From Bacteroidota bacterium (GTDB taxonomy: Bacteria; Bacteroidota; Ignavibacteria; SZUA-365): a stretch of DNA of 59,271 nt. The translations under genes were made by a program, and so were the position numbers. The notes beneath the pieces were generated by a model. That model saw only the letters and a program-made list of their open reading frames with translations. It did no database searches and had not been told where the DNA came from. This document shows, piece after piece, positions 1-59,271 of this stretch (positions are counted from its first letter, which is position 1; every line of letters begins with the position of its first letter). The DNA lies in contig JARYLZ010000011.1 of assembly GCA_029907355.1 (NCBI GenBank), positions 1 through 59,271 on the forward strand, in the 5' to 3' direction.

Positions 1-1
1 A

Positions 2-778
2 AGATCTCTCGTCCCGAACCTCTTCACGGTTCTCAACGTGTTTTTCGGGTTCCTCTGCATCATCCATGCGATGCAGGGGCGGTATATGTTGGCCGGTCTC
101 TACGTGGTGTTCTCGGCGGTCTGTGACACGCTCGACGGTATCATGGCACGGTTGACCCGTTCTGCAAGCGAGTTTGGCGTAGAACTCGACTCCCTCGCGG
201 ACATCGTGAGCTTTGGGGCCGCTCCTTCCGTTCTCGTCTATGCGCTTTTCCTCAAGGCGCACGGTCCGTTTGGGAGTCTCCTCGCGGCATTCCAGCTCCT
301 CTTTGGGGCCCTGCGCCTCGCTCGTTTCAACGTGCAATTGACCGGTTTCCATAAAGACCATTTCGTGGGTGTCCCGATCCCCCTCGCCGCGCTGACCATC
401 GTATCGTTCATGTTCTTCTTCACTCCGGGAACCATTGCGAAAGACATGCAGCTCCAGTACGCGTACATGATCACGATTTTCGTGTGCAGCGTATTGATGA
501 TCAGTACGATCCGATATCCTGTCCTCCCGTCGATTTCCCTCCGAACGTTGCGTCGGCAACCTCTCCTGGTGCCTCTCTTGCTCCTCATGATCGGTTTTCT
601 CGTACTGACGAAGGGGAAAGCCCTATTCCCGATCCTCGCGGCGATCATTCTCTCGGGTGTGCTTCGGGCGACGGTATCCGCTGTGCTGAGATGCTTGCCG
701 TTCACTCGTGTCGTCCCCGCGGACTCCGCTGGGGACTCTCTTCCCCTCGATCCTGAATCGCGAAGAAGGTGCATATGA
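2..778 (+). CDS. pssA: CDP-diacylglycerol--serine O-phosphatidyltransferase (5' partial)
   Basis: Transfers phosphatidate from CDP-diacylglycerol to serine to make phosphatidylserine, the precursor of phosphatidylethanolamine, at the inner membrane. The reading frame is open from the left edge, so the true start is missing; 258 residues are visible. The CDP-alcohol phosphatidyltransferase signature is complete: DTLDGIMAR, then eight residues later G, then D-x3-D (ELDSLAD), about residues 40-66 of the visible part. Several hydrophobic membrane segments follow (for example the stretches near ILAAIILSGVL). The tail after the last membrane segment is basic and poorly conserved. The stop codon overlaps the purS start in an ATGA arrangement, so the two are probably co-transcribed. 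Family assignment is firm; the type (PssA rather than another CDP-alcohol transferase) is a strong inference from the motif context FGVELDSLADIVSFG. Confidence 0.9.
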   Translation, partial: RSLVPNLFTVLNVFFGFLCIIHAMQGRYMLAGLYVVFSAVCDTLDGIMARLTRSASEFGVELDSLADIVSFGAAPSVLVYALFLKAHGPFGSLLAAFQLLFGALRLARFNVQLTGFHKDHFVGVPIPLAALTIVSFMFFFTPGTIAKDMQLQYAYMITIFVCSVLMISTIRYPVLPSISLRTLRRQPLLVPLLLLMIGFLVLTKGKALFPILAAIILSGVLRATVSAVLRCLPFTRVVPADSAGDSLPLDPESRRRCI

Positions 779-1029
779 ATTTCACGATGGAAATTATCAT
801 CACGAGGCGTCCTACCATTCTCGATCCCGAAGGGAAGGCCGTCGAGCACGCTCTCCACGAGCTCGGCTTGGGGAACATCGCAAATGTCCGCATCGGCAAG
901 CACGTGAAACTCATCGTCACGGCGGATGACGAGGAGCAGGCGCGCGCGATCGTCGAGGAAGCATGCAGGAAACTCCTGGCGAACCCGGTGATGGACGATT
1001 ACACGATTACCCGCGCAACGGGGAGTTGA
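775..1029 (+). CDS. purS: Phosphoribosylformylglycinamidine synthase subunit PurS
   Basis: Small structural subunit that bridges PurL and PurQ in the FGAM synthase complex, the fourth step of purine synthesis in the cytoplasm. The product is 84 residues, the family's usual size, with the typical beta-rich opening (MEIIITRRPTILDPEG), the central ALHELGLGNIANVRIGK segment and the C-terminal LLANPVMDDYTI signature. I chose ATG 775 because it overlaps the pssA stop; ATG 787 is an alternative start that would remove four residues. purQ begins one base after the stop, so the pair is translationally coupled. The large subunit gene purL is not in this window. Confidence 0.93.
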   Translation: MNFTMEIIITRRPTILDPEGKAVEHALHELGLGNIANVRIGKHVKLIVTADDEEQARAIVEEACRKLLANPVMDDYTITRATGS

Positions 1030-1030
1030 C

Positions 1031-1759
1031 ATGGCACCCGTTCGTTTCGGTATCGTCGTGTTCCCGGGATCGAACTGCGACCACGACGCATACTACGCCG
1101 TAAAACACGTGCTGGGTGCCGATGCCGTTTTCCTCTGGCACCGCGATACCACGTTGCGGGGTGTCGATGTCGTCATCCTCCCTGGCGGCTTCTCCTATGG
1201 GGATTATCTCCGATGTGGGGCGATCGCACGATTCTCGCCGATCATGAAAGAAGTCGTCCGCTTCGCCAAGGCGGGAGGGTTCGTCATGGGGATATGCAAC
1301 GGGTTCCAGATTCTCTGCGAATCCGGCTTGTTGCCCGGAAGCCTTCTCAGGAACGCTTCGCTCCGCTTCGTTTGCCGCATGGTGCATATCAGAACGGAAC
1401 GCGCCGGGACGGCCTTCACGCGCTTGCTCGCGCAAGGGCAGGTGCTGACGATGCCGGTTGCGCACGGGGAGGGAAATTACTATACTGACGCGTCCACGCT
1501 TGCGGGACTCGAAGCGAAAGGGCAAGTGCTCTTTCGATATTCTACTCTCGACGGGCAGGTGACTCCCGGAGCGAACCCGAACGGGTCCTTGCGGAACATC
1601 GCGGGAGTCATGAACGAGGAAGGAAATGTCTTCGGGCTGATGCCTCATCCGGAACGGGCGATGGAACACATAATCGGGTCGGTGGATGGAGCGATGATTT
1701 TCCGCTCCGTGCTCGAAGCTGTTACACAACGCGCGCCGAGCGCCGTTTCCAAGGAGTGA
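1031..1759 (+). CDS. purQ: Phosphoribosylformylglycinamidine synthase subunit PurQ
   Basis: Class-I glutamine amidotransferase subunit that supplies ammonia to PurL for conversion of FGAR to FGAM. The 242-residue product has the family opening [14 protein letters not shown], the [11 protein letters not shown] oxyanion region near residue 51, the nucleophilic Cys89 in GICNGFQIL, the VAHGEGNYY segment, and the His-Pro-Glu of the catalytic triad in [10 protein letters not shown]. All catalytic elements are present and the length is normal for the stand-alone PurQ type that works with PurS. It follows purS by one base and is followed closely by tatA, whose ribosome-binding site (aaggag, 1751-1756) lies inside the purQ 3' end. 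Confidence 0.96.
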
Positions 1760-1764
1760 CGACC

Positions 1765-1950
1765 ATGTTCAATCTCGGCACCGGCGAGATCATCCTCATC
1801 CTGCTGATCATCTTGATCTTCTTCGGTGCAAAGAAAATCCCGGAACTCGCCCAAGGCCTCGGCAGAGGGCTCAAGGAATTCCGCAAGGCCGCGAAAGACA
1901 TCCAGGAAGATATCTCGCTGGATGAACGGAAATCCGACGAGAAGAAATAG
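1765..1950 (+). CDS. tatA: Sec-independent protein translocase TatA/TatE family protein
   Basis: Forms the protein-conducting element of the twin-arginine translocation pathway in the inner membrane. The 61-residue product begins with a short periplasmic end, one hydrophobic segment ([13 protein letters not shown], about residues 7-20), the hinge [15 protein letters not shown] and a charged amphipathic helix rich in Lys, Asp and Glu, which is the standard TatA architecture. The start at ATG 1765 is preceded by aaggag at 1751-1756; the upstream in-frame GTG at 1756 overlaps the purQ stop and lies within that site, so it is less likely. TatC is not in the window. TatA and TatB are hard to separate by sequence; the short tail favours TatA. 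Confidence 0.93.
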
Positions 1951-2007
1951 CCCATTCGGGGATTTCACCCGGCGGTCTTGTCGATCAGCGGTGCGTTCGT
2001 TTCCCGA

Positions 2008-3432
2008 ATGAGAGGCTACATCGCGCTTCGCCCGTCCCTCCTCAGCGGAGAAGTACGTTGCGAACGGCTTGTCGGCGACGCACTGGATGCCGCTCGTCGG
2101 AACCGTGACCTGAATGCTTTCCTCGAGGTGTATGAGGATGCCGTGGAGCGTGCTGCTCGCGTCGATGCGAAGATTGCGGAAGGAACGGCCGGACCATTGG
2201 CGGGAATGATCGTCGCTCTCAAGGACAATCTGCTCATGCGTGGGAGGAAGTGCACCTGCGCATCCCGTATCCTGGAAGGGTTCGAGTCCCTCTACGACGC
2301 GACGGCTGTCGCGCGCCTCCTCGCGGCAGATGCGATCGTGATCGGCAGGACGAACATGGACGAGTTCGCGATGGGATCATCCGGCGAGCACTCGGCGTTT
2401 GGCCCCGTATTGAACCCGAGAGACAGGCGGCGGGTCCCGGGAGGATCGAGCAGCGGCGCAGCCGCTGCTGTCGCGGCAGGTATCGTGCATGCCGCCCTCG
2501 GTTCGGATACCGGCGGGTCCGTGCGCCAACCCGCTGCATTCACCGGCATTGTCGGCGTCAAACCGGGGTATGGCCGCATTTCGCGTTACGGCCTCGTGGC
2601 ATTCGCCTCGTCGTTGGACCAAATCGGGACCTTGACGACGACGGTAGCGGATGCAGCGCTTCTCCTGGACGTCATTTCCGGTCCCGACCCGTTCGATGCG
2701 ACGACGGACCCTGAGCCGGCAACGCGAGTCACCGATGATCTCGAGCGGCCCCTTGGCGCTGTCCGGGTCGGGCTTCCGCGGGAATTCATCGAAGAGCGAC
2801 TCGATGAATCCGTGCACGAGGCGCTGGAACGGGCGAAGGACGCCTTGCGGACGATCGGCACTTCTATCCAGGTCGTCTCCCTCCCGCACCTTCGCTACAC
2901 GATACCGGTATATACCGTCGTTGCAATGGCCGAGGCATCATCGAATCTCGCGCGGTACGACGGTGTGCGTTACGGTCTTCGTCGCACGGCGGCGACCCAC
3001 ACGGAGTTGTACGAGCGCACCCGGAATGAGGGGTTCGGGCCTGAAGTGAAGAGACGTATTCTGGTCGGCACCTATGTTCTCTCCGCGGGGTACGTCGATG
3101 CCTATTACCGCAAAGCACAGCAGGTACGTGCTCTGATCGCACGCGAGTTCACGGATGCCTTTCGAACGGTCGACATCCTGCTCGGTCCGACAACGCCGTC
3201 GCCTGCTTTCTTTCGCGGGGAGCGCCTGCATGACCCCCTCACCATGTACCTCTCCGATGTGTTCACCGCTTCGGCCAACCTCGCCGGTGTACCTGCCATG
3301 CATCTCCCCGTCATGGACGACCTCGAAGGTCTCCCCATCGGCGTACAACTTTTCGCCCCTATGCGCGGGGAGGGGCTCATGTTCCGCGTCGCTTCCGCCT
3401 TGGAACGCACATTGCGACAGAGTGGGCGTTAA
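2008..3432 (+). CDS. gatA: Asp-tRNA(Asn)/Glu-tRNA(Gln) amidotransferase subunit A
   Basis: Glutaminase subunit of the GatCAB amidotransferase that converts Glu-tRNA(Gln) or Asp-tRNA(Asn) to the amidated forms. The 474-residue product is an amidase-signature enzyme with the full Ser-cis-Ser-Lys triad: Lys72 in ALKDN, Ser147 in GGSSSG and Ser171 in DTGGSVRQPA. The spacing between these (75 and 24 residues) is that of the family. The region GVKPGYGRISRYGLVAFASS is diagnostic of GatA as opposed to other amidases. The start is uncertain: ATG 2008 gives a normal N-terminus, TTG 1978 would add ten residues, and neither has a clear Shine-Dalgarno sequence. gatB and gatC are not in this window, so the operon is split in this genome. 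Confidence 0.95.
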   Translation: MRGYIALRPSLLSGEVRCERLVGDALDAARRNRDLNAFLEVYEDAVERAARVDAKIAEGTAGPLAGMIVALKDNLLMRGRKCTCASRILEGFESLYDATAVARLLAADAIVIGRTNMDEFAMGSSGEHSAFGPVLNPRDRRRVPGGSSSGAAAAVAAGIVHAALGSDTGGSVRQPAAFTGIVGVKPGYGRISRYGLVAFASSLDQIGTLTTTVADAALLLDVISGPDPFDATTDPEPATRVTDDLERPLGAVRVGLPREFIEERLDESVHEALERAKDALRTIGTSIQVVSLPHLRYTIPVYTVVAMAEASSNLARYDGVRYGLRRTAATHTELYERTRNEGFGPEVKRRILVGTYVLSAGYVDAYYRKAQQVRALIAREFTDAFRTVDILLGPTTPSPAFFRGERLHDPLTMYLSDVFTASANLAGVPAMHLPVMDDLEGLPIGVQLFAPMRGEGLMFRVASALERTLRQSGR

Positions 3433-3532
3433 GCGTTGGTGGAAGGGAATCACCTGCCGTGAACGTTTCCCGTCGGCGTCCGCACACGAGACATGACGGT
3501 TTTCCGCATGCACCGTTTCTGTTGTTCGTTCC

Positions 3533-4348
3533 ATGCGTAAAATTCTCTCCCCACATGGAATACGCGGCATGATGGAAAACGGGGAACTGTACCGACTGCA
3601 TGATGAGCCGAATCAACGTCTGAGCTCGCCCCCCCCGCCTCCTACCGTAAGGATCTTTTGCGATTTCGACGGGACCGTAATCGACGAAGACGTCGGAGAC
3701 GCATTTTTCAGCGCGTTTGTGGGACCGACATGGGAAGAAGACAACCGAGCGTACCGTGAAGGCAGAAGGGGTGCGAGGGAGACGTTCGAGCGGTACACCT
3801 CCAGGATGATGGGATTGACGGCCGAACGGATCCATGCATGGCTGCGCACCTATCGTGTCCATTCATCCTTTCCTCCATTCGTCCATGCAATGCAGATGCG
3901 GAAATTTCCCGTGGAGATCGTCAGTGACGGGCTCGATGCGTACATTCTGCCCCTGCTTGCGGAAGTCGGCGTTTCCGTACCCGTCATCGCCAACCATCTC
4001 CTCATCCGGGAAGATGGGACCTGCCGGGTTCTGAGCCCCTACGCCGACGAGACTTGCACGGTCTGCGGCACATGCAAGCGTAACCATATTATGGTTTCGA
4101 GCGGAGAACACGATACGATCGTCCTCGTGGGGGACGGTATATCGGATTTCTGCGCAGCCGAAATCGCCGATGTCGTGTTCGCCCGGAGCGAACTCGAGAA
4201 ATTTTGCAGACAAAGGAATATCACGTTCCGCCGTTATTTTACGTTCGATGATATTCTCTCGGAGATGGAAAAACTTTGTCGGAGGCGCTCTTTCCCGCAC
4301 CCTCGTCGCGCTGCACTCTCGCGTGCATCCGTATGGAGGTCCGGCTGA
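3533..4348 (+). CDS. HAD-IB family phosphatase, MtnX/phosphoserine phosphatase-like
   Basis: Predicted cytoplasmic phosphomonoesterase of the haloacid dehalogenase superfamily. Motif I is IFCDFDGTVIDEDV with the nucleophile Asp44 and the acid/base Asp46; motif III/IV is LVGDGISDFCAA near residues 198-208. A four-cysteine insert (CTVCGTCKRNH, near residues 173-184) is typical of MtnX-like and related phosphatases and may bind metal. The overall pattern fits 2-hydroxy-3-keto-5-methylthiopentenyl-1-phosphate phosphatase (methionine salvage), but no other salvage gene is nearby, so the substrate is open. The first 36 residues, with a run of prolines encoded by a C8 tract, are not conserved in such enzymes; ATG 3569 or 3572 are alternative starts. 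Expressed on the same strand as the following protease gene, 44 bases away. Confidence 0.82.
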   Translation: MRKILSPHGIRGMMENGELYRLHDEPNQRLSSPPPPPTVRIFCDFDGTVIDEDVGDAFFSAFVGPTWEEDNRAYREGRRGARETFERYTSRMMGLTAERIHAWLRTYRVHSSFPPFVHAMQMRKFPVEIVSDGLDAYILPLLAEVGVSVPVIANHLLIREDGTCRVLSPYADETCTVCGTCKRNHIMVSSGEHDTIVLVGDGISDFCAAEIADVVFARSELEKFCRQRNITFRRYFTFDDILSEMEKLCRRRSFPHPRRAALSRASVWRSG

Positions 4349-4392
4349 AATGTTTTGCCCGACGCACATTGCGATGTGCCTGAGGACCGAGG

Positions 4393-5424
4393 ATGAATGA
4401 AACGTCGATTCACGAGAGGCTGAGTCCGGAGTTTCCCCTCACGGGGCGGCAGATTCTCAAGCATCTATTCCTGTTCCTCTTGACATTTCTCACGACGCTC
4501 GTCGCGGGAATGTTATGGCAGAACGAGACGGATCTCATCTTCATCGGGAAAGGTCTCCCGTACAGCCTCAGTCTTCTTTTCATCCTCTCGTGCCACGAGT
4601 TCGGTCACTACTTTGCGGCTCGGCGGCATGGTGTCCCTGTGACGCTTCCATACTTCATACCGCTTCCTCCCGTCAGCATCATAGGATTCGGAACCCTCGG
4701 TGCCGTGATCAGAACGCGGAAGAGGGTCGAAAGCTCCAAGGCATTGTTCGATATCGGGGTAGCGGGCCCAATCGCTGGTTTCATCGCGAGCATGCTCGTT
4801 CTCGCAGTCGGCTTCATGACTCTGCCTGGACCCGAGTTCATCCTGGGGATACACCCGGATTTCGATTTTACAATAGAGTCCGTTCCGGGTTTACCACCGG
4901 GTTCCGTTCTCACGTTCGGCAAGCCGATTCTTTACGGTGTATTTGCCGATCTCTTTGCACGTCCCGGCGCATGGATTCCCCCCATGTGGGAAATGTATCA
5001 TTACCCGTTCCTGATCACGGGCTGGTTCGGGCTTTTCGTCACCGCGATGAATCTCCTTCCTGTCGGCCAGCTGGATGGCGGCCATATTCTCTTCGCGCTA
5101 TCCCCGAAACTACACCGCCTCGTTGCACGGGTTGTTTTCATGAGCCTGCTTTGGTTCGGCGGCATGGGAATGCTCCCGGATTTTCTTCGACTGATCGGAC
5201 TTGAGTCATATGCTGTCCTGCTTGTTGACAATTTTTCAAATTATTATGCCGTATTTTGGTCCGGATGGATGATTTGGGCAGTGTTCCTCGCTTTCGTGGT
5301 AAAATTAGACCACCCCGAAGTTGTTGATTATCAAGAATTGGATCCTTCGCGACGTATACTGGGTTGGTTTTCTCTTGCAATATTTGCATTTTCGATAATA
5401 CCGGCACCTATATTTTTTCAATAA
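4393..5424 (+). CDS. Site-2 protease family (M50) membrane zinc metalloprotease
   Basis: Intramembrane metalloprotease of the S2P/M50 family, residing in the inner membrane and cleaving membrane-embedded substrates. The 343-residue product has several hydrophobic segments. The zinc site is complete: HEFGH at residues 68-72 and the second ligand motif LLPVGQLDGGH with Asp228. Between them are the family's GxxGPIAGF-like segment (VAGPIAGFIASML) and an insertion containing FTIESVPGLPPGSVLTFGKP. The shape resembles the EGY1/YUP-like subgroup without a PDZ domain rather than RseP. Its substrate is unknown. The region after it (5425-5595) is AT-rich and then carries a strong nested hairpin. Confidence 0.88.
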   Translation: MNETSIHERLSPEFPLTGRQILKHLFLFLLTFLTTLVAGMLWQNETDLIFIGKGLPYSLSLLFILSCHEFGHYFAARRHGVPVTLPYFIPLPPVSIIGFGTLGAVIRTRKRVESSKALFDIGVAGPIAGFIASMLVLAVGFMTLPGPEFILGIHPDFDFTIESVPGLPPGSVLTFGKPILYGVFADLFARPGAWIPPMWEMYHYPFLITGWFGLFVTAMNLLPVGQLDGGHILFALSPKLHRLVARVVFMSLLWFGGMGMLPDFLRLIGLESYAVLLVDNFSNYYAVFWSGWMIWAVFLAFVVKLDHPEVVDYQELDPSRRILGWFSLAIFAFSIIPAPIFFQ

Positions 5425-5511
5425 CATTTTCAGAAAAAAAAATTCTACGACCCGTTCTGGAATTGACTTTTGAGAAACGGTTGGGTATGTTTGTTCTGCC
5501 TCCTTGATAGT

Positions 5512-5571
5512 GTGGTCGTAAGCCGGGGCATGCATCGAATGGTGCCCCGGCTTCGTCATAAATACGACCAC
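5512..5571 (+). promoter_or_regulatory. Nested perfect hairpin between protease and lipoprotein genes
   Basis: Two perfectly paired stems share one axis. The inner stem pairs 5520-5530 (aagccggggca) with 5543-5553, leaving a 12-base loop. The outer stem pairs 5512-5519 or 5520 with 5563/5564-5571 (gtggtcgta with tacgaccac), separated from the inner stem by an unpaired stretch on the 3' side only. There is no run of T after it. It sits 24 bases before the lipoprotein start. It may end the protease transcript or be a 5'-leader structure of the five-gene operon downstream; the sequence does not decide which. Confidence 0.6.
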
Positions 5572-5595
5572 TGTTCTCTCGAGTCGCATCGGTTC

Positions 5596-6414
5596 ATGAT
5601 CTATCGTTCATTCCTTCCCGCACTTTTCGGTTTCGTCTTTCTCGCGTGCAACGATACGTCGACGGTTGTCGATGTGAATTTCCCTGAGCCGCCGCCGGCG
5701 TTCATTTCCCTCACGCTTTCCTCGTACACGTTCGATACGGATTCGATGAGCATCGTCCCCGGGCGAAACAAGACGCCTGCGGACCCGGTGATGATCCGGA
5801 TTGGAATCGAAGCGACGGCCGACCTGGATGCGCGACAGGAAGCGCGCATCGTGCGCGCTTCCTGCACCGTGACGCCAGATGGAAAGGAACAGGTGATCGC
5901 ACAGAGCGATCTCGCCCGACAGACGGAGACGGTGTTCACGGGAACGGTACCTCTCTCGATCGCCCGAGGCGACGTAGGTGTTTACCGGGTGACGGTTGCG
6001 GGAGAGGATGCGATGGGGCGACAATCCGCCTCTATCCACACGACGTTCCGTGTCATAGCAGGCGCGAAGGCGCCGTTCTTTTGCGGCCTCACCGCGCCGG
6101 ATACGGTCGATCTCCCTCTCGAGGGCTTCGACATCATTCGCCTTGCACTCTGCGTGGATGATTCCAGCGGACGGGCGGACATCAAACGCGTCCTGTTCAA
6201 CTCGTTCCTTCCTAGCGGGAAACCATCGAGTGGGAATCCCTTTCCCATGTACGATGACGGGACTCACGGTGATATCACAGCGGGTGATGGGACATATTCG
6301 CTCGACGTTCAACTCCCGGCCACGGCGGAGCGGGGACGCTACCGCTTCGAGTTCTTCGCGTATGATCTCGGGAACCTGAGCGCATTCCTTTCCCATACCA
6401 TCGTCGTCCGGTGA
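5596..6414 (+). CDS. Probable surface/periplasmic lipoprotein with Ig-like repeats
   Basis: I do not recognise a characterised family. ATG 5596 gives a 272-residue protein with a short hydrophobic signal (FLPALFGFVFLAC) ending in a lipobox-like Cys18, so it is probably a lipoprotein, although the -3 position is Phe rather than Leu. The body is beta-rich and has two repeated modules; the second contains a DDGTHGDITAGDGTYS segment that is frequent in secreted proteins of the Bacteroidota/Chlorobiota group and ends in a HTIVVR strand. An in-frame TTG at 5470 would add 42 residues upstream of the signal and is unlikely. It is one base from the next gene and leads an apparent operon of envelope proteins. 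Confidence 0.72.
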   Translation: MIYRSFLPALFGFVFLACNDTSTVVDVNFPEPPPAFISLTLSSYTFDTDSMSIVPGRNKTPADPVMIRIGIEATADLDARQEARIVRASCTVTPDGKEQVIAQSDLARQTETVFTGTVPLSIARGDVGVYRVTVAGEDAMGRQSASIHTTFRVIAGAKAPFFCGLTAPDTVDLPLEGFDIIRLALCVDDSSGRADIKRVLFNSFLPSGKPSSGNPFPMYDDGTHGDITAGDGTYSLDVQLPATAERGRYRFEFFAYDLGNLSAFLSHTIVVR

Positions 6415-6415
6415 C

Positions 6416-8020
6416 ATGCAACGCGTGATCCGTTCTCTCGGCTTCGCTCCCGCGATCGTTGTTCTGCTCACCGCCTTGCAGGCACAGTCGCAGATCCTCC
6501 CCCTCGGGTTCCGGTTCGATGGAATTCGAACGAAAAATGGTTCCGATACGCGGCCGCTCAGCAACAGCGCCATCGATATTCGCACCCGAAGCGATACGAT
6601 TTGGGTGGGAGGTGGAAAAGGGATAGATCTGAGCCCCGACGGCGGTTTCACGTGGCGCCATATCGGTTCGGAAGAACCGTTCGAGCACGAAGACGTCGCG
6701 GCTTTCAACGGGTGCGGCCCGGTCCTCTGGGCTTCCCTTGCAGGCAGCGAACGTTTGAAAGACGGAACGGAAATCCCGAAGGGACTCGGTCTCGCCGTTT
6801 CCACCGATAATGGGAAGACTTGGTCACGTATCGAACAGCCCCGAGAGAACGAGAACGACTCGACCTTTCTGATCGAGTACGGGATCAACAAGATCAAGGG
6901 CCTTGCCATCACGACCACCTATAACAACATTACCTACGACATTGCGGTCACGAGTTCATCGGTATGGATCGCATCCTTCGCGGGTGGCCTGCGTCGCTCG
7001 ACGGACGGTGGGAGAACGTTTCACCCCATCGTGCTTCCCAGCGACGAAAAAGACAGTATCCGCGATACGGACACACTGGATTTCGCGCTCTCCCCGGTGG
7101 ATCGGCCGGATTTCTGGAACAGCGCGGGCACGGTGCTCGGCATGCGCGGCAGCCTGAACCACCGAGTGTTCTCCGTTCTCGCGACAGGGGATTCCACGGT
7201 ATGGGTCGGAACGGCGGGTGGTATCAATCGGACGACGGACAACGGCCGATCGTGGAGGAAATTCACCTTCTCGAACCAATCCCAGCCGATATCGGGAAAT
7301 TTCGTGGTTGCGCTCGGGAGGAATGTGATCGGCGGTATCGAGCACATCTGGGCATCGACGATCAATGCATTGGATCCCCATGAATTCCGCGCTGTAAGTG
7401 TGACGTCCGACAACGGTGAAACGTGGCGGACAGCCCTCCGGGGCGAGTTCACACATAACTTCGGTTTCAAGGACTCCATCGTCTACGCGGCGACGAACTC
7501 CGGCATTTTCCGCTCCGCCGATGGAGGGCGCACTTGGACGCTCCATTCCGTGTTCGTCGACCCCCTAAATCGGAATAGATCCATCGACCCGCGCTGTTAC
7601 GCGGTGGCGGCTGCGGGTGATACGATCTGGATCTCGAACGTGGACGGTCTCCTCAAGACCGTCGATTGCTCAGGGCATTTCTTCGGGGCGGGGTGGACGA
7701 TGCTCCGTGCTGCTCGACCGCTTTCCTCTGGGTCGAGCGCATATGCATACCCGAACCCCTTCATCCCTGTATCGGATGTATGCCGTATTCGGTACAGAAC
7801 GGCTTCTTCGGGTAAGGCCACGATCGAGGTCTTCGATTACGCATTGTTCCCTGTTCGTACGGTCATCCGGAACGCGCCGCGGCCTCCGAATCTCGAGCAA
7901 GATGAAATCTGGGACGGCACCGACGATGCAGGGAAGCGCGTGGCGAACGGATTGTACTACATCCGTATTCAGACAGGGGAAGGCGAGGATGTATGGACGA
8001 AAGTCGTGGTTCTCCAATGA
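6416..8020 (+). CDS. Secreted Asp-box beta-propeller protein with C-terminal sorting-like domain (PorZ-like architecture)
   Basis: The 534-residue product has an N-terminal signal peptide (IVVLLTALQAQSQ), then a single propeller defined by six clear Asp-boxes (SPDGGFTW, STDNGKTW, STDGGRTF, TTDNGRSW, TSDNGETW, SADGGRTW) and a degenerate seventh, and finally a beta-sandwich tail beginning YAYPNPF and ending NGLYYIRIQTGEGEDVWTKVVVLQ, which is the FlgD-like/T9SS type A pattern. No catalytic motif is visible. Its gene overlaps the first of two PorV/PorQ-like barrel genes by four bases. In known T9SS the attachment complex is PorU-PorV-PorQ-PorZ and PorZ is a propeller protein with an uncleaved C-terminal domain; the neighbourhood suggests an analogous role, but this is inference because PorZ of Porphyromonas has two propellers. 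Confidence 0.75.
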   Translation: MQRVIRSLGFAPAIVVLLTALQAQSQILPLGFRFDGIRTKNGSDTRPLSNSAIDIRTRSDTIWVGGGKGIDLSPDGGFTWRHIGSEEPFEHEDVAAFNGCGPVLWASLAGSERLKDGTEIPKGLGLAVSTDNGKTWSRIEQPRENENDSTFLIEYGINKIKGLAITTTYNNITYDIAVTSSSVWIASFAGGLRRSTDGGRTFHPIVLPSDEKDSIRDTDTLDFALSPVDRPDFWNSAGTVLGMRGSLNHRVFSVLATGDSTVWVGTAGGINRTTDNGRSWRKFTFSNQSQPISGNFVVALGRNVIGGIEHIWASTINALDPHEFRAVSVTSDNGETWRTALRGEFTHNFGFKDSIVYAATNSGIFRSADGGRTWTLHSVFVDPLNRNRSIDPRCYAVAAAGDTIWISNVDGLLKTVDCSGHFFGAGWTMLRAARPLSSGSSAYAYPNPFIPVSDVCRIRYRTASSGKATIEVFDYALFPVRTVIRNAPRPPNLEQDEIWDGTDDAGKRVANGLYYIRIQTGEGEDVWTKVVVLQ

Positions 8021-9123
8021 GAATGACGAAACGTCCTTTTGACGAAACGATCCGGTCTTACCGGAGCGAAGCCCGTGCGAGGCGAAACGGGAAGCCGGTG
8101 ATGGGCGAATCGAACGTCTTCTGCATCGGCATCGCTCTTGCGTTGGTTCTCTCTTGCACGATGCCCGCCGGCTCCCCTGCACAGGTCGGGGGAAAGGCGG
8201 GCGCTTTTACCCGTCTCGGATATGGGGCGCGTGCGCAGGGGATGGGCAATGCGATGACAGCCGTCGCGACGGGAGTCATCGCCGTTCCATACAACCCGGC
8301 TCTCTCGCCGTTTCAGCGTGGTCATATCCTCTATGGAACCTACGGCATTCTTTCGCTGGATAGGAAACTCAATCAACTTTTTTACACCCAAAGTATTCGA
8401 ATCCTGAGAAAAGGGGCACGAAAATACTCCGAGGATCCGGATGCGCAATCCCTCGCGGGTGTTTCGGCGGGCTGGGTGAACGCGGGCGACGCGGATATTC
8501 AAGGCTACGACTCCGACGGTTTCCCCACGGAAACATTCAGCATGTTCGAAAACCAGTTTTACCTCAATTTCGGGACGCGTTTGACGGAGCGATTCTCCGC
8601 GGGGTTCAGCGCAAAATTCTATTACTCCGGCCTATACCGGAACCTGACGAGTTCGGGGTTCGGTCTCGACTTCGGCATGCTCTATCGCGTGAGCGAGTGT
8701 TTCTCGGTAGGTTTCGTGGTGCAGGACCTCCTGACGAAATACAAGTGGGACACGAGCGTCCTGTACGGACCGGAAAATGGGCGCTCGACGGAAGACGAAT
8801 TCCCTCTCGTTCTGCGGGCTGGTCTGGCCGCTGTTCTCAAGAACTTGAACGGCATCCTGCTCGCGGCGGACATCGAGTGGATTGGGAGGGAAACGCTTCT
8901 CCTGCGCGTTGGTGCCGAACTCCAGATCGCCGAACCGTTTGCAGTCCGTGCAGGAATCGACCGGCTCGATCTCAGCGGGGATGGTATTGCCGCCCGCCCT
9001 TCGTGCGGTATCTCTTTCTCGCAACCCATCGCCTCGTTCCGACCCGAGTTGGTCTACGCCATCATTCTCGAACCCGTTGCCCCTTCACCCACCCATGCCC
9101 TCTCGTTCGTCCTTTCCTTCTAA
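8017..9123 (+). CDS. PorV/PorQ family outer-membrane beta-barrel protein (first copy)
   Basis: The product is 368 residues from ATG 8017, which overlaps the preceding stop (ATGA). A hydrophobic signal (IGIALALVLSCTMPAGSPAQ) follows a charged leader of about 35 residues; ATG 8101 would give a more usual signal peptide. The mature N-terminus carries the PorV/PorQ family hallmark GAFTRLGYGARAQGMGNAMTAV with an NPA motif (YNPALSPF) shortly after. The rest is alternating strands with aromatic belts and a C-terminal strand ending LSFVLSF, typical of an outer-membrane barrel. PorV-type proteins shuttle T9SS cargo to the attachment complex or form part of it. The function of this copy is inferred from family and neighbours. 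Confidence 0.82.
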   Translation: MRMTKRPFDETIRSYRSEARARRNGKPVMGESNVFCIGIALALVLSCTMPAGSPAQVGGKAGAFTRLGYGARAQGMGNAMTAVATGVIAVPYNPALSPFQRGHILYGTYGILSLDRKLNQLFYTQSIRILRKGARKYSEDPDAQSLAGVSAGWVNAGDADIQGYDSDGFPTETFSMFENQFYLNFGTRLTERFSAGFSAKFYYSGLYRNLTSSGFGLDFGMLYRVSECFSVGFVVQDLLTKYKWDTSVLYGPENGRSTEDEFPLVLRAGLAAVLKNLNGILLAADIEWIGRETLLLRVGAELQIAEPFAVRAGIDRLDLSGDGIAARPSCGISFSQPIASFRPELVYAIILEPVAPSPTHALSFVLSF

Positions 9124-10057
9124 TCGGCTCCTCGCACGTGGTGTTGCACGAGCGGTGCTGCCCGCTGTCGCTGCGATCGCCCTCTATTCGACGGTGTCCG
9201 CCCAGCCCGGTACGACAGGCATGTCATTCCTGAAAATCGGGGTTGGGGCTCGGAACGTCGCGATGGGGGAAACAGGCGTCGCCGGGGCGCAGGGAGGAGA
9301 ACAACTCTTTTTCAACCCTTCGCTCGCGATGAACGAGGAACGCTCCTGCTTGTCCATCATGCATCAGGAATCCGTCCAGGACATCACGACCCAGTATCTC
9401 GGCGCAATAGTCTTGTTCGACGGCTGGCGCATGGGGGCATCGCTCCATCTTTCGAGCGTAGAGGGAGTCGAGGTGCGAACAAAACCCGGCGAGGCCGTCG
9501 GGGAGTTCACGTCGAGGAACTTTGCCTTGGGCTTGTCCTTTGCCGCGCACCTGGGGGATGCCGTCGCCATCGGGGCGGGGGGGAAAGTACTCTTCGAAAA
9601 AGTATACGTCGACGAAGCGGGCGGGTTCGCCTTGGATGCCGGCATTCATCTCCGCCCCTTCAGCGCCGAATCTCTCCGCGATCTGACTTTCGGAGCATCC
9701 GTCGCGAACATCGGTTCTATGGGGAAGCTACGGAACGAGCCGACTTCTCTGCCCGTTACTGCGCGGTGCGGGGCATCGTACATGGTGCCGGTCCGGTCCG
9801 TGGAAGGGGCTCTCCGGATGGAATTGGATGCGGTCGCAATCCCTAAGGAAGAACGCGTTCACGTGCATGGAGGGCTGGAAGCCGGGTATCGGGAAACGAT
9901 TTTTTTCCGGATCGGATACATGAGCGGTTACGAGTTGAAAAACGTTTCCGCAGGTGCCGGCGTGGCATACGGGGGTGTCCGCCTCGATTACGCCATCGTA
10001 CCATACGCCGATTCGTTCGGGACCGTTCATACGTTCTCACTTTCTCTCGGTTTGTAA
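9095..10057 (+). CDS. PorV/PorQ family outer-membrane beta-barrel protein (second copy)
   Basis: From ATG 9095 the product is 320 residues; this start overlaps the upstream gene by 29 bases and gives a good signal peptide (AVLPAVAAIALYSTVSAQ). The mature end shows the family signature GMSFLKIGVGARNVAMGETGVAGA, then the FFNPSLA motif equivalent to the NPA motif of the first copy. The barrel continues to a terminal strand HTFSLSLGL with an aromatic/hydrophobic end. It shares layout but little sequence identity by eye with the first copy, so the two are ancient paralogues with probably distinct roles (one PorV-like, one PorQ-like). The frame runs through a G7 tract (9577-9583) that appears intact. 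Confidence 0.84.
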   Translation: MPSRSSFPSNRLLARGVARAVLPAVAAIALYSTVSAQPGTTGMSFLKIGVGARNVAMGETGVAGAQGGEQLFFNPSLAMNEERSCLSIMHQESVQDITTQYLGAIVLFDGWRMGASLHLSSVEGVEVRTKPGEAVGEFTSRNFALGLSFAAHLGDAVAIGAGGKVLFEKVYVDEAGGFALDAGIHLRPFSAESLRDLTFGASVANIGSMGKLRNEPTSLPVTARCGASYMVPVRSVEGALRMELDAVAIPKEERVHVHGGLEAGYRETIFFRIGYMSGYELKNVSAGAGVAYGGVRLDYAIVPYADSFGTVHTFSLSLGL

Positions 10058-10071
10058 AAAGAGCGGTTCAC

Positions 10072-11205
10072 ATGCCGCTTCCCCGCGTGTGCATGACATT
10101 GGTCGGTGATCCGCGGACGGACTCGCGGAGCCTTCGCTTCGCGCGCACTCTTGCGATGCGATACGAAGTTTGCGTGCTGTCTCTGGGTGAACGCGAAGAA
10201 TCGTTCGCCCAAGACGGTGTCCGCTACGAGGTGATAGAGCGGCGGAGTGCCAACCTCGCGAAATCCCTTCCGAATTTTTGGGGATATAACGGGCAGTTGT
10301 GCATGCAGGCTGTGTCCGTTTGGCTCGCATGCGATCTCTACAGTCTCCCACTGGCGGCACGGGCGAGCAGGAAAACCGCGTCGGTCCTCCTCTTCGACTC
10401 TCGGGAATATTACCCCTACATCGCATCCCTCACCGACAGGCCGTTCCGGCGTTGGTTTTGGCGGGGGGTGGAATGGAAATACGGACGAGGCGCTGGAGCT
10501 GTCTTCACCGTCAATCATTCCATTGCGGAACGCTTGCGCGCACGTTATCCCGGGAAACCTGTCGTCGTCGTCGGGAATTACCCGGATGCGGATGAAATCG
10601 TGCCGGACCAGAATTTCCGCCGCCGTCTTCATATCCCATCTGGACACATCCTGCTTCTCTCTCAGGGGGGTGTTCAACGGGGGCGGGGAGGGGCTCTCTC
10701 CGTGCGTGCGTTGAGACGTCTCGAGAACTGCACGCTCGTCTTTCTCGGTTCGGGAAACGAGGAAAGCAGGCTCCGGTCACTCGCCGAACGCTGTGGTGTT
10801 CAGGATCGTGTCCGCTTCCATCCCGCTGTGCCTTCGAAAGAGCTCCTTTCGCTCACGGCTGCCGCGGACATCGGACTCTGCATCATCGAACACGTCGGTG
10901 AAAGTTACTCGTTGGCATTGCCGAACAAGTTGTTCGAATATTTTGCGGCTGGTCTGCCGGTGATCGCGAGTGACGGCCCGGAAATCGCGCGAGTCGTCCG
11001 CGAGACTTCCGCAGGCCTTCTCATCCGCCCCGACGATGAGGAGGGTTTCATCGCAGCATGTAAGAGCTTGATCGAGAATGAAACGCTCCGTGCGGCATTC
11101 GCGGCCCGGGCTCGTGAGGCGTCATACAGGTTCCGATGGAAAAGTGAGGGTGAACGTCTCCTGAACGTGGTCCGCGAAGCCGTCGATTCATTGACCGCTC
11201 GTTAG
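10072..11205 (+). CDS. Glycosyltransferase family 4 (GT-B fold)
   Basis: Cytoplasmic retaining sugar transferase of the GT4 type, 377 residues. The N-terminal domain contains LVGDPRTDSRSLRFARTLA and the C-terminal Rossmann domain has the usual nucleotide-sugar elements: the LLSQGG strand, ENCTLVFLGSGNEESRL, the RVRFHPAVPSKELLSLTAAADIGL helix-strand pattern and the donor-binding PNKLFEYFAAGLPVIASDGPEIARVV segment with its conserved Glu. Donor and acceptor sugars cannot be predicted. It starts 14 bases after the second barrel gene and is the last gene of the run. Given the neighbours it may help build the lipopolysaccharide or glycan to which T9SS cargo is attached; that link is inference. Confidence 0.88.
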   Translation: MPLPRVCMTLVGDPRTDSRSLRFARTLAMRYEVCVLSLGEREESFAQDGVRYEVIERRSANLAKSLPNFWGYNGQLCMQAVSVWLACDLYSLPLAARASRKTASVLLFDSREYYPYIASLTDRPFRRWFWRGVEWKYGRGAGAVFTVNHSIAERLRARYPGKPVVVVGNYPDADEIVPDQNFRRRLHIPSGHILLLSQGGVQRGRGGALSVRALRRLENCTLVFLGSGNEESRLRSLAERCGVQDRVRFHPAVPSKELLSLTAAADIGLCIIEHVGESYSLALPNKLFEYFAAGLPVIASDGPEIARVVRETSAGLLIRPDDEEGFIAACKSLIENETLRAAFAARAREASYRFRWKSEGERLLNVVREAVDSLTAR

Positions 11206-11252
11206 AGATCAACTGAAAATTCCTTCCGCGCTCTTGTTCGCCTCGGAGATGA

Positions 11253-12125
11253 TCAGCCTTCTCCGTCGCCGATGCAGGAAAGAATCTTCCTCTTGTGGTC
11301 GTCCGGTAAGTCGACCAAGCGCAACGAGCGCTTGACGAACTCGCAGTAGAGCGGGATGAGCTCGGGGACATGCGCACGCAAGGATTGCACATGGACAGCG
11401 AGTGTTTCGGTATCTCCGCGAGCGATAGGACCGCTCAAAGCGGAAGCCGGTATGGTATTCACCAGCCTCCGGATGACGGTATCCGCCATGGGGAAGATGT
11501 GACGGTATCCGCCGTCCTCGGTCGATATCCGCAGCAGGTCGAGAACCTCGCTGCCGAGCGTGGTGAGAAAATTACCGGCGAAGACGCATGCGAGGTGGTA
11601 GAGAGGCTTATGAGACTTACGCACGTTCACGGCGGACCATCCCAGAAAGGAGAGGAATCGCCGGGCGGTGTCGAGGAAGACCTCCGGTCCTTCGATGCCG
11701 CAGCCGATTCCTTCGAGGAGTTGTGGATGCAACCCCTTGGCCGGGAATGACTGGATCGGGTGCAAGGACCCGGCGATAGCGCCTCGCTCGGAAAGGACTC
11801 GAAGCTCATCCGATGTGCGGAGGCCGGAGGTGTGCGCGACGAAGACCCCATGAAATTCCGTTCGAGTCGAGGCGAGGGTCGATGCAACGCTGGCGATCCG
11901 ATCGTCCGGCACGCAAAGGATGATGCTGGGGACAGAGGGGTCGAGACATCGAGGGTCGTCATGCAGGGCGCAGGTTCCCGCCGTGACACGCACTGCCGCG
12001 AGTCTTGCCTGTGCAGTGTCGACAACGGCAGAGACCTGGATATTCTTGCTCAAGAAGAAATTCAGCAGGCTGGATCCGACGCGCCCTGCCCCGATGATGG
12101 CGATGCTGTTGAACGGGTCGGTCAC
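11253..12125 (-). CDS. DUF2520 / Rossmann-fold NAD(P)-binding protein
   Basis: Predicted cytoplasmic oxidoreductase-like protein of unknown substrate. Starting at GTG 12125, the 290-residue product opens with the dinucleotide-binding motif IAIIGAGRVGSSLLNFFL (Gly8, Gly10, Gly13 region) and contains the pattern IILCVPDDRIASVA, the AHTSGL motif, and GSLHPIQSFP, all characteristic of the DUF2520 family related to pyrroline-5-carboxylate reductase and ketopantoate reductase folds. The helical C-terminal domain contains the HLACVFAGNFLTTL segment. The start codon overlaps the stop of the MEMO gene (GTGA), indicating tight coupling. A role in panthothenate or amino-acid metabolism has been suggested for relatives, but nothing here fixes it. 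Confidence 0.82.
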   Translation of the reverse strand: MTDPFNSIAIIGAGRVGSSLLNFFLSKNIQVSAVVDTAQARLAAVRVTAGTCALHDDPRCLDPSVPSIILCVPDDRIASVASTLASTRTEFHGVFVAHTSGLRTSDELRVLSERGAIAGSLHPIQSFPAKGLHPQLLEGIGCGIEGPEVFLDTARRFLSFLGWSAVNVRKSHKPLYHLACVFAGNFLTTLGSEVLDLLRISTEDGGYRHIFPMADTVIRRLVNTIPASALSGPIARGDTETLAVHVQSLRAHVPELIPLYCEFVKRSLRLVDLPDDHKRKILSCIGDGEG

Positions 12126-12967
12126 TCCGGGGTGATCTCCGTATCTGCCGTGCGGAGGAATGCGGCAGAGATGTACCCGACGACGCGGCTCGTGTCGCCG
12201 GTCACGTCGCCAGAATTCGACGTGTGGAGAATCCGGGCACGGTCGGCGCCGAGTAGGATGCCGGCATGCATAACGGCGCAGATAGGACCGCCGCCGCAAG
12301 CTTCCGTTGCGCTGCTCTCGAGATCACGGAGGAGTCTTGTCGGCGACAGCGCTGCGATATCCTCGGCGGCTACTGCGTCGAGACGACGTGCTTCCTCGTC
12401 CGTGTGCATGTGCGAGAGATCGGATGAGGCGATGAGAACCGCTTGTTCTCCCGAGAGGACTTCGGAGAGAATGCGTCCAAGGAGAAAACAGTATTCCCCT
12501 CTCTGGTCACCCATCACGAGGGGGACGATCCGAATATCGTTGTTCACCCTTTGTAGGAAAGGGAGGTGAACCTCGACGGCATGTTCCATCCTGTGCCCGA
12601 AGCGGGAGGGGATGACGACGCCCCGGTGCCCAAGAAGCTTTCGGCGGATCCGGTCGTCGATATCCACGATGCCGAGCGGTGTGCGGTAGGCGTCCCCGTC
12701 ATACACGGAAATCCCCTTGAAATATTCGCGGTGGCTCGGAGAGACGATGACTGCTGTCTCGATGGGTTTTCCCCGCAGGAGCGCATACGCGTAGCCTGCA
12801 GTCCTCCCGGAGTACATGTATCCCGCATGCGGGGCGACCAGCCCGACGATCGTTCCGCGGACATCTTCGACTTCCGCAGCATCGAGGAATGCATCCACCT
12901 CCATCATCAAGAGAGTAGGGTCTGCCGGGTAGAAGGTGCCGCTGACCGCAGGGGGACGTATGACCAT
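12122..12967 (-). CDS. amrB: AmmeMemoRadiSam system protein B (MEMO1 family)
   Basis: The 281-residue product from ATG 12967 belongs to the MEMO family, related to class III extradiol dioxygenases. It opens with RPPAVSGTFYP, then LVAPHAGYMYSGRTAGYAY with a predicted metal-ligand histidine, SPSHREYFKG, HAVEVHLPFLQ, and LIASSDLSH, which are the conserved blocks of the family. It lies between the AMMECR1 gene (26 bases upstream) and the DUF2520 gene (four-base overlap). In many prokaryotes MEMO, AMMECR1 and a radical SAM protein are encoded together; the radical SAM gene is not present here. Recent work links the human homologue to copper handling; the bacterial role is not settled. Confidence 0.9.
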   Translation of the reverse strand: MVIRPPAVSGTFYPADPTLLMMEVDAFLDAAEVEDVRGTIVGLVAPHAGYMYSGRTAGYAYALLRGKPIETAVIVSPSHREYFKGISVYDGDAYRTPLGIVDIDDRIRRKLLGHRGVVIPSRFGHRMEHAVEVHLPFLQRVNNDIRIVPLVMGDQRGEYCFLLGRILSEVLSGEQAVLIASSDLSHMHTDEEARRLDAVAAEDIAALSPTRLLRDLESSATEACGGGPICAVMHAGILLGADRARILHTSNSGDVTGDTSRVVGYISAAFLRTADTEITPE

Positions 12968-12993
12968 GGATGTTCTCTGAATCCGTGAGCGTA

Positions 12994-13554
12994 TCAAATC
13001 GGCGACGCGAAATCCGTGCTGATGACGGTTGCGGAGAATTTTTTCAACGTGACGCCTGGCCTGTGCCAGGTATTCTCGCTCAATCCTGCTTTCCTGCAGA
13101 CGGCGGCCAAGAACGTTTCGGCATCCCATCCATGGTCGAAGGCGACTTTCGGAAGAAGGATGCCCCGCTGGAAACCGTCTTCGATATACAGCCCATGGAC
13201 ACCGATGACGATTTCCGATGGATCATGGAGCGGCTCCATCGGCTCCATGAGCGTAATATCGATTTTCGTATGCGGGAGTTCTTCGCACGCCAATGGGGAA
13301 AATCGAAAATCCCGTTCCGCAGCTCCCTCCGCTGCGATCACCACGGCATCACCGAGAGGGGTGGCCGGATTGAGGTGACCGATGCATCCACGTAAGCGAC
13401 CGTCGATCGTGATGGTGACGAAAACGCCAGCGTGATGGTAAACGGAGAGCTCCTCGATGAGATCGTGCAGAGGTTCGTCCGTTCCGCAGGCGGCACGTTC
13501 AATCGCTTTGCGCGTGAGTTGGATCAGTGCGGCTCGAGCGGATGCCGGTATCAT
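12994..13554 (-). CDS. amrA: AmmeMemoRadiSam system protein A (AMMECR1 domain)
   Basis: The 186-residue product is a single AMMECR1 domain. The hexapeptide LRGCIG (residues about 54-59), the most conserved feature of the family, is intact, followed by NPATPLGDAVV and AAERDFRFSPL. The C-terminal portion has GLYIEDGFQRGILLPKVAF and the AGLSENTWHRPGVTLKKFSATVI-type ending (long motif given in part). No enzymatic activity is established for the family; the invariant Cys has been suggested as catalytic. It is the first gene of a three-gene minus-strand set with MEMO and DUF2520. Its upstream region is the 13555-13889 gap shared with a divergent plus-strand exoprotein. Confidence 0.9.
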   Translation of the reverse strand: MIPASARAALIQLTRKAIERAACGTDEPLHDLIEELSVYHHAGVFVTITIDGRLRGCIGHLNPATPLGDAVVIAAEGAAERDFRFSPLACEELPHTKIDITLMEPMEPLHDPSEIVIGVHGLYIEDGFQRGILLPKVAFDHGWDAETFLAAVCRKAGLSENTWHRPGVTLKKFSATVISTDFASPI

Positions 13555-13889
13555 ACAAAGTCCGGTTTCACCGAGGACTGCGACGGCGAAATGTAGTTAT
13601 TTCCCATAGGTTCCGCAATTGGGTCAGGGGAAAGGGGTGCAGAGATCCCGCATGGGGTGAGTTTTGTTATTGTCTTTCAATGGAAGTGATTCTATTTTCC
13701 CTATACGGACGGGTTGATGGATTCATCGTCACATGGAAACGTGAATCATTCATCGCGGACGATGATGACGGTTCGTTATTTTCGTCATATGTATAGAAAA
13801 AATCCCCTGTTTTCCTCCTGTCCAGCGACGATGGAAAAACTCTCTCTCGTTGAGGGCGGAAACGTAAAGCAACTCATTACAGGTTCAGA
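13555..13889. other. Intergenic region, divergent promoters expected
   Basis: This 335-base gap separates the minus-strand AMMECR1 gene from the plus-strand propeller exoprotein. The right half is AT-rich and a good place for divergent promoters, but I cannot point to a convincing consensus. A 38-codon open frame from ATG 13680 is present, with no recognisable features; I do not call it a gene. Confidence 0.5.
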
Positions 13890-16502
13890 ATGAAGACGTC
13901 TCTCCGTGGCACCATAACAGCTGTATTTATTTCGGCATTCGCCGTCGTTGCGTACGAGGCTTTTGAGCCGGTACCGACGGTCCCCCGTAAAAGCATCCCG
14001 CCGGGGTCGGTCCGGTCTCCAATCATGCGGGAGTATTTCTTTGCCCAGCGTCTGTATGGAAACCCCGACGTGAACATTTTCGAACGCATGCTGGAGGAGT
14101 GCGACCGTCTTTGCATCCAAGAAAAGCGATATGGGAAAAGTTCGTCGTTGCTCGATTTCTGGAAAGAGGAAGGTCCGTTGAATATCGCCGGGAGAATACG
14201 CGGCATCGCGATCCATCCGTCGAACCCGGATATCGTCTATCTCTGCACTGCTTCCGGTGGTGTCTGGAAATCGCTGAACTTCGGGCAATCCTGGTTCTGC
14301 ATCTCCAATGAATTCCCCATGCTTCCCGTCGGCGCCATCGCGATCGACCCGGGGAACCCGAACCGTGTGTACGCGGGGACCGGTGAACCGGCAGGCGCCG
14401 GTTACCAGAACGGTGGGTACACCAATGGCCGTATCAACGGCTCACCGATCTGGTCGGCGGGTGCTGGTGTCATGCGTTCGGATGACGGGGGAATGAACTG
14501 GAGCCAGAAAACGTGGAGCAACCCATACGCGGTGCACCGCCTGGCTGTCCACCCGGAGGGCGGGGACACCGTTCTCGCGGCGACGATTACAGGATTGTAT
14601 AAGACGACGAACGGCGGGAATTCATGGTCACGGACATCGGTCGGCGTGATCACGGATGTCCAGTACAAGCCCGGGCAGCCGAGCCGTGTTTATATCGCGA
14701 TGGGGGATGACGACGGAGATGCCGCCAACGGGATTTACGTCTCGGATGCAGGCGGGAGATCATTCTCGTGGCGGAAAACGGGAGTGAATTTCCCTGCCGG
14801 TGATTCCTGCGGCCGGATCTGCCTCGCCGTCTCCCCCGCAGACCCCGACCGTCTTTACGCAGCGGTGGCACGCAGTTTTCGCACGATCACATCGTCCGAG
14901 AACGACTTCCTCATGTTGCTCGTCAGCCGTGATGGAGGGGAAACATGGGAAAGAAAAATCAACGCCATCTCGACCTCCTTCACGAACGGGCAGGCGTATT
15001 ACGATCTCGCCCTTGCCGTCTCGCCGACGGATCCGGATTTCGTTCTTCTCGGCGGCTTGGATGTCCATCGAAGCACCAACGGAGGGACCAGCTTTGTACG
15101 GGTCTCCAGGGACGACGTTCCAATGACCGACGCTCGGTATGTCCACGTCGACATCCACGCGTTCGCTTTCAAACCGGGTGAGCCGAATACCATCATGGTG
15201 GGGAACGACGGGGGAATTAGTATTTCAACGGACCGGGGGAGTTCCTGGCAGCGTCGCGTGTTGAATCTCGGTACCGTCCAGTATTACACGTGCAACTACG
15301 ACCCTTCGAATCCCACAACATACGTGGGGGGATCCCAAGACAACGGTACCCATGGAAAGTTCACGACCGACAATGCGGCTTGGTACGAGTTGTATGGCGG
15401 GGACGGCGGCAGCATCGTCATTGACCCTGCACGACCGACGGTTCGATACTTGAATTCCCTTCTTTCCAATCCGAGTGGTCCGGGGTATGTACGCCCTGTC
15501 ATCCGCACCGGGATAGGGAACGCCCTCCCTATGTACTCCGGGCTGAACAGCGGGGAGAATCCGGACCGGTGGAACTGGATTCCACCCCTCCTCTTCCACC
15601 CCACGGACAGGACGCGACTCTACACCGCGACGCAGTACGTCTATGTCGTGCGGAACCCCGATGTCGGGAACAACCCTACCTGGCGGCTGATCAGCCCGGA
15701 ACTCGGTTCCATCGTGACCAAACTCGCCGTCGTTCCCTCGGATGGAGAACGGATGTATGCCGTGACCGCGAACGGTTGGGCGTGGGTCACGACGAATCTC
15801 TCGGCGACTTCCCCGACCTGGACGAAAATCTCAAACGGTCTTCCCGCGCGCTGGTTGACCGATATCGCGATCGACCCCTCCAACCCACAGAGCGTCTACG
15901 TGACGGCATCGGGATACGGAGCCGGCCACGTGTTCAAGACGACCGATGCCGGACAATCATGGGTCAATATCACGGGGGATCTTCCGGATATCCCCGCCAA
16001 TGCGATCGTGCGCTCACGGGACGACGCGAATACGCTCTTCGTGGCGACGGACCTTGGCGTCTTCGTCACGACGAACGGTGGGACCAACTGGCGGAGGTAC
16101 GGGACCGGTCTCCCAAACGTCATCGTGTACGACATGAAATTGACGCCGGACAATCGTCTTCTTGCAGCCACGTTCGGCCGGGGGATGTGGACGACGAGCG
16201 CTGTCGTTTCCGTGGGCAACACTCCCGCTGCGGCCTCGACTTTCACGCTGCATCAAAATTTCCCCACGCTTCCTTCGAACAACGAAACCTTCATCCCATT
16301 CTCGCTGGTGAGAAAAGCGGAGGTCTCGCTGCAGCTCTACGACGTGAGCGGTCGACTTCAGTGCGTCGTTTTCGAGGGGACGCTGTCCCCGGGTGAGCAT
16401 CGCATGCCTGTGCGCCTCGAGAAGCTTCCTGCGGGAACGTATTTCTACGCCTTGTCCTCCAATGGAGAACGACAGACCCGGAAATTGATCGTGATCCGCT
16501 GA
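13890..16502 (+). CDS. Large secreted Asp-box propeller protein with T9SS type A-like sorting domain (first of tandem pair)
   Basis: The 870-residue product begins with a hydrophobic signal (AVFISAFAVVAYEAF) and a conserved LYGNPDVNIFE element shared with its neighbour. The segment GPLNIAGRIRGIAIHPSNPD opens a large double-propeller region with repeated Asp-boxes (SDDGGMNW, TTNGGNSW, SRDGGETW, STNGGTSF, STDRGSSW, TTNGGTNW) of the sortilin/VPS10 or glycosidase-like type. The last about 85 residues (from FTLHQNFP to RKLIVIR) form the C-terminal sorting domain used by T9SS, with the NGERQTRKLIVIR ending. It is therefore expected to be exported across both membranes and anchored or released. No catalytic residues are identifiable and the ligand is unknown. 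Confidence 0.85.
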   Translation: MKTSLRGTITAVFISAFAVVAYEAFEPVPTVPRKSIPPGSVRSPIMREYFFAQRLYGNPDVNIFERMLEECDRLCIQEKRYGKSSSLLDFWKEEGPLNIAGRIRGIAIHPSNPDIVYLCTASGGVWKSLNFGQSWFCISNEFPMLPVGAIAIDPGNPNRVYAGTGEPAGAGYQNGGYTNGRINGSPIWSAGAGVMRSDDGGMNWSQKTWSNPYAVHRLAVHPEGGDTVLAATITGLYKTTNGGNSWSRTSVGVITDVQYKPGQPSRVYIAMGDDDGDAANGIYVSDAGGRSFSWRKTGVNFPAGDSCGRICLAVSPADPDRLYAAVARSFRTITSSENDFLMLLVSRDGGETWERKINAISTSFTNGQAYYDLALAVSPTDPDFVLLGGLDVHRSTNGGTSFVRVSRDDVPMTDARYVHVDIHAFAFKPGEPNTIMVGNDGGISISTDRGSSWQRRVLNLGTVQYYTCNYDPSNPTTYVGGSQDNGTHGKFTTDNAAWYELYGGDGGSIVIDPARPTVRYLNSLLSNPSGPGYVRPVIRTGIGNALPMYSGLNSGENPDRWNWIPPLLFHPTDRTRLYTATQYVYVVRNPDVGNNPTWRLISPELGSIVTKLAVVPSDGERMYAVTANGWAWVTTNLSATSPTWTKISNGLPARWLTDIAIDPSNPQSVYVTASGYGAGHVFKTTDAGQSWVNITGDLPDIPANAIVRSRDDANTLFVATDLGVFVTTNGGTNWRRYGTGLPNVIVYDMKLTPDNRLLAATFGRGMWTTSAVVSVGNTPAAASTFTLHQNFPTLPSNNETFIPFSLVRKAEVSLQLYDVSGRLQCVVFEGTLSPGEHRMPVRLEKLPAGTYFYALSSNGERQTRKLIVIR

Positions 16503-16642
16503 TCGACAATTGAACGCGTACAGGAGGCATGGAGGGACGCGTGCGAAGAACAGCCCTGCCCTGAGGTCGAGGGAAACCATCGCGGCATGTTCAGATGCAC
16601 GTCGCGACTGGGGAAAACCATGATGAAAGGAGTTCATGCTCG

Positions 16643-19243
16643 ATGAATCGTACCTGGAAAACCTTGGCGATGACGGTATTCGTCGGCGCGACCGCTTACA
16701 TCCTGATTCCTATTCCCAATGGCGGGTTCGAGGGAGGCCGTTGTGTGACCGGGTCACCGATACAACAAGAAGTTTCGGAGCGGGAATCGCCGGAGCAGAT
16801 GAACCTCTTCTACCAGATGCGCTTGTATGGGAATCCCGATGTCAACGTCTTTGAAAAGCTTTGGGCGACGGCCGAGGATCCGCGGGTTCGTGAACAGCTT
16901 TCGTTCCGGAAATCGAATCTCTCCCTGGAGAACGAGTGGGAATGCATGGGTCCTGTGAATATTTCCGGCCGTGTCCGCGCTCTCGCCGTTCATCCTACGA
17001 ATCCCGATATCATCTATGCGGCATCCGCAACGGGAGGGGTGTGGAAGACGACGAACGGGGGGAACGACTGGTACCCCCTGACGGACCAGACGCCGGCGCT
17101 CGCCTGCGGCGCTATCGCCATTGACCCTTTGAGACCGAACAGGATCTTCGTCGGGACGGGAGAGCCCGTAGCGGTCAATTCCCCTTCCCACAGCCGTGCG
17201 TCACCCGCCTATAGCGGCGTCGGGATTCTCCGTTCGGAAGACGACGGCGCGTCCTGGACACTTTTACCTTGGCCCAACTCCACGAGCATGATTCATCGTA
17301 TCGCCCTTCACCCGGATGACCCGGACACGATGCTCGTCGCGTCGACTTCCGATCTTTGGAAATCGACGAATGGTGGGCAATCCTGGACGCGTGTCCTGAC
17401 GGGGACGGCCACAGATGTCGTCTACACGCCGGGTCGTCCCTCCCGCGTCTACGCGGTTCTGGGAAATGACAACGGTTCCTCGTCGAACGGGGTATACGTT
17501 TCCGACGCGGGCGGGAAAAATTACTCGTGGGTGAAACTGTCGAACAATTTCCCGCGGGGGGACTCGACCGGCCGCATCATCATCGCTATCGCTCCCTCGA
17601 ACCCGAACCGCATTTACGCCGCGATCGCTCTGCGCCGCAGCCTCATCGTGAACGACGTCGGATTCTTCATGGTGTGCGTTTCGAACGACGGTGGTATGAC
17701 ATGGGAGCGAAGGCCGGGGGCGATTCCGAGGAATTTCACCAATTACATGCCGTACTACACGCTCGCCATGGCCGTATCCCCCGTGAATGAAAACTTCGTC
17801 ATGCTCGGGTCGGTCGACTGGTGGCGGAGTACGAATGGCGGGGTGACGTTCACACGGAACTCGGATTGGTCCCTCCGCACAACGAATCCCAACAGCCCAC
17901 GGTATGTCCATGCCGACCAGCACGCGATCGTTTTCAAGCCGGACGATCCGAACACGATCATCATCGGGAGCGATGGCGGGGTCCACGTCTCCACGAATCT
18001 CGGTGACGTGTGGAAGATGCGCACGTACGGGATGATCACGACGCAGTACTACGGAATATCGACGGACCCGACCATCCCCTATAAGATTTACGGGGGGACG
18101 CAGGACCAGAGCAATCAGCGGCAATCGGCCGTCGGCGATCGCAATTGGAGTTTCCTCGGCGGCGGGGACGGCTGTTCGGTCGCCGTTGACCCGCAGGTTC
18201 CGAGCAACATCTTCATCGTCGTGAACGGAAACCCGCAACGTTCGACGAACAGCGGTACATCGTTTTCTCAAATCACCAACGGTCTCAATGGAGGACCGGC
18301 AGCCGACCGGGAGTATTGGTGGCGTCCTATGGCGTTCCACCCTGGTGACCGTACGACCCTCTATATCTCTTCGCAGTACATGTACCGGATGAGGAACCCG
18401 TCTGCATCGGATCCGATGTGGCAGATCATCAGCCCGGACCTCACCCGCGGATCCGTTATTGCGGATTTCCATGTCCCGCCTGCGAACACCAACTGGATGT
18501 ACACGACATCCGGGGATGGGAAAGCGTACCGCTGCGAAAACATTCGGGCTGCTGAACCCGTGTGGGTCGATATCAGTGCCGGCTTGCCGAACCGCTGGTT
18601 GCCGCGTGTCACGTCGGACCCCGAGGATCACCGGACGGTGTACGTCGCCGTCTCCGGTTATGGGACGCCGCATATGTTCAAGTCGACCGATGCAGGGGAG
18701 ACGTGGGTGAACATTACGGGGGATTTTCCCGACATTCCGGTCGGGGCCGTGTACCGTTCTCCCCATGACCCGAACGTGCTCTTTGCAGCGTCGGACATGG
18801 GCGTTTGGTACACGAGCGACGGCGGGGCACACTGGCAGAGGTACGGAATGGGACTGCCCAATTGTGTCGTCTACGACATGATTATCGCACCGGACGGGAA
18901 ACTCATCGCGGGCACCTATGGGAGGGGTGTTTGGGTTACGAGTTCCGTCCTCCGAACGGAGCGGACACCTTCCACACCGCGCGGACCTTCTCTCGAAGGG
19001 AACCACCCAAACCCGTTCTCCTCGTCGACCATGATCACGTTCTCCCTCCCCGAGAGGGAACGCGTCCGCATTACCGTTTCCGACCAATCGGGTCGCATCG
19101 TCCGGACATTGTCGGAAGGTGTTCTAGAAGCGGGTAGGTACAATTTCACGTTCCATGGTGCCGGTCTCCCGAACGGTGTCTACTACTGCACCATGAACGC
19201 CGGCGGTTTCATCGCGACGCGAAAATTGACCCTCCTACGCTAG
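16643..19243 (+). CDS. Large secreted Asp-box propeller protein with T9SS type A-like sorting domain (second of tandem pair)
   Basis: The 866-residue product is a paralogue of the preceding gene, sharing the LYGNPDVNVFEKLW element, the GPVNISGRVRALAVHPTNPD opening, the Asp-box series (TTNGGNDW, SEDDGASW, STNGGQSW, SNDGGMTW, STNGGVTF, STDAGETW, TSDGGAHW) and a C-terminal domain from LEGNHPNPFSSSTMI to ATRKLTLLR. ATG 16643 is chosen because aaaggag at 16626-16632 lies ten bases upstream and the signal (TLAMTVFVGATAYILIPI) follows directly; ATG 16635 is in another frame. The Tandem arrangement indicates duplication followed by divergence. Likely a T9SS-exported surface protein with an adhesive or binding role, by inference only. 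Confidence 0.85.
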   Translation: MNRTWKTLAMTVFVGATAYILIPIPNGGFEGGRCVTGSPIQQEVSERESPEQMNLFYQMRLYGNPDVNVFEKLWATAEDPRVREQLSFRKSNLSLENEWECMGPVNISGRVRALAVHPTNPDIIYAASATGGVWKTTNGGNDWYPLTDQTPALACGAIAIDPLRPNRIFVGTGEPVAVNSPSHSRASPAYSGVGILRSEDDGASWTLLPWPNSTSMIHRIALHPDDPDTMLVASTSDLWKSTNGGQSWTRVLTGTATDVVYTPGRPSRVYAVLGNDNGSSSNGVYVSDAGGKNYSWVKLSNNFPRGDSTGRIIIAIAPSNPNRIYAAIALRRSLIVNDVGFFMVCVSNDGGMTWERRPGAIPRNFTNYMPYYTLAMAVSPVNENFVMLGSVDWWRSTNGGVTFTRNSDWSLRTTNPNSPRYVHADQHAIVFKPDDPNTIIIGSDGGVHVSTNLGDVWKMRTYGMITTQYYGISTDPTIPYKIYGGTQDQSNQRQSAVGDRNWSFLGGGDGCSVAVDPQVPSNIFIVVNGNPQRSTNSGTSFSQITNGLNGGPAADREYWWRPMAFHPGDRTTLYISSQYMYRMRNPSASDPMWQIISPDLTRGSVIADFHVPPANTNWMYTTSGDGKAYRCENIRAAEPVWVDISAGLPNRWLPRVTSDPEDHRTVYVAVSGYGTPHMFKSTDAGETWVNITGDFPDIPVGAVYRSPHDPNVLFAASDMGVWYTSDGGAHWQRYGMGLPNCVVYDMIIAPDGKLIAGTYGRGVWVTSSVLRTERTPSTPRGPSLEGNHPNPFSSSTMITFSLPERERVRITVSDQSGRIVRTLSEGVLEAGRYNFTFHGAGLPNGVYYCTMNAGGFIATRKLTLLR

Positions 19244-19268
19244 GATCGTTCCGGTGCAACGAGGAATG

Positions 19269-19303
19269 GAAACGGCCGAGGCACTCTCTGTACCGGCCGT
19301 TTC
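19269..19303 (+). terminator. Hairpin after the tandem propeller genes
   Basis: A perfect 10-base stem, gaaacggccg at 19269-19278 pairing with 19294-19303, encloses a 15-base loop 26 bases after the stop of the second propeller gene. No T-run follows, so it would be a weak intrinsic terminator or an mRNA 3'-end stabiliser. It also faces the convergent peptide-transporter gene that ends at 19525. Confidence 0.55.
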
Positions 19304-19524
19304 GCGTTAGAAACATGCGCTCTGCACGGGAAGCTTTGTGTGGGAAGATCGATATGCGATTGGAAGGGAGAGGGCATCGGGAATGGCGGCGGCGCGAACC
19401 GTTTCCTCGTTTCCGGGTATCCCGCCGGAAGAAGTGTCATACATCACAGAAGCGCATCGCTTTCGCTCCACCTTGCATACCATCACGAAATCTTCGTCCC
19501 CACGTGTGTACCCCTTTGGGCACT

Positions 19525-20940
19525 TCAGTATCTTGAACGGGGTGCAACCGCTTTTTGGTACAAGAGCAAGCCGATGATACAAAGCACGCCGATACCGGAG
19601 AAAATAAGCCAAAGGGTCGACGGGTGTGCGTGGGTCGCAAGATCCGCTTTCGTGATGCCGATCGAACCGGCGATGCGTACGGCATCAGAGACGGTTGCCC
19701 CCTGCGGGAGCAGGTCTGGGGTTCCGCGTTCTGCGAGTGCCTGCCGAACGAAAGCGATCATGGGGTTGTCGATAAAGCGCACGTAGAGGTTTGCGCCGAG
19801 CACCCCGCCGATGGAGCTCCCGAACACCCCGTACAGGAACCCGAATCCCATGTAGGTCGCTTTCTTGTCTTCCGGAGCGATAAGGCCGAGATACGAGATG
19901 TACTTCGGGTGTGCGGTCATTTCCCCAATGGAAAACACGATGATGCCGGCGAGAAAAATCCATATGGATGGACTGAAAGAAAGGATGGCCATTCCCGCTG
20001 TCGCCAGTGCCGCACCCGTGATCATGGTCGGCAAGGCTCTCGTCTTGGAGACGAGTGACGATACCAGCATTTGGAGCGTGATGATGGTCATCGCATTGAG
20101 AACGGTCACGTGTTCGATGTCGAAGGACCAGGAAAACCCCGCAACGGAACGGATGAAATCGTTGAGCGGTGAAGCATCGATGAAATCCTTCACGTACCAG
20201 AGCACGCTGTCGAACATCTGGAAGTACAGGATCCAGAACCACGAGTAAATGAAGATGAAGAGGATGAAACGCCAATCGAGGAGAACGACCCAAATTTTCC
20301 TCCCGATGGACGAAAGTGTCCTTCCGAGAGATTCGGAGACGCGTGGGCCGGATGCCGGTTCGCGGAAAAAGAGAAATGTCGGGATCACCATCATGCCGGT
20401 GCAGACCGCAGAAGCGACCATGACCAGGTGCCAGGAAATGGATTTCAATATGGGGACGAGAATGAGGGGGAAAAGGAAAGCTCCGAGATTGATGCTCCAA
20501 TAGAAAATGCCGAAACCCAGTGTGCTCGTGCGCTCGTCGGTGACCTTGGCTATCGTTCCGGAAATGATCGGTTTGAAAGTCCCTGCCCCGATGCCCATGA
20601 CGACGAGTGATGCGAACACGGTGGCATAGTCCGTCGTCGCACTGGTCAGGAAATACCCGATGCCCAGGAGAGAAAACGCCGCCATCAATGTGCGGCGGTA
20701 CCCCATCCGATCCGCGATCGCGCCGGTGATGATGGGGAGGAAATACAAGAGCGGTTGAATCGTACTCTTGATGAGCCCTACACTCTCCTTCGTGTAACCG
20801 AGTTTGTCCGTGAGATAGACGGAGAGTATGCTCATCATACCGTAATAGGATCCGCGTTCGAAGAACTCGAAGAGAACGACGAGCCAGAACGTCGGGGGGT
20901 AATCGCGAAAGTGGGGCTTTGTGGGGGTGTGTTCGCTCAT
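19525..20940 (-). CDS. POT-family proton-dependent oligopeptide transporter
   Basis: Inner-membrane proton symporter of the PTR2/POT family, importing di- and tripeptides. The 471-residue product from ATG 20940 shows the family hallmark ExxER at Glu25-Phe-Phe-Glu28-Arg29 followed by SYYGM, and the GAIADRMGYRRTL loop and FGIFYWSINLGAFL segment expected of POT proteins. About a dozen hydrophobic segments are spread evenly. The extended upstream reading frame is rejected because its 61 residues are charged and lack family similarity. It is monocistronic, convergent with the propeller genes and divergent from the transketolase genes. Consistent with an organism that lives on peptides, as the secreted protease at 56.6 kb would also suggest. 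Confidence 0.92.
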   Translation of the reverse strand: MSEHTPTKPHFRDYPPTFWLVVLFEFFERGSYYGMMSILSVYLTDKLGYTKESVGLIKSTIQPLLYFLPIITGAIADRMGYRRTLMAAFSLLGIGYFLTSATTDYATVFASLVVMGIGAGTFKPIISGTIAKVTDERTSTLGFGIFYWSINLGAFLFPLILVPILKSISWHLVMVASAVCTGMMVIPTFLFFREPASGPRVSESLGRTLSSIGRKIWVVLLDWRFILFIFIYSWFWILYFQMFDSVLWYVKDFIDASPLNDFIRSVAGFSWSFDIEHVTVLNAMTIITLQMLVSSLVSKTRALPTMITGAALATAGMAILSFSPSIWIFLAGIIVFSIGEMTAHPKYISYLGLIAPEDKKATYMGFGFLYGVFGSSIGGVLGANLYVRFIDNPMIAFVRQALAERGTPDLLPQGATVSDAVRIAGSIGITKADLATHAHPSTLWLIFSGIGVLCIIGLLLYQKAVAPRSRY

Positions 20941-21489
20941 AAAGGCAAGGGGGAAGAGTTCAGGGTCGGCTTGACGGTTCCGCGGGATGCAAATCGTTTT
21001 TCGGAAAAATAAGATACGACCGCGCCACGGTCTTATCCATATTGTTCGAACCCGACGATCGGTTTGATCCCCTGGAGATCTGCTAACCGATTCTTCTGCA
21101 TGCGCGATGAGTTGTAGAAGCACAGCATCGCCGCATGTCGTTCACTTGCCTCGAATGACCGTTCATCCGATCTCGCTCCTATGAGAAAACACCTGCTGAG
21201 TTTTGTGTATTCGATCCTGTGAACGATTTTTACGTAGAAAGACGCTCGAAACGAACGGGCCGATCGATGGAGATCTCTCGGTTCAGCGGCGGCCCAAGGA
21301 AAGCGAGCGAGGCGAAAACACCCCGATGAGAACACAGGGGTAAGGAAACGATTCGGTAATACCCAATTCGGAAAAGAAAATCTCTGAAACGGATGTCCCG
21401 GAGAAAGTCCGGGTGAGCGCCTCGACATGTTTCCCCCTGTTCCCTCTCACCCATGTGATCCGGAAAAAATTCCCCAAGGAAAGGATAGA
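20941..21489. other. Intergenic region between divergent transporter and transketolase genes
   Basis: A 549-base gap holding the promoters of the peptide transporter (minus) and of the split transketolase (plus). A short hairpin pairs 21397-21402 with 21408-21413 (cccgga/tccggg, loop gaaag). Small open frames on the minus strand here have basic, low-complexity products and no family resemblance. I see no thiamine-pyrophosphate riboswitch core, which could have been expected before a TPP enzyme. Confidence 0.5.
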
Positions 21490-22386
21490 ATGAATCGTTT
21501 AGACACCGGGGGAGATTCGCTCAACTCCCCGCCGCTGAGTTCTCTCTCGCTCGAAGCGTTGAAGATCGAGGCGGTCAAGCTCCGCATCGATATTCTCCGC
21601 ATGTTGAACGCCGCTGGTTCGGGTCATCCCGGCGGGTCGCTTTCCATCGTGGATATTCTCACCGTCCTCTTCGCGCGTCATATCCGACGTGTGCGTCCTG
21701 GGATTCCCGATCCGGAGCGGGACCGTTTCGTACTCTCGAAAGGGCATGGAGTCCCCGCTCTCTATGCCGTCTTCGCCCGGTTGGGGATCATCCCGCGTGA
21801 GGAACTCTTGACGCTGCGCAAGCTCGGGACGAGACTCCAGGGACACCCCCACAACGGATCACTCCCCTACGTGGAAGCATCGACAGGATCGCTCGGCCAG
21901 GGCGTGTCGATTGCACAGGGCATGGCGCTCGCCGCACGTTTGGACAAGTCCGAACGGAGAGTCTACACGATTCTCGGTGACGGCGAGATCCAGGAGGGAC
22001 AGATGTGGGAAGCGTTCCTCTCAGCCGCAAAGTATCGGTTGGACAATCTCATCGCCATTCTCGATTACAATAAGGGGCAGATCGACGGGTTCACCTCCGA
22101 TGTGATGAACATCGACCCGGTCACCGACAAGCTCGTGAGTTTTGGTTGGGAGGTGCAGCGTATCGACGGGCATGACTTCCCGGCGATCGATGCTGCACTC
22201 GAGGCCGCGAAAACGAGGGAGGGCCGGCCGCATTTCATCGTCGCCGATACGGTGAAGGGGAAAGGGGTCTCCTTCATGGAGCACAACGCCGAATGGCACG
22301 GCAAAGCGCCCAACGATCAGGAAACCGCTGCAGCCGTCGAAGAGCTCGAACAACTCCTCATCCCAGCCATGGCGTCGCAATCATGA
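21490..22386 (+). CDS. Transketolase, N-terminal (TPP-binding) subunit
   Basis: First half of a split transketolase, which transfers two-carbon ketol units in the non-oxidative pentose phosphate pathway using thiamine pyrophosphate. The 298-residue product contains AGSGHPGGSLSIVD, the SKGHGVPALYAV motif, and the TPP/Mg motif GDGEIQEGQMWE at residues 163-174 with the NKGQIDG follow-up. The C-terminal EWHGKAPND segment closes the domain. ATG 21490 has aaaggat just upstream. The stop overlaps the start of the second subunit (ATGA), so equimolar production is expected. A similar split enzyme could also be a 1-deoxyxylulose-5-phosphate-synthase-like protein, but motifs favour transketolase. Confidence 0.93.
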   Translation: MNRLDTGGDSLNSPPLSSLSLEALKIEAVKLRIDILRMLNAAGSGHPGGSLSIVDILTVLFARHIRRVRPGIPDPERDRFVLSKGHGVPALYAVFARLGIIPREELLTLRKLGTRLQGHPHNGSLPYVEASTGSLGQGVSIAQGMALAARLDKSERRVYTILGDGEIQEGQMWEAFLSAAKYRLDNLIAILDYNKGQIDGFTSDVMNIDPVTDKLVSFGWEVQRIDGHDFPAIDAALEAAKTREGRPHFIVADTVKGKGVSFMEHNAEWHGKAPNDQETAAAVEELEQLLIPAMASQS

Positions 22387-23345
22387 AAACCCCGACACGG
22401 ATATCCTTCGGCGAAACCATTTCCGAGCTTGGCGGGGAAGACTCTGCAATCGTCGTTTTCGATGCGGATCTCGCAAAGTCCACGCAATCCATTCGCTTCG
22501 GAAAGCGGTTTCCGGATCGCTTTTTCGAGATGGGGATTCAGGAACAGAATATGATCGGCACGGCAGCAGGCATGGCCCTGTCGGGGAAGAAACCGTTCAT
22601 CTGTTCGTTCGCAACCTTCGTGGTCGGCCGTTTCGAGACGATCCGTATGTCCATCGCTTACTCCAATGCTCCCGTTGTCATCGTCGGGACGCACTGCGGC
22701 ATCGGGGTCGGCGAGGACGGGTACAGCCAGATGGCACTCGAGGATATCGCATTGATGCGGAGCCTGCCGGGAATGCATGTCATTCACCCCGCCGATGACG
22801 TGGAGACACGCCAAGTTGTCCGCTATCTCGTCGAACACCCTCACCCGGCATACCTCCGCCTGACACGACAGGCGGTTCCGGATGTCCACGGTGAAGATTA
22901 TGTTTTCCGCTTCGGGAAGGCAGATCCTCTTCGCCCCGGCCGCGACGCTGTGGTCTTCTGTTGCGGACCGGTCGTCTCGCACGCTCTGGACTCTGCGGAG
23001 ACGCTGGCGTTGGAAGGGTACGATGTACGTGTCGTGAATATTCACACCATCAAACCGCTAGACATCGATACGGTCGTCGCCGCCGCCCGAGAGACCGGCC
23101 GCGTTGTCACCGTCGAGGATCACAGCATTATCGGAGGGCTCGGCAGTGCAATTGCCGAAACCCTTGGTGAGATTCTCCCGACACCCATCCTGAGAATCGG
23201 TATCCGTGACGTCTTCGGCGAGTCCGGCTCTTCGGAAGCGCTCTACGAAAAACACGGACTCGACGCGAAAGGAATCACCCTGCAGATTCGTGCATTCCTC
23301 GAGGGCACACCAGCATTCCACAGGGCGAATTCTTCAGCGGGATGA
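22383..23345 (+). CDS. Transketolase, C-terminal (pyrimidine-binding) subunit
   Basis: Second half of the split transketolase, 320 residues. It carries the pyrimidine-binding domain with the catalytic Glu in FFEMGIQEQNMIGTAAGMA, the FATFVVGRFETIRMSIAY block, GTHCGIGVGEDGYSQMALED and a C-terminal transketolase domain (VVNIHTIKPLDIDTV, VEDHSIIGGLGSA). The N-terminal methionine overlaps the stop of the first subunit. Together the two proteins are the length of a single full transketolase, and both halves have intact active-site motifs, so an active heterotetramer is expected in the cytoplasm. Confidence 0.93.
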   Translation: MKTPTRISFGETISELGGEDSAIVVFDADLAKSTQSIRFGKRFPDRFFEMGIQEQNMIGTAAGMALSGKKPFICSFATFVVGRFETIRMSIAYSNAPVVIVGTHCGIGVGEDGYSQMALEDIALMRSLPGMHVIHPADDVETRQVVRYLVEHPHPAYLRLTRQAVPDVHGEDYVFRFGKADPLRPGRDAVVFCCGPVVSHALDSAETLALEGYDVRVVNIHTIKPLDIDTVVAAARETGRVVTVEDHSIIGGLGSAIAETLGEILPTPILRIGIRDVFGESGSSEALYEKHGLDAKGITLQIRAFLEGTPAFHRANSSAG

Positions 23346-23370
23346 AAAGAATCCGCACCTCGCGGAGCGA

Positions 23371-23574
23371 TTACGGAGACCGCAGGCAGGGGAGATCCTC
23401 GATCCGTGTGATCCCTTCGGGAAGTTCGGCCTCCTCGATGAGCATGATGGGGATCCCCTCCTTGATGGGGAAACGGACGCCGCATCGTGTGCAAACGAAC
23501 ACGTCGTCTTCGAGGCGGAGTTCCGCTTTGCCCACCGGACAGACGAGGATCTCGAGCAGTTTTTCCAAGTTCAC
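23371..23574 (-). CDS. Trm112/YcaR family small zinc-ribbon-like protein
   Basis: The 67-residue product starts at GTG 23574, preceded by gaggtc, and reads LEKLLEILVCPVGKAELRLE then VFVCTRCGVRFPIKEGIPIML. This matches the bacterial YcaR/Trm112 family, which in eukaryotes activates methyltransferases. The first metal knuckle has lost a cysteine: the usual CPxC is CPVG here, so only three cysteines remain. An alternative upstream start would add 38 non-conserved residues. It lies convergent to the transketolase genes (25 bases away) and downstream of dnaK after a strong terminator, so it is probably expressed from its own promoter in 23575-23725. Confidence 0.8.
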   Translation of the reverse strand: MNLEKLLEILVCPVGKAELRLEDDVFVCTRCGVRFPIKEGIPIMLIEEAELPEGITRIEDLPCLRSP

Positions 23575-23725
23575 GGGAAAGACCTCATAAAGATTTATCC
23601 ATAAGATAGGCGACGGTACGTTCTCGTGAAAGAACACGACGCTTCGGCTACTATGCCTTGTGTGTTTTACAGGGCATTGCCGAATCATGGAGGCGAGCGT
23701 TCAGGGGAAGACTTGCAGGGAGATA

Positions 23726-23755
23726 TAAAAAAAAGGCGCACCGGCTGGTGCGCCC
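23726..23755 (-). terminator. Rho-independent terminator of dnaK
   Basis: On the minus strand an 8-base perfect stem (ggcgcacc at 23735-23742 with ggtgcgcc at 23747-23754 on the plus strand) with a 4-base loop is followed by eight to nine T residues (the A-run at 23727-23734). It lies 27 bases after the dnaK stop and is the clearest intrinsic terminator in the window. Confidence 0.92.
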
Positions 23756-23781
23756 GAAACGAATTCTTGACCACGAACGCC

Positions 23782-25668
23782 TCATTTATTTTCGTCGACT
23801 ACTTCGTAGTCTGCATCCTCGACTTTCTTTTCCCCTCCGCCTTCCGGTGCCGTCGTCGACTGCTGAGAGGCTTGCGAAGCTCTCTGGTACATCTGCGTCG
23901 ATGCTTCGTTCCAGACCTTGTTCAATTCGTCCATGCGCGATTTGATATCAGCGATGACGTTGCTCTTGAGGGCTTCCTCCAACCTGTTGGCCGCCTCCTG
24001 GATCCGGGTAACCATCGCGGCGTCGAGTTTGTCCTTGAACTCCTCGATCTGCTTTCGAGTATGGAACACGAGCGCATCCGCCTGGTTGCGTGTCTCGATG
24101 TCTTCCTTGCGCTTGCGGTCTTCGGCGGCGTGTTCCTGAGCATCACGCTTCATCCGTTCCACTTCCTCCTTGCTGAGACCGCTCGAGGAGGTTATGCGGA
24201 TGGACTGCTCTTTGCCCGTGGCCTTGTCCTTCGCCGAAACGTGCAGGATACCGTTCGCGTCGATATCGAATGTCACCTCGATCTGCGGGATTCCCCGCGG
24301 TGCAGGGGGGATGCCGTCAAGATGGAAGCGCCCGAGCGTCCGGTTGTCCACCGCCATCGGGCGTTCGCCTTGGAGGACGTGGATTTCGACCGACGTTTGG
24401 TTGTCGGAAGCCGTCGAGAAAATCTCGCTCTTCCGTGTGGGTATCGTCGTGTTCGCCGGGATCAGGGTCGTCATGACGCCGCCGAGTGTTTCAATACCGA
24501 GTGAGAGAGGGGTGACGTCGAGAAGCAGGACGTCGGTGACATCCCCTGCGAGAACCCCCCCCTGGATGGCCGCCCCGATCGCGACAACTTCATCCGGGTT
24601 CACCCCCTTGTGCGGTTCCTTACCGAAAAGGTTCCTCACGAGTTCCTGAACCTTCGGGATGCGGGTAGACCCCCCGACGAGGATGACTTCGTCGATGTCG
24701 TTGGGGGTCAAACCTGCATCGGCGAGGGCTTTCTTGCACGGTTCGATCGTTTTGCGGATGAGATCGTCGATGAGCTGTTCGAATTTCGTCCTCGTGATAG
24801 TGGTCACGAGGTGTTTCGGGCCTTCCGCGATATAGGGGAGGTTGATCTCGGTCTGCATGAGGGTGGAGAGTTCCATTTTGGCTTTTTCCGCCGCGTCTTT
24901 CAAACGCTGGAGCGCCATCGGATCCTTTCGGAGATCGATGCCTTCGGAACGCTGGAACTCGTCGGCCAGGTAATCCACGAGACGTTTATCGAAATCGTCT
25001 CCGCCGAGATGGGTGTCCCCGTTCGTCGCCTTGACCTCGAACACACCATCGCCCAATTCGAGTATGGAAATATCGAAAGTCCCCCCGCCGAGGTCGTAGA
25101 CGGCGATCTTCTGGTTTTTCTGCTTTTTATCCAGACCGTACGCTAGAGCTGCGGCGGTGGGTTCGTTGATGATTCGCCGTACCTTCAATCCCGCGATTTC
25201 CCCCGCGTCTTTCGTCGCCTGGCGCTGCGCGTCATTGAAATATGCCGGGACAGTGATGACCGCCTCGCTGACGTGTTGGCCGAGGTAATCTTCCGCATAC
25301 TTTTTCAAAGCCTGGAGGATCATGGCGCTGATTTCCGGTGGGGAATAAATTCTCCCCGCCAATTCGACGCGTGCGGAACCGTTCTCGGCCGCGACAACCT
25401 TATAAGGGACCTCGCTGATCTCTTGCGCCACCTCGTTGTAAAATCGTCCCATGAAGCGCTTGATGGAATAGACGGTGTTCTGTGGGTTGACGACCGCTTG
25501 CCGTTTCGCCGCGTTCCCCACGACACGCTCACCGTCCTTCTTGAAACCGACGACGGAAGGCGTCGTTCTCCCACCGTCACTGTTGGGGATGACGACGGGT
25601 GTCGTGCCTTCCATAACTGCTACGACGGAGTTCGTCGTCCCGAGATCGATACCGATGATTTTACTCAT
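23782..25668 (-). CDS. dnaK: Molecular chaperone DnaK (Hsp70)
   Basis: ATP-driven cytoplasmic Hsp70 that folds and refolds proteins with DnaJ and GrpE. The 628-residue product from ATG 25668 (preceded by aaggaggaaag) has the phosphate-binding [18 protein letters not shown], the [14 protein letters not shown] block, [27 protein letters not shown], and [14 protein letters not shown], and the substrate-binding domain with [17 protein letters not shown]. The tail is the usual Gln/Ser-rich linker ending in the EVVDENK type. A C8/G8 tract (24555-24562) inside the gene is in frame. It is 53 bases downstream of hsp20 with no terminator between. dnaJ and grpE are not in the window. Confidence 0.98.
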
Positions 25669-25721
25669 GCTTTCCTCCTTTTTCGAAACGACCGTCTCAC
25701 ATCGGTCGTTACCATTGGTGA

Positions 25722-26159
25722 TTATTGAATGCGAATCTGAACTTCTGTCGAACTTGATCTTGGGGATTTCTCGAGCGTTATCCTGAGAACACCTTCCGAG
25801 AGGGAAGCCGAGATATTCTCCCTTTCCACTTCGCATGGAAGAGGGATTCGGCGTTCGAAAGGACCGTCCATGCACTCCGTCTTCACGGGTTCCATTCCGG
25901 CGGATTCGCGATGTGGGGGTTTGACCCCCGATATGATGAGGACGTCGTCCTTCAAGACCAGTTTCATGTTCTCACGCGGTATTCCCGGGATTTCCACATC
26001 GATGAATACCTTCGTTCGATCTTCCCATACATCCACCCGGGGGCAAAACCCTTTCCCGATGTCGATGGAAACGGCTTCCGGTAACTCTTCGATGAACCGT
26101 TTCATCCTGCGGGATATGTCTTCCAACTCGCGCATCGGATCGATTCGAAAATGTACCAT
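25722..26159 (-). CDS. Small heat-shock protein, Hsp20/alpha-crystallin family
   Basis: ATP-independent holdase that binds unfolding proteins under stress. The 145-residue product from ATG 26159 (preceded by aggaggga) has the alpha-crystallin domain from [21 protein letters not shown] through the [16 protein letters not shown] core to the [15 protein letters not shown] strand, followed by a short tail ending EVQIRIQ with an IxI-like motif. The longer upstream frame is ignored as it lacks family resemblance. Upstream in 26160-26422 lies an AT-rich region with possible stress promoters. It is followed directly by dnaK, and the pair is likely one heat-shock operon. Confidence 0.93.
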
Positions 26160-26198
26160 GACGTCCCTCCTGATAATGTCTTTACTTGTTTTATAGTG

Positions 26199-26214
26199 AA
26201 CAAATGATGTGCCA
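26199..26214 (-). promoter_or_regulatory. Possible sigma-54-like promoter element before hsp20-dnaK
   Basis: Read on the minus strand, the 16 bases TGGCACATCATTTGTT match the -24/-12 layout TGGCAC-N5-TTGC except that the final C is T. It is placed about 40 bases upstream of the hsp20 start. With a single short motif in AT-rich DNA, chance is a real possibility. No CIRCE repeat (TTAGCACTC pair) is seen in the region. Confidence 0.22.
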
Positions 26215-26422
26215 TGATAACCATCTTGAATACTTGAAAAATCAATATGATCATTACGTTTTTGAGGGGATGCCAGACATTGTAAAAAGGGTATGAATAA
26301 ATGGCAGAAAATATGCGCCATTATTTCGCATATACTGTTGTGTCGTCATCATTCTTTCTGGAAAGGTTGCGAGAAAAGGTTTTGTAATAACCATTGCATT
26401 AGGCTAAATTTATTTTATTTAT

Positions 26423-27919
26423 ATGATGGCGGATTCTTTTATTGAAATTCATGATGATCTCATTCGGTCTATCGGCTCTCTCGCCGATGAGTTGAGTCTC
26501 GAGATCTTTCTCGTCGGTGGGTTCGTTCGCGATAGCATAATGGGAAAACAGTCCAAAGACATCGATATAACCGTGGTGGGAGACGGCGTTACGTTTGCGC
26601 GAGTGGTTCACAAGAGATTGAGAACGAGCAGACCCGTCGAATTCGAGGCATTTGGGACTTCACGAGTGACTTTTCATGGATTGGAAATTGAATTCGTAGG
26701 AACAAGAAAAGAGGTGTACCATCCCCATACTCGGAAACCATTGGTGACAATCGGCACAATTGAAGAAGATCTGATGCGAAGGGATTTCACCGTGAACGCG
26801 ATCGCGGTGAGCCTGAATAGAAAAACGTTCGGGCAAATCTTGGATCCGTTAGGCGGAAAGTCTGACATAGAAGCGGGGATCCTGAAAACGCCGAAGGACC
26901 CGTTTACAACATTCTCCGAAGATCCCCTGCGTATGATGCGCGCCTGCCGTTTCGCCTCCCAATTGCGTTTTGCACCGACACCGGAAGTGTCTGCCGCCAT
27001 CAGCGCAATGGCGGATCGCATCACGATCGTCTCCATGGAACGGGTGCGCGATGAAATCGTGAAGATCCTCTCTTCCCGCAAACCCTCGATCGGGTTTTCC
27101 ATGATGCGGGAGCACGGTTTGCTGAAGCATGTATTCTCGGAACTCGACAGACTGGCCGGCGTCGATCAACGTTCGGAGGAGTATCCGGAAGGACCGAGAA
27201 ATTTCCATCACAAAGACGTGTTCGCCCATACCCTGACGGTGGTGGACAATGTCGCCCGTGTCAGCGACGACCTCTGGCTTCGCATGAGTGCATTGCTCCA
27301 CGACATCGCAAAACCGGATACAAAGGCTTTCGTGAAGGGTACGGGCTGGACCTTCCACGGTCATGCCGAGCTCGGAGCTCGACGTGTCAAGAACATATTC
27401 CGAAATCTGCGGCTCCCATTCGAGAGACTCCACTTCGTGGAAAAACTCGTGGCTCTTCACCTCCGCCCCCTGTCCCTGGTTCGGGAGGATGTCAGCGACT
27501 CCGCGATCCGGCGTTTACTCGTCGAAGCAGGGGAGGACATCGACGCTTTGATGGTATTGTGCCGAGCCGATATTACCTCCAAGAACCCTTTCCTGGTTCG
27601 CAAGTACCTTGAGAATTACGAGCGCCTTTTAGAAAAAATGCGTGCCGTCGAAGAGCACGACCGTCTCCGCAACTGGCAACCGCCGATCCGCGGAGATGAA
27701 ATCATGGCGCTCTGTAACATCCCGAGCGGTGTCGCTGTCGGTGTCCTCAAGCAACGGGTGGAAGACGCGATCCTCGACGGGGTGATCGAGAATACCCATG
27801 AAGCAGCGGTAGCCTATCTCCTTTCGATCAAGGACGAGGTTCTCCGTGACCCCAAGCCTGTCAAACCGCCATCTCGCCGTTCAAGGCTGATGGCCCTCCC
27901 GGACCGGTTGAAACAGTGA
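26423..27919 (+). CDS. cca: CCA tRNA nucleotidyltransferase / poly(A) polymerase family with HD domain
   Basis: Adds or repairs the 3'-CCA end of tRNAs without a template. The 498-residue product contains the nucleotidyltransferase motif LVGGFVRDSIMG with the catalytic carboxylates in DIDITV, the RRDFTVNAIAVSL block, EDPLRMMRACRFAS, and a C-terminal HD domain (LLHDIAKPDTK, near residues 291-301) typical of longer bacterial CCA enzymes. Start at ATG 26423 or 26426. The promoter is probably in the AT-rich gap 26160-26422 shared with the divergent hsp20-dnaK unit. Exact specificity (full CCA, or A-adding only) cannot be read, but the fused HD domain suits CCA-adding and repair activity. Confidence 0.9.
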   Translation: MMADSFIEIHDDLIRSIGSLADELSLEIFLVGGFVRDSIMGKQSKDIDITVVGDGVTFARVVHKRLRTSRPVEFEAFGTSRVTFHGLEIEFVGTRKEVYHPHTRKPLVTIGTIEEDLMRRDFTVNAIAVSLNRKTFGQILDPLGGKSDIEAGILKTPKDPFTTFSEDPLRMMRACRFASQLRFAPTPEVSAAISAMADRITIVSMERVRDEIVKILSSRKPSIGFSMMREHGLLKHVFSELDRLAGVDQRSEEYPEGPRNFHHKDVFAHTLTVVDNVARVSDDLWLRMSALLHDIAKPDTKAFVKGTGWTFHGHAELGARRVKNIFRNLRLPFERLHFVEKLVALHLRPLSLVREDVSDSAIRRLLVEAGEDIDALMVLCRADITSKNPFLVRKYLENYERLLEKMRAVEEHDRLRNWQPPIRGDEIMALCNIPSGVAVGVLKQRVEDAILDGVIENTHEAAVAYLLSIKDEVLRDPKPVKPPSRRSRLMALPDRLKQ

Positions 27920-28005
27920 AACTTTCCCCCGTTTCGGTCGTTCACCCGCTGAAGCCGGCCCATATTCCCGTCCCTGCTCATATCGTTCGATCCATTCTTC
28001 CTCAC

Positions 28006-29343
28006 ATGAACACTACCGCATCGATTTTCCGCATACTCCTCTTGTCCTTCGTCGTGTCGTTTTTCGCATGGGCACAGGATACGTCGAAGAGTTACACGTT
28101 GCAGGACTGTATCGCGGTCGGCCGTGCAAGAAACGCCGATCTTCTCCGCAGCCGTGGAGAGCGGGAGAGGTACGGAACGTATAAAACTCAAGCGTTCGGG
28201 CAATTTCTCCCCTCCCTGAGTATCGGGGCAGGCTGGACGCGCTTGGATAAGGACCGTTACTCGTACTTGCCGAGCGGTTTCGTCACCTCGAGGAACACGT
28301 ACGATTACTCCATCACATCATCGCTCACACTCTTCGACGGACTGAGCAATCTCTCGACGGCAGACCGCAGTATCCTCCTTCTGCAAGCTGCGGAACAAGG
28401 TCTCGCGCGGCGCGATCAGGACGTCGTTTTCCTTGTTCAACAGGGCTTTTACAACGCGCTGCGTCTCCGTCAACTCGTGCGGGTGAACGAGAGCAATCTC
28501 GCACGCTCGAGGAAACAACTCGAGCATGTCCGGGAGTTGAACGCCGTGGGTTCCGTTCCTCTTGCTGACGTATACCGCCAACAGGTCCAGGTCGGGAAAG
28601 ATGAACTCGCACTTCTCCAGGCGGAGAACGAATACCGGAATGCGCTTGTCGACCTGCAAAATCAACTCGGGTTGGACCCGCGTGAACCGTTCGACATCAA
28701 TCCGGCAGGCATACCGGAAACGATCGACTCGCTGGACATGGTGCATTACCGACAGGGTCTCTCCCCGTTCGATGCTCTTGTCCGGCGGGCCCTCTCGTCG
28801 CGACCTGACTACCGGCAAAGCATGTTGACACTTCATGGAGCCGAAAAGGGAATCATGATATCACGGGCCGGGTATCTCCCGACGATTTCCGCTTTCGCAC
28901 GATACAGCTGGAGCAATATTCTCCTCGAAAGATTCACAGCATCGGATTATACCGACTTCTCTTACGGCCTCCGTTTCACGTGGGGTCTCTTGAACAATCT
29001 CAATGTTTCCACGGCTGTGCAACGATCGAAGATCGACCGTGAGGAGGCGGAAATCGCACTCGCCGAACTCGAACGAGAGATCGCTGCGGAACTCCAGAAG
29101 AGCATCAACACACTCACTCTCGCCGAAAAGAACATCGACATTTCGACGCGGACGCTTCGCTCCGCACTTGAGGACCAGCGTATCGCACAGGAGAGGTACA
29201 CCCTCGGTGCCGGCACGCTCCTCGATCTCATCGTCGCGAACACCAATCTCACGGCTGCACAGAGCGATGTCGTGAATGCGACGTTTCAGTATCTCACCGC
29301 CCGCGCGCAGGTCGAATACCAACTCGGCCTTCTCTCCGATTGA
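28006..29343 (+). CDS. TolC family outer-membrane efflux protein
   Basis: Outer-membrane channel component of a tripartite exporter. From ATG 28006 the 445-residue product has a signal peptide (ILLLSFVVSFFAWA before QDTSKS), the typical SYTLQDCIAVGRARNADLL opening, and two repeated helical OEP halves rich in QA, LR and Ala with a coiled character (for example QVQVGKDELALLQAENEYR). ATG 28006 is preferred over the GTG at 27916, which would add 30 residues before the signal. It is directly followed (18 bases) by the periplasmic adaptor and the ABC transporter genes, so it is the outer-membrane partner of a MacAB-type system. Confidence 0.9.
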   Translation: MNTTASIFRILLLSFVVSFFAWAQDTSKSYTLQDCIAVGRARNADLLRSRGERERYGTYKTQAFGQFLPSLSIGAGWTRLDKDRYSYLPSGFVTSRNTYDYSITSSLTLFDGLSNLSTADRSILLLQAAEQGLARRDQDVVFLVQQGFYNALRLRQLVRVNESNLARSRKQLEHVRELNAVGSVPLADVYRQQVQVGKDELALLQAENEYRNALVDLQNQLGLDPREPFDINPAGIPETIDSLDMVHYRQGLSPFDALVRRALSSRPDYRQSMLTLHGAEKGIMISRAGYLPTISAFARYSWSNILLERFTASDYTDFSYGLRFTWGLLNNLNVSTAVQRSKIDREEAEIALAELEREIAAELQKSINTLTLAEKNIDISTRTLRSALEDQRIAQERYTLGAGTLLDLIVANTNLTAAQSDVVNATFQYLTARAQVEYQLGLLSD

Positions 29344-29361
29344 CAATCAAATACAGGCACC

Positions 29362-30666
29362 ATGATGGCAGAAGCGAATGCTCTCAAGAAGAAGAAAAGG
29401 AAAAAGATCGTCATCCTCTCGGCGGTCGCTCTCATCGTTGTCGTCGTAGCCGCTGTGCTTGTCTTCGGCAGCGGTGGGGATCGCATTGTTCTCGTGCAAA
29501 CCGAAAAGGTGAAACGGATGACTCTCACCCAAGTCGTTGAAGCGACCGGGAAGATCGAACCCCAGATGCAAGTGAAGATCAATGCCGAAGTATCGGGTGA
29601 AATCATCGAGATCCCCGTGAAAGAAGGAGACCGTGTCCGAAAAGGTCAGCTCCTCGTGAGAATAAAGCCGGACTTATACTTGGCGGATCGTGAGCAGGCA
29701 GTCGCAAATCTCAATCAAGCGAAGGCCTACCTCCAGCAACGGGAAGCGGATATGCGGCGTATCGAGAGCGAGTATAGGCGCCAGAAAACCCTCTTCGAGA
29801 AAGGATTGATATCGGAAGCGGATCTCGAAGCGGGCCGGAACGCTTACGAAGTCGCCAAAGCGAATGTCGACGCGGCGAAATTCGAGGTCGAGAATTCCCT
29901 GGCCGTTCTCAATCGGACACGGGAGAATCTCAACAAGACGTCCATCTTTTCCCCGATCGACGGTATCGTTTCCCAACTCATTTCCAAGCCCGGTGAACGG
30001 GTCTCCGGCTCGAGTTTCATGCAAGGCACCGAAATCATGACGATCAGCGACTTGTCCGTCATGGAGGCACGGGTCGAGGTCAACGAAAACGACGTGGTGC
30101 TGATCAGCTTGAACGATACTGCTCGCGTCGAGGTAGATGCATACCCGAACCGCGTGTTCGATGCTATCGTCTACCAGATCGCCAATACCGCGAAGACCCA
30201 AGGACTCGGCACGCAGGAGGAGGTGACGAATTTCGAGGTTCGGCTCCTGCTCCTCGACCGTTCCGTCGAGTTTCGTCCCGGCATGTCGTGTTCCGCACGC
30301 ATCGAGACGGAGACGAAACGGAACGTGCTAGCGGTTCCCCTTCAGAGCGTCACGACGAGGGAACCCGTGAGTCGGATAGGGGGCGAGTCGAGCGAAGAGG
30401 AAGGGGGGCCGGGATCGTCATTCGGAGAGGTGAAAAAGGAAAAGAAAAAACCGGAAGAGGTGGTTTTCGTGATCGAAAACGGGTTCGCACGCAAACGCGT
30501 CGTACAGACCGGCATTAGCAGCGACGAATACATCGAGATCATCAAAGGATTGAAAGAGGGTGAGGAAATCGTGACAGGGAGCTACAAGGCGATCAGCAGA
30601 GACTTGGAGGACAGCACGCGAGTCCGTATCGAGAACAAGAACCTTTTCGCACCGAAGAAGCCATGA
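29362..30666 (+). CDS. Periplasmic adaptor subunit (HlyD/MacA family) of an ABC exporter
   Basis: Links an inner-membrane ABC transporter to the TolC channel. The 434-residue product has an N-terminal membrane anchor ([19 protein letters not shown]), a biotinyl-lipoyl-like domain ([25 protein letters not shown]), a long alpha-helical hairpin with [17 protein letters not shown], and the mirrored lipoyl half ([15 protein letters not shown]), then a beta-barrel domain and the tail [16 protein letters not shown] basic, acidic low-complexity loop ([22 protein letters not shown]) interrupts the C-terminal part. The stop overlaps the start of the ATPase gene (ATGA). Confidence 0.9.
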
Positions 30667-31406
30667 ACGACGCCGAGCACGATCTCGAACCGATGATCCA
30701 CATCGTGAACGTCTCCAAGACGTACGTCATGGGGATCGAGGAGGTACATGCCCTGCGGGGGGCTACGTTGGACATTTCGCGGAACGAGTACGTGGCGATC
30801 ATGGGACCGTCCGGCTCAGGGAAATCGACTTTGATGAACATCATCGGTTGTCTCGACACCCCGACTTCGGGGCTCTACCGTTTCGAAGGCATCAACGTGG
30901 GTGAACTGGACGATGACGCGCTCGCAGCTATTCGGAACAAGAAAATCGGTTTCGTTTTTCAGATGTTCAATCTCCTGCCGAGATCGACGGCGCTCCATAA
31001 CGTCGAACTCCCCCTGATATACGCCGGCGTTCCTGCTGCGGAGCGGCGGAATCGGGCGGAGCGCGCCCTCACAGCGGTCGGTCTCGCCGAGCGCATGCAC
31101 CACAAGCCGAACGAACTCTCCGGTGGTCAGCGCCAATGCGTCGCGATCGCGCGAGCACTCGTCAACAATCCGTCGGTGATCCTCGCCGACGAGCCGACGG
31201 GAAACCTCGACTCGAAAACAGGCGAAGAGATCATGCGCATATTCGAAGACCTCCACGAGCAGGGACACTCCATCATCGTCGTCACTCACGAGGAGGACAT
31301 CGCAGCGCACGCGCACCGAGTCATCCGCCTTTTCGATGGCGAAATCGCGGGTGATGTCCCCGTCGAACGCCCCCGCCGGGCGTTACGGCATCACGTCACG
31401 GCTTAG
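30663..31406 (+). CDS. ABC transporter ATP-binding protein (MacB/LolD type)
   Basis: Cytoplasmic ATPase of the exporter, 247 residues. Walker A is GPSGSGKST, the signature is LSGGQRQ, Walker [10 protein letters not shown], and the switch His is in the VVTHE block. The Q-loop region ([26 protein letters not shown]) is the MacB/LolD/FtsE pattern. It is encoded between the adaptor and a MacB-type permease, which together with the TolC gene complete a macrolide-type exporter set; similar sets also export lipoproteins, toxins or peptides, so the substrate is not determined by sequence. Confidence 0.95.
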
Positions 31407-31414
31407 AGGGGCAT

Positions 31415-32638
31415 ATGCATCTGAACACGTTCCGCGAGGCCCTGCGCATCGCATACCGATCGGTCGGCGATAACAAGCTCCGATCCGTCTTGACTACCCT
31501 CGGCATCGTGATCGGCGTCGTTGTCGTGACCCTCATGGCCACCGTGATCGAAGGGCTTGGGAAAGCGCTCGACAAGAGCATCGAATCGCTGGGAACGGAC
31601 GTCTATTATGTGAGCAAGTGGAACTGGTTCGGGGGAGACTGGTGGAAATCGCGGAACCGGCGGGACATCACGGTATCCGAGGCACAGAAACTGCGTGAGC
31701 GTTTCACGCAGGCGATCGCGGTCGTCCCTGTCGTGTCCACGTGGGAGGAGACGATCAAATATGGAAATCTCTCGGTTCAAGGTATTGTGAACGGTACGGT
31801 CGAGGATTACATCGCAACAACGGGCGTTCTCCCGGAAGAAGGGAGATTCTTCAACGATCTTGAGAGCAACAGCGGGAGACCGGTCTGCGTTATCGGGAAA
31901 GAGGTGGCGAGCAATCTGTTCGGCAAGGAAGACCCGATCGGGAAGACAGTGAAAATCAAAGGGTACAGTTATCGGGTCATCGGTGTGTTCGAAAAGGAAG
32001 GGGATTTCATGGGGAGCAGCATGTTCAGCAAGGATACCCAGGTGTTCATTCCCCTGAGTAATTTCCTCCACGTTTTTGGTGGCGAGAGGAGCGTGGATAT
32101 CCACGTTAAGCTTAAGCCACACGTCGATAAAGAGGAAGCGAAGATCGAACTCATCGGGGTCTTTCGGCAAGTCCGCCGTCTGCCACCGGACAAAGAAGAC
32201 GATTTCGCTGTGAATACGCAGGATTTCCTCAAGGACGTATTCGATTCCGTCGTCAGTACAATCGGCATCGTGGGATTCATCATTACCTCTCTTTCCTTGC
32301 TGGTCGGTGGGGTAGGTATCATGAATATCATGTTCGTCTCGGTCAAAGAGAGAACGAAGGAGATCGGGACGAGAAAAGCAGTCGGTGCACGGAAACGTGA
32401 TATCTTGGTTCAATTTCTCATCGAGTCGTCCTTTTTATGTATCCTCGGAGGGGCGATCGGGCTCGCTATATCCTTCCCGCTCAGCCTGGTCATTGACCAG
32501 TTTCTCCCTTCGAGTATGCCGCTCTGGGTCGTGGCTCTCTCTCTATCCATTTCGATGGCGGTAGGCCTCGTGTCCGGGATTGTTCCTGCATATACAGCCG
32601 CACGCATGAACCCCGTTGAAGCACTCCGATACGAGTGA
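31415..32638 (+). CDS. ABC transporter permease, MacB-like (FtsX domain)
   Basis: Inner-membrane permease, 407 residues. The N-terminal half-membrane segment (LTTLGIVIGVVVVTLMATVIEG) is followed by a large MacB periplasmic domain, and the C-terminal FtsX domain carries three membrane helices and the signature SVKERTKEIGTRKAVGARKRDILVQFL. It works with the ATPase encoded 8 bases upstream, dimerising to form the exporter. The ending NPVEALRYE is the standard MacB-type permease C-terminus. It ends the four-gene tolC-macA-macB-like operon. Confidence 0.95.
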   Translation: MHLNTFREALRIAYRSVGDNKLRSVLTTLGIVIGVVVVTLMATVIEGLGKALDKSIESLGTDVYYVSKWNWFGGDWWKSRNRRDITVSEAQKLRERFTQAIAVVPVVSTWEETIKYGNLSVQGIVNGTVEDYIATTGVLPEEGRFFNDLESNSGRPVCVIGKEVASNLFGKEDPIGKTVKIKGYSYRVIGVFEKEGDFMGSSMFSKDTQVFIPLSNFLHVFGGERSVDIHVKLKPHVDKEEAKIELIGVFRQVRRLPPDKEDDFAVNTQDFLKDVFDSVVSTIGIVGFIITSLSLLVGGVGIMNIMFVSVKERTKEIGTRKAVGARKRDILVQFLIESSFLCILGGAIGLAISFPLSLVIDQFLPSSMPLWVVALSLSISMAVGLVSGIVPAYTAARMNPVEALRYE

Positions 32639-32851
32639 CCACAGACCGCAGGTCCCCGGATGACCAGAAACAGAGATCTCCCCATTGTCGAAATCCTCGC
32701 GCATCAATGTCGGACTTCGACGTAACGATTGGTCCCTGGTCTTTCCCCTCACATTTTTCCGTTGATGAACGAGGAGAACGAGAGTAAAGGAATTTGTTTC
32801 GCGTTCTCCGTGTTTGATATATATATTACCGGCGAAAAGGCTGGTCGTACG

Positions 32852-33115
32852 ATGCGAAAGAAAAGACCGCTCGATATCACCCCGAAGAGGAAGACCGGCG
32901 TTGCGGGATACGGAATCATCAAATTTTGCCTGAACTGTGAAGATATGGATGATCTTGCCCTGAGCGGGGAAGCGGACGACTTGGACCACTTGAGGCGCCG
33001 ATTTCAAAATTGCGAACACACGGGTAATTTCGACGGTGATATCTGTTCCCGCTTATTCGTTGCGGAACCGGGGGAAGAGCCCGGACCACTGTTCGACGAG
33101 GATCCCGCCCCGTAA
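32852..33115 (+). CDS. Small Cys-rich protein of unknown function
   Basis: I do not recognise this family. The 87-residue product has a basic start (MRKKRPLDITPKRK), a four-Cys set at Cys26, Cys29 (CLNCED), Cys54 (NCEHTG) and Cys65 (GDICSR), and an acidic Pro-rich tail (PGPLFDEDPAP). The codon usage is GC-rich at third positions like the neighbours, and the spacing CxxC..C..C would suit a small metal site. The start at ATG 32852 is a choice; an upstream ATG at 32765 is in frame. An AT-rich element (gatatatatatta) at 32816-32828 may be part of its promoter. It lies 213 bases after the exporter permease. Confidence 0.6.
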   Translation: MRKKRPLDITPKRKTGVAGYGIIKFCLNCEDMDDLALSGEADDLDHLRRRFQNCEHTGNFDGDICSRLFVAEPGEEPGPLFDEDPAP

Positions 33116-33125
33116 CTCCTCCTTC

Positions 33126-33986
33126 ATGACGCGCTCCGGCACCTTTTATCCCCTCATTGTTCTCATTCTTTTTCCATCTCTTCAAAGTCGCGCACAAGAG
33201 GCGGTTTCTCTTTTCGCCGGGGGTACGAAACGGGTCTTCCAACCTCTGAAAGCGCCGGTCGGTGAACCGCGTGTCGGAGCGGAATTTTTTTCCTCGGATC
33301 GCTCCTTGCGGCTCGATATCGGCAATGCCATCGATGTTATATCCTTTCCACTTGGTAGGAACCATCGAGAAACGGTATCCCTCGGCGCGGAGTTCATGAC
33401 ATGGACAGCGCTACGCCGGGAGGAACACTTCCATTTTCCCGTGGATGCGGTGGATTACCTGTTCGGGATGACCGTCAACTACCGTCTGAGTTATGATTCG
33501 ATAACGTTCTGTGCCGTTCGGTTGAGATTCAGCCACATAAGCGCTCACTTGGCGGACGGGAGTTATGACAAGGTCGCGGGTTCATGGCGCGACGGTCGGG
33601 TCCCCGAGGTATACAGCAGGGAATTCATTGAACTGATCGGCGCGATCGAGTTTGGTGAAAACCTTCGTTTGTACGGAGGCGGTCATTACGTGTATCATAT
33701 CGATCCCGGGAATTTGTTCCCTTGGATGCTCCGAGCAGGATTGGAAGTTGCGTATACCCCGCCCCGTCCCTCATGGTTCCATTCGTATTTCGCATATGAC
33801 GTACGGCTCGCGGGGGGTGGGAAACCCGTCGGGAACCATTCTTTTCAAGGGGGGATCAAGTTCGGAGCATGGAACGGAACAGGTATTCGTGTGTTTCTCA
33901 CCTATTTCAACGGTCTGTCCCCTCATGGCGAGTACCACGACATCCGAATTTCTTCATGGGGATCGGGTTTCTCGATTGATTTTTAA
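33126..33986 (+). CDS. Secreted protein resembling DUF1207 proteins
   Basis: The 286-residue product starts with a signal peptide (YPLIVLILFPSLQSRAQ). The body has the beta-strand-rich pattern VFQPLKAPVGEPRVGAEFF, SLGAEFMTWTALRRE, and LRLYGGGHYVYHIDPGNLFPWMLRAG; this recalls DUF1207 proteins, which often carry a FKPLLADPR-type element near their N-terminus. They are thought to be outer-membrane or periplasmic proteins. I cannot name a function. It starts 10 bases after the Cys-rich gene and is 20 bases before the deacetylase. The start is not marked by a strong ribosome-binding site. Confidence 0.65.
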   Translation: MTRSGTFYPLIVLILFPSLQSRAQEAVSLFAGGTKRVFQPLKAPVGEPRVGAEFFSSDRSLRLDIGNAIDVISFPLGRNHRETVSLGAEFMTWTALRREEHFHFPVDAVDYLFGMTVNYRLSYDSITFCAVRLRFSHISAHLADGSYDKVAGSWRDGRVPEVYSREFIELIGAIEFGENLRLYGGGHYVYHIDPGNLFPWMLRAGLEVAYTPPRPSWFHSYFAYDVRLAGGGKPVGNHSFQGGIKFGAWNGTGIRVFLTYFNGLSPHGEYHDIRISSWGSGFSIDF

Positions 33987-34006
33987 CGAATGAAACCCCT
34001 CTCACG

Positions 34007-34735
34007 ATGCCCTCGAAGTCGATATTGCAAGAGCGGTGCTTCACGCGGATCGTAGAGCCTCCGTGGTGGGATGTGTTCATTACCTCTCTCCGAGCGGAGA
34101 TTTCGAGCAGGGTGCCGATGTTCACCGCTTTGGCACAACGAAAAATCAATGATCCGAAAGGTATAGCGATTACATTCGACGACGGGCCCCATGAGTCGGC
34201 TACCCCTGAAGCATTGGGAGCTCTTCGGGAAGAATCCCTGACCGCGACATTTTTCTTTTCCGGCAAATCGGTCGAAACCTTCCCATACCTCGCGAGCCTG
34301 TGTGTCGAAGAGGGCCATACGGTTGGAAACCATGGGTATGAACATGTCCGGCATGACCGCTTGAGCAACGAGGATATATTCCGATCGATCGAACGAACGA
34401 ACAATGTCGTCATGCATATAGCCGGTATTCGACCGCTCCATTTTCGTCCCCCATACGGGTGCTGGAGCCGTTCCGCGAACCCTATCCTCGAGGAACTCGA
34501 TATGCAACTTGTCTTATGGAATTGCATGCCCATGGATTTCCATGTTTCGACACCTCTCAATATCATACAGCGATTCCTGTCCACCCATCTTCGCGGCGGG
34601 TCCATCGTCGCGCTTCACGACAATGAGAAAACAGCGGGTCGAATCGGCCTGATCATCCACATGCTTGCGGAAATCCTCCGCGAGAAGGGGTGGCATGCGG
34701 TCGCACTCCCTCACCGTGTCTCGCGTGACGCATGA
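34007..34735 (+). CDS. Polysaccharide deacetylase family protein (NodB fold)
   Basis: Predicted metal-dependent N- or O-deacetylase of carbohydrates (carbohydrate esterase 4), probably extracytoplasmic or membrane-associated. The 242-residue product has the catalytic TFDDGP with Asp58 and Asp59, the second metal motif NHGYEH (His109, His113), RPPYG and the ALHD motif near the end (LVLWNCMPMDF, VALHDNEKTA). No obvious signal peptide; the first 45 residues contain a hydrophobic-ish stretch. The stop overlaps the start of the GT2 gene (ATGA), so deacetylase and transferase are made together; a role in a surface glycan is likely. Confidence 0.87.
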   Translation: MPSKSILQERCFTRIVEPPWWDVFITSLRAEISSRVPMFTALAQRKINDPKGIAITFDDGPHESATPEALGALREESLTATFFFSGKSVETFPYLASLCVEEGHTVGNHGYEHVRHDRLSNEDIFRSIERTNNVVMHIAGIRPLHFRPPYGCWSRSANPILEELDMQLVLWNCMPMDFHVSTPLNIIQRFLSTHLRGGSIVALHDNEKTAGRIGLIIHMLAEILREKGWHAVALPHRVSRDA

Positions 34736-35832
34736 CGCTTGCCGTTTGTTTCGCGGTTATCCTCCTGTTGTATGTAACCATGACAGCCCTCTTTCGAAGG
34801 GGTGCTGCCCGTGCAGACAGGGGAAACGATGGGAATGGCATGCCGAGCGTCAGTGTCATCGTTGCCGCACGTAATGAAATCCGGAATATCGATGCCTGCC
34901 TCGACAGTCTTGTCGGTCTTGAGTACCCCCACGAGTCGCTCGAGATCCTCGTCGTCGACGATGAATCGACGGACGGAACGGGCGAACGTATTGCGGCATG
35001 GGCAGCACGCGATCCCCGTATCCGGGTCCTTTCAGTCGAAGGCACAATCCCGGGACTGCGCGGAAAGGCGAATGCCGTCGCGCAGGCGATCGAGCGCGCG
35101 AAAGGCGAGATCATCATGACAACGGATGCAGACTGTACCGTCCCGCCTGGCTGGGTGAGGGAAACAGTCCGCCGCTATGGTCCGGGCACGGGATGCGTCT
35201 GCGGCCATACTCTCCTACGTACCGACGGAGCATTTTCCGGGATGCAGGCGCTCGACTGGGCGTACATGTTGACCATTGCATCGGCGGGAGTCGGCTGGGG
35301 ATTTCCCCTCAGTGCGGTCGGGAACAACATGTCATATCGGCGCGCGGCATATGAGGAGGTCGGCGGGTATCGGGGAATCGGTTTCAGCGTCGCGGAAGAT
35401 TTCGCTCTCTTCAAAGCGATCGGTTACCGGACCGGCTGGGACATTCGCTACCCGATGAGCCTCGACACAGCCGTGTCGAGCGAACCTTGCCCGGATATTC
35501 GAACCATATACCTGCAGAAGAAACGATGGGGAAAAGGCGGTGTGAAGATTCATCCGCTCGGATTCGCTATCATGGCGATCGGGTTCACGACGAGCGCCGC
35601 CTTGCTCATTCTGCCTTGGATCGGTTTCCCCATGTTCCTGTGGATCATCGGCATTGCCGTCAAGTTCGGGGCGGACGCATTTCTCCTCTTTCCGACGCTC
35701 CGCACATTCAAACGCCTTCATCTATTCCGTTACTTTTTCATTTTCGAGCTTTACTATCTAATTTACGTCGTACTTCTCCCCTTCATCGTATTTCTCACAG
35801 GTCCCGTCACATGGAAGGAACGGCGGTACTGA
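34732..35832 (+). CDS. Membrane-bound glycosyltransferase family 2
   Basis: Inner-membrane processive-type glycosyltransferase, 366 residues. An N-terminal membrane helix (LAVCFAVILLLYVTMTALF) precedes the GT2 domain with SVIVAARNEI, LVVDDEST, MTTDADCT (DxD-like) and the QKKRWGKGG (QxxRW-like) motif, then C-terminal membrane segments (FAIMAIGFTTSAALLILPWIGF, FYLIYVVLLPFIVFLT-type). The order and the ATGA overlap with the deacetylase suggest a two-gene glycan unit. Relatives include BcsA-, PgaC- and ceramide glucosyltransferase-like enzymes; the product cannot be predicted. Confidence 0.88.
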   Translation: MTLAVCFAVILLLYVTMTALFRRGAARADRGNDGNGMPSVSVIVAARNEIRNIDACLDSLVGLEYPHESLEILVVDDESTDGTGERIAAWAARDPRIRVLSVEGTIPGLRGKANAVAQAIERAKGEIIMTTDADCTVPPGWVRETVRRYGPGTGCVCGHTLLRTDGAFSGMQALDWAYMLTIASAGVGWGFPLSAVGNNMSYRRAAYEEVGGYRGIGFSVAEDFALFKAIGYRTGWDIRYPMSLDTAVSSEPCPDIRTIYLQKKRWGKGGVKIHPLGFAIMAIGFTTSAALLILPWIGFPMFLWIIGIAVKFGADAFLLFPTLRTFKRLHLFRYFFIFELYYLIYVVLLPFIVFLTGPVTWKERRY

Positions 35833-35912
35833 TACGGTCGTTTTCAAAAGGGGAAGAAGGCGGGCCAGATGTCCGATGAGCCTCTGACTCCACTAACTTG
35901 GGGGATACTCTC

Positions 35913-38009
35913 ATGAACAGTACGATCGGCAACGGGCTCGTCAAGACGTCCTTCGCGGTTGTTCTCATTCTCCGGTGGGCTTTCCCGAGTCCGACTGTGG
36001 CGCAATCGCGGCTCCCACTTTCCCTGCACTGTCGTGATGCGAGGGTCGTTCGGGCGGATTTCACGGTAACAGAGGACGCAAACCCCGGTACGCTCACTAC
36101 CTCGCCAATCGATGCGAAAGGAGCGCATGTCCCCGGTTTACGCGATGTCGATTTTGTAGTGTCCCGGGGAAAAAAATTCGGCGAGATACTCTCCGTCACC
36201 GAGTTGACCGCCGTTGAAAACACGGTCATGCGGATCGTCGTGATGGTAGACAACAGCCAATCGATGAGCCCGTATCTCCGAATGCTCCGGGAAACCCTTG
36301 CGGACCTTGTAGGGCGTTTCAGTCCGGCAGTGCGCGTTTCGATGATTTTTTTCAACGAACAGCAACTGAAGAACCCTCCATACGAGTACAACGGTAAACC
36401 ACTCCCTCTCGTCCGTTATCCTTTCACGAACGAGAAAGCGAGGATTGTCGAATATTCGACGCGAATGTTGACCGAGAGGTTGTTGACGAAGCGCACCTAT
36501 CTCTATGACGGCGTGTGGGGTGTTCTTCAACAAATCGCGGCGGATACCGGTATGGTTGACAAGAGTTTCGCTATCGTGTTCAGCGACGGCGCTGATAATG
36601 CCAGCACGGTCGACCCCCAAACCGTTCTGCGGTCGGACCGCCGCAATACAGTCTTTTTCACGATCGATTACTTGACCGAGGAGAACGACTTTCTCGTCCG
36701 TCTCGCAGAACGCAGCGGGGGACGTCACTTCCAGGCGAAGAAAGCGGAAGAACTCCGAGGCATATTCGAGGAAATCGCCCAAAAAATCGTTGCCCGCGGT
36801 TACGCGGTACGCTATCGGTTTAAGGCTCCGCCTACAGTATCCATTGCCCTTTCAACCGATTCGTTGATCATGGAGGAGGAAATTGTCCGCGAGACGTTCC
36901 CGTTGCTGAACTACGTGTTTTTCGAGCAGGGTTCAGGCGTCATCCCACCGAGGTATGTTCTCTTGAACGCGGAGAAAGCCCGCACGTTCGATGAGCAGGC
37001 TGTTGAAGGCGATGCGATGGAGTACTATCGGAACGTTTTGAACATCATCGGCAGCCGCTTGCGGAAGCGGGAAAACGCCCACGTTCGCATCGCGGGATAT
37101 GTCAACGATTTCGGCTATGAAAAAAAGAACGCGATTCTCGCCTCCGATCGCGCCAACGCCGTGCGTTCCTACCTGATGACCGTGTGGGGCATCGAGGGAG
37201 AACGATTGGAAACCGTGACCGGTCTTCTCCCTCCCATCCCATCGACTAACCGTGAAGAAGAAGGACGCGCGGAGAACAGCCGTGTCGAGATCACGTCCGA
37301 CGACTGGGAAATTCTCAAACCGGTGACATTCATCCGAAGACAGGCGACCTTCGTTCCTGAGACTGTCACCATTTTCCCCGCTCTGAATGCGGAAGAGGGT
37401 TTGTCTCGATGGATGCTGAAGGTCCGGCAGGAAGACGACGTCTTCGATGAACGGACAGGGAATGAACTCGAGAAGCGAATACTCTGGAACTGGAAAAACC
37501 GTCGGGGCGAAATCCCGAAATCCACCGGTGTGATTCGCATCTCCCTCGTTGTGGAAGATTCGGCGGGGGATACCGCTGCGGCTGAGGCCCCACCCGTCAT
37601 CGTCCGCGAACTGAAACGAGAACAGAGAAGGAATGTGATATTCGAAGACGGGGTTACGAGGGAAAAGATCAGTCTGATTCTTTTTCCGTTCGATGTCTTC
37701 ACGCCCGGCCCATTGAACGAAACCATCATGGATGAGTTCGTCACCCCGCGTCTCAAGTCGGGATGTACCGTTCGCATCGTCGGTCACACGGACGCCATCG
37801 GGACGAGCGAATACAACCTGATCCTTTCACGGAATCGAGCGGAACAAGTGCGCGCGTACTTGCAGAAACGGTCAGCCGGCATCGTTGCATCATCGGACAT
37901 CACCGCAGACGGCGTGGGCGAAGACACCCCGATATTCCCGAACACTCTCCCTGAAAACCGATTCTACAACAGGACGGTCGAGATCATCATCGAGGCTGCA
38001 GCGCGCTGA
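35913..38009 (+). CDS. VWA domain protein with two OmpA-like domains
   Basis: The 698-residue product has a signal peptide (VVLILRWAFPSPTVAQ), then a von Willebrand A-type domain with the MIDAS motif DNSQS at residues 113-117, and a second segment FVFSDGADNAS. Two OmpA/MotB-like peptidoglycan-binding-type domains follow: one near residues 340-480 (VRIAGYVNDFG, DRANAVRSYL, NSRVEI) and one at the C-terminus (VRIVGHTDAIGTSEYN, NRAEQVRAYLQK, NRTVEIII). This double-OmpA plus VWA layout suggests an envelope-tethered adhesion or assembly factor. The start at ATG 35913 follows gggggat upstream. The stop is 6 bases from the convergent bshC stop. Confidence 0.82.
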   Translation: MNSTIGNGLVKTSFAVVLILRWAFPSPTVAQSRLPLSLHCRDARVVRADFTVTEDANPGTLTTSPIDAKGAHVPGLRDVDFVVSRGKKFGEILSVTELTAVENTVMRIVVMVDNSQSMSPYLRMLRETLADLVGRFSPAVRVSMIFFNEQQLKNPPYEYNGKPLPLVRYPFTNEKARIVEYSTRMLTERLLTKRTYLYDGVWGVLQQIAADTGMVDKSFAIVFSDGADNASTVDPQTVLRSDRRNTVFFTIDYLTEENDFLVRLAERSGGRHFQAKKAEELRGIFEEIAQKIVARGYAVRYRFKAPPTVSIALSTDSLIMEEEIVRETFPLLNYVFFEQGSGVIPPRYVLLNAEKARTFDEQAVEGDAMEYYRNVLNIIGSRLRKRENAHVRIAGYVNDFGYEKKNAILASDRANAVRSYLMTVWGIEGERLETVTGLLPPIPSTNREEEGRAENSRVEITSDDWEILKPVTFIRRQATFVPETVTIFPALNAEEGLSRWMLKVRQEDDVFDERTGNELEKRILWNWKNRRGEIPKSTGVIRISLVVEDSAGDTAAAEAPPVIVRELKREQRRNVIFEDGVTREKISLILFPFDVFTPGPLNETIMDEFVTPRLKSGCTVRIVGHTDAIGTSEYNLILSRNRAEQVRAYLQKRSAGIVASSDITADGVGEDTPIFPNTLPENRFYNRTVEIIIEAAAR

Positions 38010-38015
38010 ACGGGC

Positions 38016-39644
38016 TCACAGGAACAGGAGGCGGTGCTCCGCCGGAAACGGTGTGCACTCCGCTGCGAGGCGGGACAAGAATGAAGGGCCGTACCGGTTG
38101 AGGTAGGTCAACACGTTGTAGACGCGCTCCTGAGGTTTTCCTGTGGGGGCGAGATAGAGGTGGAATTTCTCGAGCTGGCGTTGGACAACCGTATCGCGCT
38201 GCCTGTGTGCTTGCATGAGACGTTCCTCGAATAACGAGAGGTAACGGCGGATGTTCCGCACCGTTTCATTCGCCGGCTCGGCGAGTTGGGGAAACGCTTG
38301 ACTCCCGATTGAAGGGAGGCGATCGAGGCACGCGCACATATCCCGCTTCAGTGCATCGAATGCAGCGATCTGATCGTCCGTCGCCGAGGTTCTGGGAAGA
38401 TGGGCATACAGCTCTTCCGGCTCAGAGAACATGCTTTCGAGGGGGAGATCGAACTTGTTGAAGAGCTTTCGGATTTTTGGCTCGATGATCGTCACGCTCG
38501 CCCGAGGGACGATGACAGGCATAGGTACCTGGAAATGGTCGTACACCGGCTGCAACTGGCCGAAATAGGCGACTTCCGCCGGGCCTGCGATGTACGCTGC
38601 GGTCGGGAAAAGGAAGTCCTGGAATATCGGCCGCAGGAGAACATTGGGACTGAAATACTCCGGGTGAACGTTCGCAATATCCAAGAGCTCGTCGCGTGTG
38701 AAGCGCTGTCTTGTACCCCGGAGGAAGAAACCGAATTCGGAGGGTTCGATCGGGTACCGGCCGCCTCGATGGAGATAGAAGAGGTTCACGGCACGGGGTT
38801 TGACCTGGGCATGGTAACGCTCTTCGAGTTCTGCGCTCCGTTTTATCACTTCCTCGCCCGATGCGGGGTACGTTTCCAGTTCCTGAAGGATCACGGGTGC
38901 GAGGAGCTTCTTCAACTCGGAGTCCGAAGGGTCGACGAAGATTATCCCGGATTCCGGGAAAAGGGAATGGAACATCGAGACGAAAGCTTCGGTAAACGTG
39001 GTACCGGGGGTATAGGCACGGCGGAGCGTCTTCAACATTTCCCCCGTGTAATCCGTTTGTGGGAATCGGTGTTCGATCGTGTCAATGATCTCGGCGATGC
39101 GATCGTCGAGAGGGATAGATCCGACGGGTCTGAGGTTTCGTTGCTCTGTTTCGCCGGTTTGTTCGTAACGGATTTCTAACACGTTGTTCTCGGCATCGAT
39201 AAACGCACTCGAACCCGCTTCGTCGAGATCGTGATCCTCCGATTCCAACCAGAAGAGGGGAAGGAATCGACATCCCGGGAAATATTCCGTGAGCCAGTCT
39301 GCCAGGTGTCTCGCCGTCATGGCTTTGTAGAGCGTGTAGAGCGGACCTGTAAAGAGCCCCACCTGCTGGCCCGTAACGACGACAAAAGTTTTCGGGTCGC
39401 GGAGGGATTCGATGCGTTCCTGAGCGAGCACGGGGGTTCCGAAACGGCGGTTTTGCTCGGAGAGGATGTCGGCGATTTCGTTACGGAAATGCGCGCGTTT
39501 TTCTAAAATGCCGATATGAGTTTCGAAAGCGAGCGGGTCGCTGAAATGACCGACATAGTAATTGCGGACGGATGGGGAACCCGCGCAGTAGTCCGTAAAC
39601 AAACGCGTGGAACCGGGGATGATTTCGAAAGGAAGAGTGAGCAT
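38016..39644 (-). CDS. bshC: Bacillithiol biosynthesis cysteine-adding enzyme BshC
   Basis: Last step of bacillithiol synthesis: addition of cysteine to glucosaminyl-malate. The 542-residue product matches the BshC family throughout, with the core VVTGQQVGLFTGPLYTLYK, FLPLFWLESEDHDLDEA, and LRPIFQDFLFPTAAYIAGPAEVAYFGQL blocks, and an expected length near 540 residues. The presence implies that the organism uses bacillithiol as its low-molecular thiol, consistent with Bacteroidota/Chlorobiota. bshA and bshB are not in the window. It is convergent with the VWA gene; a divergent 689-base gap separates it from the ferredoxin. Confidence 0.95.
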   Translation of the reverse strand: MLTLPFEIIPGSTRLFTDYCAGSPSVRNYYVGHFSDPLAFETHIGILEKRAHFRNEIADILSEQNRRFGTPVLAQERIESLRDPKTFVVVTGQQVGLFTGPLYTLYKAMTARHLADWLTEYFPGCRFLPLFWLESEDHDLDEAGSSAFIDAENNVLEIRYEQTGETEQRNLRPVGSIPLDDRIAEIIDTIEHRFPQTDYTGEMLKTLRRAYTPGTTFTEAFVSMFHSLFPESGIIFVDPSDSELKKLLAPVILQELETYPASGEEVIKRSAELEERYHAQVKPRAVNLFYLHRGGRYPIEPSEFGFFLRGTRQRFTRDELLDIANVHPEYFSPNVLLRPIFQDFLFPTAAYIAGPAEVAYFGQLQPVYDHFQVPMPVIVPRASVTIIEPKIRKLFNKFDLPLESMFSEPEELYAHLPRTSATDDQIAAFDALKRDMCACLDRLPSIGSQAFPQLAEPANETVRNIRRYLSLFEERLMQAHRQRDTVVQRQLEKFHLYLAPTGKPQERVYNVLTYLNRYGPSFLSRLAAECTPFPAEHRLLFL

Positions 39645-40333
39645 GCGTTCGGAAGGAGATTACCGGCGAAAAATACATGCATATTAAGATAGCAGGCAAG
39701 GAGGGGGCGAATGGAAAAAGGACCCTCTCGATGTTCGCGCGGTGGAATGAAGATGAACATGCGTGGGGTGAAGAGATCACTACCTTTTTTCTGAACCGGT
39801 GGGTCTTACCGCTCGGAAAAATGATTCAGGGGAAGTCGCAGGGAAATGAACACGACCAGAGCGGGCGCACCACTTGACCGGCGTTGTTTCTTGGGAACGC
39901 AGAACGTAATTTGATATCAGGATACCGATGACGTATTCCCTCATCATCTGACTATCCGCCGATTACCCGTGCATATACCGTTTTTTCCCTCTCCTCTTAA
40001 GGGTATTTCCCTGAAAGGGAAAGGCGCATTCGAACCCGTGAACGATCATGGAGAGAAAGGTACGATCCACCTCCTGATGAGCACCGGCGATTGCTCTCGA
40101 ATGTGAATCGACGAAGGTTAGGAGAAAGAGAGCATAATATTCATGCGTGTATTTCACGAAACAGACATACGAACACGATAGGATATGCGAGTGGTCGCGC
40201 GATCGCCTGTGAACCTTTCTTACGATACGAATGCTGAGAGATTTTCCTCATCGCGAGAATTCTTCGTTCTCACGTCAAGTCGTCATAGAGACTCAACCCA
40301 TCCATTTCCTTCCCACTGACAACGGAGGCTAGC
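39645..40333. other. Intergenic region between bshC and ferredoxin genes
   Basis: A 689-base gap separating divergent bshC and ferredoxin genes. A 66-codon frame at 39677-39877 exists but shows no conserved features. A small hairpin pairs 40006-40012 with 40016-40022 (tttccct/agggaaa, loop of three). The rest is AT-rich and shows no tRNA or repeat. I cannot rule out an RNA gene, but I do not see one. Confidence 0.5.
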
Positions 40334-40666
40334 ATGGCAATCCACATCACGGATGAATGCATCAACTGCGGGGCATGCGAACCGGAGTGCCCTAATAACG
40401 CTATTTACGAGGGCGGTGCAAGTTGGTCCCTTGCGGGGAAAACATACGGTGAAGGGGACGCTGCCCCATCAGGTGCCACGGGTTTCTGGTCCGCGGACCA
40501 TTATTACATCGTCCCGGATAAGTGCACGGAGTGTAAGACATTCCATGACACGCCGCAGTGCGCAGCTGTCTGCCCGGTAGACTGTTGTGTCCCGGACCCG
40601 GACCATGTCGAGACCGAAGAACAGCTCCTCGCAAAGGTGAAATACCTCGACGAGATCGGTCGCTGA
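40334..40666 (+). CDS. 2[4Fe-4S] ferredoxin, Chlorobium/Allochromatium type
   Basis: Small electron carrier, 110 residues, with two [4Fe-4S] centres. Cluster motif 1 is [12 protein letters not shown] (residues 9-20) and cluster motif 2 is [18 protein letters not shown], where the extra residues between the second and third cysteines identify the Alvin/Chlorobium type. The insert between motifs ([15 protein letters not shown]) is longer than in clostridial ferredoxins. The start has a good ribosome-binding site (ggagg, 6 bases upstream). Such ferredoxins serve pyruvate and 2-oxoglutarate ferredoxin oxidoreductases and reductive carboxylation. A hairpin terminator follows at 40698. Confidence 0.93.
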
Positions 40667-41009
40667 TCATTTCTCAAGCGTATTGTCGTTCTCACTTCGG
40701 GAGGTCCGTCGAACCAAGATGGGCCTCCCGTCTTGCTCTTGCAGGCGAGAGTCATCTCCTGGGCGTAAAGCGGGTCCCGCACAAAGCAGACGAGGCGATT
40801 TGCTTTCGCCAAGACGTCGAGCATCAAAGCGGCGGTGCCCCCTTTCGGAAGAGTCGCTTCGCATTGGTCTGTTCCTTTCGCTATCGTTACGCGGGATGGT
40901 CAGACCGGTTTCGTTTCTTCAGGGATAGATGGTTCAGGAGAGTTAAACACCTCGGGATACCGCTCAGATGTCGGGTATTGCGTGGATGAAATGAGTTCCC
41001 CACACACAT
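40667..41009. other. Intergenic region after ferredoxin
   Basis: A 343-base gap between the ferredoxin terminator and the queG gene. Beyond the terminator hairpin at 40698-40730, it contains only small shadow frames. The promoter for queG-trxB-lutABC is expected here, but no clear consensus is visible. Confidence 0.5.
40698..40740 (+). terminator. Hairpin terminator after ferredoxin
   Basis: A 10-base stem (cgggaggtcc at 40698-40707 with 40721-40730, one G-U pair) encloses a 13-base loop and is followed by the T-rich stretch tcttgctctt. It lies 32 bases after the ferredoxin stop. The tail is not a clean T-run. Confidence 0.65.
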
Positions 41010-42068
41010 ATGCATAGTCCTTTCTTCACGACCATGAGTGGTTCCCTGTCTCTTTCCGAACGCGTACGGTGCTTTGCGCGGGAGTTGGGCTTTGACCTTA
41101 CTGGTATCGCGCGCGCCGAACCTCTTACGAGGGAAGGGGATTACCTGGATACATGGTTGAGGGCGCAGATGCACGGGGATATGTCTTATCTCGCGCGCAA
41201 TCCGCAAAGGAGAATTGACCCATCCCTCGTTCTTCCAGGGTGCCGTTCGGTCATCGTCGTTGCCATGAACTATTTTCACCCCCATTACCGTGTCGAAAAT
41301 CCGCAGGGAGCGAAAATTTCGCGGTACGCATGGGGAAACGACTACCACACCGTTCTCGGCACACGACTGCGTCGGCTCGAACAGTTCATCTCTTCCATGG
41401 ATACGAGATCGCAATGCCGGTCTTTCGTTGATGCCGGGCCTGTCCTGGAAAAAGCGTGGGCTGTGCGTGCGGGAATCGGTTGGATGGGGAAGCACACGTT
41501 GCTCGTCTCTCCCGATTACGGTTCGTGGATATTTCTCGGCGTTGTTCTCACAACGGCAGAGCTGGACCCCGATGTGCCTGAGACCGATCGGTGCGGTGAC
41601 TGCACGCGTTGCCTGAATGCATGCCCGACGGGTGCCATTTCCCATCCATATCGTCTGGACGCTCGTGCATGTATCGCGTACCGTACCATCGCCTGGAAGG
41701 GGGAAAATACGGTCGGTCTCGATAAGGAGGACTATGGGAACTGGGTTTTCGGTTGCGATATTTGCCAGGAAACCTGTCCGTGGAATACGGACACGGTCCC
41801 ATCTTTGCACCCTGAATTCGCTCCTCGCGCTTCGGTTCTCTCGACGACATTGGAGGAACTGGCGCAGCTCGACGAGAAAGAATTCCGGGCCCGCTTCAAG
41901 GGCACGCCGATCGCCCGTGCAGGATTCCGCATCCTGAAACGAAATACGAGGCTCATTCTTCGACAACGATCGATGAAAACCCAAGACCCACCCGCGCAGA
42001 ACAAAGCAGGGAACAAGATATGGAACACCGGACAGTCGTCATCATCGGGTCAGGTCCAGCCGGTCTGA
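41010..42068 (+). CDS. queG: Epoxyqueuosine reductase
   Basis: Last step of queuosine synthesis: reduces epoxyqueuosine to queuosine in tRNA wobble positions, using cobalamin and two [4Fe-4S] clusters. The 352-residue product has the N-terminal [45 protein letters not shown], and the [23 protein letters not shown] block, then the cluster motifs [16 protein letters not shown] and [11 protein letters not shown]. The C-terminal tail is unusual: the last 16 residues are encoded in DNA that is also the start of trxB (49-base overlap). The start is ambiguous: ATG 41010 or ATG 41034. Confidence 0.94.
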
Positions 42069-42964
42069 CCGCAGCCGTGTACTGCGCCCGCGCAGATCTC
42101 GCTCCACTCGTTCTCGAGGGGGCGCAACCGGGTGGTCAGCTCACCATAACGACAGAGATCGAGAATTTCCCTGGCTTCCCGGAAGGGATAAGTGGCTCCA
42201 GATTGACGGAAGAGATCCGACGCCAAGCCGTTCGGTTCGGAGCGGAATGCCGTTTCGAAACGGTGATGGACGTCAATCTCCTTGTCCGTCCTTTCCGGCT
42301 TTCCACCGACCAGAGCCGTTATACCGCCGACGCGCTCATCATTGCCACGGGAGCCTCGGCGAGGTCTCTCGGCTTGGAGAGTGAAATACGGTTTCGCGGT
42401 GCAGGGGTGTCAGCGTGTGCAACCTGCGACGGTTTCTTCTTCAAGGGACTTGATGTCGCGGTCGTCGGTGGTGGTGACACGGCGCTTGAGGAAGCGATTT
42501 TCCTGACCCGCTTCGCGACAAAAGTGACGGTGATCCATCGACGAGATGAACTCCGCGCCTCGAAAATCATGCAGGAACGGGCGAAGCGGAACCCGAAAAT
42601 CGAATTCCTGTGGAACAGTGTCATCGAGGAAGTCTGCGGGACAGAAGAAAACGGAATCCGCCGGTTGACCCATGTCCGTATCCGGAATGTTCAGACCGGT
42701 GAAACGGGCACGTTGCATGTTTCGGGTTTGTTCATCGCGATCGGTCACACGCCGAATACCCGTCTTTTCGGCGGACAGTTGGATTTGGATGATCAAGGAT
42801 ACATCCGCACGATCGGAAAGAGCAGCAGGACGAGCGTCGACGGAGTCTTTGCATGCGGTGATGTCCAGGACAGTGTTTACCGGCAAGCAGTTACGGCGGC
42901 CGGATCGGGGTGCATGGCGGCGATCGACGCCGAACGGTGGCTTTCCGAGTTTCTGGATCGTTGA
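42020..42964 (+). CDS. trxB: Thioredoxin reductase
   Basis: NADPH-dependent flavoenzyme reducing thioredoxin, 314 residues. FAD-binding [12 protein letters not shown] near the N-terminus, the redox-active CATCDG (Cys-Ala-Thr-Cys), the NADPH-binding [14 protein letters not shown] and FVACGD-like [10 protein letters not shown] block are all present, so it is an active low-molecular-weight TrxR. The N-terminal coding region overlaps the end of queG by 49 bases; it is preferred as a start because the family begins [15 protein letters not shown] directly. It is followed by the lactate-utilisation genes lutABC. Confidence 0.95.
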
Positions 42965-43058
42965 GCAAGGACTTCGCATCCGGCATATTCCCAACCATTC
43001 CGGCGATGGCCATATGTCAACAGTATCGGGAAGAGCCGCGAGGAAAGCTTTTCGGGAC

Positions 43059-43787
43059 ATGAAAGTTTCTCTCTTCATCCCTTGTCTCACAGATCTTTTT
43101 TTCCCCTCGACCGCGTGGAGCGTCGTCCGTGTTCTCGAACGCTTGGGAATAGATGTCGTCTACGACCCGCGCCAAACGTGTTGCGGCCAGCCAGCCTTCA
43201 ACACCGGTTATCACCGGGACGCTGTGGTATGCGCCGAACATTTCCTCGACGTGTTTCATGAAGCGGAGTGTATCGTTGCGCCTTCCGGTTCTTGCGTCGC
43301 TATGATCCGTGATTACTCGTCCGGGATGCTCCGACTGCCCGATCGTTACCGGCGGCTCGCCGAGAGGCTCAAAGATCGGGTTTGGGAATTCACGTCGTTC
43401 CTCGTAGACCACCTGGGGGTGACGGAGGTCGATGCGGAATTCCCCGGTCGGGTTGCCCTGCACGATTCCTGTCATGCCTTGCGTCTTCTGGGTATACGCG
43501 CCCAGCCACGTGCTCTCCTGAAACGGGTTCGCGGCCTCGAACTGGTGGAATTGGGCCGCACAGGCGTGTGTTGTGGGTTCGGGGGGACGTTCGCCGTCAA
43601 GTTTGCGGATATCTCTACCGAAATCGGAAAGGAAAAGATCCGTGACATTCTCGATGCGCAGGTCCGTACGGTGACGGCGGTCGATTCGAGTTGCCTGATG
43701 CAGATCGACGGTCTCTTACGGAAAACCGGGAGCACGACGACGACGGTTCACATCGCGGATATCCTTGCATCGACGGGGCAGCCGTGA
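43059..43787 (+). CDS. lutA: Lactate utilisation protein A (LutA-like CCG-domain Fe-S oxidoreductase)
   Basis: Part of the LutABC complex that oxidises L-lactate to pyruvate. The 242-residue product carries two CCG-type motifs (DPRQTCCGQPAFNTG and GVCCGFGGTF), the hallmark of heterodisulphide reductase-like Fe-S subunits, and the DSSCLMQIDG segment. The start at ATG 43059 follows gaggaaa; an upstream ATG at 43014 would add 15 residues. The stop overlaps the start of lutB (GTGA), so the genes are translationally coupled. Electrons would probably be passed to the quinone pool. Confidence 0.9.
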   Translation: MKVSLFIPCLTDLFFPSTAWSVVRVLERLGIDVVYDPRQTCCGQPAFNTGYHRDAVVCAEHFLDVFHEAECIVAPSGSCVAMIRDYSSGMLRLPDRYRRLAERLKDRVWEFTSFLVDHLGVTEVDAEFPGRVALHDSCHALRLLGIRAQPRALLKRVRGLELVELGRTGVCCGFGGTFAVKFADISTEIGKEKIRDILDAQVRTVTAVDSSCLMQIDGLLRKTGSTTTTVHIADILASTGQP

Positions 43788-45193
43788 AAGAGCTCTTCTC
43801 ACCCCGTTGGTTCAAATCGCGCGCCTCGGAGAGCCTTCCGGACGAAGCGCTCCGTCGGAATATCGAGAGAGCGACGGAGACGGCCTTGAAAAAACGCGCC
43901 GACGTCGTCGGGGCTTTCCCCGAATGGGAATCGTACCGTACCGCTGCGCGCGCGGTGAAGGAACATGTTCTCGAAAATCTCTCGTCCTATCTCGCCTCGT
44001 TCGAAGAGCATGCCCGTGCCAACGGAAGCACTGTTCTGTACGCTCGAGACGGGGTGGAGGCTTGCGCTCTCGTCATGGACATCGTCCTCTCGGCCGGCAC
44101 GAGGACCGTCGTGAAATCGAAATCCATGACCTCGGAAGAAATCGGTCTCTCCGCAGCACTGGGCCGGTCCGGCATACAGGCCGTCGAAACGGATCTTGGG
44201 GAGTACATCGTTCAGCTCGCAGGAGAGCCGCCCTCTCACATCACGGCGCCTGCGCTCCACAAATCACGCCGTGATATCGGGCGACTCTTCGAACAGAAGC
44301 TCGGGCTCCCGTACAGCGATGAACCAGAAACTCTGACTGCCGTGGCGCGTTCCGTTCTTCGTGATCGTTTCTTCGAGGCGGGGGTAGGGATCTCCGGTGT
44401 GAATTTCGGGCTTGCGGATAGCGGGGCGATTTGCGTTGTCGAGAATGAAGGGAACGCACGTATGGCGACCACCCTCCCTCCCGTTCATATCGCGCTGATG
44501 GGTGTCGAAAAACTCCTCCCGGATATGCGCTGCCTGGCGCTATTCCTCGATATGCTCGCACGGAGCGCAACCGGACAGCGCTTATCGTCATATACGAGTA
44601 TCATACGAGGGCCGAAACGTGCGGATGAATGGGACGGACCGGATGTATTGTACATCATCATCCTCGACAACGGCAGAACCGACATTTTCGCCGACTCCCG
44701 TTTCCGAAGCGTTCTCTCATGCATTCGTTGCGGTGCTTGTCTGAATGTATGTCCCGTGTACCGCGTGGTCGGCGGCCATGCGTACGGTTCGGCTTATCCC
44801 GGTCCCATCGGTGCCGTTCTCGCACCGTTCTTCCATGGGAAGGAGGATGGGCGACACCTGCCCTATGCGTCTTCCCTCTGCGGCGCCTGTGCGGAAATCT
44901 GTCCCGTGCGTATCGACATCCCACGTCTTCTCCTCCTGCACCGTGGCGAAACCGTCCGGGAAAGACGCGCCCCGCTCATCGAACGCTTTCTCATGAAGGC
45001 ATATGCGTGCGTCGTGAAACGCCCGGCACTCTATGCTTTGACGGGACACCTCCTCCGTGCTTTCGCCCCGCTTGCTACGGACGAGCATGGGTTGCTCCGT
45101 ATCCCTACCCGCGCGAAAACACGAACGTTCCCTGCACCCGCCGAGAAAACATTTCGTGAGATCTGGAAGGAGGAGGGAATTGGGAGCACGTGA
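43784..45193 (+). CDS. lutB: Lactate utilisation protein B (LutB-like Fe-S protein)
   Basis: The 469-residue product from GTG 43784 has the LUD domain (TVVKSKSMTSEEIGLSAAL, ADSGAICVVENEGNAR) and two [4Fe-4S] motifs, CIRCGACLNVCPVY from Cys313 and CGACAEICPVRI from Cys366, which pass electrons from lactate oxidation. The C-terminus (KAYACVVKRPALYALTGHLLR) is the DUF3390-like tail of LutB. Its TTG-started neighbour lutC overlaps the end by 14 bases. The lutABC order is the conserved Bacillus/Bacteroidota arrangement. Confidence 0.93.
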   Translation: MKELFSPRWFKSRASESLPDEALRRNIERATETALKKRADVVGAFPEWESYRTAARAVKEHVLENLSSYLASFEEHARANGSTVLYARDGVEACALVMDIVLSAGTRTVVKSKSMTSEEIGLSAALGRSGIQAVETDLGEYIVQLAGEPPSHITAPALHKSRRDIGRLFEQKLGLPYSDEPETLTAVARSVLRDRFFEAGVGISGVNFGLADSGAICVVENEGNARMATTLPPVHIALMGVEKLLPDMRCLALFLDMLARSATGQRLSSYTSIIRGPKRADEWDGPDVLYIIILDNGRTDIFADSRFRSVLSCIRCGACLNVCPVYRVVGGHAYGSAYPGPIGAVLAPFFHGKEDGRHLPYASSLCGACAEICPVRIDIPRLLLLHRGETVRERRAPLIERFLMKAYACVVKRPALYALTGHLLRAFAPLATDEHGLLRIPTRAKTRTFPAPAEKTFREIWKEEGIGST

Positions 45194-45911
45194 GGACATT
45201 CTACACCGCATCCGCTCGATTGTCGGCGACGGACCCGGCACTGAGTGCGCCCGCTCGGAATTGCAGGAAATCTTCCGTGGCATTCCGATTCGCCGCATCG
45301 AAGAGGTGATACCTACATTCTGCCGTCATGTGAACGAAGCAGGTGGTGAAACATCGATCGTTCATTCATGGGCTGAGGCTGCCCACCGTGTACGGGACAT
45401 TCACCCCTCGGGTCCTGTGTTCGTTGCCGCGCATCCGGAGTTTCGGGAAGCCGGGTTTTCTTCGCTCATCCAGAGTGCCAGTGGGAGGGGCGAGGTTCTC
45501 GAGGTACCGGAGGAGGGGATGGAATTGCAGGTACGTGACGTTTTCGGTTCCGTTTTCGCACGCAATGCTGCGGGGGTTGGACGCGCCCTGTATGGTTTCG
45601 CCGACTCCGGAGCAGTCCTCCTCGTTTCTTCACCCTTCGAATGCCGTTCCCTGTCGCTTCTCGTCGCAACGCATATCGCCGTTCTGCATGAGAGTGCGAT
45701 TTTCCCGACTTTTGCCGATGCCGTGGAGTCGATCGAAGAATATGTCCGAACATCATCCCCCGGCGCCTTGACTCTTGTCGCTGGGCCGAGCAAGACGGCT
45801 GATATCGAGAAAGTGCTTGTCACGGGGGTTCACGGTCCTTCACGATTCGCCGTCGTGATATTTCAAAATCCTCCCCTCGCCTCTTCAACAGTAGGGGGAG
45901 GGACACGGTAA
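45180..45911 (+). CDS. lutC: Lactate utilisation protein C (LUD domain)
   Basis: The 243-residue product of the third lut gene. It starts at TTG 45180, preceded by the strong aaggagg site, and overlaps lutB by 14 bases; the longer upstream frame is rejected. The LUD/YkgG core reads RALYGFADSGAVLLVSSPFE and VATHIAVLHESAIFP, ending with GPSKTADIEKVLVTGVHGP. It is required with LutA and LutB for L-lactate oxidation. The tail (NPPLASSTVGGGTR) is non-conserved. Confidence 0.9.
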   Translation: MGAREDILHRIRSIVGDGPGTECARSELQEIFRGIPIRRIEEVIPTFCRHVNEAGGETSIVHSWAEAAHRVRDIHPSGPVFVAAHPEFREAGFSSLIQSASGRGEVLEVPEEGMELQVRDVFGSVFARNAAGVGRALYGFADSGAVLLVSSPFECRSLSLLVATHIAVLHESAIFPTFADAVESIEEYVRTSSPGALTLVAGPSKTADIEKVLVTGVHGPSRFAVVIFQNPPLASSTVGGGTR

Positions 45912-46119
45912 CCTTGTATGAATTATTTTTTCCGTGCACGCGGCGAAGGATAGGGACGGGTAAGTCATACACGCGTTCCGCAGAAGCCTTCCCTGGAAGT
46001 TTCTTGCAGAAGAAACAAAGGGGGAGATAACACGAGGAGATCTTCCCAGAACAGGATGAACAGAACGAAGAAAACGCATGATATCTGGTTCATCGGTTTT
46101 CATAACACACGAGGTTCTC

Positions 46120-46653
46120 ATGTCAGACATGATCATCCGACTCCTCCCGGAAATCGACGCCATCGAGGATGAATCCCTTCGCGCGAAAGTCTCCGCTTGT
46201 TGGCAGGAGGCGATCGCATACCGTGGTTGGACCGAGGAACGGCTCCGTGGTATTCCGTTCACGCTTCTTGCCTCGGGCGTCCGCATCCCGTTCATCGACC
46301 ACGTGCGGGCGGTCTGTCGCATGTGCATGGCGGTTCTGGATGTGCTGGAAGAAGTCCATGGGACACGAACAGCCAAGGTCAGACGCGACATCCTCATCGC
46401 CGGAGCGCTCCTGGCGGATGTCGGGAAACTGTTCGAGTACGAAATCGCCGGCGGTCAAGCGGTGAAATCCGATTTCGGCAAGCATATCCGCCACCCATTC
46501 AGCGGCGTCGCGCTCGCTTTCAAGCATGGGTTGCCGTCGGAGGTGATGCACGTCATCGCGACCCACTCGAAGGAAGGAAGCGGGGAAAAGCGCTCCCCCG
46601 AGAGCATCATTTTCCACCACTGCGACTTCATCGACTTCGATCTCGTCCAGTGA
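46120..46653 (+). CDS. HD-domain-like protein with degenerate HD motif
   Basis: The 177-residue product resembles HD-superfamily hydrolases in outline: a first His (His61 in RIPFIDHV), a putative HD position in GALLADVGK, and His-rich C-terminal motifs (ATHSKEG, IIFHHCDFIDF). The usual HD pair (LLHDIGK) is replaced by LLADVGK, so the metal-binding His is lost at residue 99 and only Asp100 remains. It may therefore be inactive or use an altered metal site. Located 43 bases before the homoaconitase gene, in what appears to be a three-gene operon. Confidence 0.68.
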   Translation: MSDMIIRLLPEIDAIEDESLRAKVSACWQEAIAYRGWTEERLRGIPFTLLASGVRIPFIDHVRAVCRMCMAVLDVLEEVHGTRTAKVRRDILIAGALLADVGKLFEYEIAGGQAVKSDFGKHIRHPFSGVALAFKHGLPSEVMHVIATHSKEGSGEKRSPESIIFHHCDFIDFDLVQ

Positions 46654-46696
46654 TTCCCTCCGCTCCGTCATCCGAATTCACTACCTCGAGGATACC

Positions 46697-48673
46697 ATGG
46701 CACAGAATCTCATCGAAAAGATCGCGCAGAAATACGCCTCGGGGCTGCCGGATGGGCATGTTGTCCGCAGCGGGGATTACATCCTGATCCGGCCTGCCTA
46801 TGTACTCACGCACGACAATACCGGCGCAGTCATTCCGAAATTTCGGGATATCGGTGCGGAGGTCATCGCGAACCCGCGGCAAGTCGTGACGGCTCTCGAT
46901 CACGATGTACAGAATACGACCGACAAGAATCTCCGGAAATACGAGGCCATCGAGAGTTTCGCGCGCGCGATGGGTGTGGATTTCTACCCCGCGGGGAGAG
47001 GGATCGGTCACCAGATCATGTGCGAGGAAGGCTACGCATGGCCGGGTACGATGGTGGTCGCGTCGGACAGCCACGCGAACATGTATGGCGGTCTGGGTTG
47101 CCTGGGGACGCCGATCGTCCGCACCGATGCGGCGTCGATCTGGGCGACGGGCTACACCTGGTGGCAAGTCCCTCCTGTCGTTCGCGTGGAATTGCGGGGT
47201 TCCCTCCGGAAAGGCGTGAGCGGAAAGGATGTGATCCTCGCGCTCATCGGTTATTTCCATTCGGACGAGGTGCTCAACCATGCCGTCGAGTTCAGCGGGG
47301 ATGGTATTGCATCGCTGAGCATCGAGCAACGATTCACCATCGCAAACATGACGACGGAATGGGGCGCTCTCGCCGGTCTTTTTCCCGTCGATGAAACGAC
47401 GATGACATGGCTTCGGGAACGGGTTGTGGCGGTTGAGCGGCGCGGCCTCGAAGGGGTCGCTTCGGACGTGGATGGGAAAGGTGTCCACCCACGACTCAAT
47501 GCAGAGCGTCTCGAGGCCCTCGAAGCGGAAATGCCCCGGCCCGACGCCGATGCATCCTATGCAAAGGAAATCGTTTTTGAACTCGACGGTGTCGAACCGC
47601 TCGTCGCCGGTCCCAACGCCGTGAAAACCGTTACCCCTGCACGGGTGCTCCGGGAGAAACGCATCGCGATCCAGAAAGCCTACCTTCTCTCCTGTGTGAA
47701 CAGCAGGCTCGAGGATCTCATGGCCGCCGAGAAGGTCGTTCGCGGAAAACATGTTGCACCCGGTGTCGAATTCTATATCGCCGCCGCTTCACGGGAAGTG
47801 CAGGAAGAAGCGGAACGACGCGGCGCATGGCAGGCACTGTTGGATGCGGGCGCCATTCCGCTTCCACCCGGTTGCGGACCGTGCATTGGGCTCGGGAAGG
47901 GTTTGCTCGGCGAAAACGAGACCGGCATATCGGCGACGAACAGGAACTTCAAGGGACGCATGGGTGCAGCGAGTGCCATCGCCTATCTCGCTTCCCCCGC
48001 CGTGGTTGCCGCATCCGCTATTGCAGGCTTCATCGACACCCATATCGTCCTCGAGGAACGTTCGACGCAGGGGAACGTCAGAACACCGGAACCGAAATCG
48101 GTGGAGGCTGTTGAAACGGTTATTCTCGAGGGTTTCCCCGAAAAAGTGGAAGGCGAAATTCTCTTCTGCCACCAGGATAATCTGAACACGGACGGTATCT
48201 ACCCCGGCAAGTACACGTACATCGATGATTTCACGCCCGAGCAACAGGCACACGTCGCAATGGAAAATTACGATCCGGAGTTTCAAACGCTTGCGCGCGA
48301 AGGTGATATTCTTGCCGGCGGTTTCGCGTTTGGGAGCGGGAGCAGCCGTGAACAAGCGGCGACGGCGCTCAAGTACCGGGGAATCCGCCTCGTGGTAGCC
48401 GGTTCGTTGAACGAGACGTACAAAAGGAATGCGATCAACAATGGTTTCCTCGTTGTCGAATCCCCGTCCTTGATCCGGGATTTGAAACAGCGTTTCGGGA
48501 CGAAAGCCCTGACCGTTCGAACCGGATTGACAGCGCACGTCGATTTCCGCCGTTCGAGAATTCTCGTCGACGGTGCCGAGTACCCAATCGATCCCGTCGG
48601 ACCTCCCGCACAGCAAATCATTCTCTGTGGCGGGCTGGAGGAATGGGTCCGTCGCAGGATTGCGTCCGCCTGA
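46697..48673 (+). CDS. Aconitase-superfamily hydratase, fungal-type homoaconitase-like
   Basis: The 658-residue product fuses large and small aconitase subunits. The [4Fe-4S] ligands are Cys333 (LLSCVNSR), Cys393 and Cys396 (PPGCGPCIGLG). The swivel domain has the NLNTDGIYPGKYTY segment and GSGSSREQAATAL, which I recognise from fungal homoaconitase (Lys4) rather than from citrate aconitase or isopropylmalate isomerase. The Arg in GSGSSRE is the substrate-binding Arg. A classic role would be homoaconitate to homoisocitrate in alpha-aminoadipate lysine synthesis, but no other gene of that pathway is in the window. The downstream MmgE/PrpD gene points to an alternative, uncharacterised tricarboxylate substrate. 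Confidence 0.88.
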   Translation: MAQNLIEKIAQKYASGLPDGHVVRSGDYILIRPAYVLTHDNTGAVIPKFRDIGAEVIANPRQVVTALDHDVQNTTDKNLRKYEAIESFARAMGVDFYPAGRGIGHQIMCEEGYAWPGTMVVASDSHANMYGGLGCLGTPIVRTDAASIWATGYTWWQVPPVVRVELRGSLRKGVSGKDVILALIGYFHSDEVLNHAVEFSGDGIASLSIEQRFTIANMTTEWGALAGLFPVDETTMTWLRERVVAVERRGLEGVASDVDGKGVHPRLNAERLEALEAEMPRPDADASYAKEIVFELDGVEPLVAGPNAVKTVTPARVLREKRIAIQKAYLLSCVNSRLEDLMAAEKVVRGKHVAPGVEFYIAAASREVQEEAERRGAWQALLDAGAIPLPPGCGPCIGLGKGLLGENETGISATNRNFKGRMGAASAIAYLASPAVVAASAIAGFIDTHIVLEERSTQGNVRTPEPKSVEAVETVILEGFPEKVEGEILFCHQDNLNTDGIYPGKYTYIDDFTPEQQAHVAMENYDPEFQTLAREGDILAGGFAFGSGSSREQAATALKYRGIRLVVAGSLNETYKRNAINNGFLVVESPSLIRDLKQRFGTKALTVRTGLTAHVDFRRSRILVDGAEYPIDPVGPPAQQIILCGGLEEWVRRRIASA

Positions 48674-48764
48674 AGGGATCGACGATGAGTTCAGTTTTCC
48701 ATGTCCCGTCGTGCGGGAACCGTTCGACGGGTTTCCCATCATTTCAGAAGAATCGAGTAGAACC

Positions 48765-50198
48765 ATGAACGCGTCCTTTTCCCGTACCATCGCTGAATTC
48801 GCCCTCAACCTCCGCTACGAGGATCTCCCACCGGATGTCGTCCATGAGGTGAAGAGATACCTCTATGATTCGGTCGGCTGTGCGTACGGAGCGATGCACA
48901 CGCGCGATGTGGCCATCATGCGCGAGCTCTGCCTCGACATGGGGGGGAAGGAAGAAGCGACACTGATCGGGTTCGGAGACAAGCTGCCAGCGTCGAATGC
49001 CGCACTCGTCAATTCGCTCATGATCCGGGCGCTCGATTTCAACGACATTTACTGGAAGGAAGATCCTTCGCACCCTTCGGATATCATTCCTGCCGCTCTC
49101 GCCGTAGGAGAGCGGGTGAATGCCCCTATGACGGAGACCATCGTCGCCGTCGTCCTCGCTTATGAATTCGAGCAAAGGCTCTGTGAGTTCGCCGTGCCGG
49201 GCATTCGCGAGCGGAAATGGCACCATGCGACATTGACGCAATTCGTTTCTCCCATCGTGGCCGGGAAAATGCTCGGTCTGAACGTGGACCAGATGGTGCA
49301 CGCGATCGGCATCTCGGCCTCGCACCATCACACGATCGGCTGTCCTACGGCAGGGAAGCTGACCATGATGAAGAACACCGTGGATCCCATGGCAGTGCAG
49401 GCAGGCGTGTTTGCGGCTCTCATGGCACAGAAAGGTTATTCGGGAACGGAAGAAGTGTTCGAGGGTAAGGAAGGGTTCATGGACTGTTTCGGCGGATGGG
49501 ATGCGAAGAACAAGACGGTGAAACCGGTGATGATGCAGGGTCGTGAAGCTCTTGGAGAATGGAGCTGGAACGTCGACGCTCTCCTCGACGGCTTGGGGGA
49601 TTCCTTCAAGATTCGGGAATGCTCCATGAAAGCGTTCCCGACGGAGGCGTTGACCCACACGCATCTCTCGTGTGTCATTAAACTTGTCACCCAGCACGAC
49701 ATCGCCTACGACCAGATCGAGGAAGTGACGGTTACCACCATCGCACGTGCATGCGACATTCTCTTCGACCCGCACAAGTACAGGCCGGAATCCCGCGAGA
49801 CGGCGGACCACTCGCTCCCGTACTGTATCGCGGCAGCGATCGTGGACAGGAAGGTTACGACGGAATCCTTCAGCGACGAGAAGCTCAAAGACCCCCGCAT
49901 ATGGGAGGTCATCGACCGTATCAAGGGCGAGGCCTCGGAAGAGTTCGAACGAATGTTCCCGGCAAAGCAGCCGTCGCGCGTTGTCATCCGGACGAAGGAC
50001 GGTCGCACATTCGAGGAGTACCTTGAGTACCCGAAGGGCGACCCCCGTGAGCCGATGACCATGGAAGATCTCGACAACAAATTCGGAGCCCTCGCTTCCG
50101 CAGTCCTCACGCAGGACAGGCGACGCGAGGTGCGCGACGCGATCTTCTCATGCGAGAAACTGTCTGTCCGGAATTTCATGAAATCCCTCGTCGTCTAA
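48765..50198 (+). CDS. MmgE/PrpD family protein (2-methylcitrate dehydratase-like)
   Basis: The 477-residue product from ATG 48765 has the MmgE/PrpD layout: VVHEVKRYLYDSVGCAYGA, NSLMIRALDFNDIY, SDIIPAALAVGE, and KAFPTEALTHTHLSCVI, spanning the helical lid and the alpha-beta domain. The family includes 2-methylcitrate dehydratase (PrpD), which dehydrates 2-methylcitrate to 2-methylaconitate without a metal, and cis-aconitate decarboxylase. Substrate cannot be decided here, but co-location with a homoaconitase-like hydratase suggests the pair performs dehydration and rehydration of the same tricarboxylate. The start at ATG 48765 gives the standard N-terminus; an extended upstream frame is ignored. 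Confidence 0.88.
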   Translation: MNASFSRTIAEFALNLRYEDLPPDVVHEVKRYLYDSVGCAYGAMHTRDVAIMRELCLDMGGKEEATLIGFGDKLPASNAALVNSLMIRALDFNDIYWKEDPSHPSDIIPAALAVGERVNAPMTETIVAVVLAYEFEQRLCEFAVPGIRERKWHHATLTQFVSPIVAGKMLGLNVDQMVHAIGISASHHHTIGCPTAGKLTMMKNTVDPMAVQAGVFAALMAQKGYSGTEEVFEGKEGFMDCFGGWDAKNKTVKPVMMQGREALGEWSWNVDALLDGLGDSFKIRECSMKAFPTEALTHTHLSCVIKLVTQHDIAYDQIEEVTVTTIARACDILFDPHKYRPESRETADHSLPYCIAAAIVDRKVTTESFSDEKLKDPRIWEVIDRIKGEASEEFERMFPAKQPSRVVIRTKDGRTFEEYLEYPKGDPREPMTMEDLDNKFGALASAVLTQDRRREVRDAIFSCEKLSVRNFMKSLVV

Positions 50199-50565
50199 CG
50201 GCATCAAAAGCGGATTGCGGCGGGACTGCGTCATTTCTCGAACAAGACCATCTCCGCTTCGCTCGATCGATCCCCGATTCGGGGGGGGCATGGAACGGCG
50301 CTCATCGTGCCGTGTTAACAGAGAAAAGGGGAAGGCTTCTCTTGGGTTCCCCAGTGGCTACATCGTGTCCGAACGATCGAAGAGGGGGCGATTTCGATCG
50401 TCCGCGGATGTGAAGCGAGCTGTCTTTGTATTCGGCGCGGAGGGGGTACTGCCGGACGCGGGAACATGCCGTTCTTGGAGCGACTGGTGGAGTCTCCAAC
50501 GAATACGGACAGGCCTGCGACCGTCCTTGACAAGCGCGAGTCGCCAGCAACGATAATTTTGGGAA
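50199..50565. other. Intergenic region between convergent MmgE/PrpD and DUF362 genes
   Basis: A 367-base gap between convergent genes. It contains a G8 run (50281-50288) next to a short ccccga/tcggggg pairing at 50273-50285, which could end transcripts from either side. Small open frames on both strands show no recognisable product. Confidence 0.5.
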
Positions 50566-51720
50566 TCAAGCAGGGGCGGACCGTTGACCTTGCTCTTCTT
50601 CCCTGTGAACCGTTTCGCTCAGCGTCCCCTCATGCATGTAACGTTCGAAGAGCCGTCCCCATGGGCTGTTCTCCCGCCACCGTTCGAAAACCCGTTTATC
50701 TTTGAGCGGCCAGCGGTAATAATCGTGGTAAATCTCCGAGCCGAGCACGAACAGGTGGACGAGCGGCGTATGGAAAAAGAGGTTCTGGAAGGGTTTGAGG
50801 GGCCCGAACCACATGAGGTCACCCACCATACTCGCCCCATTGTCCCCGACCTGGAAATGCCAGTTATGACCGCTGATATCGTCACCCGCGATATCGATTT
50901 CGCGGACGTCGCCGACACCGAGACCGCGTTCGTGCGCGAGGCGGAGGTACGCGATATCCGCGAGTGGATCGAATCCCATCATTTTCGCGGCGACGGCGTC
51001 GATAGCAACTTGATCGGCTGAGGCGAGCAGAACGTTCTTCGTTTCGGGGAACATGGTCCTCGGTCCCGGGCCGTTGCCTGCCGTCGTACCGTCCATGATC
51101 GCAAAGAGTCCAGTGTGAATTTCCTTTTGGATGGCGAGGAGATCGACGAGCGTCTCGTGAATCCATGTGTGCGTGTAATGTCGTTTCGTATTCAAGAGGC
51201 CGCCGAAGGCGTTCTTCATCGCGCCGGTCGTCGTCGTGTATATGTGGCATTTGACGGTCGGAAGGTGAACGATGTTTTTCCCGAAAAAGTAATCGGGGAT
51301 GTGAATACCCTCGGGGTAGATGCGGTCGAGGACGGACATCTTCGCGCGGGGCGCGTAGCGTACCCACCGCATATCCTCATCCCGGAAATTGAAGAGGACC
51401 GGAATACCGTAGCGTTGGAAAATGGGTCCGTAGCGGTTGAGATCCTCGCCTTTGAAGGCGTCCGTCACGACGGTCTTGTTCTGGACGCACGTGATATCCT
51501 GGAATCCGTTTCGTCGAAGAGCGAGAATTGTCCCTTCAAGTTGCCACGGTGTCGTGTTCGCGCCGGGGAAGGGGTAATGCCACGAAATGTTGTCTTTCAA
51601 AATCGTCGTGGCGGACGGGTCCAAGGCGTGTCGCAGCCCGGCAAGGTCTGAAAGGTGTGCGATGTCGTCCAGAACGGTATCGGGGCGCGTGAAGAGAACG
51701 GCCACGGTGCTCTTGGTCAT
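50566..51720 (-). CDS. DUF362 domain-containing protein
   Basis: The 384-residue product is a DUF362 protein without an attached ferredoxin domain. The TILKDNISWHYPFPGANTTPW start, the HLPTVKCHIYTTTTGAMKNAFGG block with its conserved Lys and Asn, and ADQVAIDAVAAKMMGFDPL near the end match this family, whose function is unknown. It is the last gene of a nine-gene minus-strand run and lies 24 bases after the UbiA-like gene. The start has no obvious ribosome-binding site. Confidence 0.85.
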   Translation of the reverse strand: MTKSTVAVLFTRPDTVLDDIAHLSDLAGLRHALDPSATTILKDNISWHYPFPGANTTPWQLEGTILALRRNGFQDITCVQNKTVVTDAFKGEDLNRYGPIFQRYGIPVLFNFRDEDMRWVRYAPRAKMSVLDRIYPEGIHIPDYFFGKNIVHLPTVKCHIYTTTTGAMKNAFGGLLNTKRHYTHTWIHETLVDLLAIQKEIHTGLFAIMDGTTAGNGPGPRTMFPETKNVLLASADQVAIDAVAAKMMGFDPLADIAYLRLAHERGLGVGDVREIDIAGDDISGHNWHFQVGDNGASMVGDLMWFGPLKPFQNLFFHTPLVHLFVLGSEIYHDYYRWPLKDKRVFERWRENSPWGRLFERYMHEGTLSETVHREEEQGQRSAPA

Positions 51721-51744
51721 AGGAGTGCTCGCAGGAGGAATCGG

Positions 51745-52659
51745 TTAGGGGAACGAAATGACGATCATGACGCTGACCGCCCAGAGAAAAACGTTGAGGA
51801 GCAACGGCCAGTCGGTGAGAAGCTCGGCGGTCGGGTCGCCACCTGTCTTTTTTTGGTGAACGAGATACAGGTAGCGGAAGAGGCCATAGAGCACGAAAGG
51901 TACCGTCCAGAGGAGATTCTTTGACCCGAACTTTTCGACGGTGTCGGGGGAGACGGTGTAGAGGATGTATCCGATCAAGGTCGAGGCAGTGACGAGAGAG
52001 ATCATCTGGTCGAGGAAATACGTGTTGTATTCTTCCAAGACGGGTCGGTGAGCCGTCGCGTTTGCCTCGAGGAGCGTGAGTTCATGTCGGCGCTTACTGA
52101 AGCCGAGAAACAGGGCGAGTAGCGATGCGCAGATGAGCAGCCACTCCGAGAGCGGGACGTGAATGGCGCAAGCACCCCCGACGATGCGGAGGAGAAAAGA
52201 GGCCGAGATCGCCATGACGTCGATAATGACCGTCTCCTTGAGGGTGACGGTATAGACCACATTGAGGACGAAATACGCGGCGATCACAGCGAAGAAGGTC
52301 GGCGAGAGGAAAAATGCGCATACGCCGCACAGGACGGTCAGTAGTGCGAAAGCGGTCAATGCGACGGGAATAGGAAGTTCCCCCGACGCAATAGGACGGT
52401 GCCTCTTGACGGGATGTTCCCTGTCCTTGTTCAGGTCGACGACATCGTTGAAAAGGTATATCGCACTCGCCGTAAGGGAGAATAGAGCGAACGCCGCGAG
52501 CGAACGAAGAACGACATCGAGTTCGAAAAAATGTCGTGAGAAGAGAAGCGGCGACAGGACGACAAGGTTTTTCGTCCATTGGCGAGGCCGCATCGCGGCG
52601 AGAAGCGCGATGGTGACCGAACGGCGCCGTTCCGCGGAGCGTACGGTGTTTTCCGTCAA
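51745..52659 (-). CDS. UbiA family prenyltransferase, decaprenyl-phosphate phosphoribosyltransferase-like
   Basis: Membrane-bound transferase, 304 residues with 8-9 membrane segments. The RPRQWTKNLVV opening, NDVVDLNKDREHPVKRHRPIASGEL (Asp motif at 71-79), and the GFSKRRHEL segment after the sixth helix are characteristic of the decaprenyl-phosphate phosphoribosyltransferase branch (Rv3806c-like) of the UbiA family, which moves phosphoribose from PRPP to a polyprenyl phosphate for arabinan or related glycans. The DprE1/E2 epimerase genes are not in the window, so the end use is open. The start overlaps the preceding gene by four bases. Confidence 0.87.
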   Translation of the reverse strand: MTENTVRSAERRRSVTIALLAAMRPRQWTKNLVVLSPLLFSRHFFELDVVLRSLAAFALFSLTASAIYLFNDVVDLNKDREHPVKRHRPIASGELPIPVALTAFALLTVLCGVCAFFLSPTFFAVIAAYFVLNVVYTVTLKETVIIDVMAISASFLLRIVGGACAIHVPLSEWLLICASLLALFLGFSKRRHELTLLEANATAHRPVLEEYNTYFLDQMISLVTASTLIGYILYTVSPDTVEKFGSKNLLWTVPFVLYGLFRYLYLVHQKKTGGDPTAELLTDWPLLLNVFLWAVSVMIVISFP

Positions 52660-53048
52660 CGCGGCCGCCTCCAGCTTTCGAGAAAAGCGCGAAGGCCAGA
52701 ACGTACGCCCCCGAAGAGAGAAGCGATCTCACGAACGGACGGTTCGATATTGTCCCTAACCAGAGCCTGAATTCGGTACGCTGTCCGCGTAACCGCGCGG
52801 ATATTCTCGATCGACTCGGTGACGGCGGATCGGTTTTCTTCGATGATGGTGAGGGTCCGTTCCACGCTCTCTGTGAGGGCTCCGATGCGCTCGACCAGGG
52901 GCAGAATGGTGGAGGTGAGGGTGGTCATCTCGTCCTGGAGCGCACGGATCGTGCGGACGATACGGATGAGCGCTACAATGATCGCGACGATGAGGAGTGA
53001 ACCCAGTGACAGGATGACGGTCACCAGGGTATTATGAAGACCGGACAT
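52656..53048 (-). CDS. Small membrane protein, DUF948-like
   Basis: A 130-residue protein with one N-terminal hydrophobic segment (LVTVILSLGSLLIVAIIVALI) followed by a long, probably coiled-coil or amphipathic, helical body (TTLTSTILPLVERIGALTESV). DUF948-like membrane proteins are often encoded next to YtxH-like proteins; the YtxH gene is directly upstream here. The stop overlaps the UbiA-like start (ATGA). No specific function is known. Confidence 0.72.
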   Translation of the reverse strand: MSGLHNTLVTVILSLGSLLIVAIIVALIRIVRTIRALQDEMTTLTSTILPLVERIGALTESVERTLTIIEENRSAVTESIENIRAVTRTAYRIQALVRDNIEPSVREIASLFGGVRSGLRAFLESWRRPR

Positions 53049-53097
53049 GGCGCGCCCTCTGAGGGAAAAGGACGATACGGCGGCTTGCCGATCGGGG

Positions 53098-53490
53098 TTA
53101 CGAAGGCTGAGTTTTCCCGCGTTCTTCCTTGAACGCGTCGATACCCGCTTTCATAGAAGACTTCAAGCGGGAGCTCTCCTCCACGACGCGTTTCTTCGCC
53201 TCCGTGAGCACCTGCTCGGCATCCCGGAGGAGATGTTCCGCCTTTTCCTTGGCATCGCTGATCAGGGCGGCGGACTTTTCCTTCCCCTCGTTGATGAGGG
53301 TGCGGGCTTTCGTCTGCGCCTCCTTGATGTACTCCTCCACATCCTGGGTGATTTCTTCCGATTTTTTCTTCAGGTCCTGTCGGAGTTCCTTGCCGGATTT
53401 GGGCGCGTAGAGTAGGGCAAGCACCCCTCCGACAATGGCGCCCGAGAAGAAGCCGATCAAGAGTCCTTTTGCGAGACGGTCTTCTGCCAT
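53098..53490 (-). CDS. YtxH-like small membrane-anchored protein
   Basis: The 130-residue product begins with the Gly-rich membrane segment typical of YtxH (LLIGFFSGAIVGGVLALLYAPKSG), then a long charged helix with many Lys and Glu (VEEYIKEAQTKARTL...). Members of the family are associated with general stress in Bacillus. ATG 53490 is chosen because aggagg lies six bases upstream; the upstream in-frame TTG at 53496 overlaps this site. Probably involved in envelope stress. Confidence 0.8.
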   Translation of the reverse strand: MAEDRLAKGLLIGFFSGAIVGGVLALLYAPKSGKELRQDLKKKSEEITQDVEEYIKEAQTKARTLINEGKEKSAALISDAKEKAEHLLRDAEQVLTEAKKRVVEESSRLKSSMKAGIDAFKEERGKTQPS

Positions 53491-53554
53491 GGTCAACCTC
53501 CTGTGGGAATGGCTCTCTGCGAGTATTCGCGATGAAATGCTTTTCGTAACGGCA

Positions 53555-54079
53555 TCATTCGGGTTTTGCCGCCGTGGACCGTTCCATCACGGCGTCGTAT
53601 CGTTCCCGCAGTCTGTGCATCGTGTCGGACATCGATTCGGAAATGATCTTCGTGTCGCCGATAACCGGCATGAAATTCACATCCCCGCTCCAGCGCGGGA
53701 CGATATGCAGATGGACATGATGGTCGATTCCGGCCCCTGCAGCGCGTCCGAGATTTGTCCCGATGTTGAACCCTTGCGGGCGCATGACGTCACCGAGAAT
53801 GCGGATCCAGACGCGCACGAGATCCATCATCTCCCCGTACGCCAGTGCATCGAGAGTGAGAAGCGAGTCTGTGTGATCGTACGGGACGATGAGGAGATGG
53901 CCGCTGTTGTAGGGGTAGAGATTGAGGAAGGTCGCGCAATGCGTATGCCGCTTGACGATGTAATGCGCATCGTCGTCGCACGAGCGGAGAGCTTTGCAGA
54001 ATACGCACCCCTCTTCTTCTTCGACCGTATCGATCGACTGGATATACTGGGAACGCCAAGGAGACCACAAACGGTCCAT
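53555..54079 (-). CDS. HIT family hydrolase/phosphorylase (Ap4A-type)
   Basis: Nucleotide-binding histidine-triad protein, 174 residues, cleaving or phosphorolysing dinucleoside polyphosphates such as Ap4A. The RLWSPWRSQYI opening, the CVFC pair (Cys25, Cys28), LNLYPYNSGHLLIVPY, and the triad HHVHLHIVPRW (His121, His123, His125) are intact. The N-terminal extension and CxxC site resemble Ap4A phosphorylases of actinobacterial type. It follows the mini ribosomal protein gene by 8 bases. Confidence 0.93.
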   Translation of the reverse strand: MDRLWSPWRSQYIQSIDTVEEEEGCVFCKALRSCDDDAHYIVKRHTHCATFLNLYPYNSGHLLIVPYDHTDSLLTLDALAYGEMMDLVRVWIRILGDVMRPQGFNIGTNLGRAAGAGIDHHVHLHIVPRWSGDVNFMPVIGDTKIISESMSDTMHRLRERYDAVMERSTAAKPE

Positions 54080-54087
54080 TGCCGCAT

Positions 54088-54183
54088 TTACCGGTTCTTT
54101 TTCTTGTGTCGGTTCTTCCGTAGACGTTTTTTCCGCTTGTGTGTCGCCATTTTATGGCGTTTCCGTTTCTTTCCGCAGGGCAT
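54088..54183 (-). CDS. Mini ribosomal protein, mS38/bS22 (AURKAIP1/COX24) type, 31 residues
   Basis: The reading frame from ATG 54183 to TAA 54088-54090 encodes a 31-residue, strongly basic peptide starting MPCGKKRKRHKMATHKR and ending KKKNR. This is the AURKAIP1/COX24 domain, found in mitochondrial ribosomal protein mS38 and in the tiny bacterial small-subunit protein bS22. The ribosome-binding site aggag is six bases upstream. It is too short for most gene-finding thresholds. The gene sits 8 bases before the HIT gene and 52 bases downstream of the TPR gene, in the same run. Confidence 0.92.
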   Translation of the reverse strand: MPCGKKRKRHKMATHKRKKRLRKNRHKKKNR

Positions 54184-54235
54184 GAGCAACTCCTGTTATG
54201 AGAAAAATGATGGGGTGAATGAGCTGTTGACTGGC

Positions 54236-55027
54236 TTATCCGGGTTCCCGTTCGAGGTTCTCGAGCACTTGCTTTGCGTTTGCCGCCGCCGTTGTGGTGG
54301 GATCTATATCGACGGCTTTGCGAAGCCAATCGCGAGCTTCCTCGATTCGACCGGTATGCATCAGGACGATACCGAAATTGTACGCACCGAGCTGGTGGCG
54401 GGGGTGACGTGTGAGCACGGAACGCATCTGCGAAGCAGCCGCTTCGAAATCCCGTTTCTCAAAATAACATACGCCGAGGTCAATCCCCGCATCGGGGTCG
54501 TCCGGTTTGAGGGCGAGGTAAGCCCGGTATTGTTCGATCGCCTCGTCGATGCGCTTCGTGTCGTGCAATGCGTTCGCATACCGGAGAACAGCTTGGGTAT
54601 CCAGCGGATTTCGCTCCACTGCCGAACGCATCTCCTCGAGCATGGCAAAGGTTTCGCGATCGACGATGCCGGCTTCGGAGGGCATCGATTCTTCGACGGC
54701 ACTTTTTTCGTGGTGTCCGATCATATAGCCGACGATCCCTGCAGCGAGTACGAGCACCGTTGCGAGAACGAAAAAGAGCGATGGATTCATCGGGATTACG
54801 GTCGACCGATTCTTCGGTCGGGATTCCCTATGTTCGGCAGAGTCTTGGATGTCTCGTAGAGCGTTCGTGCTGATCGGTCGGTCCGAAGGGAATCCCTCGT
54901 TCACGGTGTCACCGACTTCAGGCGGGGGGTCGTCCGGTCTAGGGGTCCCGCATACGTCGCATCGCGATGCTTGTACATCGAGCCGCGCACCGCAGGAAGG
55001 GCAAGAGAGACGATCGACCCTCGCCAT
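54236..55027 (-). CDS. Zinc-ribbon TPR membrane protein
   Basis: The 263-residue product has an N-terminal zinc ribbon (CPSCG ... CDVCG, Cys9/12 and 23/26), a Pro-rich linker, one membrane helix (LFFVLATVLVLAAGIVGYMIG, about residues 83-104), and a C-terminal set of about four TPR motifs (AVLRYANALHDTKRIDEAIEQYR, AGIDLGVCYFEKRDFEAAASQ, GAYNFGIVLMHTGRIEEARD). It would be a membrane-anchored scaffold with a cytoplasmic ribbon and TPRs outside, or the reverse. No specific function is known. It lies between HU and the mini ribosomal protein genes. Confidence 0.85.
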   Translation of the reverse strand: MARVDRLSCPSCGARLDVQASRCDVCGTPRPDDPPPEVGDTVNEGFPSDRPISTNALRDIQDSAEHRESRPKNRSTVIPMNPSLFFVLATVLVLAAGIVGYMIGHHEKSAVEESMPSEAGIVDRETFAMLEEMRSAVERNPLDTQAVLRYANALHDTKRIDEAIEQYRAYLALKPDDPDAGIDLGVCYFEKRDFEAAASQMRSVLTRHPRHQLGAYNFGIVLMHTGRIEEARDWLRKAVDIDPTTTAAANAKQVLENLEREPG

Positions 55028-55030
55028 CGC

Positions 55031-55327
55031 CTATCCTTCGTGCGCTTTGAGCTGCTGATTGACTCCGGCTCGCAGTTCCTTTGAAACCTTAAAGATGGGG
55101 ACATAGTGCTCTTCCACGAACACCTCTTCACCCGTGCGCGGGTTTCTCGCCATGCGCGCTTTACGCTTTTTCACCTTGAAACTCCCGAAACCTCGGATCT
55201 CGATGGATTTCCCTTCACGCATCGCCTGGCTGACCGTCGCGAGGAAACCATCGACGACGGCTTCGGTTTCCACCTTGGTCAAACCCGTTGCCGAGGCGAT
55301 GTTGTCGACAATGTCTGCTTTTGTCAC
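55031..55327 (-). CDS. hup: HU family DNA-binding protein
   Basis: Histone-like dimeric DNA-bending protein, 98 residues, nucleoid-associated. The MTKADIVDNIASATGLTK opening, the IEIRGFGSFKVKKRKAR signature, and the NPRTGEEVFVEE beta arm are intact and match HU/IHF. The start overlaps the end of sppA (ATGA). Whether it is HU or an IHF-like protein cannot be decided, but HU is the more common call. Confidence 0.95.
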   Translation of the reverse strand: MTKADIVDNIASATGLTKVETEAVVDGFLATVSQAMREGKSIEIRGFGSFKVKKRKARMARNPRTGEEVFVEEHYVPIFKVSKELRAGVNQQLKAHEG

Positions 55328-56268
55328 GGTGTTACCTCATGAGATGTTGGGAACTGCATTCTGTATTCGAAGGGGGAAGGGGGGCGTACCCGTGATTGCA
55401 CATCCCTGACGAATTCCACCGTCTCTGTACCCAGGATACGCTCGAAGAGACTGGCTTCACGACGCTTGCGGATCACGCGCGGTTCGCCCGTGATCTTTCC
55501 CAGTTTCCCCGCGATTGCTACCGCTGTCTGAAGCGTTCCCAGCGTATCGACAAGCCCGAGGCGGAGAGCCTGTCTTCCCGTATAGATCCTCCCGTCCGCG
55601 ATGCGTCGGACGCTGTCGATAGGAAGGGAACGCCCATACGATACTGCCTCGATGAACTGCTCGTACACGTCGTCGATCAGTGTCTGCATCTGTTCGATCT
55701 CTTCGGGGGTGAACCCGCGGGCCGGATTCCCGATGTCCTTGAATTTCCCGGATTTGATGGTTGTCTGCTCAATGCCGATCTTGTCCAACAAGCGTTTGAT
55801 GTTCACGAACTCTGAGACAACGCCGATACTACCGGTTATCGAGCCCGGGTTTGCGACGATCCGTTGAGCCCCACAAGCGATGTAGTAGGCACCGCTTGCA
55901 GCCACCGATCCCATAGAGGCCACGACGGGTATTCCCATCGAAACGGTTTTTCTCACCTCTTCATAAATTTCCTGGCTCGGTGCGACGGCACCTCCCGGGG
56001 AATTCAATCGGATGACAATGGCTTTGACGGAAGTTTTTTTCCTATAGGTGCGAATTTCTTTAATGACTTCGTCCGAACCGGTTATCGCGTCGTCGATTTC
56101 AACGATCGCAACACGGTCTTTCCCGGATGCCGTGGATTCCTCCTGTTCATCGGTCGAGAGACTCGTTACTGAAGTCGAAAAGGTTAAGAATGCGAATGCG
56201 AGAATGATAAAACCTATCCCAAAGAGGGCAGCCCCGATACCGAGAATCCATTTCCCGCTGTTGCTCAT
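55324..56268 (-). CDS. sppA: Signal peptide peptidase SppA
   Basis: Membrane-anchored serine protease that degrades cleaved signal peptides. The 314-residue product has an N-terminal membrane anchor (LGIGAALFGIGFIILAFAF), the IRLNSPGGAVAPSQEIYEEV block, the nucleophile Ser125 in VAASGAYYIA, and the general base Lys177 in GKFKDIG, with the 52-residue spacing of the single-domain (Bacillus-type) enzyme. It is the first gene of the nine-gene minus-strand run, with its promoter expected in the AT-rich gap 56269-56571. It overlaps the HU start by four bases. Confidence 0.95.
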   Translation of the reverse strand: MSNSGKWILGIGAALFGIGFIILAFAFLTFSTSVTSLSTDEQEESTASGKDRVAIVEIDDAITGSDEVIKEIRTYRKKTSVKAIVIRLNSPGGAVAPSQEIYEEVRKTVSMGIPVVASMGSVAASGAYYIACGAQRIVANPGSITGSIGVVSEFVNIKRLLDKIGIEQTTIKSGKFKDIGNPARGFTPEEIEQMQTLIDDVYEQFIEAVSYGRSLPIDSVRRIADGRIYTGRQALRLGLVDTLGTLQTAVAIAGKLGKITGEPRVIRKRREASLFERILGTETVEFVRDVQSRVRPPSPFEYRMQFPTSHEVTP

Positions 56269-56571
56269 CTGATATTCTTCCCTTATAACTCATTAAGGAT
56301 TCTAAAGTTACGAAAAGTCTTCTTATTTGTCAATTGGATAGAAAGTGGATCTTATAAAATTTCAATCAAATATTTGATTTGACCTCAACAGATTTTTCTA
56401 ATGACATGATGAATCGGATGTTCTCATAACACAATGGGACTTTTTCTCGAACACCTCCAGCCAGTTTGTAAGCGAAAAAACAACAAAGGATATCTTGGGC
56501 CCTTCTTTTCTTTTGTTTCGAAATTTGTATGTTCGGGTAGCTGAAAAAAGGCAGTAAAAAAGGATTATCTC
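56269..56571. other. Intergenic region with divergent promoters, AT-rich
   Basis: A 303-base AT-rich gap between the divergent sppA and protease genes. It probably holds both promoters. A plausible -35/-10 for the minus strand is not resolvable by eye, and I see no repeats or RNA gene. Confidence 0.5.
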
Positions 56572-59271
56572 ATGCCGCGCATGATTGCCGTTACGGTTTC
56601 TCTTCTCCTTTTCTTTTTCTTTCCTATCGCATGGGCGCAATTCCCTATGGATGAGGAAGGTGTCGTTCGCCTGCCGAATGAAGGCTATTCGCCGGAGTAC
56701 GAGCTTATCATAGCGCGCGCACAGCTCGCATTCGCGCAGTTGCCGCAGTGGCGCGCATTCACCGAAGCGAATGGGAATTGGCGGGCCGTGTGGAACGAAT
56801 GGACCGGGACCCCGTACCGTGTCTGGGGTGAAGGCTATCAAATCCCGGGCATCACGCACGTCGACTCGTCTAATGCGGATATCGCAGCACGCCGGTTTAT
56901 CAGTCAATGGGCTTCGCTTCTCCGCTGCGATCTTTCCGCCCTTCGTTTCGTCGACGCCAATGAATACGAGGGGAAATGGACGGTTTCCTATGAACAGGTT
57001 TACAAGGGAATCCCTGTCCTCGCCTCCGACGTCGTCGTCTCCATGAATGACCGCGGTCGGGTTTTTCTCTTCGGCTCGGAGTTCCAACCGTCGATCGAAT
57101 TGTCTGTCATTCCCACGCTCTCTATCGAAGAGGGAAAGTCTGCGGCTGCGACGGGGCTTCTGCTGCCGGCGGGGACGATGGATCGTATCACGGGAGGGGA
57201 ACTCGCTGTGCTGCCCTACTCGAGTACGCACGGTCTCACGCACCGTCTCGTTTACCAATTCGTTGTGCCGCAGGATGATTTCCACATATGGGAGACAATA
57301 GTCGATGCGCACAACGGGGAACTGCTTCGGCGCGTGAACCGCGTGACAACCGGCATCGGGGGGACGGTGACGACTTCCGTGAAAACCCAAAGTTACTCCC
57401 AGCCAACGGCAAACGTCGTCCCGAACACCGACCAGTACGTGACGGTTGCCTCCGTGAACACGGTGACGGACAGCCTCGGCAACTATACGAGTTCCGGTTC
57501 CGGCACCGTGACGATGAAATTCGAGGGGCCGTATTGCAAGATCAGCAGACAGGACGGCACGAACAGCTCTATCACACAGACCGTCGCGAACAACCAGACG
57601 TACAATGTCCAATGGAACAACACCAACAGCACTGCGGCGGAACGGACGGCTTTTCACACTGTCAATCGTTCACGCCGCTATATCGTGGATATGGATCCAG
57701 CCATCACATCGTTGAATTACCAGGTCCTCACCAAGGTGAACCTCCCGCAGGTCTGCAATGCGAATTTCGACGGCACGGGGTTGAATTTTTACACCTCCGG
57801 GACGGTGTCGCAGGGGACATGCCCGAAAGCAGCGGAGATGGTGGACGTCATCATGCACGAGTACGGTCATCTCGTCAACAAATACGTCTACGTGCAGTTC
57901 GGAAAATCAAGCGGCATGACGAATGCCGCATTGAACGAGGGGTTGGCGGACGCCAACGCAGCGCTCCAGCTCGACAACTCAGAGATGGGTGTCGGTTTCT
58001 TCGGCCCGAATACCGTCTTGCGCAGCTTGAACAACACCAATCGTTACCCGAAAGACATCGTTGGGGAATCCCACACGGACGGCATGATTATGGGCGGGGC
58101 GTTATGGGACATGCGCGTGAACATCGGCCTCGCACTCGCCTCCCATCACACGCATTACGCACGACGGGGGAAGCCGGACGATTCGAATACCGGCAAGGCG
58201 TTCACGAAATACTTTCTCGAAATTCTCAAGGTCGATGATAACGATGCGAATCTGAGCAACGGGACGCCGCACTCGTCCGGCATTGTAGCCGCTTTCGCCA
58301 AGCACGGAATCCCGGCGGGCATGCTGTCCATTGCGCACTCGAAGCCGACAACCGTCCAAGTCAACACTGCGATTCCCATATCGTGCACCGTCACGTCGAA
58401 TCTCTCCGACATCAGCGTCTCCCAGGTCACCATTTATTACCGGAACACACCGAGCACCTGGGCAAGCGTGCGTATGACCAAGTCCAGCGGCCAGAACAAC
58501 GGCACCTCCACATGGGCGGGGACAATTCCGGGTCAGCCCGCTGGCACGGTACTCGAGTATTACATCGAGGCAACGGAGTCGTGGGGTTCTTCCATCACGT
58601 ACCCGGCTGACGGGTCTGCGCTCCCGCTTATTCTCCTCGTCGGTTTTACGACGCATACGCTCTTCGATTTCGAGAACGCAGCCGGTTGGGTCGGGCATCT
58701 CCCCAACGATCAAGCGGTGACGGGGAAGTGGGTGATGGTGGATCCGATAGGCACCTATGTCAATAATGTGCCCGTCCAACCGGAGGACGATCACTCGCCC
58801 AATGGGACGAAATGCTGGGTGACCGGCAACGGGACCGTCAACGGCCAGCCGGGAGATAACGACGTGGACGAGGGAGAGACGACCCTCCTTTCCCCCACGA
58901 TGGATCTCTCGTCTCTCAATACCCCGGTCATCCGTTACTGGCGGTGGTTCAGCAACAATCTCGGCGCCAATCCGGGAGGCGATCCGTGGGTCGTCCAGAT
59001 ATCATCCGACAATGGGAATACGTGGTTTGATGTCGAAAATACGCTTGAGTCCGCCAACTCATGGACGGAACATGTGGTGGTCGTCTCCCGTTACGTGACG
59101 CCCTCCGCGAGCGTTCGGATGCGTTTCGTCGCCCGCGACAACGACCCTCAGTCTCTCGTGGAAGCTGCGGTGGACGATGTCGAGATCCTTTACGTATACG
59201 GGATCCCGGTCGAGTTCGCCCGCGTTTCCGCGTCGCGAGAGGAAGGAGGGCTCATACACGTGCGATGGACA
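56572..59271 (+). CDS. Secreted M36 (fungalysin)-like zinc metalloprotease, 3' partial
   Basis: The frame from ATG 56572 is open for 900 codons to the right edge, so the C-terminus is missing. A signal peptide (TVSLLLFFFFPIAWAQ) precedes an FTP-like propeptide with a KGIPVLASDVVVSMNDRG element. The catalytic domain has the zinc motif HEYGH at residues 429-433 and the third ligand in NEGLAD (Glu456), typical of M36/gluzincin proteases. Further modules include an Ig-like region and a carbohydrate-binding-like domain (SPTMDLSSLNTPVIRYW), and the visible end begins a fibronectin-like domain, so a T9SS sorting tail is probably beyond the edge. Likely a secreted peptidase feeding the peptide transporter. 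Confidence 0.88.
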   Translation, partial: MPRMIAVTVSLLLFFFFPIAWAQFPMDEEGVVRLPNEGYSPEYELIIARAQLAFAQLPQWRAFTEANGNWRAVWNEWTGTPYRVWGEGYQIPGITHVDSSNADIAARRFISQWASLLRCDLSALRFVDANEYEGKWTVSYEQVYKGIPVLASDVVVSMNDRGRVFLFGSEFQPSIELSVIPTLSIEEGKSAAATGLLLPAGTMDRITGGELAVLPYSSTHGLTHRLVYQFVVPQDDFHIWETIVDAHNGELLRRVNRVTTGIGGTVTTSVKTQSYSQPTANVVPNTDQYVTVASVNTVTDSLGNYTSSGSGTVTMKFEGPYCKISRQDGTNSSITQTVANNQTYNVQWNNTNSTAAERTAFHTVNRSRRYIVDMDPAITSLNYQVLTKVNLPQVCNANFDGTGLNFYTSGTVSQGTCPKAAEMVDVIMHEYGHLVNKYVYVQFGKSSGMTNAALNEGLADANAALQLDNSEMGVGFFGPNTVLRSLNNTNRYPKDIVGESHTDGMIMGGALWDMRVNIGLALASHHTHYARRGKPDDSNTGKAFTKYFLEILKVDDNDANLSNGTPHSSGIVAAFAKHGIPAGMLSIAHSKPTTVQVNTAIPISCTVTSNLSDISVSQVTIYYRNTPSTWASVRMTKSSGQNNGTSTWAGTIPGQPAGTVLEYYIEATESWGSSITYPADGSALPLILLVGFTTHTLFDFENAAGWVGHLPNDQAVTGKWVMVDPIGTYVNNVPVQPEDDHSPNGTKCWVTGNGTVNGQPGDNDVDEGETTLLSPTMDLSSLNTPVIRYWRWFSNNLGANPGGDPWVVQISSDNGNTWFDVENTLESANSWTEHVVVVSRYVTPSASVRMRFVARDNDPQSLVEAAVDDVEILYVYGIPVEFARVSASREEGGLIHVRWT

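Follow-up and report, generated by a model that had tools for sequence, protein, structure and literature searches.

Knowledge of the T9SS comes almost wholly from Porphyromonas and Flavobacterium, and PorZ is the component which, having bound A-LPS, passes it on to PorU. PorQ-PorZ is a pair of a PorV-family barrel and a propeller protein that keeps its T9SS C-terminal domain (CTD); the CTDs of both PorU and PorZ have been reported to remain uncleaved and bound to PorV and PorQ (PMC10202324; PMC8545088). In the PorP/SprF-like shuttles a dedicated PorV-like barrel is genetically linked to a type B CTD client (PMC12618676), and PorV2 (NF052325) is a further sorting barrel of the PorV family. The BAM complex of Bacteroidota carries an extracellular dome (BamG-K) with a similar mixture of parts, in which the FadL-like barrel BamG is combined with surface lipoproteins, among them BamH, and the propeller BamI (PMC12578637). 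Here we describe a propeller protein with a CTD (PROP) and a PorV/PorQ-family barrel (BAR1) that form a near-obligate, single-copy and usually gene-adjacent pair, mostly accompanied by a lipoprotein (LIPO) and a second barrel (BAR2) and present only in genomes with SprA. The module presumably works like PorQ-PorZ, yet its proteins fall outside PorZ, PorQ and PorV.

The window, that is the whole analysed stretch of 59,271 nucleotides, carries five genes on the plus strand between positions 5596 and 11205. LIPO (5596-6414) is an outer-membrane lipoprotein with a lipobox and an Ig-like/choice-of-anchor-X domain (NF041940, 3e-9). PROP (6416-8020) consists of a signal peptide, a seven-bladed BNR propeller and a T9SS-type CTD (7733-8017), and is followed by the PorV/PorQ-family (FadL-like) outer-membrane barrel BAR1 (8101-9123, with alternative starts at 7993 and 8017), the second barrel of this family, BAR2 (9095-10057), and the glycosyltransferase GT4 (10072-11205; Pfam Glycos_transf_1, 1.5e-21), a lineage-specific downstream member. 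The unit reaches one gene further upstream, to an M50 site-2-type membrane protease (4393-5424, plus strand; HEFGH; NLLPVGQLDGGH; Pfam Peptidase_M50, 1.5e-22). A first-pass annotation had proposed a five-gene operon of lipoprotein, propeller with CTD, two barrels and GT4, and this description is borne out by the domain matches and by a gene order that is kept in 80 GTDB loci. Its statement that gaps and overlaps amount to at most 29 bases, the length of the overlap between BAR1 and the BAR2 start at 9095, holds if BAR1 begins at ATG 7993 or ATG 8017, both of which overlap the PROP stop; it does not hold for ATG 8101, which is preceded by GGGAAG, is directly followed by a signal peptide and leaves 80 bases between PROP and BAR1.

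Searching GTDB genomes with a BAR1 profile yielded 227 relatives, and gene neighbourhoods were collected for the best 80 of the 227, mostly records labelled Ignavibacteria, Melioribacter(aceae), Ignavibacteriaceae or unclassified Bacteroidetes. LIPO, PROP, BAR1 and BAR2 follow each other in the same order and on the same strand in these 80 Ignavibacteria-type loci, with gaps mostly at contig ends and with a median spacing of -1 for both LIPO-PROP and PROP-BAR1. The conserved order that had been named as supporting evidence is thus present in 80 species and lies far beyond chance. In a survey of 395 genomes of the phylum, BAR1 was detected in 168, PROP in 167 and both together in 165, with five discordant genomes, and the two proteins are encoded in single copy across many families. 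PROP and/or LIPO adjoin BAR1 in 18 of 19 loci from outside the class, the remaining one (L245) having only BAR2 beside BAR1. These loci display the orders BAR1-LIPO-PROP, M50-LIPO-PROP-BAR1 without BAR2, and PROP-BAR1-BAR2 without a recognisable LIPO. As orders and members vary in this manner, PROP and BAR1 are to be regarded as the core, LIPO and BAR2 being missing in some lineages (BAR2, for example, in L228, L230, L239, L243, L244 and L246). Co-occurrence with BAR1 in 165 genomes also rules out that PROP is an ordinary T9SS cargo protein without a conserved link to a PorV-like gene, the outcome that would have spoken against the initial proposal.

The tie to the SprA translocon is strict. 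SprA is encoded in all 168 genomes with BAR1, and BAR1 in none of the 92 genomes lacking SprA (Fisher 4.6e-27, kinship not corrected for); BAR1 thereby occurs only with the SprA translocon, as a T9SS-associated component should. On the other hand, 135 of the 303 SprA-positive genomes do not encode BAR1. The SprA-positive families without the module include all those with PorZ scores above about 465 bits, and we infer that these families represent the class Bacteroidia, because the models derive from Bacteroidia. Porphyromonas and Flavobacterium themselves seem to be without the module.

PROP contains BNR repeats and a weakly matching FlgD-like C-terminal domain (FlgD_ig, 0.001). Its AlphaFold model (pLDDT 91.4, pTM 0.87) consists of one propeller, approximately residues 50-430, with seven blades as counted from the strands, and a seven-stranded Ig-like CTD at about residues 440-534 (442-532), the C-terminal architecture of type A T9SS clients. 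The best PDB match of the model is PorZ (5M11; E 2.6e-13, TM 0.34), so that the PorZ-like fold expected for this product is in fact predicted. The low TM is due to the presence of two propellers in PorZ, and propellers resemble one another; by TM to the target (0.6), Ycf48 propellers fit PROP better than PorZ does. Profile-profile comparison aligns PROP with the second propeller and the CTD of PorZ (E 2.4e-14). PROP is not PorZ, however: it reaches 15.8 bits against the PorZ equivalog NF052228 with its cut-off of 260, its model has a single propeller plus CTD in place of two propellers, and the true PorZ is encoded separately at C173. The CTD is of a particular kind. The PorU model is matched by 66 of 71 PROP orthologues and the general sorting tail TIGR04183 by 15 of 71; in all five orthologues inspected singly the PorU-model match is located in the CTD. 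With an HMM of the PROP CTD, five of five PorU CTDs rank first, followed by PorZ and one cargo protein, margins being a few bits. PorU and PorZ accordingly have the CTDs that the PROP CTD resembles most, ahead of nearly all cargo CTDs, the preference for PorU amounting to only a few bits.

The barrels appear to belong to the same broad family as PorV and PorQ without being either. BAR2 exceeds the subfamily cut-off of 90 bits of the PorV family model NF033709 (142.5 bits), BAR1 stays below it (77.5 bits, E 1e-21), and both score 25-61 bits against the PorV and PorQ equivalogs, whose cut-offs are 250 and 220. An identity with PorV2, whose cut-off is 325 bits, was ruled out by scores of 34 (BAR1) and 50 bits (BAR2). 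BAR1, BAR2, PorQ and PorV each form one clade with 99-100% bootstrap in a tree of 90 sequences; with this tree rooted at its midpoint only, PorV and PorQ lie closer together than either does to BAR1. The AlphaFold model of BAR1 (pLDDT 92.3) best matches the PorV chains 8gl6_F and 6h3i_F (TM ~0.64), and PorV is also the sole PDB match of the BAR1 sequence profile (E 0.007). TodX, TbuX and FadL come next after PorV among the structural matches, which might indicate that BAR1 and BAR2 import hydrophobic compounds in the manner of FadL and TodX, with PROP as cargo that captures the substrate for them. Such a role is improbable, since all 72 BAR1 orthologues match PorV/PorQ models, with no FadL model among their NCBIfam matches, and since the genes are strictly tied to SprA and to a CTD protein and occur in single copy over many families. 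Even less probable is a counterpart of the BAM dome, to which the joint presence of a FadL-like barrel, a surface lipoprotein and a propeller, weak matches of three PROP orthologues to the BamI model NF053688 and barrels from BAM structures among the lower-ranked BAR1 hits could point: PROP is a CTD protein and no lipoprotein, BAR1 is structurally closer to PorV than to the BAM barrel (TM 0.64 versus 0.52), and the module tracks SprA rather than BamA, BAM being universal. The PorV chains that BAR1 resembles most originate from substrate-bound SprA translocon complexes. Together with the strict SprA dependence and the persistence of the module in genomes devoid of PorU and PorZ (see below), this could mean that BAR1, possibly with BAR2, is an alternative SprA-associated carrier in translocation and PROP a cap- or plug-like translocon accessory rather than a product for surface display. 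We consider this unlikely, because the SprA-positive genomes without BAR1 demonstrate that the translocon does not need it, and because PROP possesses a CTD of its own just as client proteins do.

The genome from which the window derives (3.25 Mb, 98.9% complete, ~95 T9SS sorting-tail matches) harbors a complete canonical set elsewhere: PorU at C162 (943 bits, cut-off 420) with PorV adjoining it, PorQ at C118 (248 bits, cut-off 220) and PorZ at C173 (345 bits, cut-off 260). At C148 and C129 of this genome (loci L019-L021), three more long C25 proteins of ~1800 amino acids are encoded, which are PorU2-like by length. Among 61 genomes comprising this one and relatives, module-less families included, 60 have PorU, 51 PorZ and 45 PorQ above cut-off. 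No C25 sortase gene is present among the module genes, in agreement with the first-pass annotation, which had noticed that PorU was missing from the set. Its suggestion that the genes represent the PorU/V/Q/Z attachment complex in a distant or rearranged form is refuted as stated. The kinds of parts are indeed the same, PorV-family barrels and a propeller protein with CTD, and the part of PorZ made up of its second propeller and CTD does align with PROP; however, canonical PorU, PorV, PorQ and PorZ all reside elsewhere in the same genome, BAR1 and BAR2 form clades separate from PorV and PorQ, and the module survives where PorU and PorZ are gone, which leaves this explanation hardly any probability.

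Independence from PorU and PorZ is seen in genomes that lack them. PorZ was not found at E 1e-30 in 22 of the 167 PROP-bearing genomes, and 20 of these 22, all with completeness of 96-100%, are also without PorU above cut-off: in one family the members have nothing beyond a C25 protein of 168-190 bits and the others have none, while control genomes reach 955-1007 bits. The PROP CTD is retained in the PorU-less loci that were read. As the module is kept in these 20 genomes, the PROP CTD does not serve for cleavage by PorU there. The 20 genomes, among them G190 and G152, are SprA-positive and still encode some CTD proteins. Counts that are rough, because some of the seeds of the scan were taken from the wrong strand, gave 2-3 CTD proteins other than PROP in 400 kb each of G190 and G152 compared with 6 in the PorU-containing genome G064; they lend no support to a T9SS dedicated to PROP alone.

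The module is best explained as a third pair of a barrel and a CTD-retaining protein, parallel to PorV-PorU and PorQ-PorZ (probability about 0.58), because the fold of PROP is nearest to PorZ, its CTD is nearest to that of PorU and BAR1 is nearest to PorV. It is set apart from PorV-PorU by the lack of a C25 peptidase, by the position of BAR1 outside the PorV clade and by its maintenance without PorU. From PorQ-PorZ, which coexists with it in the same genome, it differs in the single propeller and sub-threshold PorZ score of PROP, in barrels of other clades and in being one operon that includes a lipoprotein. The link of a dedicated barrel to its CTD protein recalls the PorP/SprF-like shuttles, but the PROP CTD is type A and PorU-like and the module barrels match the PorV/PorQ family model. 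PROP would be transported across the inner membrane by Sec and then, by means of its CTD, through SprA across the outer membrane. The uncut CTD would be held by the extracellular loops of BAR1, and the propeller would thereby be displayed on the cell surface. A PROP-BAR1 complex is suggested, though not proven, by co-occurrence and operon structure. LIPO may be a lipoprotein partner at the surface, and BAR2 could speculatively provide an additional dock or shuttle. What the propeller binds is most likely a glycan of the envelope or some other ligand on the surface, reminiscent of PorZ and A-LPS; this is the weakest and a speculative step, because fold and glycan-gene neighbourhood are its only basis. 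More tentatively still, the pair may constitute a third, PorU-independent mode of T9SS surface display that is ancient in the phylum, was lost from or never present in the class of all model T9SS organisms and is the main surviving anchoring module where PorU and PorZ are gone, an extension that we regard as possible but doubtful.

The remaining components are less uniform, and roles for BAR2, M50 and GT4 are speculative. All 63 LIPO orthologues contain the lipobox cysteine (Cys18). Acidic residues at positions +1 to +6 serve as a rule of thumb for surface lipoproteins (PMC12578637); 48 of the 63 have at least two of them, the LIPO of the window only one, and from these sequence features LIPO is probably surface-exposed. 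Its Ig-like matches are weak and its structure matches include no useful solved relative. The M50 gene precedes LIPO in ~53 of the 80 Ignavibacteria-type loci, about two thirds, as well as in many loci outside the class, and is therefore a frequent, not an invariant, upstream member. GT4 lies within reach in 29 of the 80 loci, follows BAR2 in the order to which this genome belongs and in some other families, with tight BAR2-GT4 spacing in some families only, and is elsewhere replaced by genes for a FemAB/GNAT acyltransferase, another glycosyltransferase, a Wzx-like flippase or thioredoxin. Varying by lineage, it was rejected as a core member, and the earlier notion that the set comes with its own glycan transferase does not apply to the conserved core. 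In loci L074, L077, L078 and their kin the module is flanked upstream by polysaccharide deacetylase/GT2 genes and downstream by acyltransferase/GT4/Wzx flippase genes.

No description of this module was found in the open-access literature on PorV-like and PorQ-like proteins, PorU2/PorV2 and the T9SS of Ignavibacteria, and one may exist elsewhere. A single-copy, SprA-linked pair of barrel and CTD protein across other Bacteroidota lineages would be a class of components that the standard model has missed. It also makes testable whether a cognate PorV-like barrel shields a CTD from cleavage, as has been proposed for PorZ and PorQ (PMC10202324).

Elsewhere in the window, positions 35898-38009 encode a protein in which von Willebrand A and OmpA domains are combined. 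At 13890-19243 two large propeller proteins of the sortilin/Vps10 type are encoded in tandem; both have T9SS type A tails and seem to be cargo that arose by duplication, and a similar gene is kept near the module in relatives.
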